Positions 1-64,000 of a stretch of DNA of 64,000 nt are shown here, in pieces; position 1 is the stretch's first letter; every line of letters starts with the position of its first letter. Both the position numbers and the translations under genes were made by a program. Where the stretch lies: assembly GCF_004801285.1 (NCBI RefSeq), contig NZ_SSNY01000005.1:248001-312000 (forward strand), given 5' to 3'. This stretch comes from Ollibium composti. GTDB taxonomy: Bacteria > Pseudomonadota > Alphaproteobacteria > Rhizobiales > Rhizobiaceae. A model generated the notes under the pieces. The model saw nothing but the letters and a program-made list of their open reading frames with translations. It searched no databases and was not told the origin of the DNA.

Positions 1-1
1 C

Positions 2-664
2 AGGCAACTGGGGTTCGAACCGCTCGTCCTGCCGCTTTCGGCGACGAAGCCGCTTGCCGTGGACGACGCGGCGGTGCCGGACGATGCGGCGGCGGTCGCC
101 GTCACCAGTGCCAATGCGCTGCGTCATGCGCCGCACCGCCTGATTGGCAGGCTGACGGCGCTTGCCTGCCATGCGGTGGGCGAGCGGACGGCGGCGGCCG
201 CGCAGGCCGCCGGCTTTCATGCCGTGGAAGCCGGGCCGGGCGACGCTGCAGGGCTAGCCGAGGCGATCGCGCCGCAGCTTGTCGGCAAACGCCTTGTCTA
301 TCTTTGCGGGCGCGAGCGGTTTCCCCTGTTCGAAGACCGTCTGGCGGAGGCCGGCGTGCGGATCACGGCGATCGAAACCTACGATACGGTCGCGGTCGAG
401 CCCCCGGACGCTACGGTCCTTTCCCTGCTTGGCGGGCGGGCGGCCGATGCCGTCCTGCTCTATTCCGTCAAGGCGGCAGAAGCGGCGGCGAGGCTCGTGC
501 GCCATACCGCCCTGATACCGGCTCTGGAGAATGCCGCCGTGTTTTGCCTGTCGGCCCGCATCGACGCCGCGTTCCGGGTTGCCGGCGACGGCAAGGGCGC
601 GAGGCATGTCGCGGCGACGCCCGACGAGGAGGCGTTGATGGCCCTGTTGCGGGCGAAAGGATAG
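2..664 (+). CDS. hemD: Uroporphyrinogen-III synthase, 3' part
   Basis: HemD closes linear hydroxymethylbilane into uroporphyrinogen III, the branch point to heme, siroheme and cobalamin, in the cytoplasm. The reading frame is open from base 2 with no start, so about 20-25 N-terminal residues lie outside the window; 220 residues are visible against roughly 240-250 for the family. The TSANALRHA segment is the family's TSxNAxR/H-type motif, and the two-lobed Rossmann-like pattern (ACHAVGERTA, LYLCGRERF) fits. It is followed by the membrane proteins that flank hemD in Rhizobiales. The family call is firm; the missing start is simply the window edge. Confidence 0.93.
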   Translation, partial: RQLGFEPLVLPLSATKPLAVDDAAVPDDAAAVAVTSANALRHAPHRLIGRLTALACHAVGERTAAAAQAAGFHAVEAGPGDAAGLAEAIAPQLVGKRLVYLCGRERFPLFEDRLAEAGVRITAIETYDTVAVEPPDATVLSLLGGRAADAVLLYSVKAAEAAARLVRHTALIPALENAAVFCLSARIDAAFRVAGDGKGARHVAATPDEEALMALLRAKG

Positions 665-767
665 GGCAGGTCATCACGCCGCCCCTTTTCACCGCTTGGT
701 GGTGTGCTATTGCCTTTGACAAGCCATCCCTGCCGCCTGGCGGCCGAGACGAAAGCGGAGCCCGAGC

Positions 768-2168
768 ATGGTCAAGACGCCGAAAACGCGCCATTCCAAG
801 CAGCATCGCCAGCCGGTGACCATCGAGCTGGAGCCGGGTGAAGTCTCGCGCGTCGACGACGGCGACGAGGACACGGCCGATGCTCAGGCGCCTGACAACG
901 TGCCGGAACAGGAAACGCCGCGCGCCGAATCAGCCGATTTCGAGCCTTGGGAGCATAAGGAGACGGCCTCGCCCGAGGCAGACCGGACGGCCGCGCCGGA
1001 CGAGCCCGCGTCACGCTATGCCTCCGACTACGGTTTCGCCGAGCGGCCGACGAAAGAGACGACCGAGGAACTGGCGAGCAACGGCGCGGAGGGGGGCACC
1101 GGCGACAGGCCCGACGGCCGGGCCGGGCCGTCTTCGCCGCGCGACGGTGCGCTCGGCCGTGTCGGCGCGGGCGTGATCGGCGGCCTCATCGCGCTTCTTG
1201 GCGCCGGGGCGTTGCAATATGCGGGCCTGCTCGGCGCGCCGGGCGGCAATGCCGGCGGCGATCTCGGCGGCCAGATCGCGGCGCTGAAGGGGGAACTCGC
1301 CGCCCTGAAGAACAGCGGGGGCAATGGCACCGGCACCCGCATCGACGGCCTGTCGGCCGCGCTCGACCAGGTGAAGGCCGACGTCGTGACGCTGAAAGCG
1401 GCGTTGGATTCGGGCCAGGGCGGCGACAACGCCGATCTTGCCGCGCTGTCCGACAAGGTGGCCGGCCTCGAGAAGGCGGTGGCGGGGCTCGGGCAGGGCG
1501 GCGAGGCCCAGCCGGTGGACCTCGGTCCCGTCAACGAGAAGCTGGGCGAACTGGAAGCCCAGCTCAAATCGGCCGGCGATGCGGCCGGCGAACAGCAATC
1601 GAAGCTTGCCATGCTCGAACAATCTCTCTCGCAGCTGTCGGCCAAGGTCGAGGCGCAGGCCTCGCAGCCCAGGATCGCGCTCGCCATCGCCGCCGCCGCG
1701 CTGAAGTCGGCGCTCGACCGCGGGGCGCCGTTCGCGGCCGAACTCGACACTTTCGCCGCCATCGCGCCCGATGCGCCCGAGATCGCCGCCTTGCGCGCCT
1801 ATGCCGACAAGGGCGTGCCGACCCGCGCGGCGATCGCCGGCGAGGTGGACACAGCCGCCAATGCCATGGTCGCGGCCGCAAAGCCCGTCGATCCGAATGC
1901 CGGCATCTTCCAGCGGCTCATGTCCAGCGCCGAATCACTGGTCGAGGTGCGCCCCATCGGCGCCGTGGAAGGCAAGGGGGTGCCGGAAACGGTGGCGCGG
2001 CTGGAGGTGGCGGTGAACCAGGGCGACTATGCCAAGGCACTGGCCGAATACGACACGCTGCCCGAAGCTGCCAAGGCCGCCGGCGCCGGTTTCGCGGGCA
2101 AGCTCAAGGCGCGGCTCGATGTCGAAGCGCAGCTCGACGCGCTGATCTCCGGCGCGATGAAGGCGTAG
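768..2168 (+). CDS. Mitofilin-like inner-membrane protein (COG4223 type)
   Basis: A 466-residue protein with a long acidic, Pro/Glu-rich disordered N-terminus (about 1-130), one Gly/Ala/Leu-rich membrane segment at about 134-155 and a large periplasmic part. That part contains heptad-rich coiled coil (about 165-300) and an Ala-rich helical C-terminus. This is the architecture of the alphaproteobacterial mitofilin (Mic60-like) proteins encoded between hemD and hemY. In the established homologues the protein shapes inner-membrane invaginations or contacts the outer membrane; here that role is inferred from architecture and position. The gene is separated by 3 bases from the HemY-like gene, so they are surely co-transcribed. 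The start ATG has a GGAGCCCGAGC leader. Confidence 0.85.
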   Translation: MVKTPKTRHSKQHRQPVTIELEPGEVSRVDDGDEDTADAQAPDNVPEQETPRAESADFEPWEHKETASPEADRTAAPDEPASRYASDYGFAERPTKETTEELASNGAEGGTGDRPDGRAGPSSPRDGALGRVGAGVIGGLIALLGAGALQYAGLLGAPGGNAGGDLGGQIAALKGELAALKNSGGNGTGTRIDGLSAALDQVKADVVTLKAALDSGQGGDNADLAALSDKVAGLEKAVAGLGQGGEAQPVDLGPVNEKLGELEAQLKSAGDAAGEQQSKLAMLEQSLSQLSAKVEAQASQPRIALAIAAAALKSALDRGAPFAAELDTFAAIAPDAPEIAALRAYADKGVPTRAAIAGEVDTAANAMVAAAKPVDPNAGIFQRLMSSAESLVEVRPIGAVEGKGVPETVARLEVAVNQGDYAKALAEYDTLPEAAKAAGAGFAGKLKARLDVEAQLDALISGAMKA

Positions 2169-2171
2169 AAT

Positions 2172-3755
2172 ATGATCCGCATCCTGTTCTTCCTCATCGT
2201 CGTCTTCGCTCTGGGGCTGGGCTTCTCCTGGCTGGCCGACCGGCCGGGCCAGATGGTCGTGACCTTCGCCGGCTACCAGTATCAGGTCAGCCTGATGGTC
2301 GCCGCCGTGGCGGTGGTCGCCGTGGTGGCGGCGGCGATGATCCTGTGGTGGCTGCTGAAGTCGCTGTGGAACAGCCCCTATACGATCACGCGCTACTTCC
2401 GCGTGCGGCGGCGCGATCGCGGCTACCAGGCGCTGTCGACCGGCATGATCGCCGCCGGCGCGGGCGACGCCGCGCTGGCGCGCAAGAAGACGAAGGAAGC
2501 GGCCAAGCTGATCCGCTCCGACCAGGAGCCGCTGATCCACCTGCTCGACGCACAGGCCTCGCTGCTGGAAGGCGACCACGACGGCGCGCGCAAAAAATTC
2601 GAGGCGATGCTAGACGATCCGGAGATGCAGCTGCTCGGCCTGCGCGGGCTTTACCTCGAAGCCGAACGGCTGGGCGATCGCAATGCCGCGCGCCATTATG
2701 CCGGGCGCGCCGCACAAGCCGCGCCGCAGCTTGGCTGGGCATCCGATTCGACCGTCGAGGAACTTGCCCAGCGTGGCGACTGGGACGCCGCGCTGAAGAT
2801 CGTCGAGGCGCAGAAGTCGACCCGGCAGATCGAGCCCGCCGTCGCCAACCGGCGCCGTGCGGTGCTGTTGACGGCCAAGGCCGAGGCGCTGTTCGACGCC
2901 GACTTCAATGCGGCTAAGGCGGCAGCGCTGGAGGCCAACCGGCTGGCGCCCGACTTCGCGCCGACGGCGGTGATCGCGGCCCGGGCGCTGTTCCGGAACA
3001 ACGACGTGCGCAAGGGCTCGAAGGTGCTGGAAGCGGCCTGGCGGGCCGAGCCGCATCCCGAGGTCGCCGAGCTTTACATCCATGCCCGGCCCGGCGATGC
3101 GGTCAACGACCGGCTGGCGCGTGCGCGCAAGCTTCAGGAGATGAAGAAGAACAACGCCGAATCCTCGCTTGCCGTGGCGCGCGCGGCACTCGACGCGCAG
3201 GATTTCGCCACTGCCCGGCACGAGGCCGAGGCGGCCATCCGCATGGACCGGCGCGAGGGCGCCTATCTGCTGCTTGCCGACATCGAGGAAGCCGAGACGG
3301 GCGACCAGGGCAAGGTGCGACAGCTTCTCGGCAAGGCCGTCAGGGCGCCGCGCGATCCCGCCTGGGTCGCCGACGGGGTGGTTTCGGAGCGCTGGGCGCC
3401 GGTATCGCCGGTCACCGGGCGCCTCGACGCGTTCGAATGGCGCGCGCCGGCGGAACGTCTCGGCCGTCTCATCGAGGCCGGGGACGGCGAAGACGCTGCG
3501 AAGCCGGTGCTGGCGCCGCCATCCAAGGCGAGCGGCGGGGATGGGCCGATCGACGGCCATGCGGCCGAGATCGTCGTCGAAAAGCAGGCGGAAACCTCGC
3601 CCGGATCGGCAGGCGAGGCGGCTGCGGCGGCCGTCGCGGTCGCGCCGGATGCTCCCGCCGACAGGCGCGACGATCAGGCGCGCGCGCCCGACGATCCGGG
3701 GGTGGAGCCCGAGGAGGAAGCGGAAAAGGCGCCGCGCCGGTTCCGTTTATTTTGA
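2172..3755 (+). CDS. hemY: HemY-like TPR membrane protein
   Basis: A 527-residue protein with two N-terminal membrane spans (about 3-20 and 40-62) joined by a short loop (HemY_N region). A tetratricopeptide-like helical array follows to about residue 400, then a low-complexity acidic/Pro tail that ends in a basic RRFRLF. HemY is linked by gene order to tetrapyrrole synthesis, but its biochemical role is not established, and it must not be confused with the HemY protoporphyrinogen oxidase of Gram-positives. It starts 3 bases after the mitofilin-like gene. In E. coli the equivalent order is hemC-hemD-hemX-hemY, so the mitofilin-like protein takes the place of HemX. Confidence 0.85.
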   Translation: MIRILFFLIVVFALGLGFSWLADRPGQMVVTFAGYQYQVSLMVAAVAVVAVVAAAMILWWLLKSLWNSPYTITRYFRVRRRDRGYQALSTGMIAAGAGDAALARKKTKEAAKLIRSDQEPLIHLLDAQASLLEGDHDGARKKFEAMLDDPEMQLLGLRGLYLEAERLGDRNAARHYAGRAAQAAPQLGWASDSTVEELAQRGDWDAALKIVEAQKSTRQIEPAVANRRRAVLLTAKAEALFDADFNAAKAAALEANRLAPDFAPTAVIAARALFRNNDVRKGSKVLEAAWRAEPHPEVAELYIHARPGDAVNDRLARARKLQEMKKNNAESSLAVARAALDAQDFATARHEAEAAIRMDRREGAYLLLADIEEAETGDQGKVRQLLGKAVRAPRDPAWVADGVVSERWAPVSPVTGRLDAFEWRAPAERLGRLIEAGDGEDAAKPVLAPPSKASGGDGPIDGHAAEIVVEKQAETSPGSAGEAAAAAVAVAPDAPADRRDDQARAPDDPGVEPEEEAEKAPRRFRLF

Positions 3756-3823
3756 TTTTCCTGCAACCATCGCGCTAACTACACTTCATCTCGCTCTCCT
3801 TTCGGCCTGAACGGGAACGATCC

Positions 3824-4303
3824 ATGTTCGAACGCGTGCTGTCTTTTCTGAAGGATTTGCCCGGAGGCGGCGCCGGGCCGCGTGCGGACGACGACGCCCG
3901 CATCGCTGCCGCCGCCCTGCTCTTTCACGTCATGGACGCCGACGGCATCCGCCAGGATACCGAATGGGAGCGCTTCAAGCAGATTCTGGCCGAGACCTAT
4001 GCGGTGGGCGGCGAAGACCTCGACCGTCTGGCCCGCGCCGGCGAAAAGGCCGACAACGAGGCCGTCGATCTCTATACCTTCACCAGCGTGCTCAAGCGCC
4101 ATCTCGACGCCGATGGCCGCAGGGCGTTCGTCACGCTGCTGTGGGAGATGGTCTATGCCGACGGCGAGTTGCATGAATTGGAGGACAATGTCGTGTGGCG
4201 GGTCGCCGAACTGATCGGCGTCGAGCGGCGCGACCGCATCGCGGCGCGGCAGGAGGTCGCCGCGAGGATGCCGGTCGCCAGAGGCGCATCCAGCGACGAA
4301 TAG
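3824..4303 (+). CDS. TerB-family (tellurite resistance-like) protein
   Basis: A 159-residue all-helical cytoplasmic protein. The two repeated acidic segments LFHVMDADGIRQDTEWE and LWEMVYADGELHELED are the duplicated metal-binding helices typical of the TerB domain (about residues 25-145). Stand-alone TerB proteins of this type are common in Rhizobiales and their function is unknown; the tellurite name comes from plasmid ter operons and should not be read as a phenotype. There are no other ter genes nearby. It is followed after 22 bases by a glutamine amidotransferase gene, with which it may be co-transcribed. Confidence 0.85.
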   Translation: MFERVLSFLKDLPGGGAGPRADDDARIAAAALLFHVMDADGIRQDTEWERFKQILAETYAVGGEDLDRLARAGEKADNEAVDLYTFTSVLKRHLDADGRRAFVTLLWEMVYADGELHELEDNVVWRVAELIGVERRDRIAARQEVAARMPVARGASSDE

Positions 4304-4325
4304 ATTTTCAGACAATTCCACGATC

Positions 4326-5033
4326 ATGCCGCCCTCAAGCCGACCGAAAATCCTCATCGTCCTGCATCAGGAAAATTCCAGCCCCGGCCGCGTCGGGCAG
4401 ATGCTGGTGGAAGGCGGCTTCGACCTCGACATCCGCCGCCCGCCGCTCGGCGACGCGTTGCCCGAGACGCTCGACGGCCATGCCGGCGCCGTCGTCTTCG
4501 GCGGCCCGATGAGCGCCAACGACGGCGACGAGTTCGTCAAGCGCGAGACGGACTGGCTGGCGGTGCCGCTGAAGGAGAACCGCCCGTTTCTCGGAATCTG
4601 CCTCGGCGCGCAGATGCTGGCCAACCATCTCGGCAGCAAGGTCGAGGGCCACGGCGAGGGACTGGTCGAGATCGGCTGGTATCCTATCAAGGCGACGGAG
4701 GCGGGCCGGGCGCTCATGCCGTGGCCCGAAATGGTCTACCAGTTCCATCGCGAAGGCTTTTCCCTGCCGAAGGACGCGACGCTGCTCGCCACCGCCGAGA
4801 CCTATCCGAACCAGGCATTCCGCTATCGCGACAATGCCTGGGGCATCCAGTTCCACGCCGAGCTGACGCGCCTGATGATGCATCGCTGGGTGGTGCGCGG
4901 TGCCCATCGCTTCACCCTGCCCGGCGCGCAGCCCGGCCGCGACCATCTCGGCGGCCGGCTGATCTGGGACATGCACCTGAAACGCTGGCTGGGCGAGCTG
5001 CTGACGACGGTGTTCGGGAAGGTGAGGGAATAG
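4326..5033 (+). CDS. Class I glutamine amidotransferase-like protein
   Basis: A 235-residue stand-alone GATase1 domain. The nucleophile elbow FLGICLGAQML puts the catalytic Cys at 92, and WGIQFHAEL supplies His177 and Glu179, completing the Cys-His-Glu triad. The oxyanion-strand motif VVFGGPMSAND is also present. Such proteins resemble the glutaminase half of GMP synthase but lack a synthetase partner; the ammonia acceptor is unknown. No purine genes are adjacent. The C-terminus runs into a GGGAATAG tandem repeat that provides its TAG stop, so the last residues (KVRE) probably derive from the repeat. Confidence 0.88.
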   Translation: MPPSSRPKILIVLHQENSSPGRVGQMLVEGGFDLDIRRPPLGDALPETLDGHAGAVVFGGPMSANDGDEFVKRETDWLAVPLKENRPFLGICLGAQMLANHLGSKVEGHGEGLVEIGWYPIKATEAGRALMPWPEMVYQFHREGFSLPKDATLLATAETYPNQAFRYRDNAWGIQFHAELTRLMMHRWVVRGAHRFTLPGAQPGRDHLGGRLIWDMHLKRWLGELLTTVFGKVRE

Positions 5034-5111
5034 GGGAATAGGGGAATAGGGGAATAGGGGGATCTTCACATACTGCCTTATTGCCCTACTCCCCTATTCC
5101 CTTAACTTGCC
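5026..5111. repeat. GGGGAATA tandem repeat with inverted partner between convergent genes
   Basis: About four copies of an 8-base unit GGGGAATA (5026-5062) are followed by the reverse-oriented CCCTACTCCCCTATTCCC (5083-5101). The array lies exactly between two tail-to-tail genes and gives both of them their stop codons. The RNA of either strand can fold through the two arms, so it may act as a two-way terminator. A second array of the same type lies at 32731-32832, also between convergent genes. Confidence 0.8.
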
Positions 5112-6356
5112 TTACTCTCTCCCGTCCAGCCGCCGCACCCTGCGCAGATGCGGGAACAGCACCGCCCACAGGCCGGCGACCGCGACCGCGCCGACGCCGC
5201 CGATGACCACCGCCGGCACGGTGCCGATGAGGGCGGCCAGCGTGCCGGCGCGGAATTCGCCGACCTCGTTGGAGGCGCCGACGAAGACCTGGTTGACGGC
5301 GTTGACACGGCCGCGCACCTCGTCCGGCGTCCACAGCTGGATCAGCGTCTCGCGCACATAGACGCTGATCATGTCGGCCGCGCCCATCAGCGCAAGGGCG
5401 ACGATCGACAGCCATGGAATTGCCGAGACGCCGAAGACGACGGTCAGCGCGCCCCACAGCATGACGGCGATGAGCATCAGGACGCCGGCATGGTTGCGGA
5501 TCGGGTGTCCGGCCAGCCACACCGCCACGAAGACGGCGCCGAGCCCCGGCGCCGAGCGCAGCAGGCCGAGCCCCCATGGGCCGAGGACGAGAATGTCGCG
5601 GGCATAGACCGGCAGAAGTGCGGTGGCGCCGGACAGGAGAACGGCGAACAGGTCGAGCGAGATGGCGCCGAGCACGACCTTCTCGCCCCAGATATAGCGG
5701 AAGCCGGCGAACAGCGTCTCCAGTTCGGGGCTTTCGGTGTGGTTGCGCTGGGCGGGCTTGGCAATGGCGAAGATGAGCAGCGTTGCCGCGAGCATGAGGA
5801 CGGCGGCGCTGCCGTAGGCAACCCTATCCGACAGGCCGTAGAGCAGACCGCCGGCGACCGGGCCGACGATGTTGGCCGTCTGCCAGGCGGAAGAGTTCCA
5901 GGCGACTGCGTTGGCAAAGTCTTGCGGCGGGACGAGATTGGCGACCAGCGAGGACGACGCCGGCCCGTAGAAGGCGCGCGCGATGCCGAATACCGCGAGC
6001 ACGGCAAAGATCGGCAGCGGGCTCGTCAGCTCGCCGCTCGACACCAGGGCCAGCAGGACAAGCGCGCAGCCCATCTCCAATGCCGAAGCTATACCCATGA
6101 CGAGGCGGCGGCCGAAGCGGTCGGAAACCGCGCCCGTCACCAGAACCAGCAGAAGCGATGGCAGGAATTGAATGATGCCGACGATGCCGAGATCGAAGGG
6201 GTCGCGGGTCAGGTCGTAGATCTGCCAGCCGACCGCGACCGAGACGATCTGCGCGGCGAAGGTGGTGAGGAAGCGCGCCGCCCAGTAGGCGCGGAAGGGC
6301 CGGTGGCTGAAGGCGGCGAACCGGGCGGCGGATGTCGTCTCGGTATCTGGCGTCAT
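5112..6356 (-). CDS. MFS transporter, EntS/MFS_3-like
   Basis: A 414-residue protein with about 12 hydrophobic spans, consistent with the major facilitator fold. The loop 2-3 signature GAVSDRFGRRLVMG (about 75-88) is the canonical MFS motif A. The sequence style (FRAYWAARFLTTFAAQ, FYGPASSSLVANLVPP, VRGRVNAVNQVFVGASNEVGEF) is that of the EntS/MFS_3 branch of drug or siderophore exporters. The substrate is unknown. It lies downstream of and in the same direction as the acetylpolyamine amidohydrolase gene, 130 bases away. Its stop codon lies at the edge of the GGGAATAG-type repeat, and its last residues are DGRE. Confidence 0.87.
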   Translation of the reverse strand: MTPDTETTSAARFAAFSHRPFRAYWAARFLTTFAAQIVSVAVGWQIYDLTRDPFDLGIVGIIQFLPSLLLVLVTGAVSDRFGRRLVMGIASALEMGCALVLLALVSSGELTSPLPIFAVLAVFGIARAFYGPASSSLVANLVPPQDFANAVAWNSSAWQTANIVGPVAGGLLYGLSDRVAYGSAAVLMLAATLLIFAIAKPAQRNHTESPELETLFAGFRYIWGEKVVLGAISLDLFAVLLSGATALLPVYARDILVLGPWGLGLLRSAPGLGAVFVAVWLAGHPIRNHAGVLMLIAVMLWGALTVVFGVSAIPWLSIVALALMGAADMISVYVRETLIQLWTPDEVRGRVNAVNQVFVGASNEVGEFRAGTLAALIGTVPAVVIGGVGAVAVAGLWAVLFPHLRRVRRLDGRE

Positions 6357-6486
6357 GAAAAGCGAAAGGCCCCGTTGCGTCCGATGATGGCCGGCGGGGC
6401 ACTTCCGCAGCGGGCGCTGGTCCGACCAGAACCGCCTTTAGCGCAGTTCAGGCCGCCTTGCGCGCAAAAAATGCAGAATGGGATCG

Positions 6487-7527
6487 CTATCCTCGGCTGG
6501 CCTCCTCGAAGCCGGTCAGCACGCCAACGGCGTTGACGCCGATCTCGTCCACCGCGTAGCCGCCTTCCATGACGAACAGCGTCGGCAGGCCGAGTTTCGC
6601 GATGCGACAGCCGATCGCCGGATAATCGGCGCACTTGAGCTTGAACTGGCTGATCGGATCCTTCTCGAAAGTGTCGACGCCGAGCGACACCACCACCACG
6701 TCCGGCGCATAGGCCGCGAGCTTGCCGCAGGCGTCGTCTAGTGCGGCGCTCCATGTCTCGAACGTCGTGCCGAACGGCATCGGATAGTTGAGGTTGAAGC
6801 CTTCGCCCGCGCCTTCGCCCTTTTCGTCGGCGTGGCCGAGGAAGAAGGGATATTCGACCATCGGGTCGGCGTGCAGGTTGAGCACCTGCACGTCGCCGCG
6901 CGCATAGAAGATCTGCTGGGTGCCGTTGCCGTGGTGGTAGTCGACATCGAGGATGGAGACGCGCGCAGCACCCTGGTCGCGATACCATTGCGCGACGACG
7001 GCGGCGTTGTTGATGTAGCAGTAGCCGCCCATGAAGGCGTCGCCGGCGTGATGGCCCGGCGGGCGGCAGAGCGCGAAGGCGGTGCGCTCGCCGTTCTTGA
7101 CCAGCGCCGCGGCCGTCAGCGCCACCTCGTAGGAGGATTTTATCGCATCCCACGTGCCTTTCACGAAGGGCGCGCCGGCATCGAAGGAATAGAAGCCGAG
7201 CAGCGCGTCGATGGTCTCGGGCCGCACGTCGCCGCGCAGGCCGCGCGTCGGCCAGGTGAAGGGAATGGCTGAGCCGGACCGGCCCGATTCCTCCCAGGCC
7301 GGATAGATCGTCGGCAGGAAGTCGATGTAGTCGGCACGGTGCACGCGCCTGGCGGCGGCGAGGTCGTGCGGCTCGGGCGCCAGGATCGGCCCCAGCTTCT
7401 CGCTTTCGACGCGGGCACGGATGATCTCGGCACGCGATGGCTTTTCGAAGCCGGGCATCAGTTCCCCGGAATTCAGTTCCATGGTGCCGGCATGCCCGGC
7501 GTGGAGCGGCGAATAGACGGTCTTCAT
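6487..7527 (-). CDS. aphA: Acetylpolyamine amidohydrolase (histone deacetylase family)
   Basis: A 346-residue zinc hydrolase of the arginase/deacetylase fold. The sequence RPPGHHAG carries the two catalytic histidines at 159-160. LDVDYHHGNGTQ carries zinc ligands Asp194 or Asp196 and His198. GVDTFEKDPIS near residue 285 contributes the third ligand. The length and the N-terminal ELNSGELMPGFEKPSRAE insert match bacterial acetylpolyamine amidohydrolases, which remove acetyl groups from N-acetylated putrescine or cadaverine, more closely than acetoin-utilisation proteins. It is divergent from an amidohydrolase gene with 141 bases between them. The class assignment is firm; the exact acyl substrate is inferred. 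Confidence 0.88.
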   Translation of the reverse strand: MKTVYSPLHAGHAGTMELNSGELMPGFEKPSRAEIIRARVESEKLGPILAPEPHDLAAARRVHRADYIDFLPTIYPAWEESGRSGSAIPFTWPTRGLRGDVRPETIDALLGFYSFDAGAPFVKGTWDAIKSSYEVALTAAALVKNGERTAFALCRPPGHHAGDAFMGGYCYINNAAVVAQWYRDQGAARVSILDVDYHHGNGTQQIFYARGDVQVLNLHADPMVEYPFFLGHADEKGEGAGEGFNLNYPMPFGTTFETWSAALDDACGKLAAYAPDVVVVSLGVDTFEKDPISQFKLKCADYPAIGCRIAKLGLPTLFVMEGGYAVDEIGVNAVGVLTGFEEASRG

Positions 7528-7668
7528 GAAATCCTTCCGTGCGTTTTACCGGAGCCTAGCCGCAGGGCGGTGCCGTGGGCAAGCCGCTGGGCCAAGCGCA
7601 GGAGGCTTGCTGGACCCGCTTTGGCTCGTCTAGCCTCATCCCGGTCTCCACCAGCGAAGGAAACAGCC

Positions 7669-9333
7669 ATGAGCGGAAGCCCGGACCTGATCGTCGTCAA
7701 CGGCCGGGTGCTGACCATGGACGAGGACCATCCGGCCGCCGAAGCGATTGCCGTCCGCGACGGACGGATCGTGGCGGTCGGCGACAGCAAGGCGATCGCG
7801 GCGCTCAAGGGGCCGGCGACGCGGGTCATCGACGCGCAGGGCGGCTCGGTCGTTCCGGGTTTCATCGAAGCGCACATGCACCTTTTCTCGGGCGCGGCGG
7901 AACTCGCCCATCTCCAGCTCGCCGGCCTGCATGGCTTCGACGCCCTGCGCGACGCCATCCGCGCCTATGCCGCCGAGCGACCGGACGCTCCGATGCTGGT
8001 CGGGCAGGGCGTCGACTACAGCGTGCTCGGCGCCGAGCGGATAACGCGCCACCATCTCGATGCTATCCTGCCGGATCGGCCATTCTGCATGGCCGCTCCC
8101 GACCATCATACCGTGTGGGCCAACACGAAGGCCCTGGAAGCGGCCGGCATCCTGCACGGCCGCACGCTCGGGCCGGGAAACGAGATCGTCATCGGCGATG
8201 ACGGATTGGCCAATGGCGAGCTGCGCGAGGGCGAGGCGTTCGGGCCGGTGCTGGCGCTGGCCGGCGAGGAGCGCGTGCGGCTCGGCCTTTCGACCGGCGG
8301 CGAGCCGGACCCGGCGCCGTCGGCGGCGGAACGGGCCGCCGACCGCGACATCATGCGGCGCGGTCTGGCGTGGTGCGCCAGGCACGGCATCACCTCCATC
8401 CAGAACATGGACGGCAATCTCTACCAGCTCGAGCTGCTGGCCGCGATCGAGGCCGAGGAGGGGCTGCCCTGCCGCGTCAGAATCCCGTTCCATTTCAAGA
8501 ACTTCATGGACCTGGCGATGCTGGACAAGGCGTCCAAGATGGCCGAGCGGTATCGCTCGGAATGGCTGGCCTCGGGCATGGTCAAGGTGTTTTTCGACGG
8601 TGTGCTGGATTCCTGGACGGCGGTGATGCTGGAACCCTATGCGGACCGGCCGGACTGGTTAGGCGAGCCGCTATTCTCGCCCGAACGCTTCAAGGAGCTT
8701 GCCGTCGCGATCGACAGGCGCGGCCTGCAGATCGCCGTGCATTCGATTGGCGACGGCGCGGTGCGCGCGGTGCTCGACGGCTACGAGGCGGCGCGCAAGG
8801 CCAACGGCGCGCGCGACAGCCGCCACCGGGTCGAGCACATCGAGGTGATTTCCGCCGCCGACGTGCCGCGTTTTTCCGAACTTGGAGCCATCGCCTCCAT
8901 GCAGCCGCCGCACCCGCCGGGCGCGATGGGCTTTCCGCTGGAGCCGACCGTCTCGCGCATCGGCCGGGCGCGCTGGCCGCTCTCCTACGCGTGGCGCACG
9001 CTGAAGGATGCCGGCGCGCATGTCGTCTTCGCTTCCGACTGGCCGGTCTCGCCGATCGATCCGATCCGCGGCATGCAGGCGGCGATGCTACGCAAGCGGT
9101 GGGCCGAAAGCGATCCCGACCAGAGTTTCTCGCTGATGGAGGCACTTGCCGCCTATACGGTCGAAGGGGCCTATGCCGAGTTCGCAGAGACCGCCAAGGG
9201 ACGGCTGAAACCCGGCTTCATGGCCGACCTCGTCGTCCTGTCCGCCGACATCGAGGCGATAGCGCCGCAGAATCTGCACGACGTGCGGCCGCTCGTGACG
9301 ATCTGTGGCGGCAAGGTGACTTACGAAGGATGA
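7669..9333 (+). CDS. Amidohydrolase, YtcJ/Amidohydro_3 family
   Basis: A 554-residue metal-dependent hydrolase. The N-terminal beta-sandwich (LIVVNGRVLTMDED) leads into the TIM barrel, whose first metal-binding motif EAHMHLF holds His69 and His71. Later strands give the barrel histidines in AVHSIGDGAV and HRVEHIEV, and the catalytic Asp is Asp457 in FASDWPVSP. These enzymes hydrolyse exocyclic amide or imine bonds; the substrate is not predictable. I start at the ATG preceded by GCGAAGGAAACAGCC, because the frame is open further upstream but without family similarity. It is convergent with tusA. Confidence 0.88.
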   Translation: MSGSPDLIVVNGRVLTMDEDHPAAEAIAVRDGRIVAVGDSKAIAALKGPATRVIDAQGGSVVPGFIEAHMHLFSGAAELAHLQLAGLHGFDALRDAIRAYAAERPDAPMLVGQGVDYSVLGAERITRHHLDAILPDRPFCMAAPDHHTVWANTKALEAAGILHGRTLGPGNEIVIGDDGLANGELREGEAFGPVLALAGEERVRLGLSTGGEPDPAPSAAERAADRDIMRRGLAWCARHGITSIQNMDGNLYQLELLAAIEAEEGLPCRVRIPFHFKNFMDLAMLDKASKMAERYRSEWLASGMVKVFFDGVLDSWTAVMLEPYADRPDWLGEPLFSPERFKELAVAIDRRGLQIAVHSIGDGAVRAVLDGYEAARKANGARDSRHRVEHIEVISAADVPRFSELGAIASMQPPHPPGAMGFPLEPTVSRIGRARWPLSYAWRTLKDAGAHVVFASDWPVSPIDPIRGMQAAMLRKRWAESDPDQSFSLMEALAAYTVEGAYAEFAETAKGRLKPGFMADLVVLSADIEAIAPQNLHDVRPLVTICGGKVTYEG

Positions 9334-9358
9334 ACCCTTTTGAGGCGGCGCCGCCGCT

Positions 9359-9598
9359 TCAGGAAGTGAGCGCGCTCCGCTCGATCAGGAAGCGGTGGCC
9401 GCCGTCCTGGGCTGTCGTCTCGACCAGCCGGTGGCCTGCCTCGGCGCAGAAGGCGGGAATGTCGATGACGGCGAGCGGGTCGGTCGTCTCCAGCTGGAGG
9501 AGGCTGCCCGGCGCCATGGCGGCCAGCTTCTTGCGGGCCTTCAGCACGGGCAGGGGACAGTTCAGCCCCCGAAGATCATAACGAGCGGGCGGCGCCAA
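9359..9598 (-). CDS. tusA: TusA-family sulfur carrier protein
   Basis: A 79-residue protein with the diagnostic CPLP motif (Cys14) in LRGLNCPLPVLKARK, the persulfide-carrying cysteine of TusA/SirA/YeeD proteins, then the LLQLETTDPLAVIDIPAF beta-alpha segment. TusA relays sulfur for tRNA thiolation, molybdenum cofactor and related pathways. No tusBCDE genes are in view, so the partner is unknown. It is transcribed in the same direction as the L,D-transpeptidase gene but is separated from it by 112 bases that contain two palindromic elements. Confidence 0.88.
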   Translation of the reverse strand: MAPPARYDLRGLNCPLPVLKARKKLAAMAPGSLLQLETTDPLAVIDIPAFCAEAGHRLVETTAQDGGHRFLIERSALTS

Positions 9599-9610
9599 GG
9601 CGGCAGCACT

Positions 9611-9649
9611 AGATCGCCGTGCATCCTAGCGGATGCAGGGTGGCGATCT
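9611..9649. repeat. Nested palindrome upstream of tusA
   Basis: Outer arms AGATCGCC/GGCGATCT enclose an inner perfect palindrome GCATCC-TAGC-GGATGC. The element sits 13 bases upstream of the tusA start, within its probable leader, and just downstream of the rhizobial palindrome at 9664-9709. It may be the distal part of the transpeptidase terminator or a hairpin in the tusA 5' leader; there is no U-run. Confidence 0.6.
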
Positions 9650-9663
9650 GTCCTTTTGTTTGA

Positions 9664-9709
9664 GCATCGGATTTTCCCGAAAACCGGTTCCCACTTTTCG
9701 ATCCGATGC
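9664..9709. repeat. Rhizobial dispersed palindrome (GCATCGGAT family)
   Basis: The arms GCATCGGAT and ATCCGATGC enclose a second stem CGAAAA/TTTTCG, with CCGGTTCCCAC in the loop. From general knowledge this 46-base sequence is a widely dispersed intergenic palindrome in Mesorhizobium and relatives. It begins one base after the stop codon of the L,D-transpeptidase gene, the usual place for such an element, and can serve as a 3'-end hairpin for that mRNA. Confidence 0.8.
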
Positions 9710-9710
9710 A

Positions 9711-11033
9711 CTAGCCGCCGAACAGGCCGAGCAGGCGCTTCCTGACCTTGGAAACCATGTTGCCGTCGCTCGACGCCGTCTGGGTGACGGGCTCCTGAGG
9801 CGCTGCCTGCTCCGGCGGCACGACGGCGATGGCGTTCGCCTTGCCGGCCTTCTTCGCCGCCTTTTCCTCGGCGATGCGCTGCTTCTCGGCTTCCTTCGCG
9901 GCCTTGGCGGCGGCGACCGCCTGAGCCTTTTCCTCAGCGGCCTTTTTTGCGGCGGCCTTCTCGGCGTCGAGCGCCGCCATCTTGCGGCCGAGCGGCGAAT
10001 CGATGCGGCCCATGCGTGTCGTCGTCTCGACCACGGTGCCGTCGGACTTCAGCGAGGGCGGGTCCATCGTGACGCGCTCGCCGCGTGCGCGGCGCTTCGA
10101 CCAGTCGGCCACAAGTGCCGCTTCCTTGGTGCCGAGAATCGTCGGCTTGGGCGCGGGATTGGAGCTGTTCAAGGCGCTGGCGAAGGCGGCGTCGTATTTG
10201 CTCTGGTACTGTGAATAGGCGACCTTGAGCGCATCGGGCTGCGCGGAAGCCGGACAGGCGCCGCTCGGGTTGAAGGTCGTGCCTTCCGGCGCCACCTGGT
10301 TGAAGACGTAGCGCTTCTCGCACACGTCCACCTTCGGCGGCACCTTGGTGATCTCGAAATTGTCGTAGCCGACCTTCAGCATCTTCCAGAACTCGTAGTT
10401 CGGGTCGTTGCGGTAGCGCGCCATGTTGGCGGCGGTCATGCGGAAGGGGAAGGCCTGGATCTGGAATTCGGTCTGGCCGCCCTGGAAGGCGTCGCGGCCG
10501 AAGGCGTAGATTTCCTCGATCTGCGGGTCGTTCATCGAGTAGCAGCCGGACGACGAGCAGGCGCCGTGCACCATCAGGTTGGAGCCGGTGCGGCCGTTGG
10601 CGCGGTCATAGGCGTTGGGATAGCCGATGTTGAAGGCGAGGTGATAACCGGAGCGCGGGTTCATCTGCGAGGGACGGACCGTGTAGAAGCCTTCCGGCGC
10701 CTGGCGGTCCCCTTCGGTGAATTTCGGCCCCAGCTTGCCCGACCATTTGCAGATCGGATAGCTGGCGATGATGTCGTAGCGGCCGTTGGTCTTCTGCTTC
10801 CAGATCTCGACGGTGTTCTCTTCCTTGAAGATACGCGCCATGATCGGCGCGTTCTTGTTCATGCCCTTGGCCCGCATCTCGGCGATAATCTTGGCCGGGA
10901 GCTGCTTGTTGGCATGCTGCGGGGCAAAGTCCTGCACGGACGATTCGGTGCAGCCGGCTACGCCGAGGGCGGCGATCACGAGTGCGGAACGGGCGAGCTT
11001 GGCGAACATCGGTCTGCTGATCGTCTTCTTCAT
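9711..11033 (-). CDS. L,D-transpeptidase (YkuD) lipoprotein
   Basis: A 440-residue exported lipoprotein: basic n-region, hydrophobic core and lipobox LGVAGC with Cys28 as the lipidated residue. The YkuD domain spans about 60-240, with catalytic HGACSSSGCYSMND (His156, Cys164). L,D-transpeptidases form 3-3 cross-links in peptidoglycan or attach proteins to it; Rhizobiales use many of them at the growing pole. From about 370 there is a Lys/Ala/Glu-rich stretch that should be a long helix, possibly spanning toward the wall. The upstream region holds a hairpin GGTTCCGT/ACGGAACC at 11056-11080, in the leader of this gene. Confidence 0.9.
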   Translation of the reverse strand: MKKTISRPMFAKLARSALVIAALGVAGCTESSVQDFAPQHANKQLPAKIIAEMRAKGMNKNAPIMARIFKEENTVEIWKQKTNGRYDIIASYPICKWSGKLGPKFTEGDRQAPEGFYTVRPSQMNPRSGYHLAFNIGYPNAYDRANGRTGSNLMVHGACSSSGCYSMNDPQIEEIYAFGRDAFQGGQTEFQIQAFPFRMTAANMARYRNDPNYEFWKMLKVGYDNFEITKVPPKVDVCEKRYVFNQVAPEGTTFNPSGACPASAQPDALKVAYSQYQSKYDAAFASALNSSNPAPKPTILGTKEAALVADWSKRRARGERVTMDPPSLKSDGTVVETTTRMGRIDSPLGRKMAALDAEKAAAKKAAEEKAQAVAAAKAAKEAEKQRIAEEKAAKKAGKANAIAVVPPEQAAPQEPVTQTASSDGNMVSKVRKRLLGLFGG

Positions 11034-11224
11034 CTAAGGCAACGGGCCGGGTTTCCGGTTCCGTCGGATATCAACGGAACCCTAGGCTCGTTAACCTTGA
11101 AATTTCCTTACCGCAGGTCCGGCGTCCCCGCTCCTGCGGTCACCCCATAGTGCCGAAAGCGACGGCAATTTTGTGGCATCGCCACGCATTGCGGCCACAA
11201 TTTCGCACGCGAGGCGCGAAAACG

Positions 11225-12175
11225 TTAGAGAGTGCGGCCCATCGCCAGGTACTTCTCGCGGCGCTGCTCGCGGAAATCGGCATTGGAGCCGGCGAATTCC
11301 TTCAGCGTGCGCGCGACGAGGTCACCCGTCGCCTTGATCACCGTGTCCGGGGCGCGGTGGGCGCCACCCATCGGTTCGGGCACGATGGCGTCGATCACCT
11401 TCAGCTCAAGCAGGTCCTGCGCGGTGATACGCATGTTGTTGGCGGCATCCTTCGAGCGGGTCGAATCGCGCCACAGGATGGAGGCCGCCGCTTCCGGCGA
11501 GGCGACGCAGTACATGGCGTGTTCGAGCATGTAGACCCGGTTGGCGGTGGCGATCGCAATGGCGCCGCCGGAGCCACCTTCGCCGATCACCACCGAGACG
11601 GACGGCACCTTGATGGTCAGACAGGCGGAGATGGAGCGGGCAATGGCCTCGGCCTGGCCGCGCTCCTCCGCCTCGACGCCGGGATAGGCGCCGGCGGTGT
11701 CGACCAGGGTGACGAGGGGAATGCCGAAGCGGTCGGCCAGTTCCATGATACGTACGGCCTTGCGGTAACCGTCGGGCATGGCCATGCCGAAATTGTGCTT
11801 GAGCCGGCTCGCCGTGTCGGAGCCCTTCTCCTGGCCGATCACGGCGACGGGCTCGCCGCGGAAGCGGGCGAAGCCGCCGACGATCGCCTGGTCCTCGCCG
11901 AAGGTACGGTCGCCCGCCAGCGGGGCGAAGTCGGTGAACAGGCCCTTGACGTAGTCGAGGCAGTGCGGCCGGTCTGGATGGCGCGCCACCTGCACCTTCT
12001 GCCACGGCGTCAGCGCCCTGTAGACGTCGCGCAGCGCGTCGCGGGAGCGCTTCTCCAGGCGAGCGATCTCGTCGGCGACATCGACGGCCTCGCCGCTTTC
12101 GGCAAGCTTCTTCAGCTCGATGATCTTGCCTTCAAGGTCGGCGACGGGTTTTTCGAAGTCGAGGTAATTGTACAT
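11225..12175 (-). CDS. accA: Acetyl-CoA carboxylase carboxyltransferase subunit alpha
   Basis: AccA with AccD transfers carboxyl from carboxybiotin to acetyl-CoA, the first committed step of fatty-acid synthesis. The 316-residue length and the N-terminus MYNYLDFEKPVADLEGKI are canonical for rhizobial AccA, so I start at that ATG rather than at an in-frame TTG 39 bases upstream. Core motifs of the crotonase fold are visible: LVDTAGAYPGVEAEERGQ and VIGEGGSGGAIAI, which form the oxyanion and CoA sites. It is preceded by xerD in the same direction with a 95-base gap. Confidence 0.96.
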   Translation of the reverse strand: MYNYLDFEKPVADLEGKIIELKKLAESGEAVDVADEIARLEKRSRDALRDVYRALTPWQKVQVARHPDRPHCLDYVKGLFTDFAPLAGDRTFGEDQAIVGGFARFRGEPVAVIGQEKGSDTASRLKHNFGMAMPDGYRKAVRIMELADRFGIPLVTLVDTAGAYPGVEAEERGQAEAIARSISACLTIKVPSVSVVIGEGGSGGAIAIATANRVYMLEHAMYCVASPEAAASILWRDSTRSKDAANNMRITAQDLLELKVIDAIVPEPMGGAHRAPDTVIKATGDLVARTLKEFAGSNADFREQRREKYLAMGRTL

Positions 12176-12270
12176 TGGCAAACGGACCGGTGCGCGCGAA
12201 GGACGGCGGGACAATGGCTGCGGAAAGCTGAAAAAGCCGTTTCCGAGGGCCTCACATAGCGGGCGCAGGC

Positions 12271-13182
12271 CTAGTCGGCAAGCGGATGGTGCTCGGTGAC
12301 CAGCTTCACCAGCCGTTCCTCCAGCACATGGGTGTAGATCTGCGTGGTCGAGATATCGGCATGGCCGAGAAGCTGCTGCACGGCGCGCAGGTCGGCGCCG
12401 TTCTGCAAAAGATGGCTGGCGAAGGCGTGGCGCAGGACATGCGGCGACAGGTTGGCTGAAGCGATGCCGGTGCGCGCCGCCAGCCCCTTCAGGTCGCGCG
12501 CGAAGACCTGGCGGGCGAGATGGCCGCTGTCGGAGGCGGCCGGGAAAAGGAACGGACTTTCGGCGAAGGCGGGCACCGCTGCCCTGGCTGCAAGCCAGGC
12601 CCGCATGGCGGCGCGCGCCTTGGCCGACAGCGGCACCATGCGCTCCTTGTTCCCCTTGCCGCGCACCATGAAGAAGCGGTCGTCGCGCTGCGCCACCGTC
12701 ACCGGCAGGCCGACCAGTTCGGAAACGCGCAGGCCGGTGGCGTAGAGCACCTCGACCAGCGCATGCAGGCGCAGAGCCGCCAGCCGGTCGGCCTGCTCCG
12801 GGTCGGCGGCCTCCCGTGCCGCGCGGTCGAGCAGGCGGCCGGTCTCGGCCTCGCTCATGACCTTGGGCAGCGGCCTGCCCTTCTTCGGGCTGTCCAGCGT
12901 GCCGGTCGGGTCGTCGCCGCGCAGGCCCTCGGCATAGAGGAACTTGAAGAACTGGCGCAGTGCCGACAGTTTGCGTGCCTGCGAGGTCGGCGCGAAGCCG
13001 CGCGCGGCCATGCCGTCGAGATAGGTGCGGATGGCATCGGAGGAGGCGTCGGCGAGGTTTCCGGCGATTGTTTCGGCTGCGTCCTCGAGGTCGCGGCGAT
13101 AGCCGGCCAGCGTATTCTCGGCCGCGCCACGCTCGGCGCTCATCATCTCCAGGAAGGCCTCGATGCGGGCGGCGCTCTTCAT
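12271..13182 (-). CDS. xerD: Site-specific tyrosine recombinase XerD
   Basis: A 303-residue recombinase that with XerC resolves chromosome dimers at dif under FtsK control. The N-terminal SAM-like domain runs to about 105. The catalytic residues are all present: Arg152 in ATGLRVSEL, Lys in [12 protein letters not shown] (about 175-180), His248 and Arg251 in [14 protein letters not shown], His274 in LLGHADIST and nucleophile Tyr283 in TQIYTHV. The chromosomal position beside accA and aroK and the intact motifs make it the housekeeping recombinase and not an integrase. Its ATG overlaps the TGA of the small upstream gene (ATGA), indicating translational coupling. Confidence 0.95.
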
Positions 13183-13334
13183 TGAGACTGTTTCGGGGCG
13201 AGCTTTTCCGGCGGGATGCGCACGGAAAGCTCCGCCTGCTTCGGGTTGACGAACATCACCAGCGCGAACATGGCGCCATAGGCGATGCCGGCCAGCACGG
13301 CCACGGTGACAACAAAGCGGAACAGGGTGGGCAT
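13179..13334 (-). CDS. Small single-span membrane protein upstream of xerD
   Basis: A 51-residue protein with a hydrophobic segment at about 5-28 ([21 protein letters not shown]) followed by a polar tail rich in Pro and Lys ([17 protein letters not shown]). It overlaps the xerD start by four bases. Small proteins of this kind are found between aroK and xerD in Rhizobiales; no function is known to me. It begins at the ATG preceding PTLFRF; longer in-frame readings would run back through the aroK promoter region and into aroK on the other strand. Confidence 0.75.
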
Positions 13335-13485
13335 CGCGTTTCGTTTGTCCGCCTTGCTGGTGCCTTCCTTGAGGGTCGTGCCGTTATGGGACGCCTCGCC
13401 GGCCATTTCAAGGCTGTTGGGGCGGCGTCCGACATGCCGCCTCTGCTTGACGAAGCCGGCCTTTTCATGTCGATACGCCGGCAGG

Positions 13486-14097
13486 ATGACCACGCAAGCC
13501 GCCCTTTCGCCGATACTGGACCATGCCACGCTGCGGGAGCGGCTGGGCGCGCGCTCGGTCGTCTTCGTCGGCCTGATGGGCGCTGGCAAGACGGCGATCG
13601 GGCGCAAGGTGGCCGGCATGCTCGGCCTTCCCTTCATCGACAGCGACCACGAGATCGAAGCTGTGTCGCGCATGACCATTCCCGACCTGTTCGAACGCTA
13701 TGGCGAGGCCGAGTTCCGCGCACTGGAACAGCGCGTCATCCATCGGCTCCTGACGGAGAACGGCCCGCAGGTGCTGTCCACCGGCGGCGGCGCCTTCATG
13801 AACGAACAGACGCGCGAGGCGATCGCCGAGCACGGCATCTCGGTGTGGCTGAAGGCGGACCTGGACCTCCTCATGGAGCGTGTGTCGAAGAAGCAGAACC
13901 GGCCCTTGCTGAAAAATGACAATCCACGCGCGGTCCTGCAAAGGCTGATGGAGGTCCGCTATCCGGTCTATGCGACGGCGGAAATCACCGTCACCACGCG
14001 CGACGAGCGCAAGGAGGTGATCGCCGCCGAGGTGGTGGAGGCGCTGGCCGGGCATTTCGGCATGACGGCGGGTGCCGGCGAAGGGGAGCGTTCATGA
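13486..14097 (+). CDS. aroK: Shikimate kinase
   Basis: This enzyme phosphorylates shikimate with ATP in the shikimate pathway. The 203-residue protein has the P-loop GLMGAGKT (29-36), the shikimate-binding Asp/Asp in IDSDHEIE (about 51-58), the TGGGAFM motif (Walker B-like) and the lid NRPLL. I chose the ATG that begins MTTQAALSP, because the reading frame upstream is antisense to the small xerD-linked gene and has no similarity. It overlaps aroB by ATGA, so the two are translationally coupled. The promoter must lie in the 151-base divergent gap. Confidence 0.94.
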
Positions 14098-15209
14098 GCG
14101 AGCCGGTCAAGGTCGAGGTCGGGCTGGGCGAACGGGCCTACGACATCCTGATCGGGCCGGGCCTGCTTGGCCGCGCCGGTGCCGAGATCGCCGCCCGGCT
14201 GCCAGGCGCACGCGTGGCGGTGGTCACCGACGAGAACGTCGCGGCGGCGCAACTTCCCGTTTTGCAGGCAGGCCTGGAGGCGGGCGGCGTCTCCAGCACG
14301 GTCATCACCGTGCCGCCGGGCGAAAAGACCAAGAGCTTTTCGCATCTGGAAACCGTGGTGGACGGCATCCTCGCCGCGAAACTCGAACGGCGCGACGCGG
14401 TGATCGCGTTCGGCGGCGGCGTCGTCGGCGACCTGACCGGTTTCGCCGCCGGTATCGCCCGTCGCGGCATGCCGTTCGTGCAGGTGCCGACCTCGCTGCT
14501 GGCGCAGGTCGATTCCTCCGTCGGCGGCAAGACCGGCATCAATTCGCCGCGCGGCAAGAACCTCGTCGGCGTCTTCCACCAGCCGAAGCTGGTGCTGGCC
14601 GACACCGAGGCGCTCGACACGCTGCCGGTGCGCGAGTTCCGCGCCGGTTATGCCGAGGTCGCCAAATACGGGCTGATCGACCGGCCGGATTTCTTCGCCT
14701 GGCTGGAGAAGAACTGGCAGGCCGTGTTCGCCGGCGGCGCGGCGCGCATCGAGGCGATCGCCGAGGCCTGCCGCGCCAAGGCCGACGTGGTGGCGCGCGA
14801 CGAGTTCGAAACCGGCGACCGAGCGCTGCTCAACCTCGGCCACACCTTCGGCCATGCGCTGGAGGCGGCCGTGCAGTATGACGGCGCGCGTCTCGTGCAT
14901 GGGGAGGGCGTCGCCATCGGCATGGCGCTGGCGCATCGCTTCTCGACCCGCATGAACCTCGCCAGCCCGGACGACGCGGCCCGCGTCGAGGCGCATCTGA
15001 AGGCGGTCGGCCTGCCGTGGCGCATGGCCGACGTGCCGGGCGGCCTGCCGGACGCCGAGGCGCTGCTCGGCTTCATCGCCCAGGACAAGAAGGTGTCGCG
15101 CGGCACGCTGACCTTCATCCTCACCCACGGCGTCGGCAAGTCTTTCGTCGCCCGCGACGTGCCGGCCTCCGAGGTGCTTTCCTTCCTCAAGGAGAATCAT
15201 CCCGGATGA
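14094..15209 (+). CDS. aroB: 3-dehydroquinate synthase
   Basis: AroB converts DAHP to 3-dehydroquinate, the second shikimate step, using NAD and a divalent metal. The 371-residue sequence shows the NAD-binding [15 protein letters not shown], the active-site [11 protein letters not shown], the metal ligands in [11 protein letters not shown] (Glu), [11 protein letters not shown] (His) and [11 protein letters not shown] (His). All catalytic positions appear intact. Its TGA overlaps the ATG of the downstream CBS-domain gene, so aroK-aroB-CBS forms one coupled operon, as in other Rhizobiales. Confidence 0.96.
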
Positions 15210-16126
15210 CCGGTGCCGGCTGGATCGTCGCTGCGTGCCTGGCCGCACTGATCGTGCTGGCCGGCCTGTTTCGCGACCGGCTGGCGAGGGCTGCGGGTTA
15301 TGTGCCGCCCAGCGGAGAACCCCGGCCGGAAGAACCGCGCAACGGCAACGGTTCGCCGGATCGTGACGGCGACGCTGTCAGCGAGCATCGCCGCCGCCTC
15401 GACGCGCTGTTCAGGCTGACCGAGCTCAACGAGCTGGAAGTGTCGGACGTCATGGTCCATCGCACCGCCATGCGCTCGGTCAATGCCGACGATCCGCCCG
15501 AGGCGGTGGCGCGCGAGATCCTGCAAAGCCCGCATACGCGCATGCCGCTGTGGAAGGGCTCGCTCGACAACATCGTCGGCGTCGTCCACGCCAAGGACCT
15601 GCTGCGCGCGCTGAACGAGGTCGGCAACGACTTTTCGCGGCTCGACCTGATGAAGGTGGCGGCGCGGCCGTGGTTCGTGCCGGACACCACGACATTGCAG
15701 GAACAGCTCAACGCCTTCCTGCGCCGCAAGGCGCATTTCGCCGTCGTCGTCGACGAATATGGCGAGGTCGAAGGACTGGTGACGCTGGAAGACATCATCG
15801 AGGAGATCGTCGGCGAGATCGCCGACGAGCACGACATCGACATGCAGGGCGTCAAGCAGGAGGCCGACGGCTCGGTGGTGGTCGACGGCACGGTGCCGAT
15901 CCGCGACCTTAACCGGGCGCTGAACTGGGCCTTGCCCGACGAGGAGGCGACGACGATCGCCGGCCTCGTCATCCACGAAACGCAGTCGATCCCGGAGGAG
16001 CGTCAGGCGTTCACCTTCCACGGCAAGCGCTTCGTCGTCATGAAGCGCGACAAGAACCGCATCGCGCGGCTCAGAATCAGGCCGGTATCCGTCGAGGTTG
16101 AGCCTCCGGCGCCGCGGCCGGACTAG
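15206..16126 (+). CDS. CorC/HlyC-type CBS-pair protein without a DUF21 domain
   Basis: A 306-residue protein: one hydrophobic segment (about 4-20), a polar linker, a pair of CBS domains (about 60-185, including HTRMPLWKGSLDNIVGVVHAKDLL and FAVVVDEYGEVEGLVTLEDIIEEIVG), and a C-terminal CorC_HlyC/transporter-associated domain. Full-length relatives carry a four-span DUF21 (CNNM) domain for Mg2+ or Na+ transport, which is missing here; only a single anchor remains. E. coli CorC likewise lacks DUF21, so it may be a natural short form. The start overlaps the aroB stop, and the 3' end overlaps the aquaporin gene by 50 bases tail to tail. Confidence 0.85.
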   Translation: MTGAGWIVAACLAALIVLAGLFRDRLARAAGYVPPSGEPRPEEPRNGNGSPDRDGDAVSEHRRRLDALFRLTELNELEVSDVMVHRTAMRSVNADDPPEAVAREILQSPHTRMPLWKGSLDNIVGVVHAKDLLRALNEVGNDFSRLDLMKVAARPWFVPDTTTLQEQLNAFLRRKAHFAVVVDEYGEVEGLVTLEDIIEEIVGEIADEHDIDMQGVKQEADGSVVVDGTVPIRDLNRALNWALPDEEATTIAGLVIHETQSIPEERQAFTFHGKRFVVMKRDKNRIARLRIRPVSVEVEPPAPRPD

Positions 16127-16784
16127 GTTTCGGCCAGAAATACCGCGCTGCGGCGATCGCCACTGCAGCTCCGATGACCTCGGCGACGACGAAGCCGGCG
16201 ACATGCTGCGGCAGGATGCCGGCGGGCGTCGCGGTGAAGGCGCGAATGATCGTCATGGCCGGATTGGCGAAGGCGGTCGAGGCGGTGAACCAGTAGGCCG
16301 CGCCGATATAAAGCCCGACCATCGCCGGCACCACCGCCGGCGTGCGGGCGAAGCAGCCGAGGATAACCAGGATCAGGCCGAAGGTGGCGATGGCTTCGGC
16401 GAGCCAGTGGCCGGAGCCGGTGCGCGCCACTGTGGCGAGTTCGAGGATCGGCAGTTCGAACATGGCATGCGCGGCCCACACGCCGATGAGGAAGCCGGCA
16501 AGCTGGGCCAGGCAGTAGGGTGCGACATCGCGCCATTTCAACTGGCCTGTCGCCGCGAAGGCAAGGCTGACGACCGGGTTGAGATGACCGCCCGAGACGG
16601 GGCCGAACAGCCAGATCAGCACCGCCAGCATGGCGGCTGTCGAGGTCGAGGTGACGAACAGGGCAAGGGCCGCCGATCCCTGCGCCAGTTCCGCGCCCAT
16701 GATGCTGGAGCCGACGACGGTGGCGAGCAGGAAGGCCGAGCCCAGCGCCTCGGCGGCCAGCCTCTTGGAAAGCGGTTCGTTCAT
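16077..16784 (-). CDS. MIP-family channel, AqpS-like
   Basis: A 235-residue channel with six membrane spans and two half-helix motifs, GGHLNPV (NPV at 69-71) and FANPAMT (NPA at 174-176). Classical water and glycerol channels have Arg directly after the second NPA; here it is Met. With the first NPV this points to the AqpS-like branch, some members of which conduct arsenite or methylarsenicals. No ars genes are in view, so the solute is open. I start at MNEPLSKRLAAEALG with GGTGAGG upstream, 4 bases after bolA, in an apparent bolA-channel operon. Confidence 0.86.
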   Translation of the reverse strand: MNEPLSKRLAAEALGSAFLLATVVGSSIMGAELAQGSAALALFVTSTSTAAMLAVLIWLFGPVSGGHLNPVVSLAFAATGQLKWRDVAPYCLAQLAGFLIGVWAAHAMFELPILELATVARTGSGHWLAEAIATFGLILVILGCFARTPAVVPAMVGLYIGAAYWFTASTAFANPAMTIIRAFTATPAGILPQHVAGFVVAEVIGAAVAIAAARYFWPKPSPAAAPEAQPRRIPA

Positions 16785-16788
16785 CGCC

Positions 16789-17091
16789 TCACCATCTGAC
16801 CTTTTCGCCCGGCGCCGCCGGCTCGATGGCAAGCGCGTGCACGCCGGCTTTCAATTCGTCGGCCAGCACGGCGTTGATGGCGCGGTGGCGCTCGACGCGG
16901 CTCATGCCCGAGAAGGCAGGTGCGATGATACGGACGCGGAAATGCGTCTCGCCGGTGCCGTCGAACTCGGCCTGCTCGCCGTTCTCGATGTGGTGATGGC
17001 CGGCATGCAGATGGCTTTCGTTGACGACGCTCAGCCGCTCCGGCGAAAAAGCCCTGTTAAGCTTGTCTTCCATCGTCGCCTGTATGGACAT
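16789..17091 (-). CDS. bolA: BolA-family protein
   Basis: A 100-residue protein of the BolA/IbaG fold. The core VVNESHLHAGHH, FRVRIIAPAFSGMSRVERHRAINAVL and GVHALAIEP is characteristic; His residues near 28-34 and the conserved His in the helix (VERHRAI) are candidate Fe-S ligands shared with monothiol glutaredoxins. BolA proteins act with Grx4-type glutaredoxins in iron signalling and Fe-S delivery. An internal ATG six codons in is an alternative start. It is divergent from the J-domain gene, which in Rhizobiales precedes cobS-cobT. Confidence 0.9.
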   Translation of the reverse strand: MSIQATMEDKLNRAFSPERLSVVNESHLHAGHHHIENGEQAEFDGTGETHFRVRIIAPAFSGMSRVERHRAINAVLADELKAGVHALAIEPAAPGEKVRW

Positions 17092-17227
17092 ATCCGCGCT
17101 CCGTCACCACATTGCGGTCGTTCCCGACATGATCGTCTCATGTGCGCCGCGATTCAGCGGTAGGGCCATCGCCGCGAAAATGTCAATTCTTGTTTCGCAA
17201 CCGCGAAGCGCCCATAAATGGGGTGGA

Positions 17228-17851
17228 ATGAAACCCTACCCGAAATATTTCGAGAAGATCCGCGTGCGGCCCGACCCCGACGCCGAGGTGAAGTCGCGCG
17301 CGCCGATCTGCCAGTGGGACGGCTGCCAGCAGCCGGGCACCCATCGTGCGCCGGTGGGGCGCATGAAGGAGGGCGAGTATTTCCGCTTCTGTTTCGACCA
17401 TGTGCGCGAATACAACAAGGGCTTCAACTATTTCTCGGGACTGGCCGACAGCGATATCGCGCGCTTCCAGAAGGAGGCGCTGACCGGCCACCGCCCGACC
17501 TGGAAGATGGGCACCAGCGCCGGCGCCGGGACGCGCTCGGCGCCCGATTTCGCCGACAAGCGCTCGGGCCGGGCCGGGTACTACCGCTCGATGCGCGATC
17601 CCTACAACCTGTTCGGCGACGGGCGCGAGCGCACGGCTCCGCGCGAGCGCAAGACGATGCCCCTGGAGGCCAAGGCGCTGGAGACGCTGGGCTTGGACGG
17701 CCGCGCCGGTGCTGCCGAGATCAAGGCGCGTTACAAGGAACTGGTGAAGCGCCATCACCCCGACGCCAATGGCGGTGATCGCGGCTCGGAAGAGCGGTTT
17801 CGCGAGGTGTTGCAGGCGTATCGCCTGCTCAAGCAGGCGGGTTTGTGTTGA
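17228..17851 (+). CDS. J-domain protein (DnaJ-like) upstream of cobST
   Basis: A 207-residue protein with a C-terminal J domain (about 145-205) holding the HPD motif at 177-179. The N-terminal region is unlike DnaJ: it has Cys28, Cys33 and Cys55 with His58 (CQWDGC and FRFCFDH), a possible zinc site, and the conserved YNKGFNYFSGL block. The ATG has a strong GGGGTGGA site. It probably recruits DnaK to a specific client; the constant position just upstream of cobS-cobT suggests assembly of the cobaltochelatase, but this is inference. Confidence 0.87.
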   Translation: MKPYPKYFEKIRVRPDPDAEVKSRAPICQWDGCQQPGTHRAPVGRMKEGEYFRFCFDHVREYNKGFNYFSGLADSDIARFQKEALTGHRPTWKMGTSAGAGTRSAPDFADKRSGRAGYYRSMRDPYNLFGDGRERTAPRERKTMPLEAKALETLGLDGRAGAAEIKARYKELVKRHHPDANGGDRGSEERFREVLQAYRLLKQAGLC

Positions 17852-17932
17852 GCCAGCGGCGAAAGTGGCCGATTTCCAACTTTCTTCCCGCCGCAAAACG
17901 CTCTAAGACCGCCCCGCACAGTTTTTTATGCC

Positions 17933-17953
17933 GGCGAAACGGCACGTTTCGCC
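17933..17953 (+). other. Hairpin in the cobS leader
   Basis: A perfect 8-base stem GGCGAAAC/GTTTCGCC with a 5-base loop GGCAC, ending 22 bases before the cobS ATG. It follows the stretch GTTTTTTATG. It is too small to be a cobalamin riboswitch. It may limit read-through from the J-domain gene or tune translation of cobS. Confidence 0.5.
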
Positions 17954-17974
17954 CGTGGAGACGTTGAGGCATTC

Positions 17975-18961
17975 ATGAACAAGGTCGATCGCGACATCGC
18001 CAACCTGCCGGACACGACGGTGTCGGTGAAGGACACTTTCGGCTTCGAGTCCAAGATGGTGGTTCCGGCTTATTCGGCTGCCACCGAGCATGTGCCGGAC
18101 ATCGATCCCGACTATCTGTTCGACCAGGCGACCACCATGGCGATCCTGGCCGGCTTCGCCTTCAACCGCCGCGTCATGGTGTCGGGCTATCACGGCACCG
18201 GCAAGTCGACCCACATCGAGCAGGTGGCCGCCAGGCTCAACTGGCCGTGCGTGCGCGTCAACCTCGACAGCCACGTCAGCCGCATCGATCTCGTCGGCAA
18301 GGACGCGATCGTGCTGAAGGACGGCAAGCAGGTGACGGAGTTCCGCGACGGCATCCTGCCCTGGGCCTACCAGCACAACGTCGCGCTGTGCTTCGACGAA
18401 TATGACGCCGGCCGCCCGGACGTCATGTTCGTCATCCAGCGCGTGCTGGAATCGTCGGGCCGGCTGACCCTGCTCGACCAGAGCCGCGTCATCCGCCCGC
18501 ATCCGGCCTTCCGCCTGTTCGCCACCGCCAACACCGTAGGGTTGGGCGACACCACCGGCCTCTATCACGGCACGCAGCAGATCAACCAGGCGCAGATGGA
18601 CCGCTGGTCGATCGTCACGACGCTGAACTACCTGCCGCATGATAACGAGGTGAATATCGTTCTGGCCAAGGCCAAGCACTACCGCGACGCCAAGGGCAAG
18701 GACATCGTCAACAAGATGGTGCGTGTCGCCGACATGACGCGCTCGGCCTTCGTCAACGGCGACCTGTCGACCGTCATGAGCCCGCGCACGGTCATCACCT
18801 GGGCCGAGAACGCCGAGATCTTCGGCAATGTCGGCATGGCTTTCCGGCTGACCTTCCTGAACAAGTGCGACGAGCTGGAGCGGCCGGTGGTGGCCGAGTT
18901 CTATCAGCGCGCCTTCGGCGAGGACCTGCCCGAAAGCGCCGCCAACGTCGTGCTTGGATAG
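17975..18961 (+). CDS. cobS: Cobaltochelatase subunit CobS (AAA+ ATPase)
   Basis: CobS and CobT form the ATP-driven ring that works with CobN to insert Co2+ into hydrogenobyrinic acid a,c-diamide in aerobic cobalamin synthesis. The 328-residue protein has Walker [10 protein letters not shown] (71-79), Walker B ALCFDEYD (137-144) and the sensor-1 region [12 protein letters not shown], as in MoxR-type AAA+ proteins. The length matches the family. cobT follows 10 bases after its stop. CobN is not in this window. Confidence 0.96.
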
Positions 18962-18971
18962 CAGGCCGCCG

Positions 18972-20870
18972 ATGGCCGGACCCGGCGACAACACGCGCAA
19001 CAAGCCGAAGAACGGCTCGGAAACCGACGCCTTCAAGCGCTCGGTGACGGTGTGCATGCGCGCCATCTCCGGCGACAAGGAGCTGGAAGTCGGCTTCGCC
19101 AAGGACCGGCCGGCGCTGGCCGGCAGCCGCGCGCGGCTGCCCGAGCTGCCGAAGAAGCCGTCGCCGAACGACATCGCCGTCACCCGCGGTCTTGGCGATT
19201 CCATGGCGCTCAAGCGCGCCTGCCACGACCAGCGCATCCACCTGAAGCTGGCGCCCGAGGGCAAGCAGGCCCGCGCCATCTTCGACGCGGTGGAGCAGGC
19301 CCGCGTCGAGGCGATCGGCTCGCGCATGATGGCGGGCGTCGCCGACAACATCACCTCCATGCTGGAGGACAAGTACGCAAAGGCCAATTTCGCCGACGTC
19401 AAGGACAAGGCCGACGCGCCGATCGAGGAAGCGCTGGCGCTGATGGTGCGCGAGAAGCTGACCGGCCGCGCCGCGCCGAAGAGCGGCGAACGGCTGGTCG
19501 ACTTGTGGAAGCCGTGGGTCGAGGACAAGGCCGGCGCCGACCTCGACGGGCTTGTCGACAAGCTGGACGACCAGAACGCCTTCGCCCGTGTCGTGCGCGA
19601 CATGCTGGCCTCGATGGACATGGCCGAGGAACTGGGCGACGACCAGGACGCCGAGGACAGCGACGACGACGCCGAGAACCAGCCGGAAGGCGAGGAAAAC
19701 AGCGAGGAAGGCGGCGAGGACGATTCCAGCGGCGAGGATACGCAGCAACAGGACGCCGAGGCTTCCGACGACGACGAGCAGTCGAGCGAGGCCGAGGCGA
19801 CCGACGCTACCTCCGAGGACCTGTCGGACGAGGAGGAAGCCGACGCCGAGACGCCGGGCGAGGCCAAGCGCAACGACAATCCCTTCAACACGCTGTCGAA
19901 GGACATCGACTACAAGGTCTTCACCACCCAGTTCGACGAGACTGTCGGCGCGGAGGAACTCTGCGACGAGGAAGAACTCGACCGGCTGCGCGCCTTCCTC
20001 GACAAGCAGCTCGCCAGCCTGTCGGGCGTCGTCGGGCGGCTGGCCAACCGCTTGCAACGCCGGCTGATGGCGCAACAGAACCGCTCCTGGGACTTCGACC
20101 TCGAGGAAGGCTATCTCGACCCGGCCCGCCTGGTGCGCGTCGTCATCGACCCGATGCAGCCGCTCTCCTTCAAGCAAGAGCGCGACACCAAGTTCCGCGA
20201 TACGGTCGTCACGCTGGTGCTGGACAATTCCGGCTCGATGCGCGGCCGGCCGATCACGGTTGCGGCCACCTGCGCCGACATCCTTGCCCGCACACTGGAG
20301 CGCTGCGGCGTGTCGGTGGAGATTTTGGGCTTTACGACCCGCGCCTGGAAGGGCGGGCAGGCGCGCGAGAAGTGGCTGAAGGACGGCAAGCCGGTCGCCC
20401 CCGGCCGTCTCAACGACCTGCGCCACATCGTCTACAAGTCGGCCGACGCACCGTGGCGGCGCGCGCGTCGCAACCTCGGCCTGATGATGCGCGAGGGGCT
20501 CTTGAAGGAAAACATCGACGGCGAGGCGCTGCTGTGGGCGCACCAGCGCCTGATCGCGCGGCCCGAGCAGCGCAAGATCCTGATGATGATCTCGGACGGC
20601 GCGCCGGTGGACGATTCGACGCTGTCGGTCAATCCGGGCAACTATCTGGAGCGGCACCTGCGCGCCGTCATCGACCTGATCGAGACGCGTTCGCCGGTCG
20701 AACTGCTCGCCATCGGCATCGGCCATGACGTGACGCGCTACTATCGCCGCGCCGTCACCATCGTCGACGCCGAGGAACTGGCCGGCGCCATGACCGAGCA
20801 GCTTGCCTCGCTGTTCGGCGAGGAGACGCCGCGAGAGACGCGTCGCGGCGGCCTGCGGCGCGCTTCGTGA
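18972..20870 (+). CDS. cobT: Cobaltochelatase subunit CobT
   Basis: A 632-residue protein with an N-terminal helical domain (to about 215), a very acidic Asp/Glu/Ser linker (about 215-305) and a C-terminal von Willebrand A domain. The MIDAS motif DNSGS at 418-422 binds the divalent metal that mediates contact with CobN, as in BchD/ChlD magnesium chelatase subunits. I start at the ATG beginning [10 protein letters not shown]; an ATG 18 bases upstream is possible. The TGA overlaps a GTG that may start the next gene. Confidence 0.95.
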
Positions 20871-21916
20871 GGCTTTCCGCGCTGTCACGCTCGCCGGGTA
20901 TGGGGGCGTTGATGAGGACATGGTTTGCCTCTCTGGCGGCTTTGGCGTTTCTTGCCGCCGCCCCACCGGTCCTGGCCGGGCCGTCCTCCGTCGAACCCGT
21001 CGCCGTTTCCGTGCGCCCGATCAGCCAGTTCCGCATCGGCCGCGACGACAGGCTTTTCGGGCCGCTGGAGTTCGTCGGCGGGCTGGAGATGACGGCGCCG
21101 GTCCGCGATTTCGGCGCGCTGTCGGCCTTTCGTTTCCTGAAAGACGGCAGCGATTTCATCGGCGTGGCCGACACCGGCTTCTGGTTCTTCGGTTCGGTCG
21201 AACGCGATGCCGGCGGGCGCCCTTCGGGCATCGCCGGCTTCCACATGCAGCAGATGGTGGACAAGGACGGTAAGGCGATCGCGAAGAAATGGCAGGTCGA
21301 TGCCGAGGGCCTCGCGGTCCGGGACGGCGTCGCCACGGTCGGTTTCGAGCGCAACCATCGCGTTGCGCAATACCGCATCGACGCCGGCGCCATGAAGGTG
21401 CCGTTCCGCCAGCTCGATTTCCTCGTTCCGGTCGAGGAACTGCGCCAGAACCGCGGTTTCGAGACGGTCGCCTATGCCAATTCGGACGGCCCGCTCAAGG
21501 GCGCGCTGGTGGTGGTGTCAGAAAAGAGCCTGGACAAGGCTGGCAACGTCTTTGCCGCAGTGCTCGAAGGCCCGCGCAAGGGCGTCTTCACGGTCAGGCG
21601 CGACGGCGATTTCGACATCACCGACGGCGCTTTCCTGCCGAATGGCGACCTGCTGCTTCTGGAGCGCAGCTTTTCCATCGCCACCGGGGTGAGGATGCGG
21701 CTCAGGCGAATCCTCGCCGAAGGCATCGCGCCCGGTGCGGTCGCCGACGGCCCGGTGCTGATGCAGGCCGACATGGGCTACCAGATCGACAATATGGAAG
21801 GCATGGACGTGTGGAGACGCGCCGACGGCGCGCTGATGGTTTCGCTGATGTCCGACGACAACCATTCCATCCTGCAGCGCAATCTCTATCTGGAATTCAT
21901 CCTGCACGAGGATTGA
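20867..21916 (+). CDS. Secreted esterase-like/phytase-like beta-propeller protein
   Basis: A protein of up to 349 residues whose segment [23 protein letters not shown] is a clear signal peptide. The mature part ([48 protein letters not shown]) matches the 'esterase-like activity of phytase' family, a predicted calcium-binding beta-propeller. The substrate is unknown, and phytase activity should not be assumed. The start is ambiguous: GTG overlapping the cobT stop (GTGA), or ATG at 20900 or 20912; the ATG at 20912 gives the most typical signal peptide. It is convergent with the spermidine-synthase-like gene. Confidence 0.8.
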
Positions 21917-21924
21917 TCCGGCCG

Positions 21925-22599
21925 CTATGCGGATCTCCTGACGGCGAGCCAGATCGTATGGCGTGCACCGCGCTTGCCGTTGGCGCGGATATTGACCTCT
22001 TCGACGGCAAAGCCTGCGCCGGCCAGCCGTCGCGTGAAGCCGGCGTCCGGAGCCGACGACCAGACCGCCAGCACGCCGCCCGGCTTGAGCGCCGCATGGG
22101 CCTCGGCGAGGCCGCGATGGCCGTAGAGCGCGTCGTTGCCTTTGTGGACGATGCCTTCGGGGCCGTTGTCGACGTCGAGCAGGATGGCGTCGTAGGCGGT
22201 GGCGCGGTCGCGGATCAGCAGCCCGACATCGGTCTGCCGGACGCTGACGCGCGGATCGTCGAGGCAGGAGCCGAACACCGTCGCCATCGGGCCGCGCGCC
22301 CAGGCGACGACAGCCGGAACGAGTTCGGCCACCACGACCTTAGCGTCGCCACCCAGGGCATCCAGTGCGGCACGCAGCGTAAAGCCCATACCCAGGCCGC
22401 CGATGAGGATTCTTGGCGCGTTGCGGCCGTTAATCCTTTCGCACGCCAGCGCGGCGAGGGCTTCCTCGGAACTGGAGAGCCGGCTGTTCATCAGCTCGTT
22501 CGTGCCGAGCATGATCGAGAATTCCGTGCCGCGCCGTTTCAGGCGAAGCTCGCCGCCATCCGGTAGCGGCGCCCTGTCCAATTGGACCCAGGGAATCAC
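21925..22599 (-). CDS. Spermidine-synthase-like methyltransferase-fold protein
   Basis: A 224-residue Rossmann protein. ILIGGLGMGFT (about 64-74) is the SAM/dcSAM-binding loop, Glu92 in VVVAELVPAVV is the ribose-binding acid, and YDAILLDVDNGP (about 136-147) is the catalytic-loop region. It lacks the N-terminal beta domain of true spermidine synthases and belongs to the short form common in Rhizobiales, whose substrate is unknown. Translation most likely begins at the GTG that overlaps the stop of the VUT transporter gene (GTGA), as no ATG fits; the upstream open frame is antisense-like. The two are coupled. Confidence 0.8.
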   Translation of the reverse strand: MIPWVQLDRAPLPDGGELRLKRRGTEFSIMLGTNELMNSRLSSSEEALAALACERINGRNAPRILIGGLGMGFTLRAALDALGGDAKVVVAELVPAVVAWARGPMATVFGSCLDDPRVSVRQTDVGLLIRDRATAYDAILLDVDNGPEGIVHKGNDALYGHRGLAEAHAALKPGGVLAVWSSAPDAGFTRRLAGAGFAVEEVNIRANGKRGARHTIWLAVRRSA

Positions 22600-23276
22600 G
22601 CGGCGACCGCCGGCCGCATCCAGCGCGCGGCGATCAGCCGGTAGGGGATCAGCGCGAAGACGGCGATCAGGAGCTTGACCGACAGGTCGCCGAGCGCCCA
22701 GGAGAGCCAGCGCATGGTCTCGACAGAAAACATGCCGAGCAGCGGGGCAGGCTCCAGCGCGAAAGCGTCGCCCGGTCCAACGAAGGCGAAAGCGGCCGAA
22801 AACGCGATCGTGAAGAAGATCGCGGTATCGAAGATCGAGCCGGCCAGCGTGCCGAAGATCGGCGCCCGCCACCAGCTTTGTCGTCTCAGCCAGTTGAACA
22901 CCGTCACGTCGAGCAGTTGTGCTGTCAGGAAGGCCGCGCCGGAAGCGGCCGCGATGCGTACCAGCCGGTCGGCATGCGTCTCGAACTCGATCCAGCCGGC
23001 CTTGAACAGCAGCGGCGGGGCGACGATGGAGGTGACGACCGCCAGCATGAAGCCGACGAAGACGATCCTGCGCGCCACCGCCGGCCCGTAGCGGCGGTTG
23101 GCGAGGTCGGTGACGAGGAAGGCGAAGGGATAGGTGAAGGCGCCCCAGGTCAGGATATCTGCCAGGGCCAGGCCGCCGAGGCTGCCCTGCATGGGGAACT
23201 GCACGAGGATGTTGGAGGTGACGACGACAAGCGCCATGGCCGCCACGAAAGGCAGGTAACGGAACAGGAAATTCAT
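22596..23276 (-). CDS. yhhQ: Queuosine precursor transporter (VUT/YhhQ family)
   Basis: A 226-residue inner-membrane protein with about six spans. The blocks NILVQFPM, LTWGAFTYPFAFLVTDLANRRYG and GSIFDTAIFFTIAF are typical of COG1738/YhhQ, which imports queuine or preQ0/preQ1 for tRNA modification. The ATG directly abuts a preQ1-I-like RNA element (23277-23303), which supports the assignment. The nearest upstream gene in the same direction is rpmB, only 84 bases away, so transcription may come partly from there. Confidence 0.9.
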   Translation of the reverse strand: MNFLFRYLPFVAAMALVVVTSNILVQFPMQGSLGGLALADILTWGAFTYPFAFLVTDLANRRYGPAVARRIVFVGFMLAVVTSIVAPPLLFKAGWIEFETHADRLVRIAAASGAAFLTAQLLDVTVFNWLRRQSWWRAPIFGTLAGSIFDTAIFFTIAFSAAFAFVGPGDAFALEPAPLLGMFSVETMRWLSWALGDLSVKLLIAVFALIPYRLIAARWMRPAVAA

Positions 23277-23303
23277 TTTTTTATCCTGGGTTATGGAACC
23301 AGT
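23277..23303 (-). promoter_or_regulatory. Candidate preQ1-I-type riboswitch overlapping the start of yhhQ
   Basis: On the minus strand the sequence reads ACTGGTTCCATAACCCAGG followed by ATAAAAAA and the ATG. A 4-bp stem CUGG/CCAG encloses a UUCCAUAAC loop, and the A-rich tail (A-U-A6) can fold back as the second pseudoknot strand. The GGUUC start, the CCC on the 3' side and the AAAAAA tail are the conserved parts of preQ1-I aptamers. The loop is shorter than in the Bacillus type and lacks its AGC, so this is a variant at best. The tail reaches the start codon, so ligand binding could block translation initiation. Confidence 0.6.
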
Positions 23304-23330
23304 GGGAGCTTGCCTGTCAGGCGCGCTCCC
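23304..23330 (-). other. Hairpin between rpmB and the preQ1-like element
   Basis: GGGAGC pairs with GCTCCC and encloses a second stem GCCTG/CAGGC. It directly precedes the first pairing base of the preQ1-like element and could insulate that fold. There is no U-run, so it is not a classical terminator for rpmB. Confidence 0.6.
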
Positions 23331-23360
23331 GCAGAGGCGGTCGTCCCCCGCCTGAATTCC

Positions 23361-23654
23361 TTAGGCGGCCTGCTCGGCGACCTTCTTGGCGATCTGCTTC
23401 TTCAAGAGGCGGGCGCGCTGCGACAGCTCCTTCTCGTTCGCCTTGGCGAGGAAGGCGTCGAGGCCGCCGCGATGCTCGACCGAACGCAGGGCATTTGCCG
23501 AAATGCGCAGGCGCACGTTCTGGTTCAGCGCTTCCGAGATCAGCGTGACGTTGACCAGGTTCGGCAGGAAACGGCGCCGGGTCTTGTTGTTGGCATGGCT
23601 CACATTGTTGCCGGTCAGGACGGCTTTGCCGGTGAGTTCGCAGGCGCGGGACAT
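23361..23654 (-). CDS. rpmB: 50S ribosomal protein L28
   Basis: A 97-residue ribosomal protein of the large subunit. The N-terminus [28 protein letters not shown] is the L28 signature. The C-terminal extension ([20 protein letters not shown]) is the alphaproteobacterial form. The ATG is preceded by GAAGGTAGCAAAC. It is divergent from the DUF3108 gene, an arrangement seen in many Rhizobiales. Confidence 0.97.
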
Positions 23655-23848
23655 GTTTGCTACCTTCAGGTTCTGCTCGGGCCAAATCGTGCTGCCGCGC
23701 CGGACGGCGCGCGGACTGCTCAAGCGGCCTCATGGAAAAAGTTGGCGTTCCATAGTGGCATTTCGCAGGGGCGTCAAGCGCAAGCTGGCGGGGCGAAGGC
23801 CGGCCGCTTCACATTGCCGCCGGAATCGCCCCTATATCAAGGGCAATC

Positions 23849-24658
23849 TTGCAACCGCGAGCGCCGGAGTCTAGCCGCATCGTGTTCCGTCATGTCGCCC
23901 TGCTTGCCATGCTGGCCGCCGTGTCGCCGGGCGCGATGGCGTATGCGGGCACGTTCCATGGCGAGTACACGGTTTCCTATTTCGGCCTCACGGTCGTCAA
24001 GGCCAGCTTCGACAGCCGCTACGATGGCGATAGCTACACCGTGGACGGCCGCGTGGCGGCGGCGGGCCTTGCCCGCCTGTTCGACGACACCACCGGCACG
24101 CTGAGGGCGACGGGCAGGGTCACAGGTCAGCGCGTCGTGCCGCAGAGCTTCCGCGCCGACTACACGTCGGGCAAGAAGGCGTCGATGCTGGACATCCGCT
24201 TTTCCGGCGGTTCCGTCACCTCGACAAAGGTACTGCCGCCGCCGAAGCCGCGTCCGGAGGACTGGGTGGCGATCGACCTCAGCGACCTCAAGGGCGTGCT
24301 CGACCCGACCGCCACCACGATCGTGCCGGCCGCCGATCTCGATTCGGTCTGCAGCCGCACGGTCAGGATATATGACGGCGAGATGCGCGCCAACCTGACG
24401 CTCTCCCTTGCCGCCAAGGGCGAGATAGCCGTTCCCGGCTACAAGGGGCCGACGGTGACCTGCCGGATGCAGTTCGAGCCGGTCTCGGGCTACCGCAAGG
24501 GACGCAAGGGACTGCAATATCTGAGGACCAAGAGCCGTATCCTCGTGACCTTTGCGCCGCTCGGGCAAACCGGCGTATATGCGCCGATCCGCGCCACGGT
24601 GGGCACCGAGATCGGCACGCTTACCGTCAACGCGCGACGTTTCGAAACGACGCAGTAA
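23849..24658 (+). CDS. Exported DUF3108 protein
   Basis: Up to 269 residues; a signal peptide (VALLAMLAAVSPGAMAYAG) is followed by a beta-rich domain of the DUF3108 type (GEYTVSYFGLTVVKASF, LDIRFSGGSVTSTKV, RIYDGEMRANLTL). The function is unknown; the domain resembles lipoprotein-carrier-like half-barrels. The start is uncertain. TTG at 23849 has AAGGG five bases upstream, while GTG at 23882 begins nearer the signal peptide but has GGAG at a long 12-base spacing. No ATG fits. It is followed after 37 bases by an EamA transporter gene. Confidence 0.82.
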   Translation: MQPRAPESSRIVFRHVALLAMLAAVSPGAMAYAGTFHGEYTVSYFGLTVVKASFDSRYDGDSYTVDGRVAAAGLARLFDDTTGTLRATGRVTGQRVVPQSFRADYTSGKKASMLDIRFSGGSVTSTKVLPPPKPRPEDWVAIDLSDLKGVLDPTATTIVPAADLDSVCSRTVRIYDGEMRANLTLSLAAKGEIAVPGYKGPTVTCRMQFEPVSGYRKGRKGLQYLRTKSRILVTFAPLGQTGVYAPIRATVGTEIGTLTVNARRFETTQ

Positions 24659-24695
24659 GGCGCCGCGCGCCCTGCGAAGGCCAGGGGGACTGCAA

Positions 24696-25586
24696 ATGGC
24701 GCGCGCGACACTGATCGGCTTTTCGGCCATCGCCATGTGGGCGCTGCTGGCGCTTTTGACTGACGCCTCGGGCTCCATGCCGCCGTTCCAGCTTTCGGCG
24801 ATCTGCTTTGCCATCGGCACCTGCGTGGGACTCGCCGCGCGCGCTTTCGCGCCGCCGGCACGGCGGGAAAAAATCCCGCCCCAGGTGTGGCTGATCGGCA
24901 TCGCCGGTCTGTTCGGCTACCACTTCTTCTACTTCACCGCGCTGCGCAACGCGCCAGCGGTGGAAGCGAGCCTCATCGCCTATCTGTGGCCGCTGCTGAT
25001 CGTGCTGGGCTCGGCGCTGATGCCAGGTGAAAAACTCGCCTGGAACCATGTCGCCGGCGCGCTGCTGGGACTGGCCGGCACCGTGCTCATCATCACCAAG
25101 GGTGGCGGGCTTTCCTTCGATGCGCGCTATGGCTTCGGCTATGCGATGGCAGGGGTGTGCGCCTTCCTGTGGTCAGGCTATTCGCTTCTGTCTCGGCGCT
25201 TCCCCTCGGTGCCGACGACGATCGTCACCTGGTTCTGCCTGGCGACGGCTGTGCTCTCGCTCGTCTGCCACCTGCTGCTGGAGGAAACGGTCTGGCCCGC
25301 TGGCACCGGCCAGTGGCTGGCGGTACTAGGGCTCGGCCTGATGCCGGTGGGGGCTGCCTTCTACGCCTGGGACATCGGCGTCAAGCGCGGCAACATCCAG
25401 GTGCTGGGCGCGGCGAGCTACGCCGCACCGCTGCTTTCGACGCTGGTGCTGATCGCGGCAGGCTTCGCCGAGCCAAGCTGGCGCATCCTTGCGGCCTGCA
25501 TGCTGATCACTGGTGGCGCGGTGCTGGCGGCAAAGGCGCTGCTGTTCGGTGGACGCAAGGTCGCGGCCGCGGAGGCGGGGCGCTAG
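24696..25586 (+). CDS. DMT-family transporter (EamA)
   Basis: A 296-residue inner-membrane protein with about ten spans, made of two EamA repeats (about 5-135 and 148-285). The segments FFYFTALRNAPAVEASLIAYLWPLLIVLGS and YAAPLLSTLVLIAAGFAEPSW are the conserved ends of the two repeats. Such carriers export amino acids or metabolites; the substrate is not predictable. The ATG follows CAGGGGGACTGCAA. It is convergent with the cupin gene with only 10 bases between stops. Confidence 0.88.
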   Translation: MARATLIGFSAIAMWALLALLTDASGSMPPFQLSAICFAIGTCVGLAARAFAPPARREKIPPQVWLIGIAGLFGYHFFYFTALRNAPAVEASLIAYLWPLLIVLGSALMPGEKLAWNHVAGALLGLAGTVLIITKGGGLSFDARYGFGYAMAGVCAFLWSGYSLLSRRFPSVPTTIVTWFCLATAVLSLVCHLLLEETVWPAGTGQWLAVLGLGLMPVGAAFYAWDIGVKRGNIQVLGAASYAAPLLSTLVLIAAGFAEPSWRILAACMLITGGAVLAAKALLFGGRKVAAAEAGR

Positions 25587-25596
25587 GCGGCCAGGA

Positions 25597-26031
25597 TCAC
25601 CGCTCCGACGCGACCACGGGCTGCCAATCGGGGGCGGCCAGCTCGAAGGCAGAAAAATCGAAACCGGGTGCGACCGTGCAGCCGACCAGCGTCCAGTCGC
25701 CCAGGCTTTTAGCCGTCTGCCAGCAGCCGGCGGGGACGACTGCCTGCGGGCGCTGGCCGGCGGCGAGGTCGGGGCCGAGACGATGCTTTTCGACCCGCCG
25801 ACCCTCCTCGTGGATGGACAGTTCCAGCGGTGCGCCGGCGTAGAAATGCCAGATCTCGGCGGCGTCCCTGACGCGATGCCAGGCCGAGACCTGGTCCCGC
25901 TCCAGCAGGAAATAGATGGCGGTGGAATGGCCGCGTCCGCCTTCGGGAGCGTCGCGAAACGTCTCGACATACCAGCCGCCCTCGGGATGCGGCTTCATGC
26001 CGAGGGTTTCGATGACGGTGCGCGGGGTCAC
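25597..26031 (-). CDS. Cupin-family protein (DUF985)
   Basis: A 144-residue protein of the Cupin_5/DUF985 family. The conserved features are LGMKPHPEGGWYVETFRD at the N-terminus, AIYFLLERDQVSAWHRV with the metal-binding His, EIWHFYAG, and the C-terminal CTVAPGFDFSAFELA. A single small beta-barrel is predicted. No activity is established. It starts 7 bases after the gloB stop, so it is probably co-transcribed with gloB. Confidence 0.88.
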   Translation of the reverse strand: MTPRTVIETLGMKPHPEGGWYVETFRDAPEGGRGHSTAIYFLLERDQVSAWHRVRDAAEIWHFYAGAPLELSIHEEGRRVEKHRLGPDLAAGQRPQAVVPAGCWQTAKSLGDWTLVGCTVAPGFDFSAFELAAPDWQPVVASER

Positions 26032-26038
26032 GGCCGGC

Positions 26039-26806
26039 TCAGAAATTGTCCTTGCGGCGGCGGATCTCGGCGAAGACGGCGTCGCTGGACGCCTGCTCCA
26101 TGCCGAGGTGCCTGCGGATCGACGGGTCCGACCAGCGCAGGAACGGATTGGTGGCCAGTTCGTCGCCTATGGTGGTGGGCAGCGTCGGCCGGCCCGCCTC
26201 CCGCAGCGCCTCGACCGTTTTCGCCCGCGCCTGCAGCGCCTTGTTGTCGGGATCGACCGTCAGCGCGAAGCGGGCGTTGGAAAGCGTGTATTCATGGCCA
26301 CAATAGACTTTCGTGTCCGGCGGCAGGTCCGACAGCTTCTTCAGTGATTCGTACATGACATCGGGCGGGCATTCGAGCAGCCGCCCGCAGCCGAGCGCGA
26401 ACAGCGTGTCGGCGGCGAAGACGACGCCGGACTGGGGCATGTAATAGGAAACGTGGCCGGCGGTGTGGCCGGGCGTGTCGATCACCTCGATCTCCTCGTT
26501 GCCGAAGCCGATGGTCGAGCCGCCGCGTACGGTGTCGTCGATGCCGGGAATCCTGTCCTTCTCGCCCTCGGGACCGATGATCTTCAGCCCGAAGCGCTTC
26601 TTCAGGGCAAGGTTGGCCTCGACATGGTCGGCGTGATGATGGGTGATGAGCAGGAGTTTCGGCACCCAGCCGGTCCGCTCGATCGCTGCCAGGATTGGCT
26701 TTTCCTCCGGTGCGTCGATCAGCGCCGTGTCGCCGGTCACCGGGTCGCGCATCAGCACGCCGAAATTGTCCTCGCGGCACATGAACTGTTCGATCTCGAC
26801 GGCCAT
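26039..26806 (-). CDS. gloB: Hydroxyacylglutathione hydrolase (glyoxalase II)
   Basis: This enzyme hydrolyses S-D-lactoylglutathione, the second step of methylglyoxal detoxification. The 255-residue metallo-beta-lactamase-fold protein has THHHADH at 55-61 (binuclear metal site), GHTAGHVSYY, and FAADTLFALGCGRLLE, then the glyoxalase II C-terminal domain (KVYCGHEYTLSNARFAL). I start at the ATG with GGAGAAGG upstream; an earlier in-frame ATG lacks family similarity. The gene is divergent from a methyltransferase gene. Confidence 0.94.
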   Translation of the reverse strand: MAVEIEQFMCREDNFGVLMRDPVTGDTALIDAPEEKPILAAIERTGWVPKLLLITHHHADHVEANLALKKRFGLKIIGPEGEKDRIPGIDDTVRGGSTIGFGNEEIEVIDTPGHTAGHVSYYMPQSGVVFAADTLFALGCGRLLECPPDVMYESLKKLSDLPPDTKVYCGHEYTLSNARFALTVDPDNKALQARAKTVEALREAGRPTLPTTIGDELATNPFLRWSDPSIRRHLGMEQASSDAVFAEIRRRKDNF

Positions 26807-26932
26807 CCGCCTTCTCCTCTTGCATTCGTCTGTCGAAGTCACAGATAGGGCGGACGGATGCGGCTGTCACCCGCCAATGTCGCCGCCGTCGCCTTTGTTG
26901 AACTCCACCCGCTTCGCGGATACCGTCCCGCC

Positions 26933-27709
26933 ATGCATTCCGACATTGTCGACCTGCGCTCCTTCTATGCCTCGACGCTCGGCCGGCTGGCGGAGCATTC
27001 CATCACCATGGCGCTTTCGTCGGTATGGGCGAGTGTGCCGAACGAACGTCTCGTCGGGCTGGGCTATACGCTGCCCTGGCTGGAACGGTTCGGCGCGGAT
27101 GCGGAGCGCGTCTTCGCCTTCATGCCGGCGGCGCAGGGCGCGGTGGTGTGGCCGGCGACGGGGCCGACATCCACCGCGCTGGTGTTCGAGGAGGACCTGC
27201 CGCTTGTCGACGCCTCGGTGGACCGCATGCTGCTCGTCCATTCGCTCGAGCATACCGAGAATCCGCGCGAGACGCTGAACGAAATCTGGCGTGTGCTGTC
27301 GCCCGCCGGCCATGTCGTCATCGTCGTGCCCAACCGACGCGGCATGTGGGCGCGCTTCGAGCACACGCCCTTCGGCACCGGCCGTCCCTATTCGCGCGGC
27401 CAGCTCGCGGAACTGCTGCGCGAGGCGAACTTCACGCCCGCCGCCTGGGCCGACGGATTGCATTTTCCGCCGTCGCCGCGCCGTTTCATGATGCGCTTCC
27501 ACAATGTGCTGGAGCGCGGCGGCAGGCGGTTCTGGCCGATCTTCTCGGGCGTGCTGGTGGTGGCGGCGCAGAAGCGGCTCTATCAGGGGGTGCCGGCGGC
27601 GCAGCGCGCTTCGCGCAGGGTCTTCGTGCCGGCGCTGTCGCCGCAGGGCGTCACCGGCCTCGGCCGTGTCGGAAGCCGTTCGACGCGGCATGGAGCCGAT
27701 CCCGCATGA
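26933..27709 (+). CDS. Class I SAM-dependent methyltransferase
   Basis: A 258-residue protein of the Methyltransf_11 type. The segment LPLVDASVDRMLLVHSLEHTEN (about 89-110) and LNEIWRVLSPAGHVVIVVPNRRGMWAR (about 115-140) are the motif II/III region of these enzymes. The SAM-binding glycine loop is not clearly visible, which is usual for this rhizobial subgroup. It is commonly found beside gloB in Rhizobiales. The substrate is unknown. Its TGA overlaps the ATG of the ABC transporter gene, so the two are translationally coupled. Confidence 0.83.
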   Translation: MHSDIVDLRSFYASTLGRLAEHSITMALSSVWASVPNERLVGLGYTLPWLERFGADAERVFAFMPAAQGAVVWPATGPTSTALVFEEDLPLVDASVDRMLLVHSLEHTENPRETLNEIWRVLSPAGHVVIVVPNRRGMWARFEHTPFGTGRPYSRGQLAELLREANFTPAAWADGLHFPPSPRRFMMRFHNVLERGGRRFWPIFSGVLVVAAQKRLYQGVPAAQRASRRVFVPALSPQGVTGLGRVGSRSTRHGADPA

Positions 27710-29520
27710 ATGCGCCCGAGACCACCGAAATCCAGGCGAGCAGCCTGTCCGACCAGCTCGCGACCATGCGGCAGGCGCTGGCGGGTTCGCCGATCACCCG
27801 CAGGATCGCCTGGGCATCTGCCGCCATCCTCGCCGTCATCGTCGCCACGTCGTTCGGCCAGATCCTGCTCAACCGCTGGAACCAGCCCTTCTACGACGCC
27901 ATCCAGCGGCGCGACGTGGCCGAATTCCTGCATCAGCTCGTGGTGTTCGCAGCCATCGCCGGCGGCCTGATCCTGCTCAACATCGCGCAGCAATGGCTGA
28001 ACCAGCGCATCAAGCTCAGGCTGCGCGAGGTGCTGACGACCGATCTCATCGAGGAATGGATGCGGCCGAACCGTGCCTTCCGCCTGACCCATGCCGGCGC
28101 CATCGGCGTCAATCCGGACCAGCGCATGCAGCAGGACGCCGGCCATCTCTCCGACCTGACGACAGGCCTCGCCATCGGCTTCGTGCAGGCGCTGATCCTG
28201 CTCGTCTCCTTCGTCGGCGTGCTGTGGACCCTGTCGGCCGGCTTCGTCTTCCATCTCGCCGGCCATTCCATCGCCATCCCCGGCTATATGGTGTGGGCGG
28301 CCTTCCTCTATGCCGGCCTGGCGTCGCTGATCAGCTGGCTGGTCGGCCGGCCGCTGATCGAATTGAACAGCGATCGCTACACGCGCGAGGCGGAACTGCG
28401 GCACTCCATGGTGCGCGTCAACGAGCATATCGACGCCATTGCGCTCGCCGATGGCGAGGGCCAGGAAAAGAAGCGACTCTCCCTCGACCTCGGCGCCGTG
28501 CTCACGGCCATGATGCGTATCTATACGGCGCAGATCAATCTCGCCTGGGTCACCGACACCTATGGCTGGATCACCGTGGTGGCACCCATCCTGGTGGCCG
28601 CACCCGTCTATTTTGCCGGCGATATCTCCTTCGGCGGGCTGATGATGGCGGTGGGCGCCTTCAACCAGGTACATTCCTCGCTGAAATGGTTCGTCAACAA
28701 CATCGGCGCCATCGCCGACTGGCGCGCGACGCTGATGCGGGTGGCCGACTTCCGGCTGGCGCTGACGGAGACGGACACGCTGCACGGCGCCGAAGGTCAT
28801 ATCGAGCTTGCCGAGAACGCCGACGGGTCGATGAGCTTCGAGGGGCTGGAGATCAAGTCGCCCGACGGTTGTACGCGGCTCACCGAGGATCATGTGCGCA
28901 TCAAGCCGGGCGAACATGTGCTGGTGAGCGGCGATCCGGGCACCGGCAAGACGCTGTTCTTCCGCGCGCTCGCCGGGCTGTGGCCATGGGGCAGCGGACG
29001 CATCGGCATGCCGAAGGGGGAGACGCCGGTGTTCATTCCGCGCACGCCCTATTTCCCGCCGGCGCCGCTGCGCGAGGTGCTCGTGCGTTCGAGCGACGAG
29101 GCCCGCAAGGACGACGCGGCCCTCAAGGCGGCTCTCGGCGAGATGGGACTGGACCATCTTGCCGGCTCGCTCGACCGTTCGGCGCGCTGGGAGCACGAGT
29201 TGAACGACGACGAGCAGCGGCTTCTGGCCTTCGCGCGGCTGGGACTGGAAAAGCCGCGCTGGATCGTCATCGACGAGGCGCTGGATACGTTCGACGGCGC
29301 GACGGTGAAGCGCATTCTCGCCATGCTGGAAAAACGGCTTCCGGAGGCCGCCGTCGTCAACATCGGCCGCGGCCTTCACAACCACGCCTTCTTCCCGCGC
29401 GCACTCAACATCGTCAAGCGCGAGGGCGGCGAGCCGCTGCGGCCGCCGCGCATGCGCGCCGGCGCCATCGAGCCGCCGCCCGCTATGCCCAAGCGCAAGA
29501 AGGCGGCGTCATCGGTCTGA
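27706..29520 (+). CDS. ABC transporter fusion, SbmA/YddA (ABC_membrane_2) type, with degenerate ATPase
   Basis: A 604-residue half-transporter: about six spans in the ABC_membrane_2 domain (30-340), then a nucleotide-binding domain. Walker A GDPGTGKT (409-416) and Walker B WIVIDEALD are good. The signature is LNDDEQRLLAFARL where relatives have LSLGEQQRLAFARL, the D-loop position reads DTFD in place of SALD, and the switch His is absent (VVNIGRGLHNH). Related proteins include BacA/SbmA peptide importers and E. coli YddA; the substrate is unknown. It may be a slow or partner-dependent ATPase. It ends 17 bases from metA, tail to tail. Confidence 0.85.
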   Translation: MNAPETTEIQASSLSDQLATMRQALAGSPITRRIAWASAAILAVIVATSFGQILLNRWNQPFYDAIQRRDVAEFLHQLVVFAAIAGGLILLNIAQQWLNQRIKLRLREVLTTDLIEEWMRPNRAFRLTHAGAIGVNPDQRMQQDAGHLSDLTTGLAIGFVQALILLVSFVGVLWTLSAGFVFHLAGHSIAIPGYMVWAAFLYAGLASLISWLVGRPLIELNSDRYTREAELRHSMVRVNEHIDAIALADGEGQEKKRLSLDLGAVLTAMMRIYTAQINLAWVTDTYGWITVVAPILVAAPVYFAGDISFGGLMMAVGAFNQVHSSLKWFVNNIGAIADWRATLMRVADFRLALTETDTLHGAEGHIELAENADGSMSFEGLEIKSPDGCTRLTEDHVRIKPGEHVLVSGDPGTGKTLFFRALAGLWPWGSGRIGMPKGETPVFIPRTPYFPPAPLREVLVRSSDEARKDDAALKAALGEMGLDHLAGSLDRSARWEHELNDDEQRLLAFARLGLEKPRWIVIDEALDTFDGATVKRILAMLEKRLPEAAVVNIGRGLHNHAFFPRALNIVKREGGEPLRPPRMRAGAIEPPPAMPKRKKAASSV

Positions 29521-29537
29521 CGGCTGCTCGCCTGTCG

Positions 29538-30458
29538 TCAGCCCTGCCCGACGTTCTCGATGTCGTACGGCGTCGTCTGGTAGACCTGATTGATCCAGTT
29601 GCCGAACAGAAGATGCGCATGCGAGCGCCAGCGGTTGAGCGGCGGCTTGGATGGATCGTTGCCGGGATAGTATTCGTGCGGCACTTCGATTGCGGTGCCG
29701 GCGGCCACGTCGCGGTCGTATTCCTCCTTCAGCGAGGTGGAATCGTATTCGATGTGGTTGAACATGTAGAGCCGGTTGCCCGCCCTTTCGGACAAAAGGC
29801 AGGGACCGGTCCTGTCCGATTCCATCAGCAGTTCCAGCCCGGTGTCGGGCTTGATGTCGGCGCTGCGCACCTCCGTCCAGCGCGAGACGGGAATGGCGAA
29901 ATCATCTGAAAAGCCGGCGAGATAGGGCGAGGCGGGCGCGTTGTTCCTGTGGCGGAAGACGCCGAACGCCTTCTTGTCCAGCGTGTATTTCGGCACGTCG
30001 TGGAAATGCCACGCCGCCGCCATCGCGCCCCAGCAGATGAAGAAGGAGGAATGGACGTTCGTCGCCGTCCAGTCGAGAATGCGGGTCAGCTCGTTCCAGT
30101 AGTTCACCTCCTCGAACGCCAGCAGTTCGATCGGTGCGCCGGTGACGATGAAGCCGTCGAACTTGCGATCCCGTACCTCCTCCCAGGTCTGGTAGAAGGC
30201 GATCAGGTGTTCTTCCGAGGTGTTCTTGGCCTTGTGGTTGCCGACGCGCACCAGCGTCAGTTCCACCTGCAGCGGCGTGGCGCCCATCAGCCTGGCGAAC
30301 TGCGTTTCGGTGCGGATCTTGTTGGGCATCAGGTTGAGCAGGCCGATCTGCAAGGGGCGGATGTCCTGTCGTCGCGCTGTCTTCTCGTCCATGATGGACA
30401 CGCCTTCGCGGGCAAGCACTTCGCGGGCGGGAAGCTGATCGGGGATCTTGATTGGCAT
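29538..30458 (-). CDS. metA: Homoserine O-acyltransferase MetA (predicted acetyl-CoA user)
   Basis: MetA activates homoserine in methionine synthesis. The 306-residue sequence has the nucleophile Cys142 in [10 protein letters not shown] and the His/Glu pair in FNHIEYD. Residue 111 decides the acyl donor in this family: Gly for succinyl-CoA (E. coli) and Glu for acetyl-CoA. Here the motif is [16 protein letters not shown] with Glu at exactly 111, so I predict homoserine O-acetyltransferase in spite of the succinyltransferase name. The ATG has GGAGTG upstream. Expression is controlled by the SAM-II leader. Confidence 0.94.
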
Positions 30459-30470
30459 GGGACACTCCAA

Positions 30471-30502
30471 CAAAAAGACCGGCGGCGAAATCGCGACCGG
30501 CC
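30471..30502 (-). terminator. Intrinsic terminator in the metA leader
   Basis: On the minus strand GGCCGGTCGCGA pairs with TCGCCGCCGGTC across a tight loop with one mismatch and G-U pairs, and the stem is followed by TTTTT. It sits between the SAM-II aptamer and the metA ribosome-binding site, the place for transcription attenuation. Confidence 0.65.
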
Positions 30503-30524
30503 CCATGGGTTTTGCCCTCACGGT

Positions 30525-30578
30525 CCTTTAGCGACTTCTTTAACGTGGCTGCAAGCCGACCGGCAAATCACCACGACG
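30525..30578 (-). promoter_or_regulatory. SAM-II riboswitch upstream of metA
   Basis: The minus strand reads CGTGGTGATTTG, GGCTTGCAGCCACG, TTAAAG and GCTAAAGG in the order of the SAM-II consensus. P1 is CGTGG (30570-30574) with CCACG (30544-30548). The UGAUUU loop strand and the 3' GCUAAAGG segment make the H-type pseudoknot that encloses S-adenosylmethionine. From established knowledge SAM-II occurs before metA and metX in alphaproteobacteria and turns expression off at high SAM. The 3' end lies 66 bases before the ATG, with a terminator between. Confidence 0.93.
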
Positions 30579-30588
30579 TTCGAAACCG

Positions 30589-30617
30589 TATCTATGCCTG
30601 CGGCGCGGCGTCGTCAA
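30589..30617 (-). promoter_or_regulatory. Putative metA promoter
   Basis: TTGACG (30612-30617) and TAGATA (30589-30594) are spaced by 17 bases. The expected transcript start, near 30582, is only a few bases before the SAM-II aptamer, so the leader would begin with the riboswitch. The -35 is strong and the -10 moderate; a CATAGA reading one base away is an alternative. Confidence 0.55.
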
Positions 30618-30701
30618 CGGGCGCGGTTTGGCCCAGCCGCCACCTCTCGACAGCGGCGGCGGCGGCCTGTATTCCCGCAGCGGCTTCCACGGATTTCCGA
30701 C

Positions 30702-31820
30702 ATGACCAAGGCTGAGCATCAGGCACGTCCAACCCCGCGCGCGGGCATCATGGACATCGAGGCCTATGTGCCGGGCAAGAGCACCGCGCCCGCCGGCGTG
30801 AAGCTTTTCAAGCTGTCCTCGAACGAAAACCCGCTCGGCCCCTCGCCCAAGGCGATCGAGGCCGCGCGCGCGGTTGCCGGGCGACTCGACATCTATCCCG
30901 ACGGCTCGGCCAGGCGGCTGCGCGAGGCGATCGGCGAGGTGCATGGGCTCAATCCGGCGAACATTGTCTGCTCCAACGGTTCGGACGAAATCCTCGGCCT
31001 GCTGACGCAGATCTACCTGTCGCCCGGCGACGAAGCGATTTTCACCGAACACGCCTTCATGGTCTACAAGATCTATGTGCAGGCAGCAGGCGCGAAGCCC
31101 GTGGTGGTGAAGGAGATCAACGAGCGGGCCGACGTCGACGCCATGTTGGCGGCGGTGACGTCACGCACGAAGATCGTCTTCCTCGCCAACCCCAACAATC
31201 CGACCGGCACCTACCTGCCGTTCGACGAGGTGCGCAGGCTCCATGCCGGCTTGCCGGCAAACGTGCTTTTGATCCTCGACGCCGCCTATGCCGAATATGT
31301 CCGGCGCAACGACTACGAGGCGGGAATCGAACTGGTCGGCTCCAGCGAGAACGTGGTGATGACGCGCACCTTCTCCAAGATCGGCCTCGGCGGCGCGCGG
31401 CTGGGCTGGATGTACGGCCCGCTTGCTATCGTCGATGCGGTGAACCGCGTGCGCGGGCCGTTCAACGTGAACGCCACCGCGATCGAGGCCGGCATCGCCT
31501 CCATCCGCGACCGCGAGCATATTGCGCGCAGCGTCGCCCACAACGAGCAGTGGCTCGCCTGGCTCACCGAAGAATTCACCAGGCTCGGCCTCCGCGTCAC
31601 GCCCAGCGTCGGTAATTTTCTCCTCGTCCATTTCTCCGAAGCCGAAAGGCACTCGGCGGCGAAGGCCGACGATTATCTCACGGCACGCGGCTATATATTG
31701 CGGCGCGTTGCCGGCTACGGTTTTCCCAACGCGCTGCGCATGACGGTCGGAACCGAAGAAGCCAATCGCGGCGTCGCCGCCGCCCTTTCCGAATTCCTGA
31801 AAAGCCAGAACAATGCCTGA
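30702..31820 (+). CDS. hisC: Histidinol-phosphate/aromatic aminotransferase
   Basis: A 372-residue class II (HisC-type) PLP aminotransferase. The internal aldimine lysine is Lys226 in [16 protein letters not shown], with NPNNPTGT (163-170) and DAAYAEYV (from 193) forming the cofactor pocket. The start [10 protein letters not shown] is chosen because upstream codons are antisense to metA. It overlaps tyrC by 8 bases. In Rhizobiales this hisC copy, paired with tyrC and away from the his operon, is a likely phenylalanine/tyrosine aminotransferase as well as, or instead of, a histidine enzyme. That role is inferred from context. Confidence 0.92.
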
Positions 31821-32754
31821 ACCCCTGTTTGAAAAGATCGCGCTGGTCGGCATCGGCCTGATCGGCTCGTCGCTGGCGCGCGTCATCCGCCGCGAGCACC
31901 TTGCCCGCCATATCGCCATCGCCACGCGCAGTCCTTCGACGCTGAAGCGGGCCGAGGAACTCGGCCTCGGCGACAGTTATTCGACTGATCTTAGAGAGGC
32001 CGTGCGCGACGCGGACCTCGTCATCGTCTCGGTGCCGGTCGGCTCTTCGGCCGAGGTCGCAGAAGAAATCGCGCCGGCGCTGAAGAACGGGGCGATCCTC
32101 ACCGATGTCGGCTCCACCAAGGCCTCGGTGATCGCGCAGATGCAGCCCTTCGTGCCGAAGGGCGTGCATTTCATCCCCGGCCATCCCTTGGCCGGCACGG
32201 AAAAGTCCGGCCCCGACGCCGGCTTTGCCGAACTGTTCGAGAACCGCTGGTGCATCTTCACGCCGCTGCCCGGCACCGATCCGGCCGCATTGGAAAAATT
32301 GTCGGAATTCTGGCGCCGTTGCGGCTCCAACATCGACACGATGGACGCCGAACATCATGACATGGTGCTGGCGATCGTCTCGCACCTGCCGCACATCATC
32401 GCCTACAACATCGTCGGCACCGCCGACGACCTGGAATCGGTAGCGAAGGGCGAGGTCATCAAATACGCGGCCTCCGGTTTCCGCGACTTCACCCGCCTTG
32501 CCGCCTCCGACCCGACTATGTGGCGCGACGTTTGCCTGCACAACAAGGACGCGATCCTGGAAATGCTGGCGCGTTTCTCCGAGGACCTTGCCTCGCTGCA
32601 GCGGGCGATCCGCTGGGGCGACGGGGAGAAACTGTTCGACCTGTTCACCCGCACGCGTGGCATCCGCCGTTCGATCATCGAGGCCGGCCAGGAAACGGCG
32701 GCGCCGGACTTCGGGCGGCACGGGGTGGAGCAGGGGAAGGGAATAGGGGAATAG
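31813..32754 (+). CDS. tyrC: Prephenate/arogenate dehydrogenase
   Basis: A 313-residue NAD(P)-dependent dehydrogenase of tyrosine synthesis. The dinucleotide loop is GIGLIGSS (13-20), followed by [22 protein letters not shown], and the catalytic-site region [15 protein letters not shown]. The helical dimerisation domain begins near [21 protein letters not shown]. There is no ACT domain, so feedback control by tyrosine would have to occur through the core fold. It overlaps hisC. The last residues KGIGE are encoded by a repeat that gives the stop codon. Confidence 0.93.
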
Positions 32755-32832
32755 GGCAGTGGGGCAGTAGGGCAGTAGGGCAGTAGGTATTGGACTACCT
32801 ACCGCCGTACCGCCTTATTTCCTTACTCCCCT
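32731..32832. repeat. GGGAATAG/GGGCAGTA tandem repeat with inverted partner
   Basis: An array of 8-base units, first GGGGAATA and then about four copies of GGGCAGTA, is followed by a perfect hairpin GTAGGTA-TTGGAC-TACCTAC (32784-32803) and reverse-oriented units (TTACTCCCCTAT). As at 5026-5111, it lies between convergent genes and contributes both stop codons and the last few residues (GIGE and AIGE). It is a probable two-way terminator. Confidence 0.8.
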
Positions 32833-33824
32833 ATCGCCCCGATCTTCCCCAACGGAATGAACCCCAGCGACGCCTTGCCCTTGGCGATAACCAGCGGCAT
32901 CGACGGGGAGGAGCCCAGCATGGCAAGGGCTGCGAAGCCCTGCTCGATTTGGCGTTTCTGTTCCGGGATGATGCCGGCAAGCACGGTCGCTACCGCCTTC
33001 GGGTTGGTGAGCTTGATGTTCAATTTGGCGTCGATCAGGCCGTCGGCATCGATGGAGAGGGGGCCGGAGAGCGACACGCGCGCCTCGCCGGAGGAAAGTT
33101 CGAGGTTGGCGATCTCGATCGATTGGCCGCGCAGGCTTTTCGTGCCCGCCTGCAGCATCGCGACGCCGTTCTTCAGCGTCGCCTCGCCGGCAGCGTCGAA
33201 GGGCGGCACCAGGCGGCCGCCGATGGCCTCGGCATCGATCTCGACATCGCCGAAGCGGCCGCCGGCGACGAGGTCTTCGCCGCTCGGCCGCAGTTCGGTG
33301 TCGGCCTTGCCGGCGCTGAACAGCGAGACCGGGTCGCCGTCTTCCGGATCGGTCTGGCCCGACAGGCCCTCGGCGGTCAGGCTCAGGCTGGCCGGCGTCG
33401 GCCAGGACAGGCCGGCGTCGGCCCGCAGGTGATCCCAGTCGATCCACAGCGGTGGCATGCCGGGAGCGGTGGTCCTGAGCGGCCCGCGAAATTCCGCCGA
33501 TGGCGAGAATGGCCGCAGGATCGTCGCCACCGCGTCCAGCTTGCCGCTGGAGGCGGCGACGGCGCGGGCGTCATCCTCATAGGCGAGACTGTCGCAGGAA
33601 ACGACGAAGCGCAGCGGATAGCCGCTGACCGTGAGGTTGGCGCATTCAGCGTCGATCCCCTTGCCGTTCAGCGCGGCAATGACCTGGGCGGTCTGGCCGC
33701 GGACCCTGTCGGACAGCCAGAACCAGCCGGCGCTGTAGAGGCCGAACGCCACGAGCAGCGCCAGCACAAGCCAGAGCAGGCCGCGGCGGCGGGACTTCGG
33801 CGGGGATTGTTCACTTGACGTCAT
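32823..33824 (-). CDS. DUF2125 protein, single N-terminal membrane anchor
   Basis: A 333-residue protein with a basic N-terminus (SPPKSRRRG), one membrane span at about 14-34 (LLWLVLALLVAFGLYSAGWFWL) and a large periplasmic beta-rich domain. DUF2125 resembles AsmA/YdgA-like lipid-associated proteins by its repeats of short strands, but no function is established. Its convergent position to tyrC and divergent position to a ChaC-like gene is conserved in Rhizobiales. The final codons (AIGE) come from the tandem repeat, which ends the frame with TAA. Confidence 0.86.
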   Translation of the reverse strand: MTSSEQSPPKSRRRGLLWLVLALLVAFGLYSAGWFWLSDRVRGQTAQVIAALNGKGIDAECANLTVSGYPLRFVVSCDSLAYEDDARAVAASSGKLDAVATILRPFSPSAEFRGPLRTTAPGMPPLWIDWDHLRADAGLSWPTPASLSLTAEGLSGQTDPEDGDPVSLFSAGKADTELRPSGEDLVAGGRFGDVEIDAEAIGGRLVPPFDAAGEATLKNGVAMLQAGTKSLRGQSIEIANLELSSGEARVSLSGPLSIDADGLIDAKLNIKLTNPKAVATVLAGIIPEQKRQIEQGFAALAMLGSSPSMPLVIAKGKASLGFIPLGKIGAIGE

Positions 33825-33900
33825 GCTGCCGCTCTCGTTAACGCGGGGAGTGCCGGCGGTTCCGCACGGCGTTCCCTTCCTTGCATACAGGCTTGGCGAT

Positions 33901-34422
33901 ATGGGCGATTTTTGGGTTTTTGGCTATGGCTCGCTGATCTGGCGGCCGGGGTTCGAGCATGTCGAGGCGCGCCGGGCGCGGCTTTACGGCTATCGCCGAT
34001 CGCTCTGCATCTATTCCTTCGTCCATCGCGGCACGCGCGAGCGGCCGGGGCTGGTGTTGGGGCTGGATCGCGGCGGTTCCTGCGTCGGGCTTGCCTTCCG
34101 GGTGCGCGGCGAGCGGCACGACGAGGTGATCGACTATCTGCGTGCGCGCGAGCTCGTTACCAACGTCTATCTGGAACGCATGGTGGTGGTGCGGCTGGAG
34201 ACAGGCGAGACGGTGCCGGCGGTGACCTATGTCGCCGATCGCGCGCATGAGCAGTATGCCGGCGCGCTGGATGAGGACAGGGCGGCGGCGGCGGTGCAGG
34301 GCGCATCAGGCCAGTCCGGCCGCAACGAAGATTATCTTTCCAGTACGCTGGAGCACCTGGAATCGCTCGGCATCCGCGACCGCTGGCTGGAGGGCGTGGC
34401 GCGGCGGCTCGCACCATCGTGA
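33901..34422 (+). CDS. Gamma-glutamylcyclotransferase, ChaC-like
   Basis: A 173-residue protein of the gamma-glutamylcyclotransferase fold. WVFGYGSLIWRPGFEH at the N-terminus is the ChaC-type YGSL substrate-binding motif, followed by LYGYRRSLCIYSFVHRGTRERPGLVLGL. ChaC proteins cleave glutathione to 5-oxoproline and Cys-Gly. The ATG of MGDFW is the family start; longer readings run into the divergent DUF2125 promoter. The gap from DUF2125 is 76 bases. Confidence 0.92.
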   Translation: MGDFWVFGYGSLIWRPGFEHVEARRARLYGYRRSLCIYSFVHRGTRERPGLVLGLDRGGSCVGLAFRVRGERHDEVIDYLRARELVTNVYLERMVVVRLETGETVPAVTYVADRAHEQYAGALDEDRAAAAVQGASGQSGRNEDYLSSTLEHLESLGIRDRWLEGVARRLAPS

Positions 34423-34529
34423 AGCGGCGATCCGGGCAAAACGGAACGTCTTTGCTTGGACCGGGTGGCCACAGGCAATAGGGTCGGCGGGCAACCAGTC
34501 GATTCGATGGACGAACACGGAGATATATC

Positions 34530-35477
34530 TTGCAGAAGCGCCGGCTCGGTCGAACAGACCTCGAAATCGCCCCTCTCGTCTTCGGCGGCAACGTGTTCGG
34601 CTGGACGGCCGATGAAAGGACATCCTTTTCCCTGCTCGATCGCTTCGTCGAAGCCGGCTTCAACGCCGTCGACACGGCCGACGCCTATTCGCGCTGGGTG
34701 CCGGGCAACAAGGGCGGCGAATCGGAAACCATCATCGGCAAGTGGATGAAGGCGCGGGGCAACCGCGAGCGCGTCGTCGTCATCACCAAGGTCGGCTCGG
34801 ACATGGGGCAGGGCAAGAAGGACCTCTCCGCCGCCCATATCGAGAAGGCCGTCGAGGATTCGCTGAAGCGTTTGCAGATCGACGCCATCGACCTTTACCT
34901 GTCGCACTGGCCGGACCCGACGACGCCGCATGAGGAAACGCTGGGCGCCTACCAGAAGCTCATCAAGGCCGGCAAGGTTCGCGCCATCGGCGCCTCGAAC
35001 CTCGATGCCGGACAGTTGCGCGCGGCCCTCGACATCGCCCGGCTGCGTGACCTGCCGCGCTACGAGGTCTTGCAGCCGGAATACAATCTCTACGACCGCG
35101 CTTCTTACGAGGGGCCGCTGGCCGACCTTTGCGCGGCCGAAGGGCTCGGCGTCATCACCTATTACAGCCTGGCCAGCGGCTTCCTGTCGGGCAAGTACCG
35201 TTCGGTCGCCGATCTCGGCAAGAGCGCGCGCGGCGGCGGGGTGAAGAAATATCTCGACAAGCGAGGCCTGCGCATCCTCGATGCGCTGGATGCTGTGGCG
35301 GCCCGGCACAAGGCCGCGCCGGCCGAGGTGGCATTGGCCTGGATCATCGCCCGTCCGGACGTGACCGCGCCGATCGCCAGCGCGACCAGCCTGGAGCAAT
35401 TGGAGAGCCTGATCCGTTCGGCGTCGCTGCCGCTGTCGGCCGCCGATGTAAGAGAACTGGACGACGCCAGCGCCTGA
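34530..35477 (+). CDS. Aldo/keto reductase
   Basis: A 315-residue NADPH-dependent TIM-barrel reductase of the YajO/general stress type. The catalytic tetrad is intact: Asp48 and Tyr53 (NAVDTADAYSRW), Lys87 (VVITKVGS) and His126 (LYLSHWPDP). The substrate is not predictable. Translation appears to start at TTG, which has GGAG at a 7-base spacing; no ATG in frame fits the N-terminal strand KRRLGRTDLEIAPLVFGG. A 142-base palindromic element begins at its stop codon. Confidence 0.9.
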   Translation: MQKRRLGRTDLEIAPLVFGGNVFGWTADERTSFSLLDRFVEAGFNAVDTADAYSRWVPGNKGGESETIIGKWMKARGNRERVVVITKVGSDMGQGKKDLSAAHIEKAVEDSLKRLQIDAIDLYLSHWPDPTTPHEETLGAYQKLIKAGKVRAIGASNLDAGQLRAALDIARLRDLPRYEVLQPEYNLYDRASYEGPLADLCAAEGLGVITYYSLASGFLSGKYRSVADLGKSARGGGVKKYLDKRGLRILDALDAVAARHKAAPAEVALAWIIARPDVTAPIASATSLEQLESLIRSASLPLSAADVRELDDASA

Positions 35478-35618
35478 GAGTCCTTTTGAAATCCCGTGAG
35501 GCCGGGCTGCAAACGATACCCGGCTGCGCTCCGGTGCTCACGTACTTGGTGTACGTTCCGCTCCGGTGCTCGCCGACCATCGTTTTCGCTACGGCCTGAC
35601 GGTTTTCAAAAGGACTCT
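35477..35618. repeat. 142-base palindromic intergenic element
   Basis: The terminal arms AGAGTCCTTTTGAAA (35477-35491) and TTTCAAAAGGACTCT (35604-35618) are perfect inverted repeats. Inside, CCGTGAGGCC faces GGCCTGACGG, and CGCTCCGGTGCTC occurs twice flanking GTACTTGGTGTAC. The whole can fold as one long imperfect hairpin. From general knowledge such elements are dispersed in Mesorhizobium. Placed between convergent genes, it may end both transcripts. Confidence 0.85.
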
Positions 35619-35637
35619 GAGCTTATCCGAAGAGTGC

Positions 35638-36435
35638 CTACTTCCACTTCGCCTCGGACGTCAATTCCGCCAGCCGCTTGACGGCGGTCGGCGGCAGCGG
35701 CGGCGGGTTCGGCTGGCGCGATGCCTCGACGAGCAAGGCGTCGCAGGCTGCCTCCGTCTCCGAAATCAGTCGCCGCATGAATTCGTCCTTACCGAGCCCC
35801 GGCGGGATGGCGGGCAGGAAGCGGGCGCGGATGGTTCCCGGATAGCGCAGGAACTTGCGGCGCGGCCAGTAGAGGCCGGCGACATGGGCGACCGGCACCA
35901 CCGGCAGGCCGAGCTGCGTGTAGATCTCGACGATGCCGTATTTGTAGGCTGGTTCGGCGCCGGGCGCGCGGCGCGTGCCTTCGGGGTAGATGATGAGCTG
36001 GCGCGGGTTGCGCGCCATTTCGGCCCTCGTGGCGGCGGTGACGGCCTTCAGCGCCTTGGAACGGCTGCCGCGATCGACCGGGATCATGCGCATCTTCTGG
36101 ATGTACCAGCCGAAGAAGGGAATCCAGGTCAGCTCGCGCTTGAGGATGTAGAGCGGATCTTTCAGGTAGGGGAAGAAGGCGATGGCGTCCCAGAACGACT
36201 GGTGCTTGGGCGCGAGGATGAAGGAGCCCTCCGGGAGGTTCTCCGTGCCGGCGATGTCGCTTTTCGTGCCGGCGATCACGCGGTAGAGCCACAGGCTGGT
36301 TCGCGACCAGAATTTCGGCACGAACCAGGCGCGGTGGCGCGGCGACAGGAAGTAATAGGGCGTCCAGAGGATCATCTGGACGATCAGGCTGACGTAGAAC
36401 GCAAAGTTGAAAGCCAGCGAACGGAGGTAGAGCAT
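35638..36435 (-). CDS. plsC: 1-acyl-sn-glycerol-3-phosphate acyltransferase
   Basis: PlsC acylates lysophosphatidic acid to phosphatidic acid in phospholipid synthesis. The 265-residue protein has an N-terminal membrane segment (about 8-30), the HX4D catalytic motif KHQSFWD (His78, Asp83), the glycerol-phosphate site IPVDRG and YPEGTRR (150-156). I start at MLYLRSLAFNF, as the open frame upstream overlaps ydcF on the same strand without similarity. It lies 62 bases after ydcF and probably belongs to the ftsE-ftsX-ydcF-plsC transcription unit. Confidence 0.93.
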   Translation of the reverse strand: MLYLRSLAFNFAFYVSLIVQMILWTPYYFLSPRHRAWFVPKFWSRTSLWLYRVIAGTKSDIAGTENLPEGSFILAPKHQSFWDAIAFFPYLKDPLYILKRELTWIPFFGWYIQKMRMIPVDRGSRSKALKAVTAATRAEMARNPRQLIIYPEGTRRAPGAEPAYKYGIVEIYTQLGLPVVPVAHVAGLYWPRRKFLRYPGTIRARFLPAIPPGLGKDEFMRRLISETEAACDALLVEASRQPNPPPLPPTAVKRLAELTSEAKWK

Positions 36436-36497
36436 CGGTGGGGCTGCCCGGTAGGATTTGCCGTTCGTTACACCAAGGCTGGCGAAAAAGGAAACGG

Positions 36498-37208
36498 CTA
36501 TCGGACGGAAGGGGGGCCTGCGCCGGCCAGCGTGACGCCGTCGGGCGTCGGCTTCAACGGTACGATGCCGCGCGCCAGCGCCAGGAGATACTTGTTGTAT
36601 TCGGTGAACAGCACGCGCAGAGCCTCCGGCTTGGTCAGCCAGTTGCCGTTGCCGAGATCGGAATTGACCACCGGATAGGGTTCCAGTCGAGCGCCGCCCA
36701 GCAGCCGGCCGAGCTCCAGCAGGCTGCGCGGCATGTGGTAGTTGTTGGTGACGACGATGATGCTGCCATAGGCATGGTTCTCCACCCACTTGGCGCTTTC
36801 CTCGGCGTTGCCGATGGTGTCGAGCGCGGTGCGGTCGAGGTCGACGCAGCAGGAGAATAGCGCCTTGTCGCCGCCCATCGCCCTTTGCAACTGGAAACGG
36901 CTGGCGGAGGGATGCACGCCGCTGATCAGCAGCCGTTGGCCCTTGCCGGATTCGAGCAGTTCCATCGCCGCGTCGAGCCGCGCCTGGCCGCCGGTCAAAA
37001 CGATGATGGCGTCAGCCTTTTGCGGATCGGCCGGCGTCGACAGGTGGGCGACATGGCTGGCGAACCAGCCGAAACCGACGACGAAGCAGGCGGCCACCAG
37101 GACCAGACAACCGAGCGCAATCCGCACGACGGCGCGGCCTGGCAGGCGCGCGCCATCGACCGCCGCCGGCGCGGTGCCCGCCGTGTCGATCGAATCCTGC
37201 CCCTTCAT
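36498..37208 (-). CDS. YdcF-family (DUF218) membrane protein
   Basis: A 236-residue protein with one N-terminal span (about 27-50) and a DUF218 Rossmann-like domain: DAIIVLTGGQARLDAAMELL (66-85), LLISGV, and VVTNNYHMPRSLLELGRLL. Some members (ElyC, SanA) affect envelope polysaccharide synthesis, and YdcF binds SAM; the reaction is unknown. The position between ftsX and plsC is conserved in Rhizobiales and suggests an envelope role. The start at MKGQDS has a weak ribosome-binding site. Confidence 0.87.
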   Translation of the reverse strand: MKGQDSIDTAGTAPAAVDGARLPGRAVVRIALGCLVLVAACFVVGFGWFASHVAHLSTPADPQKADAIIVLTGGQARLDAAMELLESGKGQRLLISGVHPSASRFQLQRAMGGDKALFSCCVDLDRTALDTIGNAEESAKWVENHAYGSIIVVTNNYHMPRSLLELGRLLGGARLEPYPVVNSDLGNGNWLTKPEALRVLFTEYNKYLLALARGIVPLKPTPDGVTLAGAGPPSVR

Positions 37209-37296
37209 GCTCACATGGTTAACTCCGAATTGCGGCCTTTGGTAGGTCGCAGCCGTCGTTTGGTTGCGCCAGGTCAAATCCATCGGCGATCTGGCC

Positions 37297-38286
37297 CTAT
37301 CCCGTGTCGGTCTGGCGAGCGTCGAGGTCGCTGAGGAAGGCCACGACCGTGGCATGCGAGGTCGCCGCCGTCAAAACGCCGATGACCAGCACCATCAGGA
37401 AGACGCCGAGATAGCCGGCCCAGCCGATGGCGAAATGGCCGAACAGCGCGGTCGCCTGGTCGGCCTGCGGGGTCGCCATGTTGCGCGACGACCACCAGGA
37501 AAAGACGATGAAGACGAGGATCGCCGCCGCGCCGCCGGCAGCCGCGCCTTTCATGCCGGTCAAAAGGAAATGGCGGCGGAACTCGCGGGCGATGAAGCGA
37601 GCCTCGGCGCCGACGAAATGCAGCACCTCGATGATGTGGCCGTTGCCGGCCATGGCGCCGCGCGTGGCGAAGACGACGGTCAGCACCGTCGCCGCCAGCA
37701 TCAGCGCCAGCACCGCGATGCCGATGGCGACCGTGGTGCGGGCCATGGCGACCAGCCGGTCCACCCAGGTGCGGTGGTCGTCCAGTCCAGCCGTCGGCAG
37801 CTTGCCGGCGAGCGCTGTCCTCAAGGCTGTGAAATCCGGCGGGTTCACCTCGTCGATGGTGACGATGACGAGACGCGGCACCGGCAGGGCCTCGATGTCC
37901 AGTCCGGCCCCCAGCCAGGGTTCGAGAAGACGCGCGGTGGCGTCGCGGTCGACGATGCGGGTGCCGGTCACGCCCGGCGTCGCGGCAGCGATCTCGGCGG
38001 CGGTGGCGAGGGCGGCCTCCATGTCCAGCCCGTCGGCCGGCTTGATCTGGATCGTCGCCTCGCGCGAGATCTGGTTTTCCCACACCGAGGCGGTGTCGCG
38101 CACCAGCGTCACCGCGCCGAAGGTGAGGCACGACAGGAAGGTCATGATGGCGATGACCAGCACCAGCGCGCGCCCGGCGATGTTGCCGGCCGGCACGATG
38201 GGGGCGCTGCGCCGCTGGATGCGCTCGCGCACCTCGACGCGTCCGGCGCTGCTCTCTTTGGGGTGGTCGGCGGACAGGTCAGTCAT
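37297..38286 (-). CDS. ftsX: Cell-division ABC permease-like protein FtsX
   Basis: FtsX is the membrane partner of FtsE and activates peptidoglycan hydrolases at the septum through a periplasmic domain. The 329-residue sequence shows a span at about 39-61, a periplasmic domain (about 65-165, including TPGVTGTRIVDRDATARLLEPW) and three C-terminal spans. The signature VLHFVGAEARFIAREFRRHFL is the cytoplasmic coupling region. Its start overlaps the ftsE stop by 8 bases. Confidence 0.93.
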   Translation of the reverse strand: MTDLSADHPKESSAGRVEVRERIQRRSAPIVPAGNIAGRALVLVIAIMTFLSCLTFGAVTLVRDTASVWENQISREATIQIKPADGLDMEAALATAAEIAAATPGVTGTRIVDRDATARLLEPWLGAGLDIEALPVPRLVIVTIDEVNPPDFTALRTALAGKLPTAGLDDHRTWVDRLVAMARTTVAIGIAVLALMLAATVLTVVFATRGAMAGNGHIIEVLHFVGAEARFIAREFRRHFLLTGMKGAAAGGAAAILVFIVFSWWSSRNMATPQADQATALFGHFAIGWAGYLGVFLMVLVIGVLTAATSHATVVAFLSDLDARQTDTG

Positions 38287-38938
38287 AGATGTCCAGCCTT
38301 CCGCCCGAGAGAATCAGCCGGCGCGCGTCGACCTGATCCATCAGGCCGAGGTCGTGCGTGGCGATGACGACGGCGGTGCCCAGCCGGTTCAGTTCGATGA
38401 ACAGGCGCAGCAGGCGGCGGGCAAGCTGCGGGTCGACATTGCCCGTCGGCTCGTCGGCCAGCAGGATTTCCGGCTGCTCGATCAGGGCGCGGGCGATAGC
38501 GGTGCGCTGCTTTTCGCCGCCGGAGAGTACCGGCGGCAGGACGTGCATGCGCTCGCCCAGTCCCACCCATTTCAGCAGTTCGGTCACGTCGGTGCGGTAG
38601 CTGGATTCCTCGCGCCCGCGCACGCGCAGCGGCAGCGCTACGTTCTCGTAGGTCGTCATGTGGTCGAGCAGGCGGAAATCCTGGAACACCACGCCGATGC
38701 GCCGGCGCAGCAGCGGCAGTTCCGAACGCGGGATGCGGGCGCGATCCTTGCCGAAGACGGTGATCAGCCCGCGCGTCGGCTTCAGCGACAGGAAGAGCAG
38801 GCGCAGCAGGGTCGTCTTGCCGGCGCCCGACGGCCCGCTGAGGAACTGGAACGAGCGCTCCGGTATCTGCAGGGTGATGTCGCGGAGGATTTCCGGACCC
38901 ATGCCATAGCGGAGGCCGACATTTTCGAAGCGGATCAC
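38279..38938 (-). CDS. ftsE: Cell-division ATP-binding protein FtsE
   Basis: A 219-residue ABC ATPase with Walker [16 protein letters not shown]-loop VVFQDFRLLD, signature LSGGEKQRTAIARAL, Walker B ILLADEPTGNVD and switch His in VIATHDLGLMD. FtsE-FtsX drives septal wall hydrolysis via EnvC-like or RipC-like factors. It is the first gene of the unit that continues through ftsX, ydcF and plsC. The promoter should be in the 158-base divergent gap to the membrane protein gene at 39097. Confidence 0.95.
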   Translation of the reverse strand: MIRFENVGLRYGMGPEILRDITLQIPERSFQFLSGPSGAGKTTLLRLLFLSLKPTRGLITVFGKDRARIPRSELPLLRRRIGVVFQDFRLLDHMTTYENVALPLRVRGREESSYRTDVTELLKWVGLGERMHVLPPVLSGGEKQRTAIARALIEQPEILLADEPTGNVDPQLARRLLRLFIELNRLGTAVVIATHDLGLMDQVDARRLILSGGRLDIYD

Positions 38939-39096
38939 GTTCGACGACCTGGGTGATTGCGTGGCGGCGCGCCGCCCGTTTCTTTGAAACCATCGGGCGG
39001 CATGGTTAACGGGCGGTTAAATTGTGGCTCTGGCGGGTGCGTCAAAGTCTCTCCGGTCGGGAAGCGTTAACCAATTCCGTTTACGAAAAACGCAAT

Positions 39097-39768
39097 ATGG
39101 CACTATCAGGGACAATCTCGGGCGCAAGGGCGCACAGGCGGACGGCACGCCCGGTTTCCGGCGAAATCATGGCCGCCGTCGCATTCGATGGCGTGGCGCC
39201 GCGCCGCGCCGTTGATCCCGCCGATGTCGTCGACGCCGACTACGAGGTCGTGCGACCCGGCAGGCCGGAGCCTATCCCGGCGGTGAAGGTCGAGACTGCG
39301 CAGGCATCGCCGCGCGTCGGCATGGATATGCTGCGCAAGGAAAAGACGGAACCGGAACGACGGGCGCCGGCGCGTGGCGGCCCGCTGTTCTGGATCACCG
39401 GCATCGGCATCGCGCTCGCCGCGTTCTGGGTCTCTGGAGGGCATGCGCTGGTGCGCGATTCTGGGCTGTTCTCCGGGCCGCCGGCAGTGCAGGCCGCTTT
39501 CAGCGTGACCGGCGTCAGGTCGCGCTTCGACGTATCGGGAACCAAGCCCGTGCTGCTCGTCGACGGCGAGGCCGCCAACGAGGGCGGCGAGGCCGGCGTC
39601 CTGCCGCCGCTGGAAATCCGTGTCGCCGCGTCCGACGGCCGCGTGACGCGCTATACGCTGGGGACATCCGGCCGCATTCTGGCTGCCGGTGAAAGATTCG
39701 CCTTTTCCAGCCGATTGGACGTGCCTAAGAACGGCGTAGGGACCGTATCGGTCACGTTCGCCGAATAG
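39097..39768 (+). CDS. Predicted membrane protein, ftsE-hpt interval
   Basis: A 223-residue protein with a basic, disordered N-terminus that contains DVVDADYEVVRPGR, one membrane span (about 95-118, GGPLFWITGIGIALAAFWVSGG) and a beta-rich C-terminal domain (about 130-223) with the look of DUF3426. In many Rhizobiales the gene here begins with an MJ0042 zinc ribbon; no CxxC pairs are present in this protein. The function is unknown. The start is uncertain: ATG at 39097 has no obvious ribosome-binding site, and ATG at 39169 is an alternative. Confidence 0.7.
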   Translation: MALSGTISGARAHRRTARPVSGEIMAAVAFDGVAPRRAVDPADVVDADYEVVRPGRPEPIPAVKVETAQASPRVGMDMLRKEKTEPERRAPARGGPLFWITGIGIALAAFWVSGGHALVRDSGLFSGPPAVQAAFSVTGVRSRFDVSGTKPVLLVDGEAANEGGEAGVLPPLEIRVAASDGRVTRYTLGTSGRILAAGERFAFSSRLDVPKNGVGTVSVTFAE

Positions 39769-39829
39769 GTCGGCCGAGGTTTGGCCGAACCGGATCTCAC
39801 AAACCCTGAACGATAGGGGAAGACGCAGC

Positions 39830-40372
39830 ATGCCAGTCGTTCGCGGCAAGTCAATCGAGGTGCTGTTTTCGGCGTCGGCCATTGCCCAGCGCAATCTGGA
39901 GCTGGCCAAGGAGATCGCCTCGCGCGACTACCACGACCTTTTGGTCATCTCGGTCTTGAAGGGCTCGTTCATCTTCGCCGCCGACCTCATCCGCGCCATG
40001 CACGATGCCGGTCTCGCGCCGGAGGTCGAGTTCATCTTCATCTCCAGTTACGGCGCCGGCACCAGCAGCGGCGAGGTTAGGGTGCTGCGCGACATCGACA
40101 ACGAGGTCGCCGGACGCGACGTGCTGTTGATCGACGACATCCTGGAATCGGGCAAGACGCTGAAGTTCACCCGCGAACTAATGTTGTCGCGCGGCGCCAA
40201 AAGCTGCTCGATCGCCGTGCTGCTCGACAAGCGCATGCGCCGCCAGACCACGCTGAACGCCGACTATGTCGGCTTCGACTGCCCGGATTTCTTCGTTGTC
40301 GGCTACGGCATGGATGTGGGGCACGCTTTTCGCGAATTGCCCTTTGTCGGCATCGTGCGCGGCGACGCGTAG
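39830..40372 (+). CDS. hpt: Hypoxanthine phosphoribosyltransferase
   Basis: A purine salvage enzyme that makes IMP or GMP from the free base and PRPP. In the 180-residue sequence the PRPP loop is VLLIDDILESGKTL (98-111), LKGSFIFAADL (43-53) is the pyrophosphate cis-peptide loop, and DYVGFDCPDFFVVGYGMDVG gives the base-recognition Asp and aromatic residue. The ATG is preceded by GGGGAAGACGCAGC. A response regulator gene follows after 43 bases. Confidence 0.94.
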   Translation: MPVVRGKSIEVLFSASAIAQRNLELAKEIASRDYHDLLVISVLKGSFIFAADLIRAMHDAGLAPEVEFIFISSYGAGTSSGEVRVLRDIDNEVAGRDVLLIDDILESGKTLKFTRELMLSRGAKSCSIAVLLDKRMRRQTTLNADYVGFDCPDFFVVGYGMDVGHAFRELPFVGIVRGDA

Positions 40373-40415
40373 GCGATCAGGAAAAGTTTAACGCTTAGCC
40401 GCCATGGTGCGCGCC

Positions 40416-40778
40416 ATGGCAAAGCTCCTGATCGTCGAGGACGACGAATCCGTCCGCACACTCGCCGCCCGCGCGCTCGAACGCGCCGGGCACCAGATCG
40501 ACGTCGCCGCCGACGGCGCGGCCGGACTGGCCTCGATCCGTGCCGCGGCTGGCGGCTACGACCTCGTCGTTTCGGATATCCGCATGCCGGAGATGGACGG
40601 CATCGAAATGGCGAAGGCGGCGGCCGCCGCCTATCCGGCGATGCGCATCATGCTGGTCACCGGTTATGCCGACCAGCGCGAGCGCGCCGAGGAACTGAAC
40701 GGCATCATTCGCGACGTCGTGCAGAAGCCGTTCACGCTCGCCGAAATCCGCGAACGGGTGAGCCGCGCGCTGAACTGA
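40416..40778 (+). CDS. Single-domain response regulator, CpdR-like
   Basis: A 120-residue receiver domain with no output domain. The acidic pocket is Asp9/Asp10 (IVEDDES), the phospho-acceptor Asp54 (VVSDIRMPEMDG), with Thr82 and Lys104 (VTGYADQRERAEEL, VQKPF). The sequence resembles rhizobial CpdR paralogues, which tie the ChpT/CckA phosphorelay to ClpXP proteolysis and cell-cycle control; the CpdR name is an inference from similarity. I take the second ATG, of MAKLLIVEDD, as start, and an ATG four codons upstream is possible. Confidence 0.85.
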   Translation: MAKLLIVEDDESVRTLAARALERAGHQIDVAADGAAGLASIRAAAGGYDLVVSDIRMPEMDGIEMAKAAAAAYPAMRIMLVTGYADQRERAEELNGIIRDVVQKPFTLAEIRERVSRALN

Positions 40779-40806
40779 ACGGCGGATATCGAACCGCTGC
40801 CCGGAA

Positions 40807-41205
40807 TTACGAAGCCGGTTCCGCCTCTGCACCCTGTCCGTCCGCTTCTTCCCAGAAGGTCAGCCGGTTGCCGAAGGGATCGGCGACCGTGACTTCCCTG
40901 GTCTGCCATGGCGTGTGTTCGAGGCCCGGCCGCGCGAAGCGGTATCTCTTGCCGATCAACTCCTGATGGAGGCCCGCCACGTCCTGCGTGCGGATGCGAA
41001 CGGTGGAACCCGGGGTGCCGTCGCCATGATGCTCGCTCAGGTGGAGGACGCAGGCATCGCGCGAGATGCCGACGTAGAGCGGCGCGTTGTCGTCGAAGCG
41101 GTGCTCCCAGTCGATCGTGAAGCCGAGGAAGCCGACATAGAACTCATGCGCCTTGGCCACGTCGAAGATGCGCAGGATGGGCGTTACGTTGCCGAGCTTC
41201 GTCAT
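40807..41205 (-). CDS. VOC-superfamily (glyoxalase/bleomycin resistance-like) protein
   Basis: A 132-residue protein with the paired beta-alpha-beta-beta-beta units of the vicinal oxygen chelate fold. TPILRIFDVAKAHEFYVGFLGFTIDWEHRF and TVADPFGNRLTFWE are the diagnostic segments, the last providing the metal-ligand Glu region. The family includes glyoxalase I and antibiotic-binding proteins, and similar short forms are often annotated as bleomycin resistance proteins. No resistance should be assumed. It is convergent with the CpdR-like gene. Confidence 0.86.
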   Translation of the reverse strand: MTKLGNVTPILRIFDVAKAHEFYVGFLGFTIDWEHRFDDNAPLYVGISRDACVLHLSEHHGDGTPGSTVRIRTQDVAGLHQELIGKRYRFARPGLEHTPWQTREVTVADPFGNRLTFWEEADGQGAEAEPAS

Positions 41206-41257
41206 CGTTCACCATCGCCGGAAAGAATGCCCTAGCGACCAGGGTTCGGATCGCGCC

Positions 41258-43858
41258 CTACTTCAACTCCAGCAGGCGTTCCAGGTAACTGCGCTCGACG
41301 TCGGGCGAGAGCGCGTTGCCCAGCCGCTTGCGGATGGCTTCGAGGATCTGGCGCGCGCGCTGCACGTCGATCTCGTCCGGCACCTTCACCGAATCGCCGA
41401 AGTCCGGGCCTTCGGTGGCGCGGGGACGGCCGAGCGGATCGCGGTCGGCATTCTGCTGGCGCCCGCCCGCCTGCGCGCCGCCTTCGTCGCCCTGCATGGC
41501 CTGCAACTGCTGCATCATGTCCTGCGCGCCCTTGCGCAGGGCTTCCAGCGCCCGGCCCTGATGGCCGACGGCGCCGTTGCCGTCCGCGTCGCCGAGCGAG
41601 CGTTCGGCACTGCCCATTTCCTTGCCGGCATCGCCGAACCCCTGGTTCGGCTGCATACCCATGCCTTCCAGGCTCTTGCCGAGCTGTTCCAGGTCCTTCT
41701 GCAGCTTGCCCTGGCCTTCTTGCAACTGCTTCAAGGCATCGGCGAACTCCTGCGGCGTCATCGGCTTGCCGTCGCCCTGCTGGCCTTGCTGGCCGTTCTG
41801 CGGCTGGTCCTGCTCGCCCGGCATGCCCTGGTTCTCGCCGAACTCCTGCTCCTCGCCCTGCTGGCCTGGCTGCATGCGGTCCATGCGGAAGGTTTCGTTC
41901 ATCATCTCCTGCTGGCGGCGCATGATCTCGCCCAGCTTGTCCATCTGCTGGCGCATCTCGCTCTGGCCCTGCCTCTGCTGCTGCTGACGGCCGGCCTGCA
42001 GGTTGTTCATCATGTCTTCGAGCTGCGACAGCAACTGCTGCGCCTTGTCGCGGTCGCCCGACTTCGCCAGATTCTCGATCTGGTCCATCATCCGCTCGAG
42101 GTCGCGCTGGCTGAGCTCCCTGGCGCCGTCGGGCATGCGCGGGGCGTTCCTGTCGTTGGGATGGCGCTCGGCGAATTCGCGCAGGAAGTCCTGCATCGCC
42201 TGGCGCAATTCCTTCATCGCCTTGTCGATCTCCTCGTCGCTGGCGCCGTTCTTCAACAGGTCCTGCAGGTTCTGCTGCGCCTGCCTGAGCTTCCTCTCGG
42301 CCGCCGACAGGTCGCCTTCCTCGATGCCGAGCGCGATGTCCCACATATAGGAAACGACGTCGCGCAACTGGTCGTCGCTGTCGGCCAGCTTGAGCCGGCT
42401 GCGGGCGCTCATGATGGCCAGGTAATGCGCCATGTTGTCGAACGTATCCTCAGGACGCAGCGTGATGGCGTCCATCAGGTCGAGCACGTGCGGCCGGGCG
42501 TTGGCATCGAGTCCAAGCAGGCGCCGCTGCTCGATCACGGCGCGCGCCAGCGGGTTGGTGAAAGGCCGCTCCGGCATGGTGAGCGTCTTCGTCTCGCTGC
42601 GGGCGACCTGGCCGGCGTCGTCGGCCGCCTCCAGCGTCAGCCGGATGGTCGAGCCGGCCCAGACGTGCTCGGTCAGGTCTTTGGTGGTGCGGGCGGCATT
42701 GGCCTTGCCGCCGCGGCGCGGCAGGGAAAGCGGCATTTCCGGCACGGGATAGAGCGGGCGGGTACCCGGCGCCGGCGGATCGGCGAGCGCGAAGTCGGCT
42801 CGTGCCGTCGACGCGCCGTAGTCGTCGTCGATCTGGTAGTTCAGCTCCATTGTGCCGTTGGCGGCACGCTTTGGGTCGCCGACGAACCGGATTTGCGGCG
42901 CGGTGTCCGGCACGACGGCGAAACGCCAGCGGCCGCGTTCGGTTTCGCCGGATTTCAGGAAGAGTTCGCCGTCGGTATTGAGCTTGCCGGCGAACTGGCG
43001 AACGGCCGGACCTGTCGCGGGTGCGCCGGTGCTTCCTGCTCCGGGCGTGTTGGCGGCAGTCGCCTTGGGTTGTGCGGCCTCGATTTGGCGGGTGTTGCCG
43101 CCGGTGTCCCGATAGCCCAGCGTCTCGTCGCCTGCGCCGCCGGTAACCCGCAGGGTGACGTCGCTACCCTGCGGTACGGTGAAGGCACTCGTGCCCTGGT
43201 TGGCGTCGGCGGTCAGGAAGATCGGCGGTTTGCCGGTATAGGCCGGCGGCGTTACCCAGGCGTCGATGCGCGGCGGCACGGTTTCCGCCGTCGGCCGCTG
43301 GCGGAAGGCATCGGCGACGCTGCCGCCTTGCGGACCGAGCGAGAAGGCCAGCGCCGCGACGAGGGCGAGGGCCGCCACCGCGCGCAGCGCCCAGGGGTCG
43401 CGGTCCGGCACGCGCGGGCGCGGCAGGTCTGCGCCGAGACGGTTCAGGCGGGCCGCCATGCGGCGCTGGTGCTCGTCCCACAGCGCCTGCGAGAAGGCCG
43501 AGCCATGGCCACTCGGCCGGTCGGTACGGACCTGCAAGGGCGTGTGCGGCAGCGCGTTTGCAGCCTCGATGCGGCGGTCCACTTCGGCGGCCGTCGGCAG
43601 GCGGAAGAAACGCAAGGGATAGAGAGCGGCCAGCGCGGCCAGTGCAAAGCCTGTCACGACGACGAGGCGCACGGTATCCGACAGGCGAGGGAACAGGCCG
43701 AACCAGGCAAAGCTGAGGAAAAGGACGGCGACAATGACGAACGGCAGTACGAGTGGCCAGCCACGCTCGACGACGATGGCGGCGCGCGTGAGCGTGCGGC
43801 TGGCGGCAAGCCGCGCCGCGAGATGCCTTCCGGTGCTGACTGCGGGTCGTTCCGTCAT
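41258..43858 (-). CDS. TIGR02302/DUF4175 family membrane protein
   Basis: An 866-residue protein with two N-terminal spans (about 32-55 and 62-82) and a third at about 158-178. A beta-rich periplasmic part follows, then a long helical C-terminal region rich in Gln, Met, Gly and Asp (about 640-790, including GQQGEEQEFGENQGMPGEQ). It belongs to the alphaproteobacterial TIGR02302 family, encoded next to lysA in many Rhizobiales; its function is not known. The Gln/Met-rich part is probably a disordered or coiled-coil tether. A hairpin separates it from lysA. Confidence 0.87.
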   Translation of the reverse strand: MTERPAVSTGRHLAARLAASRTLTRAAIVVERGWPLVLPFVIVAVLFLSFAWFGLFPRLSDTVRLVVVTGFALAALAALYPLRFFRLPTAAEVDRRIEAANALPHTPLQVRTDRPSGHGSAFSQALWDEHQRRMAARLNRLGADLPRPRVPDRDPWALRAVAALALVAALAFSLGPQGGSVADAFRQRPTAETVPPRIDAWVTPPAYTGKPPIFLTADANQGTSAFTVPQGSDVTLRVTGGAGDETLGYRDTGGNTRQIEAAQPKATAANTPGAGSTGAPATGPAVRQFAGKLNTDGELFLKSGETERGRWRFAVVPDTAPQIRFVGDPKRAANGTMELNYQIDDDYGASTARADFALADPPAPGTRPLYPVPEMPLSLPRRGGKANAARTTKDLTEHVWAGSTIRLTLEAADDAGQVARSETKTLTMPERPFTNPLARAVIEQRRLLGLDANARPHVLDLMDAITLRPEDTFDNMAHYLAIMSARSRLKLADSDDQLRDVVSYMWDIALGIEEGDLSAAERKLRQAQQNLQDLLKNGASDEEIDKAMKELRQAMQDFLREFAERHPNDRNAPRMPDGARELSQRDLERMMDQIENLAKSGDRDKAQQLLSQLEDMMNNLQAGRQQQQRQGQSEMRQQMDKLGEIMRRQQEMMNETFRMDRMQPGQQGEEQEFGENQGMPGEQDQPQNGQQGQQGDGKPMTPQEFADALKQLQEGQGKLQKDLEQLGKSLEGMGMQPNQGFGDAGKEMGSAERSLGDADGNGAVGHQGRALEALRKGAQDMMQQLQAMQGDEGGAQAGGRQQNADRDPLGRPRATEGPDFGDSVKVPDEIDVQRARQILEAIRKRLGNALSPDVERSYLERLLELK

Positions 43859-43932
43859 CGGCCCTTGTTCGCCGCCGGCCTTGGGGTGGGCGGCCTCACT
43901 TCGCAGACAATACCAGCAAACACGGCAAAGGC

Positions 43933-43966
43933 GAGGCAGGTTCCAAAAACGTGATGCGCCTGCCTC
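43933..43966 (-). terminator. Hairpin after lysA
   Basis: Arms GAGGCAGG and CCTGCCTC enclose a loop of 18 bases that contains GTTTTTGG. It begins 5 bases after the lysA stop codon on the minus strand and is followed by GCCTTTGCCG, a weak U-run. It may end or attenuate the argH-lptM-lysA transcript before the TIGR02302 gene. Confidence 0.55.
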
Positions 43967-43971
43967 GTTTG

Positions 43972-45237
43972 TCAGAGCCAGTCCGGCAGCCGGTCCAGCC
44001 CGATCAGATCGTCATAGGTCTGGCGTGGACGCACGACCGCAAACCGGTCGCCGTCCACCAGCACTTCCGGCACCAGCAGGCGGGAATTGTAGGTGCCGGC
44101 CTGCACCGCGCCGTAGGCGCCGGCGGTTCCCACCGCGATGAGGTCGCCGGCCTTCAGGCGCGGCAGGTCGCGGTCGAGGCCCAGGAAATCGCCCGTCTCG
44201 CAGACCGGGCCTACGACGTCGACCTTGAGGCGCTGGGCATCGGGTGCCGGCTGGACGACTGGGCGGATATCGTGGAAAGCGTCATAGAGCGTGGGGCGGA
44301 TGAGGTCGTTCATCGCGGCATCGACGATGAGGAAATTCTTCGCGTCGCCTTCCTTCACATAGACGACTTCAGCGACGAGGATGCCGGCATTGCCGACGAT
44401 CATACGGCCCGGCTCGAACATTATCTTGAGGCCGAGCTTGCTGACATGCTTGCGCGCCACCGCCGCATAGGCGTCGGGCAGCGGCGGCGGGTTGTTGTCG
44501 GCCCGGTAGGGGATGCCGAGGCCGCCGCCGAGATCGACATGGTCGATGGCGTGGCCGTCCGCGCGCAGCATGTCGACCAGATCGACCAGCAGGGCGAAGG
44601 CGTCGTCGAAGGGCTGCAACTCGGTGATCTGGCTGCCGATATGCATGTCGATGCCGGTGACGCGGATGCCCGGCAGTTCGGCGGCGCGGCGGTAGACCTC
44701 GCGGGCGCGCTGGCGGGGGATGCCGAACTTGTTCTCGGCCTTGCCGGTGGAAATCTTCTTGTGGGTTTTCGCATCCACGTCGGGGTTGATGCGCAGCGAG
44801 ACGGGCGCTGTCTTGCCAAGTGCGACGGCGCGGGCCGAGAGCAATTCCAGTTCCGGCTCCGATTCGACGTTGAAGCACAGGATGCCGGCTTGCAGCGCGA
44901 AATCCATCTCGCGCGCCGTCTTGCCGACGCCGGAGAACAGGATCTTGTCGGCCGGGATGTCGGCGGCCAGCGCGCGGCGCATCTCGCCTTCCGACACCAC
45001 GTCGGCGCCGGCGCCGAGCTTGGCCAGCGTCTTCAGCACGGCCTGGTTGGAGTTCGCCTTCATGGCGTAGCAGACCAGCGCATCGAGCCCGGCGAAGGCC
45101 TCGGAGAAGACGCGGAAATGGCGGGTCAGCGTGGCGGTCGAATAGCAATAGAAGGGCGTGCCGACCGCCGCCGCAATATCGGGGATCGCCACGTCTTCGG
45201 CGTGCAGCACGCCGTCGCGATAGTCGAAATGGTTCAC
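43972..45237 (-). CDS. lysA: Diaminopimelate decarboxylase
   Basis: The last enzyme of lysine synthesis, PLP-dependent with an alanine-racemase-type barrel. In the 421-residue sequence the Schiff-base lysine is Lys60 in CYAMKANSNQ, with HIGSQITEL and GGGLGIPY lining the phosphate pocket, and the substrate-binding Cys/Glu pair in GPVCETGDFLG from the partner subunit. AYGAVQAGTYNSRLLVPEVLV gives the C-terminal Tyr region. It lies 18 bases after the lipoprotein gene, in an argH-lipoprotein-lysA unit. Confidence 0.96.
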   Translation of the reverse strand: MNHFDYRDGVLHAEDVAIPDIAAAVGTPFYCYSTATLTRHFRVFSEAFAGLDALVCYAMKANSNQAVLKTLAKLGAGADVVSEGEMRRALAADIPADKILFSGVGKTAREMDFALQAGILCFNVESEPELELLSARAVALGKTAPVSLRINPDVDAKTHKKISTGKAENKFGIPRQRAREVYRRAAELPGIRVTGIDMHIGSQITELQPFDDAFALLVDLVDMLRADGHAIDHVDLGGGLGIPYRADNNPPPLPDAYAAVARKHVSKLGLKIMFEPGRMIVGNAGILVAEVVYVKEGDAKNFLIVDAAMNDLIRPTLYDAFHDIRPVVQPAPDAQRLKVDVVGPVCETGDFLGLDRDLPRLKAGDLIAVGTAGAYGAVQAGTYNSRLLVPEVLVDGDRFAVVRPRQTYDDLIGLDRLPDWL

Positions 45238-45255
45238 TGGAAAGGCCCGGAAACG

Positions 45256-45468
45256 CTACTGGATCAATCTGTCGAGAATGAAGGGCTTGTCGGTCTCCGG
45301 TTGCGCGGGTTCCGGCGGCAGCGGCTTCTTGGCTTTCTCGGCGTCCTTGCGGGCCTGGACGGTGGCCTCGTAGGGCGTGTCGAGCTGCCCCGGCCTGCGC
45401 CCGCAGGCTGAAACCAGCGCCATGGTTGCCACGAGCGCCAGCGCCGTGAATATCCTGCCTGCGGTCAT
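45256..45468 (-). CDS. lptM: Small LptM-like lipoprotein
   Basis: A 70-residue protein with a type II signal peptide and lipobox LVSAC (lipidated Cys22), followed by a short polar, Pro/Lys-rich tail (CGRRPGQLDTPYEATVQ). Its position before lysA matches YifL/LptM-type lipoproteins. In E. coli LptM helps assemble the LPS translocon LptDE; the same role here is inferred only from position and size, as the CGLKGPLY start of E. coli LptM is not conserved. Confidence 0.75.
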   Translation of the reverse strand: MTAGRIFTALALVATMALVSACGRRPGQLDTPYEATVQARKDAEKAKKPLPPEPAQPETDKPFILDRLIQ

Positions 45469-45567
45469 CGCTGCGTCCGTCCGTTCTGCCTGTACACGTG
45501 AGCAATGCGCCGCTGCGCAATGGCCGGTCCGGCTATAGCCGAGTTTGCAATTAAATGCACCCCGCCC

Positions 45568-46968
45568 TCATGCTTTGGCGAGCCGCTTCTTCCAGGCGCG
45601 GACCTGCTTTTTCACTTCCGCCGGCGCGGTGCCACCGAAGCTCTTGCGGCTGGCGACCGAGTTCTTCACCGCCAACACCGAAAAGACATCGGCGGTGATG
45701 CCAAGATGGATGGACCGCAGGTCCTCCAGCGACAGCTTCTCCAGCCCGGCCTTCTTGCTCTCGGCCAGCGCCACGGCGCGGCCGGTGACGTGATGCGCCT
45801 CGCGGAAGGGCAGGCCGAGTTCCCGCACAAGCCAGTCGGCGAGGTCGGTGGCGGTGGCGTAACCGGAGCCGGCGGCCTTCTTCATGGCGGCCTCGTTGAC
45901 GGTCAGGTCACGCACCATGCCGGTCATCGCCGCCAGCATCAGGTCGAGCGTCTCGGCGGTGTCGAAGACGGCTTCCTTGTCCTCCTGCATGTCCTTGGAA
46001 TAGGTCAGCGGCAGGCCCTTCATGACGGTGAGCAGGCCGATCAGGTGGCCGTTGACGCGGCCCGTCTTGGCGCGCACCAGTTCGGCGGCGTCCGGGTTCT
46101 TCTTCTGCGGCATGATGGAGGAGCCGGTCGAGAACTGATCCGACAGTCGCACGAAGCCGAACTGCGGCGTCGACCAGATGACGATCTCCTCGGCCAGCCG
46201 CGACAGGTGGGTGGCGCAGATGGCGGCGACGGAAAGGAACTCCAGCGCGAAATCGCGGTCGGAAACGCTGTCGAGCGAATTGCGGGTCGGCTCGCGGAAA
46301 CCCAGCGCCTTCGCCGTCCTGTGGCGGTCGATCGGAAAGCCGGTGCCGGCGAGCGCTGCGGCGCCCAGCGGGCTTTCGTCCATGCGCTCGATGGCGTCGC
46401 GCACGCGCGACAGGTCGCGCGCAAACATCTCGACATAGGCCATGCAATGGTGGCCGAACGTCACCGGCTGCGCGGTCTGGAGATGGGTGAAGCCCGGCAT
46501 GACGGTCGCGGCGTGTTCCTCGGCGCGGTCGAGGAAGGCGGCGATCAGGTCCTTGAGCGCTGCGGCGACGCGGTTGAATTCGTCCTTCACCCAGAGGCGG
46601 AAATCGACCGCCACCTGGTCGTTGCGGGAACGCGCCGTGTGCAGGCGGCCGGCCGCCGGGCCGATCAGTTCGGCGAGGCGGGCCTCGATGTTCATGTGGA
46701 TGTCTTCGAGCTTCTTCGAAAAGGCAAAGGTGCCGCCCTCGATTTCTTTCGCAATCGTGTTCAGCCCGTGAGCGATTTTTTCTTGATCGGCGGCCGAAAT
46801 GATGCCCGTTTGCGCCAGCATCTCGCTGTGGGCGAGCGAGCCGCGGATGTCCTGCGCGTAGAGCTTGCGGTCGAAGTCTATAGAAGCGTTGATCGCTTCC
46901 ATGATCGCGGCCGGACCCGAGGCAAAACGTCCGCCCCACATCTGGTTGCTGGCCTTATCGTCACCCAT
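45568..46968 (-). CDS. argH: Argininosuccinate lyase
   Basis: ArgH splits argininosuccinate into arginine and fumarate. The 466-residue protein of the fumarase/aspartase superfamily has the signature [14 protein letters not shown] near residue 280, with the flexible catalytic-serine loop, and the further blocks [14 protein letters not shown] and [15 protein letters not shown] with the catalytic His. I start at [15 protein letters not shown]; the frame upstream continues antisense to tlpA and is not coding. It is divergent from tlpA with a 45-base gap. Confidence 0.96.
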
Positions 46969-47013
46969 CGCTATAACCCGCTCGACCAAACCGTTTCGGA
47001 AGACATCAGGACC

Positions 47014-47694
47014 ATGGCAAACGGCAAAAACCTTCTCCCGGCCCCGCGCCTGGTGCTCGCCGCGCTGGTCGCCGGCGCGCTGGCCGGCGCGGTCGCGGTA
47101 TATGTCAGGGAGAGCGGGTCTGGCAACACGGCACCCGAAACGGTCGCCGCCGCTTCCGGCCCCGACGATGCCGCCTGCGCGGCCAAGGCCGACAGGGCGA
47201 AGACCGTGGCCGCCTCGGCCACCGGGGAGGTGGCGGCGCTGCTGCCGGCTGATCCGCCACAGTCGCTGAAGGACCTTTCCTTCGAGGGGCCGGACGGCAA
47301 GCCGATGACGCTGGCCGGTCACACAGGCAAGACGGTGCTGCTCAACCTGTGGGCGACATGGTGCGCGCCGTGCCGGGCCGAGATGCCGGCGCTCGACGCG
47401 CTGCAAAAGGAGATGGGCAGCGATCGCTTCGAGGTCGTCGCCGTCAACGTCGACACCGGCGACGACGCCAAGCCGAAGAAGTTCCTCGCCGACATCGGCA
47501 TCAAGACACTCGGCTATTATCGCGACGCCTCCATGGGGGTCTTCAACGACGTCAAGCAACGCGGACTGGCGCTTGGCCTGCCGGTCACCATGCTGGTGGA
47601 CGGTGAGGGCTGCCTCGTCGGCCATATGAACGGCCCCGCCGAATGGGCGAGCCCGGATGCTCGCAAACTCATCGAAGCCTCGCTCGAAAACTGA
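47014..47694 (+). CDS. tlpA: TlpA-family thiol:disulfide protein
   Basis: A 226-residue protein with an N-terminal membrane anchor (about 12-30), a variable Ala-rich linker and a thioredoxin domain. The redox motif is [13 protein letters not shown] (Cys117, Cys120). The periplasmic insert typical of TlpA/CcmG proteins is present ([16 protein letters not shown]). TlpA reduces apo-proteins for copper insertion in cytochrome oxidase; the divergent pairing with argH is common in Rhizobiales. Confidence 0.92.
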
Positions 47695-47843
47695 GCGGTC
47701 CTCTGCCGGCCGCTCAAACGAAACCGATCCGAACTTTGTGTGAAAGGTCACGCAGTCTTAACAGAACTATTGCGCACCTGTCACAATCCGCCGATACTTG
47801 CCGTCGCGAACACGTTTCGCCAATGACAGATCGGGAGAGAGAC

Positions 47844-49151
47844 ATGAAGTTTCACGGCTTTGCGGCCGCCGCCGCCACGTTGACCCTGTTTTCCACCACG
47901 ACGGCGTTTGCCGCGACGCAGATCACCTGGTGGCATGCCATGACGGGCGCCAATGCCGAGGTGGTCGACAAGATTTCCAAGGATTTCAACGCCAGCCAGA
48001 AAGACTACGAGATCGTCCCGGTCTTCAAGGGCACCTATCCGGAAGCGCTGAACGCCGGCATCGCTGCCTTCCGCGCCAAGCAGGCGCCCGACATCATCCA
48101 GGTCTTCGACGTCGGCACCGGCGTGATGATGGCTGCCGAAGGCGCGGTCAAGCCGGTGGCCGAGGTGCTGGAAGGCGCCGGCATGAAGTTCGACAAGAGC
48201 CAGTACCTGCCGGGCATCGTAGGCTATTATTCGAAGCCGGACGGCACGATGCTGTCCTTCCCCTACAACTCCTCCTCGCCGATCCTCTATTACAACAAGG
48301 ACATCTTCAAGAAGGCGGGTCTCGACGAGAACACGCCGCCCAAGACCTGGAACGAGGTCTGGGACATGGCCAAGAAGATCAAGACCAGCGGTGCGGCTGC
48401 CTGCGGCTACACCTCGACCTGGCTGACCTGGATCCATCTGGAGAACTTCGCCGCCTGGAACAACGTGCCGTGGGCGACCAATCAGAACGGCCTCGAAGGC
48501 GGTACGCCGGAACTGAAGATCAACGCGCCGATCTACGTCAATCATTTCCAGGCGCTCGCCGATCTCGCCAAGGACGGCACGTTCAAGTACGGCGGCCGCA
48601 CTTCGGAAGCCAAGCAGCTCTTCCTCGCCGGCGAATGCGGCATCATGACCGAATCGTCGGGCGGCCTCGGCGACATCGTCAAGTCGGGCATGAATTACGG
48701 CATCGGCCAGCTGCCTTACGACAGCGATGCCAAGGGCGCGCCGCAGAACACGACGCCTGGCGGCGCCAGCCTTTGGGTGTTCGGCGGCAAGACCGACGAG
48801 CAGTACAAGGGCATCGCCGCCTTCTTCACCTATCTCTCGCAGACGGACGTGCAGCAGTACCTGCATGAGAAGTCCGGCTATCTGCCGGTCACGCTGGCCG
48901 CCTACGAGGCGACCAAAAAGTCGGGTTTCTATGAGAAGAATCCCGGCCGCGAGACGCCGATCCTGCAGATGATGGGTAAGGAGCCGACCGAGAACTCGAA
49001 GGGCGTACGCCTGCCCAACCTGCCGCAGGTGCGCGACATCCAGAACGAGGAATTCGAGAACATGCTGGCCGGTAAGGAAACGGCCCAGCAAGCGCTCGAC
49101 AATGCCGTCGAGCGCGGCAACGCCGCGATCAAGGAAGCGACCGGGGGTTGA
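47844..49151 (+). CDS. ugpB: sn-Glycerol-3-phosphate ABC transporter, substrate-binding protein
   Basis: A 435-residue periplasmic protein with a signal peptide cleaved near residue 23 (AFAA). The fold is the family 1 solute-binding type: TWWHAMTGANAEVVDKI, GTYPEALNAGIAAF, and FPYNSSSPILYYNKDIFKKAGL are characteristic of UgpB. It binds glycerol-3-phosphate and related glycerophosphodiesters. The ATG has GGGAGAGAGAC directly upstream. The full ugpB-A-E-C order follows. Upstream, a single CTGTCAC (47778-47784) is all that resembles a Pho box, so phosphate control is not shown by the sequence. Confidence 0.93.
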   Translation: MKFHGFAAAAATLTLFSTTTAFAATQITWWHAMTGANAEVVDKISKDFNASQKDYEIVPVFKGTYPEALNAGIAAFRAKQAPDIIQVFDVGTGVMMAAEGAVKPVAEVLEGAGMKFDKSQYLPGIVGYYSKPDGTMLSFPYNSSSPILYYNKDIFKKAGLDENTPPKTWNEVWDMAKKIKTSGAAACGYTSTWLTWIHLENFAAWNNVPWATNQNGLEGGTPELKINAPIYVNHFQALADLAKDGTFKYGGRTSEAKQLFLAGECGIMTESSGGLGDIVKSGMNYGIGQLPYDSDAKGAPQNTTPGGASLWVFGGKTDEQYKGIAAFFTYLSQTDVQQYLHEKSGYLPVTLAAYEATKKSGFYEKNPGRETPILQMMGKEPTENSKGVRLPNLPQVRDIQNEEFENMLAGKETAQQALDNAVERGNAAIKEATGG

Positions 49152-49167
49152 GCGGCGCCGGCGATTT

Positions 49168-49320
49168 CTCCCCCCTCGAGGGGGAGATGGCCGCTGAGCG
49201 GCCAGAGGGGGTCATTGTGGACGTGTGCCAGCGCTTTTGGGGCGAGGCCCTAGAGGCGATGCCTTTCGCGGCGCCCCCCTCCGCCCGCTTCGCGTGCACC
49301 TCCCCCTCGAGGGGGGAGGA
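49168..49320. repeat. Palindromic element inside the ugp operon, carrying the ugpA ribosome-binding site
   Basis: The end arms CTCCCCCCTCGAGGGGGAG and CTCCCCCTCGAGGGGGGAG are perfect 19-base inverted repeats, each also nearly self-complementary. An internal palindrome GGCCGCT-G-AGCGGCC lies at 49189-49203. The last bases, GGGGGGAGGA, are the only plausible Shine-Dalgarno sequence for ugpA, six bases before its ATG. From general knowledge this family of repeats is dispersed in Mesorhizobium. It can stabilise the ugpB mRNA end and reduce ugpA expression. Confidence 0.85.
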
Positions 49321-49326
49321 TCGCAC

Positions 49327-50211
49327 ATGACCCCCCGCGTCGTTTTCCCGAACAAGGTCCTGCCCTATCTCTTGGTGGCGCCGCAGCTCGCTATCACGCT
49401 GATCTTCTTCTACTGGCCGGCGGGGCAGGCGCTCTACCAGTCGATGCTGAAGGAAGACCCGTTCGGGCTGAAATCGAAATTCGTCTGGTTCGACAATTTC
49501 GCCAAGGTCCTGTCACAGCCGGCCTACGTCAATTCCATCAAGGTGACGGTGGTCTTCTCGGTTGCCACCGCCGCCGTTGCCATGGGCGTGGCGCTGCTGC
49601 TGGCCGTCATGGCCGAGAAGGTGGTGCGCAGCAAAGGTTTCTATCGCACGCTGATGATCTGGCCCTATGCGGTCGCGCCGGCCATCGCCGGCATGCTGTT
49701 TCTGTTCATGTTCAACCCGTCCATCGGCTCCGTCGCTGTGCTTTTGAGGCGGCTGGGGTTGCATTGGGACCCTGTTCTCGACGGTACCGACGCAATGATC
49801 CTGCTGGTGGTGGCGGCGTCGTGGAAGCAGATCAGCTACAATTTCCTGTTCTTCGTCGCCGGCCTGCAGGCGATCCCGAAATCGCTGATCGAAGCGGCGG
49901 CCATCGATGGCGCGGGCGAGACCAAGCGGTTCTGGACGATCGTCTTCCCGCTGCTTGCGCCGACCACTTTCTTCCTTTTGGTCATCAACACGACCTATGC
50001 CTTCTTCGACACGTTCGGCATCGTCCATGCGGTCACCGGCGGCGGGCCGGGCAAGGCCACCGAAACGCTGGTCTACAAGGTCTACAATGACGGCTTCGTC
50101 AATCTCCTGCTCGGCTCCTCGGCGGCTCAGTCCGTCATTCTGATGGTCATCGTCATCGCGCTTACCGCCATCCAGTTCCGCTACGTGGAAAGGAAGGTGC
50201 ACTATGGCTGA
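49327..50211 (+). CDS. ugpA: sn-Glycerol-3-phosphate ABC transporter permease UgpA
   Basis: A 294-residue permease with about six spans. The segment [31 protein letters not shown] holds the EAA loop that couples to the ATPase. The N-terminus [29 protein letters not shown] is characteristic of UgpA. I start at the ATG after GGGGGGAGGATCGCAC, because upstream codons in frame are the repeat element. It overlaps ugpE by 8 bases. Confidence 0.93.
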
Positions 50212-51094
50212 CCGGAAAGCGCCCGCCAGCGGGCACGACAAGCTGATGATCGGCCAGTCGGCGACCGGCATCTACATCGCCCACGCCGTACTGATCCTCG
50301 GCATCCTCGTCGTCGCCTTCCCGATCTACTATACCTTCGTAGCCTCGACCCACACGCTGCAGACGATCCTGCGCCCGCCGCTGCCGCTGCTGCCGGGCGG
50401 TAAGTTCTTCGCCAACTATACGGAAGCCCTGTTCGGCGGCGTGGGGCGCATCGGCGGCGTTGGCGTCGGCACGCTCCTGTTCAACACCACGGTGATGGCG
50501 CTGGGCATTGCCATCGGCAAGATCGCCATCTCGATCCTGTCGGCCTACGCCATCGTCTTCTTCCGCTTTCCGCTGAGGATGACGTTCTTCTGGCTGATCT
50601 TCATCACGCTGATGCTGCCGGTCGAGGTGCGCATCCTGCCGACCTACAAGGTGATGGTCGATTTCGGCCTGATCGATACCTATGCCGGGCTGATCCTGCC
50701 GCTGATCGCCTCGGCGACGGCGACGCTTCTGTTCCGACAGTTCTTCATGACCATTCCGGGCGAACTGGTGGAGGCCGCGCGCGTCGACGGCGCCGGGCCG
50801 TGGCGCTTCTTCTTCGATATCCTGCTGCCGCTGTCGCGCACCAACATCGCGGCCTTGTTCGTCATCCTCTTCATCTACGGCTGGACGCAGTACCTGTGGC
50901 CGCTGCTGGTGACGAACCGCAACGACATGAACACCATCGTCATTGCGCTCAAGAAAATGGTGTCGTTCGCCGACGCCGACACGCAATGGCACCTCGTCAT
51001 GGTCACCGCCATGTTCGCCATCGTGCCGCCCATCCTGGTGGTGGTGCTGATGCAGCGCTGGTTCGTGCGCGGCCTGGTGGAATCGGAGAAATAG
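50204..51094 (+). CDS. ugpE: sn-Glycerol-3-phosphate ABC transporter permease UgpE
   Basis: A 296-residue permease with about six spans and the EAA motif in [29 protein letters not shown]. The segments [26 protein letters not shown] and [27 protein letters not shown] are typical of UgpE. It overlaps ugpA and ends 5 bases before ugpC, so translation of the three genes is coupled. Confidence 0.93.
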
Positions 51095-51099
51095 CGTTT

Positions 51100-52155
51100 A
51101 TGGCGACAGTCGACCTCAAGGACGTGAAGAAGGTCTATGCCGGCGGCGTCGAGGCGGTGAAGGGCGTTTCCATCGCCATTCCCGACAAGGCGCTGTGCGT
51201 GCTGGTCGGCCCGTCCGGTTGCGGCAAGTCCACGCTGCTCAGGATGATCGCAGGGCTGGAGGCGATCTCGTCGGGCACCTGCTCGATCGACGGCAGGAAA
51301 GTCAACGAGATCGGCCCGACCGAGCGCGATATCGCCATGGTGTTCCAGAACTATGCGCTCTACCCGCATATGAAGGTCTACGACAACATGGCCTATGGCC
51401 TACGCAACCGCGGCACGCCGAAGGACGAGATCGACCGGCGGGTGAAGGAGGTGGCGGAGACGCTGGAGTTGTCGCACCTGCTCGACCGGCGGCCGCGCGA
51501 ATTGTCCGGCGGCCAGCGCCAGCGTGTCGCCATGGGCCGGGCCATCGTGCGCAGCCCGAAAGTCTTCCTGTTTGACGAGCCACTGTCCAATCTCGATGCC
51601 AAGCTGCGCGGCCAGATGCGGGTCGAGATCAAGAACCTGCAGCGCTCGCTCGGCGTCACCTCCGTCTACGTCACCCATGACCAGCTGGAGGCGATGACGC
51701 TGGCCGACATGCTGGTGGTGATGAATGCCGGGCTGGTCGAGCAGATCGGCGCGCCGCTCGATGTCTACGAGAAGCCGGCCTCGACCTTTGTCGCCTCCTT
51801 CATCGGCGCGCCGCCGATGAATCTGCTGCCCCTGATCGGCGACGGGACGTCATTCGCCGACGGCAGCGCGACCGGGCTTGCCACGCCGGCCAAGGCCGTA
51901 ACAATCGGCTTCCGGCCGGAGGATGCCGACGTCGCGGCAAACGGCGAGGTGCCGGCCGGCTCGGTGACGCTACCGGCGACCGTGCAAGCGGTCGAGCCGG
52001 TGGGTGCCGAAAGTTTTCTCCATTGCGCCGCCGCCGGCGGAAGTATCGTCGTGCGTGTCGCCGGTCGCGCGACCGCTCAGCCCGGCGACAACTTGCGGGT
52101 CGTGGCTACGGCTGAAAGCCTGCACTGGTTCGATCAGGCCGGCAAACGGATCTGA
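51100..52155 (+). CDS. ugpC: sn-Glycerol-3-phosphate ABC transporter ATPase UgpC
   Basis: A 351-residue ATPase of the MalK type. Walker A is [11 protein letters not shown], signature [14 protein letters not shown], Walker [13 protein letters not shown] and switch His [10 protein letters not shown]. The C-terminal TOBE/MOP region (about 235-351, including [11 protein letters not shown]) can carry regulatory contacts with GlpQ-type or PII proteins in E. coli. It is the last gene of ugpBAEC. The stop codon is followed 7 bases later by a large inverted repeat. Confidence 0.94.
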
Positions 52156-52161
52156 TCTGTC

Positions 52162-52317
52162 GTGCGTCCTTCGAGGCTCGCTTCGCTCGCACCTCAGGAT
52201 GAGGGTCCATAGCGCGAGCCGAAATCATCACAACAACCGATTACGCCTTCAGCCAGTTGCCGGGCGCGGACCTCCCTCATCCTGAGGTGCGAGCGAAGCG
52301 AGCCTCGAAGGACGCAC
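52162..52317. repeat. 44-base perfect inverted repeat between ugpC and fbpC
   Basis: The left arm (52162-52205, starting GTGCGTCCTTCGAGG) and the right arm (52274-52317, ending GAAGGACGCAC) are identical in reverse complement over all 44 bases, with a 68-base spacer. Each arm also contains GAGGCTCGCTTCGCTCGC, able to fold by itself. This is a known type of dispersed repeat in Rhizobiales and Bradyrhizobiaceae. It fills the space between convergent ugpC and fbpC and should end both transcripts. Confidence 0.9.
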
Positions 52318-52320
52318 CAG

Positions 52321-53403
52321 TCACTCCAGCACATGCGCGGTGCCGGTGACGCTGACGCGCACCACTTCGCCGACGGCGGGTGCTTCGATGCCTGGCTTCT
52401 TCAAGATGAGGGGCGTCGAGCCGATGGCCGCGGCGTCGGGCGGATCGGGATTGTTGAGCAGCCTGACCGCCACCGTGCAGACGGCGCCGGCGAACTCCAT
52501 CTCCGTCACTTCCGCGAACAGCATGTCGGGCGTCCCGGACATGCCTTCGCTCGAAGTGCGCTTCAACAGCACCTGTTCGGGCCTCAGCATGATGCGCGCC
52601 ACGTCGCGCCGGTCGGCGCTGTCGACGGCGATGCGGCCGAGCGAGCATTGCGCGAAGCCACCGGCGATACGCGCCGGAATGACGATGGCGTCGCCGAGGA
52701 ATTCGGCGACCATGCGGTTCTTCGGCCTGAGGTAAAGGTCGCGCGGCGTGCCGACCTGCGAAAAGGCGCCCTCGCGCATCACCGCCACCTGGTCGGCGAA
52801 GGACAGTGCCTCGGCCTGGTCGTGGGTGACCAGGATGGTGGTGATGCCGGCATTTTCGAGCAGTTCGGCCACCGCCTTGCGCATGGAGGAGCGCAGGCCG
52901 GTGTCGAGCGCCGAGAAGGGTTCGTCCAGCAGCATCAGCCGGGGCTTGCAGGCCATGGCGCGGGCCAACGCCACGCGCTGCTGCTGACCGCCGGACAGCT
53001 CGTGCGGCCGTCGCTTCAGGATCGCCTTGTCGAGCCCGACGATGTAGGCGAGCTCGGCGACGCGCTCGGCGCGGCCTGCCTCGCCGCGCGCCATGCCGAA
53101 GCCGATGTTGTCGGCGATGGAAAGATGCGGGAACAGCGCGCCGTCCTGCGCGACGAGGCCGATGCCGCGCTTGTGCGCCGGCACGAAGGCGGCGCCGTCG
53201 GCCATGGTTTGCCCATCCAGCACGATGCGCCCGCTGTCGGGCGCCTCGAAGCCGGCGATCAGGCGCAGAAGCGTGGTCTTGCCGCAGCCTGACGGGCCGA
53301 CGATCGCCGTGCGGGTGCCGGCCTCGACGGCGAGGTCGATGCCGGCCAGCGCCCTGACCGGCCCGTAGCTCCTGGTCAATGCCGTAAGGTCGAGGAAGCT
53401 CAT
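52321..53403 (-). CDS. fbpC: Ferric iron ABC transporter ATPase
   Basis: A 360-residue ATPase of the FbpC/PotA branch. Walker [13 protein letters not shown]-loop [14 protein letters not shown], signature [14 protein letters not shown], Walker [13 protein letters not shown] and switch His [10 protein letters not shown] are all present. A C-terminal TOBE-like domain (about 245-360) matches ferric importers. It starts within the fbpB stop (ATGA overlap), completing an fbpABC operon. Iron as the substrate is inferred from the binding protein and the upstream operator. Confidence 0.88.
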
Positions 53404-54974
53404 CGTCCGGCCATCCGCTTCGATTGCGCATAGAGCAGGAAAGTCAGTGGCAGCGAAAGCACCACCATGATCGCGGCATAGGGCGCTGCGGCCGCATAGT
53501 CGATCTCGCCGCTATAGGCCCAGAAGGCCAGTGCCAGCGTGCGCGTGCCGTTGGGCGCGAGCATCTGGGTGGCGGTCAGTTCGTTGGTGATGCCGAGCGC
53601 GGCCAGCGCCATGCCGGCGGCCGCCCCCGGCGCCGAAAGGCGGATCGTCGTCGCCCACAGGGCCCTCATCGGCGGACGGCCGAGGCCCGCGGCGGCGCGT
53701 TCCAGCTCGATCGGCGCCTGCGCGATCGAGGCGCGCAGCGAGATGATGGCGCGCGGCAGGAACATCAGCGCATAGGCGATCAGGATCGTCACCAGCGTCT
53801 GGTAGAGCGGCAGCATGACGGTGACGGTGATCGTCACCAGTGCCAGCGCCACAACCACGCCGGGCAGTGCACCGACCGTGTAGTTCAATCCCTCCAGCAC
53901 GCGCTGCAGCTTGCCGGGGGCACGGATCGACAGCCAGGCGATGGGGATGCCGGCGACGGTGGCGAGCAGGCCGCCGGCGAGCGCCAGGAACAGCGTCTGG
54001 CCGAGCGCCAAGCCTATCTCGTCGAGACGCCACACGGCAACGCCGCCGGCGGTCAGCCAGCGGGCGATGACGACGAGCGGCACGCCAAGGGACAGGAGCG
54101 CGACCAGAAGGGGCAAAGCGAGGGCCGGCAGCGTCAGGCGGCCAAGGCGGCTTGGCGGGCGCAGGCGTGCCGCGCCAGAGCCGACGCGGGCATAGCGCTC
54201 CTCGCCGCGCACCAGCATCTCGAAGGCGAGCAGCGCCAGGCAGCAGGCAACCAGCACGCCGGCCAGCATGGTGGCGGCGGGGCCATTGAAGGTCGACTGG
54301 AACTGGTCGACGATCGCGGTGGTGAAAGTGTCGAAGCGGACGAAGACGAACAGGCCGTATTCCGCCAGAAGGTGCAGGCCGACCAGCAATGAGCCGCCGC
54401 ATATGGCAAGCCGCAGTTGTGGCAGCACCACGCGCAGGAAGACGCGCGCGGGGCCGAGTCCAAGCGAGGCGGCGGCGTCCTCCAGCGCCGGATCGAGACG
54501 CCGCAGGCTTGCCGCCACCGGCAGGTAGAGGAAGGGGAAATAGGCGATCACGGAGATCAGCACGCCGGCCGGCAGGCCATGGAAGCCGGGCAGCATCGTC
54601 ACCCAGGCATAGCTGTGGACGAAGGCCGGGATGGCCAGCGGCGCCACCGCCAGCAGCGACCACAGGCGGGCGCCGGGCAGGTCGGTGCGTTCGGTCAACC
54701 AAGCGAGCGCGATCGACAGGACGGCACAGACAGGCACCGTCAGCAGCACCAGCAGGGCGGTGTTGACGAGCAATTCGCCGACGCGCGGGCGCACCACAAG
54801 AGCCCAGGTGGTCGCCCAGCCGGTCTGGATGGCGATCCAGATGATGAAGGTCAGAGGCACGAGCGCCAGCGCCGACACCAAGACCGCGGCCGCGGTGATC
54901 CAGGGCAGCGGGCGGCGGGCGCGCGGCGGTGAGGCGGCGAAACCCGTCGTCATGGAATCCGCCTGCGCCGCCAT
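53400..54974 (-). CDS. fbpB: Ferric iron ABC transporter permease (two-domain)
   Basis: A 524-residue permease with about 12 spans formed by two fused BPD_transp_1 domains, the usual form of FbpB/HitB/CysU-like ferric permeases. Each half has an EAA-type loop ([27 protein letters not shown] and [26 protein letters not shown]). The start may be the ATG of MAAQADSM or of MTTGFAAS seven codons later, where AGGCGGA is present upstream. Three stable hairpins separate it from fbpA. Confidence 0.88.
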
Positions 54975-55075
54975 CAGGTCAGACCGTCCGCGCAGGCAGC
55001 ACTGCCATGGCGGCGTGAGCGCGGACGACCCGGCCGGATATGCGGCGAATGCTCATCTGTTTCTCGGTTGGCTAT

Positions 55076-55199
55076 CCCGGCGGATATCCGCCGGGAGTGG
55101 CTGGATCGTTTCGGAATGCCACGGAAGCGCCGAAACGATCGTTTTCCTTGTCTTGATGCAGGTCCGGATGAAAACCGCTTCGTGTTTTCCCGGACCTGC
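55076..55199. repeat. Three successive hairpins between fbpA and fbpB
   Basis: Hairpin 1 is a perfect 20-base palindrome CCCGGCGGATATCCGCCGGG (55076-55095). Hairpin 2 has arms GATCGTTTCGG and CCGAAACGATC (55104-55140). Hairpin 3 has arms GCAGGTCCGG and CCGGACCTGC (55158-55199) with an inner GAAAAC/GTTTTC stem. The place, just after a binding-protein gene and before its permease, suggests mRNA 3'-end protection of fbpA and partial termination that keeps permease levels low. Confidence 0.85.
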
Positions 55200-55230
55200 C
55201 TTTGCGCTGCCCTTTTAGGCGGAACGCCGG

Positions 55231-56235
55231 CTAAAGCAAGCCGGCCGCCGTCATCAGGTCTGTGACCTTCTTGGCGTTGAGCATGGAGGGTTCGACCTTG
55301 GGGGCGTCGAGATCGGCCAGCGGAACGAGCTTGGGATTGGATTCGGCGCCGACGCCGACGGCGTATTCATAGGAAGTGCCGTTCTTCAGGATGTCCTGGC
55401 CGCCCTTGCCGGCAACCCATTTCAGGAATGCCTGGGCTTCCTTCGGATGCTTGCTCGAAGCCAGTACGCCGCCGCCGGAGAGCGAAACGAAAGCGCCGGG
55501 GTCCTGGTTCTTGAAGTAGTGCAGGGCGACGTTCTTGCTGTTCTCGCCGGTCTTGGCCTGATCGCCGAACCAGTAATAATGATAGATGACGCCGCCATCG
55601 ATCTCACCGGCGTTGACGGCCTTCATCACCGTGCCGTTGCCGCGATAGGCGGTGAAGTTTTCCTTCATGCCCTTCAGCCAGTCGGCGGTCGCCTGCTCGC
55701 CCTTGAGTTCGAGCACGGCGGAGACGATGGCCTGGAAGTCGGCGCCCGAGGGAGAGGCGGCCCAGCGGCCCTTCCAGCTCGGGTCGGCCAGATCCATCAG
55801 CGACTTCGGCAGCTGGTCTTCCTTGAGCTTGTCCTTGTTGTAGGCGAACACCGTGCTGCGCGCGGCGATGCCGATCCACTTGCCGCTGGCCGGGCGATAG
55901 TTCTCCGGCACCAGCGCCAGCGTGTCGGCGTCGACCGGGGCAAACAGGCCGGCATTTTCGACCAGCACCATGGACGGCGAGTTCTCCGTCAGGAAGACGT
56001 CGGCGGGCGAGGCGGCGCCCTCGGCGACGATCTGGTTGGAGAATTCGCTGTCGCCGCCGTTGCGCAGCGTCACCTTGATGCCGGTTTCCTTGGTGAAGCC
56101 TTCGGCCCATTCCTTGGTGAGGCTTTCGTGCTGGGCGTTGTAGACGACGATGCCTTCGTCGTCGGCATTCGCCGGCGCAGTGAGCAGGACTGCGGCGAGC
56201 ACGGCTCCGCAGAAGGGGGAAAGGATCGATCTCAT
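55231..56235 (-). CDS. fbpA: Ferric iron-binding periplasmic protein
   Basis: A 334-residue solute-binding protein; a signal peptide is cleaved near residue 24 (PANA). The mature protein starts DDEGIVVYNAQHESLTKEWAEGF, and GGVIYHYYWFGDQ contains the adjacent tyrosines that bind Fe3+ in FbpA/FutA proteins. The ATG has AAGGAGACC upstream. It is the first gene of fbpABC. The promoter and a RirA-like operator lie 40-70 bases upstream, so iron repression is expected. Confidence 0.9.
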   Translation of the reverse strand: MRSILSPFCGAVLAAVLLTAPANADDEGIVVYNAQHESLTKEWAEGFTKETGIKVTLRNGGDSEFSNQIVAEGAASPADVFLTENSPSMVLVENAGLFAPVDADTLALVPENYRPASGKWIGIAARSTVFAYNKDKLKEDQLPKSLMDLADPSWKGRWAASPSGADFQAIVSAVLELKGEQATADWLKGMKENFTAYRGNGTVMKAVNAGEIDGGVIYHYYWFGDQAKTGENSKNVALHYFKNQDPGAFVSLSGGGVLASSKHPKEAQAFLKWVAGKGGQDILKNGTSYEYAVGVGAESNPKLVPLADLDAPKVEPSMLNAKKVTDLMTAAGLL

Positions 56236-56275
56236 CAAGGTCTCCTTGGCACGCCGACGTTGGCGTGGCGGCACC

Positions 56276-56303
56276 CTTATCAATACCTGAATACATCAGT
56301 CAA
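56276..56303 (-). promoter_or_regulatory. Putative fbpA promoter
   Basis: On the minus strand TTGACT (56298-56303) and GATAAG (56276-56281) are separated by 16 bases. The expected transcript start is near 56269, giving a 5' leader of about 34 bases, which contains a palindrome CACGCC/GGCGTG at 56250-56267. The operator at 56288-56302 overlaps the -35 element and spacer. Confidence 0.6.
56288..56302. promoter_or_regulatory. Candidate RirA iron-responsive operator
   Basis: TGAATACATCAGTCA fits the rhizobial iron-responsive operator form TGA-N9-TCA bound by the Fe-S repressor RirA. Its location between the -35 and -10 elements of the fbpA promoter fits repression under iron sufficiency. The motif is short, so position and gene function carry most of the weight. 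Confidence 0.6.
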
Positions 56304-56645
56304 GATTATCTTGCGGGCATCCGGTCAGCCGCCGAGGGAGACTGGTCGTGGCGAAGATCGCCATAAATCGCCGTACGTGTTCTCATTCCTGACGGCTGCT
56401 GCCAAATGGAACAAAAGCCTTGCGCGCCGCCGCAAAATTAGGGCGAACAGGCGCAAACCGAACGATGATCAACGGCTTGCGGGCCAAGTCTGTGGCCGTT
56501 TCCCCGACAATTTCGACTGTATAGCGCCGTCACTTTCCTGTAGAAGGCGCCCTTCGCCAATCACGGCGATTTGAATGCCGTCGCGCACAACCCATATGAC
56601 CGCGACGTGTGCATGGCCATTGGGGCCACTCAACGGACAATAACG
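56304..56645. other. Divergent intergenic region, fbpA to RND adaptor
   Basis: Together with the fbpA leader this 410-base gap is the longest gene-free stretch in the window. Beyond the fbpA promoter I see no convincing coding frame, tRNA or riboswitch. The promoter for the efflux genes must lie here, but no clear -35/-10 pair or repressor palindrome stands out; TATAGC at 56519-56524 is a weak -10 candidate. No TetR-type or MarR-type regulator gene adjoins the pump. Confidence 0.5.
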
Positions 56646-57800
56646 ATGTCGAAATTCAGGTTTCACAAGCTTGCGGCCATTGTGGTGCTCATCGGCTTCG
56701 CTGCCTGGGTCGCCACCGGCACGTTCTCCTCCGTCGGCAGCGCCGCCGGCGGTGACGAGCAGAAGGCCGCCGAGGGCAGCCAGAAGGCAGAGCAGCCGAA
56801 GGCCGAGGAGGCGCCGGCGCGCATCGTCAAGGTGGTCAAGCCGCCGCGTGACGAACATGCCCGCGCCATCCGCATCTCGGGTCTGACCGAAGCCGACAAG
56901 CGTGCCGTTCTGGCGACGCGCGTCGGTGGCATCATCGACAAGCTGCCGGTCAAGCAGGGCGACCGCGTCAAGACCGGCGACCTCATCCTCATGCTTGCCG
57001 CCGAGGAGAAGATTTCGGCCGTCGACAACGCCAAGGCCCTGCTTGCCCAGCGCCAGGCCGAACTCAGTGCCGCTGAGCGACTGGCCAAGAGCGGCAACCT
57101 GCCGAAGCTGCAGCTCGATACGGCGCGCTCCAACCTCGCCGCCGCGCAGTCCGGGCTCGATGCCGCCGCAGCCGAACTCGACCGCAACGAGGTCAAGGCG
57201 CCGTTCAACGGCGTCGTCGACCGTATCCCGGTCGAACTCGGCAGCGCCGTCATGCAGGGCGGCGAGGTTGCCACCATCCTGGCGCTCGACCCGGTCATCG
57301 CCCGCGGCGAGGTGAGCGAGCGCGACCTCGGCTACCTCAAGATCGGCGACAAGGCGGCCGTGCGCCTGGTCAGCGGCCGCACGGCCGAGGGCACCGTGCG
57401 CTACATCAGCCGCGACGCCTCGTCGGCGACGCGCACTTTCCGCGTCGAGGTTGCCATTCCCAATGCCGATGGTTCCATTCCCGCCGGCATGACCGCCGAG
57501 ATCACGCTTTCGGCCGAGCCGACCGATGCCGTGGTACTGCCGCGCTCCGTCGTCACGCTGGGCGACAAGGGCGACCTCGGCATCCGTGCCGTCGATCAAA
57601 ACAACAAGGTCGTCTTCTACCCGATCGACCTCGTCGACGACACGCCGAAGGGCCTCGTGCTGGGCGGCATTCCCGCCGACGCCAGGGTGATCGTCGCCGG
57701 CCAGGCGCTGGTCGCTGAGGGCGACGTGGTGCAGCCGGTCGAGGCTACGGCAGAAGAGATCAAGACGCTGGTCGGCGACGCGGCGGCCAGCACGCAATAA
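56646..57800 (+). CDS. RND efflux periplasmic adaptor subunit
   Basis: A 384-residue membrane fusion protein: an N-terminal anchor (about 8-28), a low-complexity Glu/Lys/Ala linker, then the biotinyl-lipoyl half, an alpha-hairpin (about 125-180, including AKALLAQRQAELSAAERLAKSG) and the second lipoyl half KAPFNGVVDRIPVELGSAV, followed by beta-barrel and MP domains. It would link the RND pump to an outer-membrane channel, which is not encoded nearby. The ATG of MSKFRF is the best start. The permease gene follows after 58 bases. Confidence 0.9.
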   Translation: MSKFRFHKLAAIVVLIGFAAWVATGTFSSVGSAAGGDEQKAAEGSQKAEQPKAEEAPARIVKVVKPPRDEHARAIRISGLTEADKRAVLATRVGGIIDKLPVKQGDRVKTGDLILMLAAEEKISAVDNAKALLAQRQAELSAAERLAKSGNLPKLQLDTARSNLAAAQSGLDAAAAELDRNEVKAPFNGVVDRIPVELGSAVMQGGEVATILALDPVIARGEVSERDLGYLKIGDKAAVRLVSGRTAEGTVRYISRDASSATRTFRVEVAIPNADGSIPAGMTAEITLSAEPTDAVVLPRSVVTLGDKGDLGIRAVDQNNKVVFYPIDLVDDTPKGLVLGGIPADARVIVAGQALVAEGDVVQPVEATAEEIKTLVGDAAASTQ

Positions 57801-57858
57801 ACCGAATCCAGAGTGACGCTCCGCTTGGACGAGCGTCGCTCTCAACCGGATCTGACCC

Positions 57859-60800
57859 ATGGATATCGTCAGACTTGCCATCCGCAACGCGCGGCTGACC
57901 ATCTCGGTCCTTTTGTTCCTGATCCTGGCGGGTGCGCTCGCCTACCAGTCGGTGCCGAAGGAGGCCGAGCCGGACGTTCCGATCCCGATGATGTATGTCA
58001 GCCTGGTCTACCAGGGCATCTCGCCGGAGGATTCGGAACGCCTGCTTCTTCGGCCGATGGAGACCAAGCTCAAGAGCCTGAAAGGGCTCAAGGAGATGCG
58101 TTCGGCCGCCTTCCAGGGCGGCGGCTACGTGCTGGTCGAGTTCGAGCCGTCGGTGGACCTGGCGACCGCCCTGCAGGACACACGCTCCAAGGTGCAGGAC
58201 GCCAAGGCCGACCTGCCGCAGGCGGCCGAGGAGCCGACCGTCAACGAGGTCAACGTCTCGGAATTCCCGGTGCTCGTCGTCACCTTGTCCGGCCATGTGC
58301 CGGAGCGGGTGCTGACGGCGGCCGCACGCGAGCTGCGCGACCGCATCGAGGAGGTGCCGGGCGTGCTCGAGGGCGACTTGCAGGGCGCCCGCGACGATCT
58401 CGTCGAAGTGGTGGTCGATCCGGTCAAGCTGTCGTCCTACGGGCTGCAACTCGACCAGCTCATGCAGGGCGTCGGCGCATCGAACAGCCTTGTCGCTGCC
58501 GGCAACATCGAGGGCTCGGAGGGCAAGTACGCCGTCAAGGTGCCGTCGCTGATCGAGACGCCGGAAGATGTCGCCAACCTGCCGGTCATCGCCGGGCCGA
58601 ACGCAGTGGTGCAGGCCAAGGACATCGCCACTATCCGCTCGACCTTCAAGGACGCCGAGACGATCACGCGCCTCGACGGCAAGCCGGCCATCGCCATCGA
58701 GGTGAAGAAGCGCATCGGCGCCAACATCGTCCAGACGATCGAGGGCGCCAAGGCCGTCGCCGACGCTTTCGTCAAGACCGCGCCGCAGGGGATGGAAGTC
58801 ACCTACACGCAGGACAAGTCGGTCTTTGTCAACCAGCTGCTGACCGACCTGCAGAACCATGTGATGATCGCCGTCATCCTGGTCTTCATCGTCATCCTCT
58901 ATGCGCTGTCGGGCCGCGCCTCGCTGCTGATCGGGCTGGCGATCCCGTCATCCTTCCTGATGGGCATATTGATGCTCACCCTGATGGGCTTCACCATCAA
59001 CATGATCGTGCTCTTCTCGCTCATCCTGGCGGTCGGCATGCTGGTGGACGACGCCATCATCGTCACCGAATTCGCCGAGCGGCGCATGGGCGAGGGCATG
59101 CCGCGCGAGGAAGCCTTCGCGCTGGCCGCCAAGCGCATGGCCGGCCCCGTCATCGCCGCCACCATGACGCGCATCGCCGCCTTCTCGCCGCTGCTGTTCT
59201 GGCCGGGCATCGTCGGCGACTTCATGAAGTATCTGCCGATCACGCTGATCGTGACGCTGGCGGCCTCGATGCTCTATGCGCTTGTGTTCACGCCGACGCT
59301 GGGCGCCAAGTTCGCCAAGGCACCGGCGCATGGCGAGGAAGAGCACCGCGACGGCCTCTACATGGCCGTGGTCAAGCAGGCGGTGCGCTTCCCGATCACG
59401 GTCTGCGTGCTCACGGTGGCGTTGCTGGTCGGCGTCTTCATGGCCTATGGCAAGTATGGCGCGGGCGTCGAGTTCTTCCCCAATGTCGAGCCCGACTACG
59501 GCCTGCTCTACGTCCATGCGCGCGGCAACCTGTCGCTCGCCGAGATGGACGCTGCGACGAAGACGGCGGAGGACAGGCTGCTCGGCTGGCCGGGCGTGAA
59601 GTCGGTCTATACGCGCGTCGGCAAGACGCAAGGAGGCGGCGCCGACATTCCCGAGGACGTCGTCGGCGTCATCCAGTACGAATTCGTCGACTGGCGCGAG
59701 CGCAAGCCCGCCAACCAGATCCTCGACGACCTGCGCAAGGCGATGGCCGGCATTCCGGGCGTCGACGTCGAGGTGCGCGTGCCGGAGGCCGGTCCGCCGA
59801 CCGGCAAGGCGATCCAGATCCGCCTCTCCGCCGCCAACCCTGAAGGGCTGGACAAGGTGGCACGGAAGGTCGCGGCGGGCATCGCCAAGGTTCCCGGCGT
59901 CATCGACATTTCCGACGGCTTGCCGCCGCCCGGCATCGACTGGGCGCTCGAGGTCGATCGTGCCAAGGCCGCGCAGTACGGCATCAGCCCGAATGCGGTC
60001 GGCAATGTCGTGCAGCTCGTGACCAACGGGCTGAAATTGTCCGAGTACCGGCCGGCCGGTGCCGACGACGCCGTCGATATCCGGCTCAGGCTGCCCGAGG
60101 ACCGGCGAACGCTGTCGACGCTCGACGAGTTGCGCGTGCAGACCAGCCAGGGTTCGGTGCCGATCTCCAACTTCGTCATCCGCAAGCCGGAGGCCAGCGT
60201 CGGCATCCTGAACCGCATCGACGGGGCGCGTACCGTCGTGGTGCAGGCGAACGTCGCCGGCGACAAGCAGGTGGCGGCCGTGCAGGCCGAGGTCACCAAG
60301 GCGGTGGCCGACATGGGCCTGCCGGAAGGCGTGCGCTGGAAGCTTGCCGGTTCGAACGAGGACAGCGCGGAGGCGTCCGCCTTCCTGTCGAAGGCGTTCG
60401 GCGCGGCGATCTTCCTGATCTTCCTGGTGCTGCTCGCCCAGTTCAACAAGTTCACCAGCGTGTGGCTGGTGCTGTCCTGCGTCGTCATGGCGACGATCGG
60501 CGTGTTCCTCGGCCTGCTCCTGACAGGCGAGGCCTTCGGCATCGTCATGTCGGGCATCGGCGTGATCGCGCTGGCCGGCGTGGTGGTGAACAACAACATC
60601 GTGCTGATCGACACCTACGACCGGTTGCGGGAAGAAGGCTGGGACAAGATGGAGGCGGTGCTGCAGACCTGCCGCGAGCGCGCCCGTCCCGTCGTGCTGA
60701 CGGCGGTGTCGGCGATCCTCGGTGTGCTGCCGATCGCCTTCGGCCTCGGGCTGGAGATCTTCCACCACGAGACGACGATCAATGCGCCGTCGACGCAATG

Positions 60801-61038
60801 GTGGATCTCGCTGTCCTCGGCGATCGTCTTCGGCCTGTCCTTCGCCACGGTGCTGACGCTGATCGTGACGCCGTCAATGCTGATGGTGTTCACACGCGCC
60901 AAGCGCAAGGAAGGCGAGCGGGGCAGTCTGTGGAGCCGGCTGTTCAGGCGCGGCAAGGGGGCGGTTTCGACCGCGCCTGAAGAAGCGCAGGAGTCTGCGG
61001 GCGAGCCGGCTTCGGCCTTCCCCAAGGCCGCGGAATAG
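57859..61038 (+). CDS. RND efflux permease (HAE-type)
   Basis: A 1059-residue proton-driven efflux pump with 12 spans and two large periplasmic loops. The TM4 proton-relay pair Asp397/Asp398 is in GMLVDDAIIVTEFAERR. The signatures ALSGRASLLIGLAIPSSFLMG, MSGIGVIALAGVVVNNNIVLIDTYDRLREEG and the start NARLTISVLLFLILAGALAY are those of AcrB/HAE1 relatives. The substrate is unknown. The C-terminal tail is Glu/Ala-rich. A strong intrinsic hairpin follows 25 bases after the stop codon. Confidence 0.93.
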   Translation: MDIVRLAIRNARLTISVLLFLILAGALAYQSVPKEAEPDVPIPMMYVSLVYQGISPEDSERLLLRPMETKLKSLKGLKEMRSAAFQGGGYVLVEFEPSVDLATALQDTRSKVQDAKADLPQAAEEPTVNEVNVSEFPVLVVTLSGHVPERVLTAAARELRDRIEEVPGVLEGDLQGARDDLVEVVVDPVKLSSYGLQLDQLMQGVGASNSLVAAGNIEGSEGKYAVKVPSLIETPEDVANLPVIAGPNAVVQAKDIATIRSTFKDAETITRLDGKPAIAIEVKKRIGANIVQTIEGAKAVADAFVKTAPQGMEVTYTQDKSVFVNQLLTDLQNHVMIAVILVFIVILYALSGRASLLIGLAIPSSFLMGILMLTLMGFTINMIVLFSLILAVGMLVDDAIIVTEFAERRMGEGMPREEAFALAAKRMAGPVIAATMTRIAAFSPLLFWPGIVGDFMKYLPITLIVTLAASMLYALVFTPTLGAKFAKAPAHGEEEHRDGLYMAVVKQAVRFPITVCVLTVALLVGVFMAYGKYGAGVEFFPNVEPDYGLLYVHARGNLSLAEMDAATKTAEDRLLGWPGVKSVYTRVGKTQGGGADIPEDVVGVIQYEFVDWRERKPANQILDDLRKAMAGIPGVDVEVRVPEAGPPTGKAIQIRLSAANPEGLDKVARKVAAGIAKVPGVIDISDGLPPPGIDWALEVDRAKAAQYGISPNAVGNVVQLVTNGLKLSEYRPAGADDAVDIRLRLPEDRRTLSTLDELRVQTSQGSVPISNFVIRKPEASVGILNRIDGARTVVVQANVAGDKQVAAVQAEVTKAVADMGLPEGVRWKLAGSNEDSAEASAFLSKAFGAAIFLIFLVLLAQFNKFTSVWLVLSCVVMATIGVFLGLLLTGEAFGIVMSGIGVIALAGVVVNNNIVLIDTYDRLREEGWDKMEAVLQTCRERARPVVLTAVSAILGVLPIAFGLGLEIFHHETTINAPSTQWWISLSSAIVFGLSFATVLTLIVTPSMLMVFTRAKRKEGERGSLWSRLFRRGKGAVSTAPEEAQESAGEPASAFPKAAE

Positions 61039-61062
61039 ACGCTTGAGCTTCTTGATAGACAG

Positions 61063-61091
61063 GGCCGTCCGGGAACTCCCGGACGGCCTTT
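61063..61091 (+). terminator. Intrinsic terminator after the RND genes
   Basis: A perfect 11-bp stem GGCCGTCCGGG/CCCGGACGGCC with the tetraloop AACT is followed by TTTCGC. It separates the efflux operon from the DUF3309 gene, 44 bases further on. Confidence 0.8.
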
Positions 61092-61134
61092 CGCATTGTT
61101 GTGCCATTGCAACACTTCAAGCGAGGGCCTTTCA

Positions 61135-61293
61135 ATGACGCTCAGCACCCTTCTCATCATCATTTTGATCCTGATCCTGATCGGCGCGGTGCCGAGCTGG
61201 CCCTATTCGCGCGGCTGGGGCTATGGCCCGTCCGGTATCGTCGGCGTCATCCTGGTGATCGTCATCGTCCTGCTTCTGATGGGCCGGATATGA
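61135..61293 (+). CDS. DUF3309-family small hydrophobic protein
   Basis: A 52-residue protein of the DUF3309 family: two hydrophobic segments (TLLIIILILILIGAVPSW and GIVGVILVIVIVLLLMG) joined by the conserved loop PYSRGWGYGPSG. Such peptides are frequent in Rhizobiales and their role is unknown; a stress or membrane-associated function has been suggested but not shown. The ATG of MTLSTLL has GAGGGC upstream. It is bounded by two terminators and so is a single-gene unit. Confidence 0.85.
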   Translation: MTLSTLLIIILILILIGAVPSWPYSRGWGYGPSGIVGVILVIVIVLLLMGRI

Positions 61294-61314
61294 CCGGCTG
61301 CTTCGACCGGATCG

Positions 61315-61349
61315 AAAGGCGGCGCGAGCCGGGCTTGCGCCGCCTTTTT
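61315..61349 (+). terminator. Intrinsic terminator after the DUF3309 gene
   Basis: Stem GGCGGCGC/GCGCCGCC preceded by AAA and followed by TTTTT, the canonical rho-independent form. The A-run on the 5' side also makes it active on the minus strand, which suits the convergent epimerase gene ending at 61355. Confidence 0.88.
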
Positions 61350-61354
61350 GCTGC

Positions 61355-62320
61355 TCAGGCGGCTCGCGCGGGGTAGTCGATTCCGTCGACCTCTATGCCG
61401 AGGTCGACCAGCGCCGCCGCTACCGCCTGCTCCAGAGGCGTGTGCGGGACCGGCCCGATGATGCCTTCCAGCCGATCGGAGACCAGCCTGTGCTCCTCGA
61501 AGCGCAGGTAGGACATCGAGACGAGCGCTCGCCACATCGGCACGAACGGGCCGCCGGCGCGCAGCACCCACCACGGCAGCGCGGATAGTTTCAGCGGCCG
61601 TCCGACCGCCTGCTCCATCGCCGCCTTCATCTCGAGATCGGTGACCGGGTGACCGGGGAAATGCAGCGCCTCGTAGGCGCCGAGCCTGTCGAGGTTTTCG
61701 GCCAGCGCGACGAAGGCGTTCGCCAGGTCCGGCAGGTAGGTCCATTCGTGCACCAGATCGACCGGCCCGGCGGCGGTGTAGGTGCCCTTGGTCACCTTGG
61801 ACGCCATCACCGTGTCGAACCAGCCGCCGGTGCCGGTGCCGCCGAAGAAGTCGCCGGCCCTGAGCAGGACGGTGCGGACGCGGCCCGCTTCCGCCTCGGC
61901 GCGGAACAGCGCTTCCATGGCGACGCGGATGCGGCCCTTTTCAGTAGTCGGCAGGAACGGCGTGTCTTCCTTCAGCAATGGCGGCATCGGCTGGCCGAAA
62001 TTGTAGATGGTGCCGGGAAAGAGATGCAGTGCGCCATTCGCGCGGCAGGCCGCCATGACGTTTTCAGCCATGGGCAGGGCCGTGCTCCAGTCGGAATAGA
62101 CGGGATTCAGCCCGTTGAAGACGATGTCGGCGCCCGCCGTCGCGGCGATCAGGCCGGCACGATCCAGCGCATCGGCTGCCACAGCGGTCGCCTTCCCGAG
62201 TTCCCAAGGCAGCTTGCCGCTGCGGGTAACGGCCCTGACGTCATAGCCGGCTTCGATGAAGGCTTTGGCGACGACGCGGCCGAGCCGGCCGTTGGCGCCG
62301 AGGATGACGATGCTGGTCAT
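61355..62320 (-). CDS. NAD(P)-dependent epimerase/dehydratase-like protein
   Basis: A 321-residue short-chain dehydrogenase of the extended (atypical) type. The nucleotide loop is VILGANGRLGRVVA (about 5-18), with FNGLNPVYSDW and LFPGTIYNFGQPMPP lining the active site and YNF in place of the YxxxK motif of classical SDRs. It is divergent from a LysR gene across a 99-base region holding two palindromes, so it is likely the target of that regulator. The substrate is unknown. Confidence 0.85.
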   Translation of the reverse strand: MTSIVILGANGRLGRVVAKAFIEAGYDVRAVTRSGKLPWELGKATAVAADALDRAGLIAATAGADIVFNGLNPVYSDWSTALPMAENVMAACRANGALHLFPGTIYNFGQPMPPLLKEDTPFLPTTEKGRIRVAMEALFRAEAEAGRVRTVLLRAGDFFGGTGTGGWFDTVMASKVTKGTYTAAGPVDLVHEWTYLPDLANAFVALAENLDRLGAYEALHFPGHPVTDLEMKAAMEQAVGRPLKLSALPWWVLRAGGPFVPMWRALVSMSYLRFEEHRLVSDRLEGIIGPVPHTPLEQAVAAALVDLGIEVDGIDYPARAA

Positions 62321-62385
62321 TTGCTTGCTCCGTACTTGTGTTGGGAGCCCAGATATGATCCCGTCGCCTATGAATGAAAATTGGC

Positions 62386-62417
62386 GAAGAATGATCTTCA
62401 GATATTCAATTATGAAT
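62386..62417. promoter_or_regulatory. Paired palindromes, likely LysR operator
   Basis: GAAGA-ATGA-TCTTC (62386-62399) and ATTCA-ATTA-TGAAT (62404-62417) are two dyads spaced by four bases just upstream of the LysR start and in the divergent gap to the epimerase. LysR regulators typically bind such dyads between divergent promoters. The second site is next to the start codon and would allow autorepression. Confidence 0.55.
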
Positions 62418-62419
62418 TG

Positions 62420-63307
62420 ATGCCCGATCTCGACTGGAACCTCATCAAGAGCTTCGTCGCCGTAGCGGAAGCGGGCAGCCTGTCCGCCGCGTCACGTCGG
62501 CTGGATGCCAGCCAGCCGACCCTCGGCCGTCATATCGCCGAGCTGGAGACGGCGCTGGGCGTCACGCTGTTCCGGCGCGGACGGCGCGGTTACCAGCTCA
62601 CGGAAGCGGGGGCTGTGCTCTACGAGCGCGGCAAGACGGTGTCGGACGAGGCGGCCGCCTTCTCCATGCTGGCGCTCGGCTCGGTCGAGGCGATCGAGGG
62701 CACGGTTCGCATCGCGGCGAGCGAGGTGGTGGCGGCCTATGTCCTGCCCGGCATCACGGCCCGCCTCGGCGTCGAGGAGCCCGGTATCGAGGTCGAGATC
62801 GTTGCCTCCAACCGGGTCGAGAACCTGCTGCGGCGCGACGCCGACATCGCCATCCGCATGGTGCGGCCGGTGCAGAACGAACTGGTGGCGCGCAAGGTGA
62901 CGGATATCCCGCTCTGCCTTGCGGCGGCCGGACCCTATCTGGACCGCAGCGGCCGCCCTCAGGTGCCGGCCGATCTGCGCGGCCACCGTCTGATCGGGTT
63001 CGACCGCAGCGACGAGATCGTCCGCGGTTTCGCCGGGTTCGGTCTGGTGCTGTCGCGCGGCGCGTTCGGCCTGCGCACCGACAATCAGATCGTGCTGTGG
63101 GAAGCGGTTCGTGCCGGAAACGGCATCGGCATCGGGCAGGAGCCGCTGGCCAGACGCGATCCAGCCGTCGAGATCGTGCTTCCCGGCCTGCCGCTGCCGG
63201 TGCTGCCAGTGTGGCTGGCCATGCACCGCGACGTGCGCACCAGCGTGCGCATACGCCGGGTGGCCGATTTTCTCCACGAGGAGCTGAAGCGCTACTCCGC
63301 CGGCTGA
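62420..63307 (+). CDS. LysR-family transcriptional regulator
   Basis: A 295-residue regulator with the winged helix-turn-helix DNA-binding domain (about 3-62, LDWNLIKSFVAVAEAGSLSAASRRL then QPTLGRHIAELETALGVTLFRR) and a LysR substrate-binding domain from about 90. The ATG of MPDLDW is the family-standard start; a TTG 39 bases upstream would add residues inside the operator palindrome. It is convergent with a partial MFS gene and overlaps it by 16 bases. Confidence 0.9.
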   Translation: MPDLDWNLIKSFVAVAEAGSLSAASRRLDASQPTLGRHIAELETALGVTLFRRGRRGYQLTEAGAVLYERGKTVSDEAAAFSMLALGSVEAIEGTVRIAASEVVAAYVLPGITARLGVEEPGIEVEIVASNRVENLLRRDADIAIRMVRPVQNELVARKVTDIPLCLAAAGPYLDRSGRPQVPADLRGHRLIGFDRSDEIVRGFAGFGLVLSRGAFGLRTDNQIVLWEAVRAGNGIGIGQEPLARRDPAVEIVLPGLPLPVLPVWLAMHRDVRTSVRIRRVADFLHEELKRYSAG

Positions 63308-64000
63308 GGCGCAAAGTCGGCGGTGTGTGCGAGGTTCGCCATCAGGCACACGATCACCAGGAAGCCGGCCAGCGCCATGAAGATCGGCGAAAAGCCGATG
63401 TGCTCGGCGGCGAAGCCGATCGCCGAAGGCGCGATCAGGATACCGGAGTAGCCCATGGTGGTGACGACGCTCATGCCGGTGCCCGAGGCCATCCCGGGCT
63501 GGTTGCCGCCGGCGGAAAAGGCGATCGGCACCATGTTAGCGATGCCCAGGCCGCAGAAGGCGAAGGCGGCGATGGCCAGCCAGGGCCAGGGAGACAGCGC
63601 CGCCACAAGCATGCCGCCGGCGGCAATCAGGCTCGACACGCGCAGCGTCGTCACGGCGCCGAAACGGTTGCGCACGCTGTCGCCGGCGAAGCGCATCAGC
63701 GACATGGCCGCCGAGAAGAAGGCGAAAGCCAGCCCCGCCGTGGCGAGGTCGGCGCCGAGTTCCTGCTGGAGATGCAGGGCCGCCCAATCGAGGATCGCGC
63801 CTTCGGGAATCATCGACAGCAGCGCCATCAGCCCGACCAGATAGACGGTGGCCGTGCGCGGCAGGGTGAACCTGTGATGTTCGTGGACGGCGGGTTTTGC
63901 CTCGGCAATCAGGTAGCGGGTGGCCGCCAGGAACAGGACGAGTGCCGCGGCGGTCACAAGCGCCGCATGGGCGACGTGGCCGAAGGCCTGGATGGTGATG
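63292..64000 (-). CDS. MFS transporter, partial
   Basis: The C-terminal 235 residues of a major facilitator protein; the frame is open to the window end (ITIQAFGHVAHAAL reads through to 64000), so the N-terminal part is missing. At least six spans are visible. The segment SAAMSLMRFAGDSVRNRFG is the central-loop region, and PEGAILDWAALHLQQELGAD is typical of the YfcJ/YbjJ-like fosmidomycin-resistance branch. The substrate is unknown. It overlaps the 3' end of the LysR gene by 16 bases. Confidence 0.82.
   Translation of the reverse strand, partial: ITIQAFGHVAHAALVTAAALVLFLAATRYLIAEAKPAVHEHHRFTLPRTATVYLVGLMALLSMIPEGAILDWAALHLQQELGADLATAGLAFAFFSAAMSLMRFAGDSVRNRFGAVTTLRVSSLIAAGGMLVAALSPWPWLAIAAFAFCGLGIANMVPIAFSAGGNQPGMASGTGMSVVTTMGYSGILIAPSAIGFAAEHIGFSPIFMALAGFLVIVCLMANLAHTADFAPQPAE

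Follow-up and report, generated by a model that had tools for sequence, protein, structure and literature searches.

A putative preQ1-class riboswitch that includes the start codon of queuosine precursor transporter genes in Rhizobiaceae and Bacteroidales

The window, a stretch of 64,000 nucleotides from contig NZ_SSNY01000005.1 of Ollibium composti, carries on its minus strand a gene for a yhhQ-type queuosine precursor transporter of 226 amino acids (22596-23276). The protein matched TIGR00697 with 101 bits against a cut-off of 50.95 (E 7.4e-29) and also PF02592 (Vut_1), which confirmed the target gene, a YhhQ homologue, named in an earlier reading of this DNA from its letters (the sequence-only reading). 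The upstream neighbour, outside the element described below, is rpmB for ribosomal protein L28 (23361-23654, minus strand; TIGR00009, E 1.8e-24). Both QueF and TGT were found in the window's genome, and because of QueF the synthesis of preQ1 is expected there. Elsewhere in the window, a SAM_alpha riboswitch (RF00521, 68.9 bits) was located at 30508-30584 of the minus strand. It adjoins an ORF at 29538-30521 (minus strand), which looks like MetA, homoserine succinyltransferase, with a true start that may be further in.

Positions 23302 to 23274 of the minus strand read CUGG-UUCCAUAAC-CCAG-GAUAAAAAA-AUG, in which the last three bases are the start codon of the transporter gene. The 5ʹ strand of stem P1, CUGG (23302-23299), pairs with the 3ʹ strand CCAG (23289-23286). 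Between them lies a loop of 9 nt, UUCCAUAAC (23298-23290), containing 6 pyrimidines. In an alignment of the loop with the E. coli yhhQ leader, U 23298 and C 23290 were the counterparts of U6 and C14, which contact preQ1 in E. coli (PMC10622847). CAU at 23295-23293 is complementary to AUG, as an anti-start codon, and forms the 5ʹ strand of helix P2, whose 3ʹ strand is the start codon itself (23276-23274), as judged from pair counts, the family genomes and the coupling described below. L3 consists of GAU and A6 (23285-23277) and was also present in leaders examined without a pattern; its A 23277 corresponds to A27 of E. coli, another base in contact with preQ1 (PMC10622847). A Shine-Dalgarno-like AGGA (23287-23284) overlaps the 3ʹ strand of P1. 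The 4-bp stem, the loop and the A6 tail joined to the ATG had all been recognized by the sequence-only reading. Its interval, 23277-23330, covered the stem, loop and tail but ended one base before the start codon, itself a component of the structure, and the complementarity of the loop CAU to AUG was absent from it.

The transporter gene was present in all 61 genomes searched of the window's genus, and the element was found at the transporter AUG in 30/30 loci examined there. Among 151 genomes of the family Rhizobiaceae, 143 had the gene, and 135 of these 143 had the element (113 parsed at the locus, one, G105, found by model, and 21 by pattern match only). The pattern had no match in the eight family genomes without the gene. 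The eight genomes with the transporter and without the element were G104, G106, G156, G181, G190, G192, G210 and G223. In G210, a genome of 1.5 Mb, a decayed copy of the element precedes the transporter gene (L292, 366-393), and in three more small genomes (G106, G190 and G192) the element is absent at this gene. Another genome, G704, contains the element in two exact copies, one each on contigs C30 and C32. When leaders of the family were read without any pattern, the element was at the start codon in 78 of 82, which is therefore more than chance. In a wider draw from the family, 340/394 genomes matched the pattern with three mismatches or fewer, whereas a reversed control pattern matched only G594 and G614.

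In 167 family genomes chosen by P1 (CTGG/CCAG) and the A-tract, without constraint on loop or +4 base, the loop always began with U, ended with C and contained CAU. In the window and in all 167, the A-tract continued as AUG rather than AAGG, and every start was ATG, although GTG and TTG were allowed (GUG in 0/167). With one row per genus (89 genera), the information content was 1.63 bits per column over the 26 bases before AUG, a value that is partly by construction because the rows were chosen with a pattern fixing much of the element. The values of the flanks in the same rows are unaffected: 0.07 bits per column further upstream and 0.11 just downstream of the element. A stable hairpin flanking the element had been proposed as well. 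A hairpin at 23330-23304 (GGGAGC/GCUCCC) is present in the window's predicted fold and was preferred to the 4-bp stem, which was not formed, when the sequence was folded with a program without pseudoknots, but the sequence upstream of the element is unconserved, and for this reason we excluded the hairpin from the element. A simple scan for terminators and sigma-70 promoters gave no match.

Covariance models gave two kinds of result. Rfam model RF00522 scored 12.7 bits on the window against a gathering score of 39; at the gathering score, the window gave SAM_alpha only and 0/20 relatives matched. RF00522 gave no match on the type III element of E. coli either, so its low score on the window carries little weight, and this threshold serves as a marker more than as a defining property of the class. 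The family covariance model R1, which has the window sequence among its 30 training rows, scored the site at 51.7 bits (E 5.6e-12).

Outside the family, a scan with one genome per species, using a pattern that excluded the commonest family form, gave 16 matches, nine of them at the ATG of a transporter-like ORF; the other seven were dismissed, not being at a transporter. Four of the nine were alphaproteobacterial records, from a Bauldia MAG, Mesorhizobium liriopis, Brucella cytisi and Tokpelaia, the first two having the family P1 with a 10-nt loop. The remaining five were from Bacteroidales: Mariniphaga anaerophila, M. sediminis, Tangfeifania diversioriginum and two MAGs. The two Bacteroidales proteins tested matched TIGR00697 with 217 and 220 bits, and 113/140 genomes of that Bacteroidales family had a transporter match. 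Many of these genomes have a far diverged second transporter match (about 25-30% identity), which is sometimes the only one. When the best 30 Bacteroidales orthologue leaders were examined without a pattern, 29 had the element, the exception being L349. Its form there is GCAGG-U[UC/GG]CAU-(C/A)AC-CCUGC, followed by the A-tract and then AUG. Thus P1 (GCAGG/CCUGC) differs between Bacteroidales and Rhizobiaceae, whereas the loops, the fusion to AUG and the transporter family are alike, and the closing G-C pair and the A-tract were kept in the leaders examined without a pattern in both groups. In one Bacteroidales leader, L328 of G1609, two overlapping A-tract/AUG candidates (AAAAATGAAAAAAATG) lie 3ʹ of the pseudoknot loop. 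R1, trained without Bacteroidales, found both element-bearing Bacteroidales loci supplied to it (L323, E 0.004; L325, E 0.019) and did not find L349. A UUCC-only pattern matched 5/295 genomes of the order Bacteroidales, two of them at a transporter, one being the query genome.

Searches in other groups around the family delimited this distribution. In an order-wide pattern search of 397 genomes, all 18 matching genomes were among the 21 of the window's family, with 0/376 from other families. Neither reading nor R1 found the element in 18 outgroup leaders, which came from 22 genomes of other families with a transporter match after the four weakest were left out. A class-wide model search, with stricter filters that may lose weak matches, gave 6/385 genomes at E <= 0.01: the window's own genome and five at E 0.003-0.01, roughly chance level. 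In viral contigs, 17 stretches matched two patterns, and none was at a transporter start as judged by the following ORF. The sequence-only reading had made its proposal depend on conservation upstream of orthologous genes, and this was found to be strong in the family and in Bacteroidales. The variant pseudoknot resembling preQ1-I that it placed at the start codon is thereby supported by 135/143 family genomes and 29/30 Bacteroidales leaders, while binding of the ligand would follow by analogy. A new subtype, with an aptamer among the smallest in nature, had also been raised there as a possibility.

To examine the pairing, 45 distinct rows were aligned (alignment A2): 37 from Rhizobiaceae including the window, five from Bacteroidales, one record of the genus Brucella, G796 and E. 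coli. Eight entries with 10-nt loops, G1609 with its two overlapping A-tract/AUG candidates, and all L3 linkers were left out. Over these rows 86.4% of the cells of the pseudoknot were paired, and double changes occurred in six of the nine pseudoknot pairs (2.6 in shuffles). Covariation was 0.121 against 0.035 in shuffles, a level attained by 0/500, and slid registers gave 0.025 at most. Three of the four pairs of the P1 5ʹ strand had double changes across the rows, two of these in one row each. The double changes at pairs 2-18 (P1) and 10-25 (P2) came from the E. coli row alone and that at pair 4-16 from the single genome G796; pair 1-19 was unpaired in 28/44 rows. The third P1 pair from the loop was U-A, A-U, G-C or U-G, the second was G-C, or A-U in G796 (CUAG/CUAG), and P1 of the Tokpelaia record (L307) was CCGG/CCGG. 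Within the family only the fourth P2 pair covaries, because the other three of the four involve the start codon, which hardly varies; this fourth pair is absent from the UUCC subtype, to which the window's element belongs. The pairing of P1, together with that of P2 between the loop and the 3ʹ tail, makes the element an H-type pseudoknot, as judged by covariation only, partly in single rows.

The type of loop was coupled to the base following the start codon (+4). In family genomes, the UGGCAU loop was followed by AUG-C in 62/62 and the UGCCAU loop by AUG-G in 8/8, whereas the UUCCAU loop was followed by AUG-G in 0/97 and by A, C or T in all 97. Counted by genus, these combinations numbered 37, 7 and 45 (the last with any base other than G). 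The constraint falls on the +4 base itself, because codon 2 encodes various amino acids (P, Q, L, R; G, V, D, E). We also counted changes by parsimony on a YhhQ tree of 123 rows, with at most three genomes per genus (eight for genus g1). In UUCC lineages (13.1 length units) there were 29 changes of the +4 base, against none in UGG lineages (10.5 units), where about 23 were expected (Poisson 8e-11); one change occurred within UGC lineages. The tree has few well-supported branches, the starred branches alone force two to three changes of loop type, and independent-pairs tests had too few pairs to reach significance. In Bacteroidales, UGGCAU was followed by AUG-C in 22/22 genomes, and codon 2 was CAA, CAG or CAC in 26/29 genomes with either loop. 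The coupling adds little there, because the UUCC rows also mostly have C (4/7).

We compared the element with the E. coli yhhQ leader, UUGGG UUCCCUCAC CCCAA UGGUUAAUC AAAAAGG, whose numbering agrees with the contacts published in PMC10622847. In that type III switch, the contacts involve U6, U7, C8, A13, C14 and A27, U7 positions A27 against preQ1, and the Watson-Crick pairs of P2 are U11-A28, C10-G29 and C9-G30; mutation of G5-C15 lowered the affinity 645-fold, and mutation of U6, A27 or C14 lowered it 35,000-64,000-fold (PMC10622847). The counterparts of G5-C15, U6, C14 and A27 are retained in both the family and Bacteroidales. The loop UUCCCUCAC differs from the family loop UUCCAUCAC at one position (10) and from the window loop UUCCAUAAC at two (10 and 12). 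The sequence-only reading had remarked that the loop lacks the canonical AGC, which is true relative to other subtypes, but type III offers a near match. The P2 helix has CCU opposite AGG in E. coli and CAU opposite AUG here: with C10 replaced by A and G29 by the U of AUG, pairing is kept and the target of P2 is shifted from AAGG to AUG. R1 did not find the element in the E. coli yhhQ leader, so the link to E. coli is drawn from this comparison of loops and contacts.

On this analogy, the element is quite probably an OFF switch of the preQ1 class, similar to type III, in which the start codon would be the expression platform and at the same time part of the aptamer. P1 and the A-rich L3 would form a pocket for preQ1 (or preQ0), bound by C 23290, U 23298 and A 23277; this putative ligand is suggested by the retained counterparts of residues critical for affinity in E. 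coli. Binding would clamp CAU of the loop to the initiator codon AUG, with the start codon serving as one strand of P2, while half of AGGA would be sequestered in P1. The A of AUG may be the ceiling of the pocket, as suggested by A28 of E. coli (PMC10622847). The OFF direction is suggested by the inclusion of AUG in P2: when the ligand is scarce, the pseudoknot would open, the ribosome would gain access to AUG and the precursor would be imported.

An unlikely alternative leaves the start-codon pseudoknot unchanged and gives it, in the UGSCAU subtype at least, another 7-deazaguanine or purine as ligand (such as preQ0, queuine or guanine). The counterpart of U7 is G in this subtype (70/167 family genomes, against UU in 97/167), so that its pocket may differ, and the transporter family is able to salvage both preQ0 and preQ1 (PMC10622847). 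However, the specificity C and the U6 counterpart are identical in the two subtypes, which also share the closing G-C pair and the A27 counterpart in the 45 aligned rows, and QueF in the genome leads us to expect preQ1. We give little credence to a ligand-free pseudoknot or thermosensor that fixes a low rate of translation. Covariation is evidence of structure and not of a ligand, as this explanation would have it, but the first U and the last C of the loop are invariant though pairing does not require them, and at every position examined in the family and in Bacteroidales the element precedes a queuosine precursor transporter. A protein-binding site or an A-rich, Shine-Dalgarno type translation enhancer at the start codon, without a pseudoknot, would suit AGGA and A6 as good ribosome-binding features and the nearly invariant P1 of Rhizobiaceae, but is hardly credible because the sequence of P1 shifts between groups with its pairing kept (as in the third pair and in G796), relatives with CCAGCC or CCAGCG lose AGGA but neither P1 nor the loop, and the identity of the +4 base follows the loop type.

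The preQ1-class OFF switch at the start codon may belong to something broader, for which we see slightly better than even chances: a class of start-codon aptamers spanning two phyla, in which AUG, together with the +4 base in UGSCAU, would be part of the pocket, so that the coding sequence itself senses the metabolite. UGSCAU would then be a fourth type of preQ1-I with a ceiling of its own, and a Shine-Dalgarno sequence would not be needed. Use of Shine-Dalgarno sequences is rare in Bacteroidales, and if start-codon aptamers exist as described, their independence of such a sequence would explain the presence of the element there. The second codon of a gene would in that case be constrained by an aptamer. 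A single base-pair change adapts the type III scaffold to the start codon, and a 29-nt RNA would allow a direct test of the idea.

According to a 2024 review (PMC11625349), translational preQ1 switches target the Shine-Dalgarno sequence, which they occlude fully, partially or indirectly or control by domain docking, and switches in mRNAs without such a sequence are a future challenge. The terms "start codon" and "AUG" are absent from the main text of both PMC10622847 and PMC11625349, and "initiation codon" occurs once in that of the latter, concerning S1. Among the titles and abstract openings searched, we found no preQ1 switch in Rhizobiaceae and none that base-pairs with a start codon; a type III alignment of 2014 may include these sequences.

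Among the known preQ1-I switches, the element has the class I features of a G-C closing pair, U6, the specificity C and an A-rich L3. Type I (Can) likewise has UU after the P1 5ʹ strand, and it has UC before the P1 3ʹ strand, as do some relatives of the element (CAUCUC), whereas the window has AC. Its loop has three extra nucleotides, with room for a second ligand (PMC10622847), and the short loop is the only point against two stacked preQ1 in the element. Type II (Tte, Bsu; RF00522) shares the H-type pseudoknot, AC before the P1 3ʹ strand, the single specificity C and the A-rich L3, and differs in its loop, which is intermediate in size (PMC10622847) and thus longer than that of the element, and in that the element uses the start codon as a strand of P2.

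The closest system is type III (E. coli yhhQ, PDB 8fza, PMC10622847), which has in common with the element the yhhQ target, the 9-nt loop, the G-C floor of the pocket, U6, U7, C8, C9, U11, A13, C14 and the A-tract with A27. As in type III, the window has UU after the P1 5ʹ strand, AC before the P1 3ʹ strand and a short pyrimidine-rich loop, and its element lies upstream of yhhQ. Type III is described as occluding AAGG and as almost exclusively gammaproteobacterial (PMC10622847), whereas the element occurs in Rhizobiaceae and Bacteroidales, has P2 on AUG and no spacer between aptamer and start codon, and has a P1 of 4 bp and an L3 of 9 nt; it measures 29 nt through AUG, against a 36-mer in E. 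coli and a 30-mer in the crystal construct. We do not file the element under type III because P2 does not occlude an AAGG Shine-Dalgarno sequence. Judged by its sequence, it is a variant of class I preQ1-I that appears to work like type III. Riboswitches that hide AUG in sequester hairpins are already known (PMC10907184). The adenine add riboswitch and the ileS T-box resemble the element in having a state in which the start codon is inaccessible, but their AUG lies in a separate sequester hairpin, whereas here it lies in the aptamer's own pseudoknot helix (PMC10907184 for the known systems).
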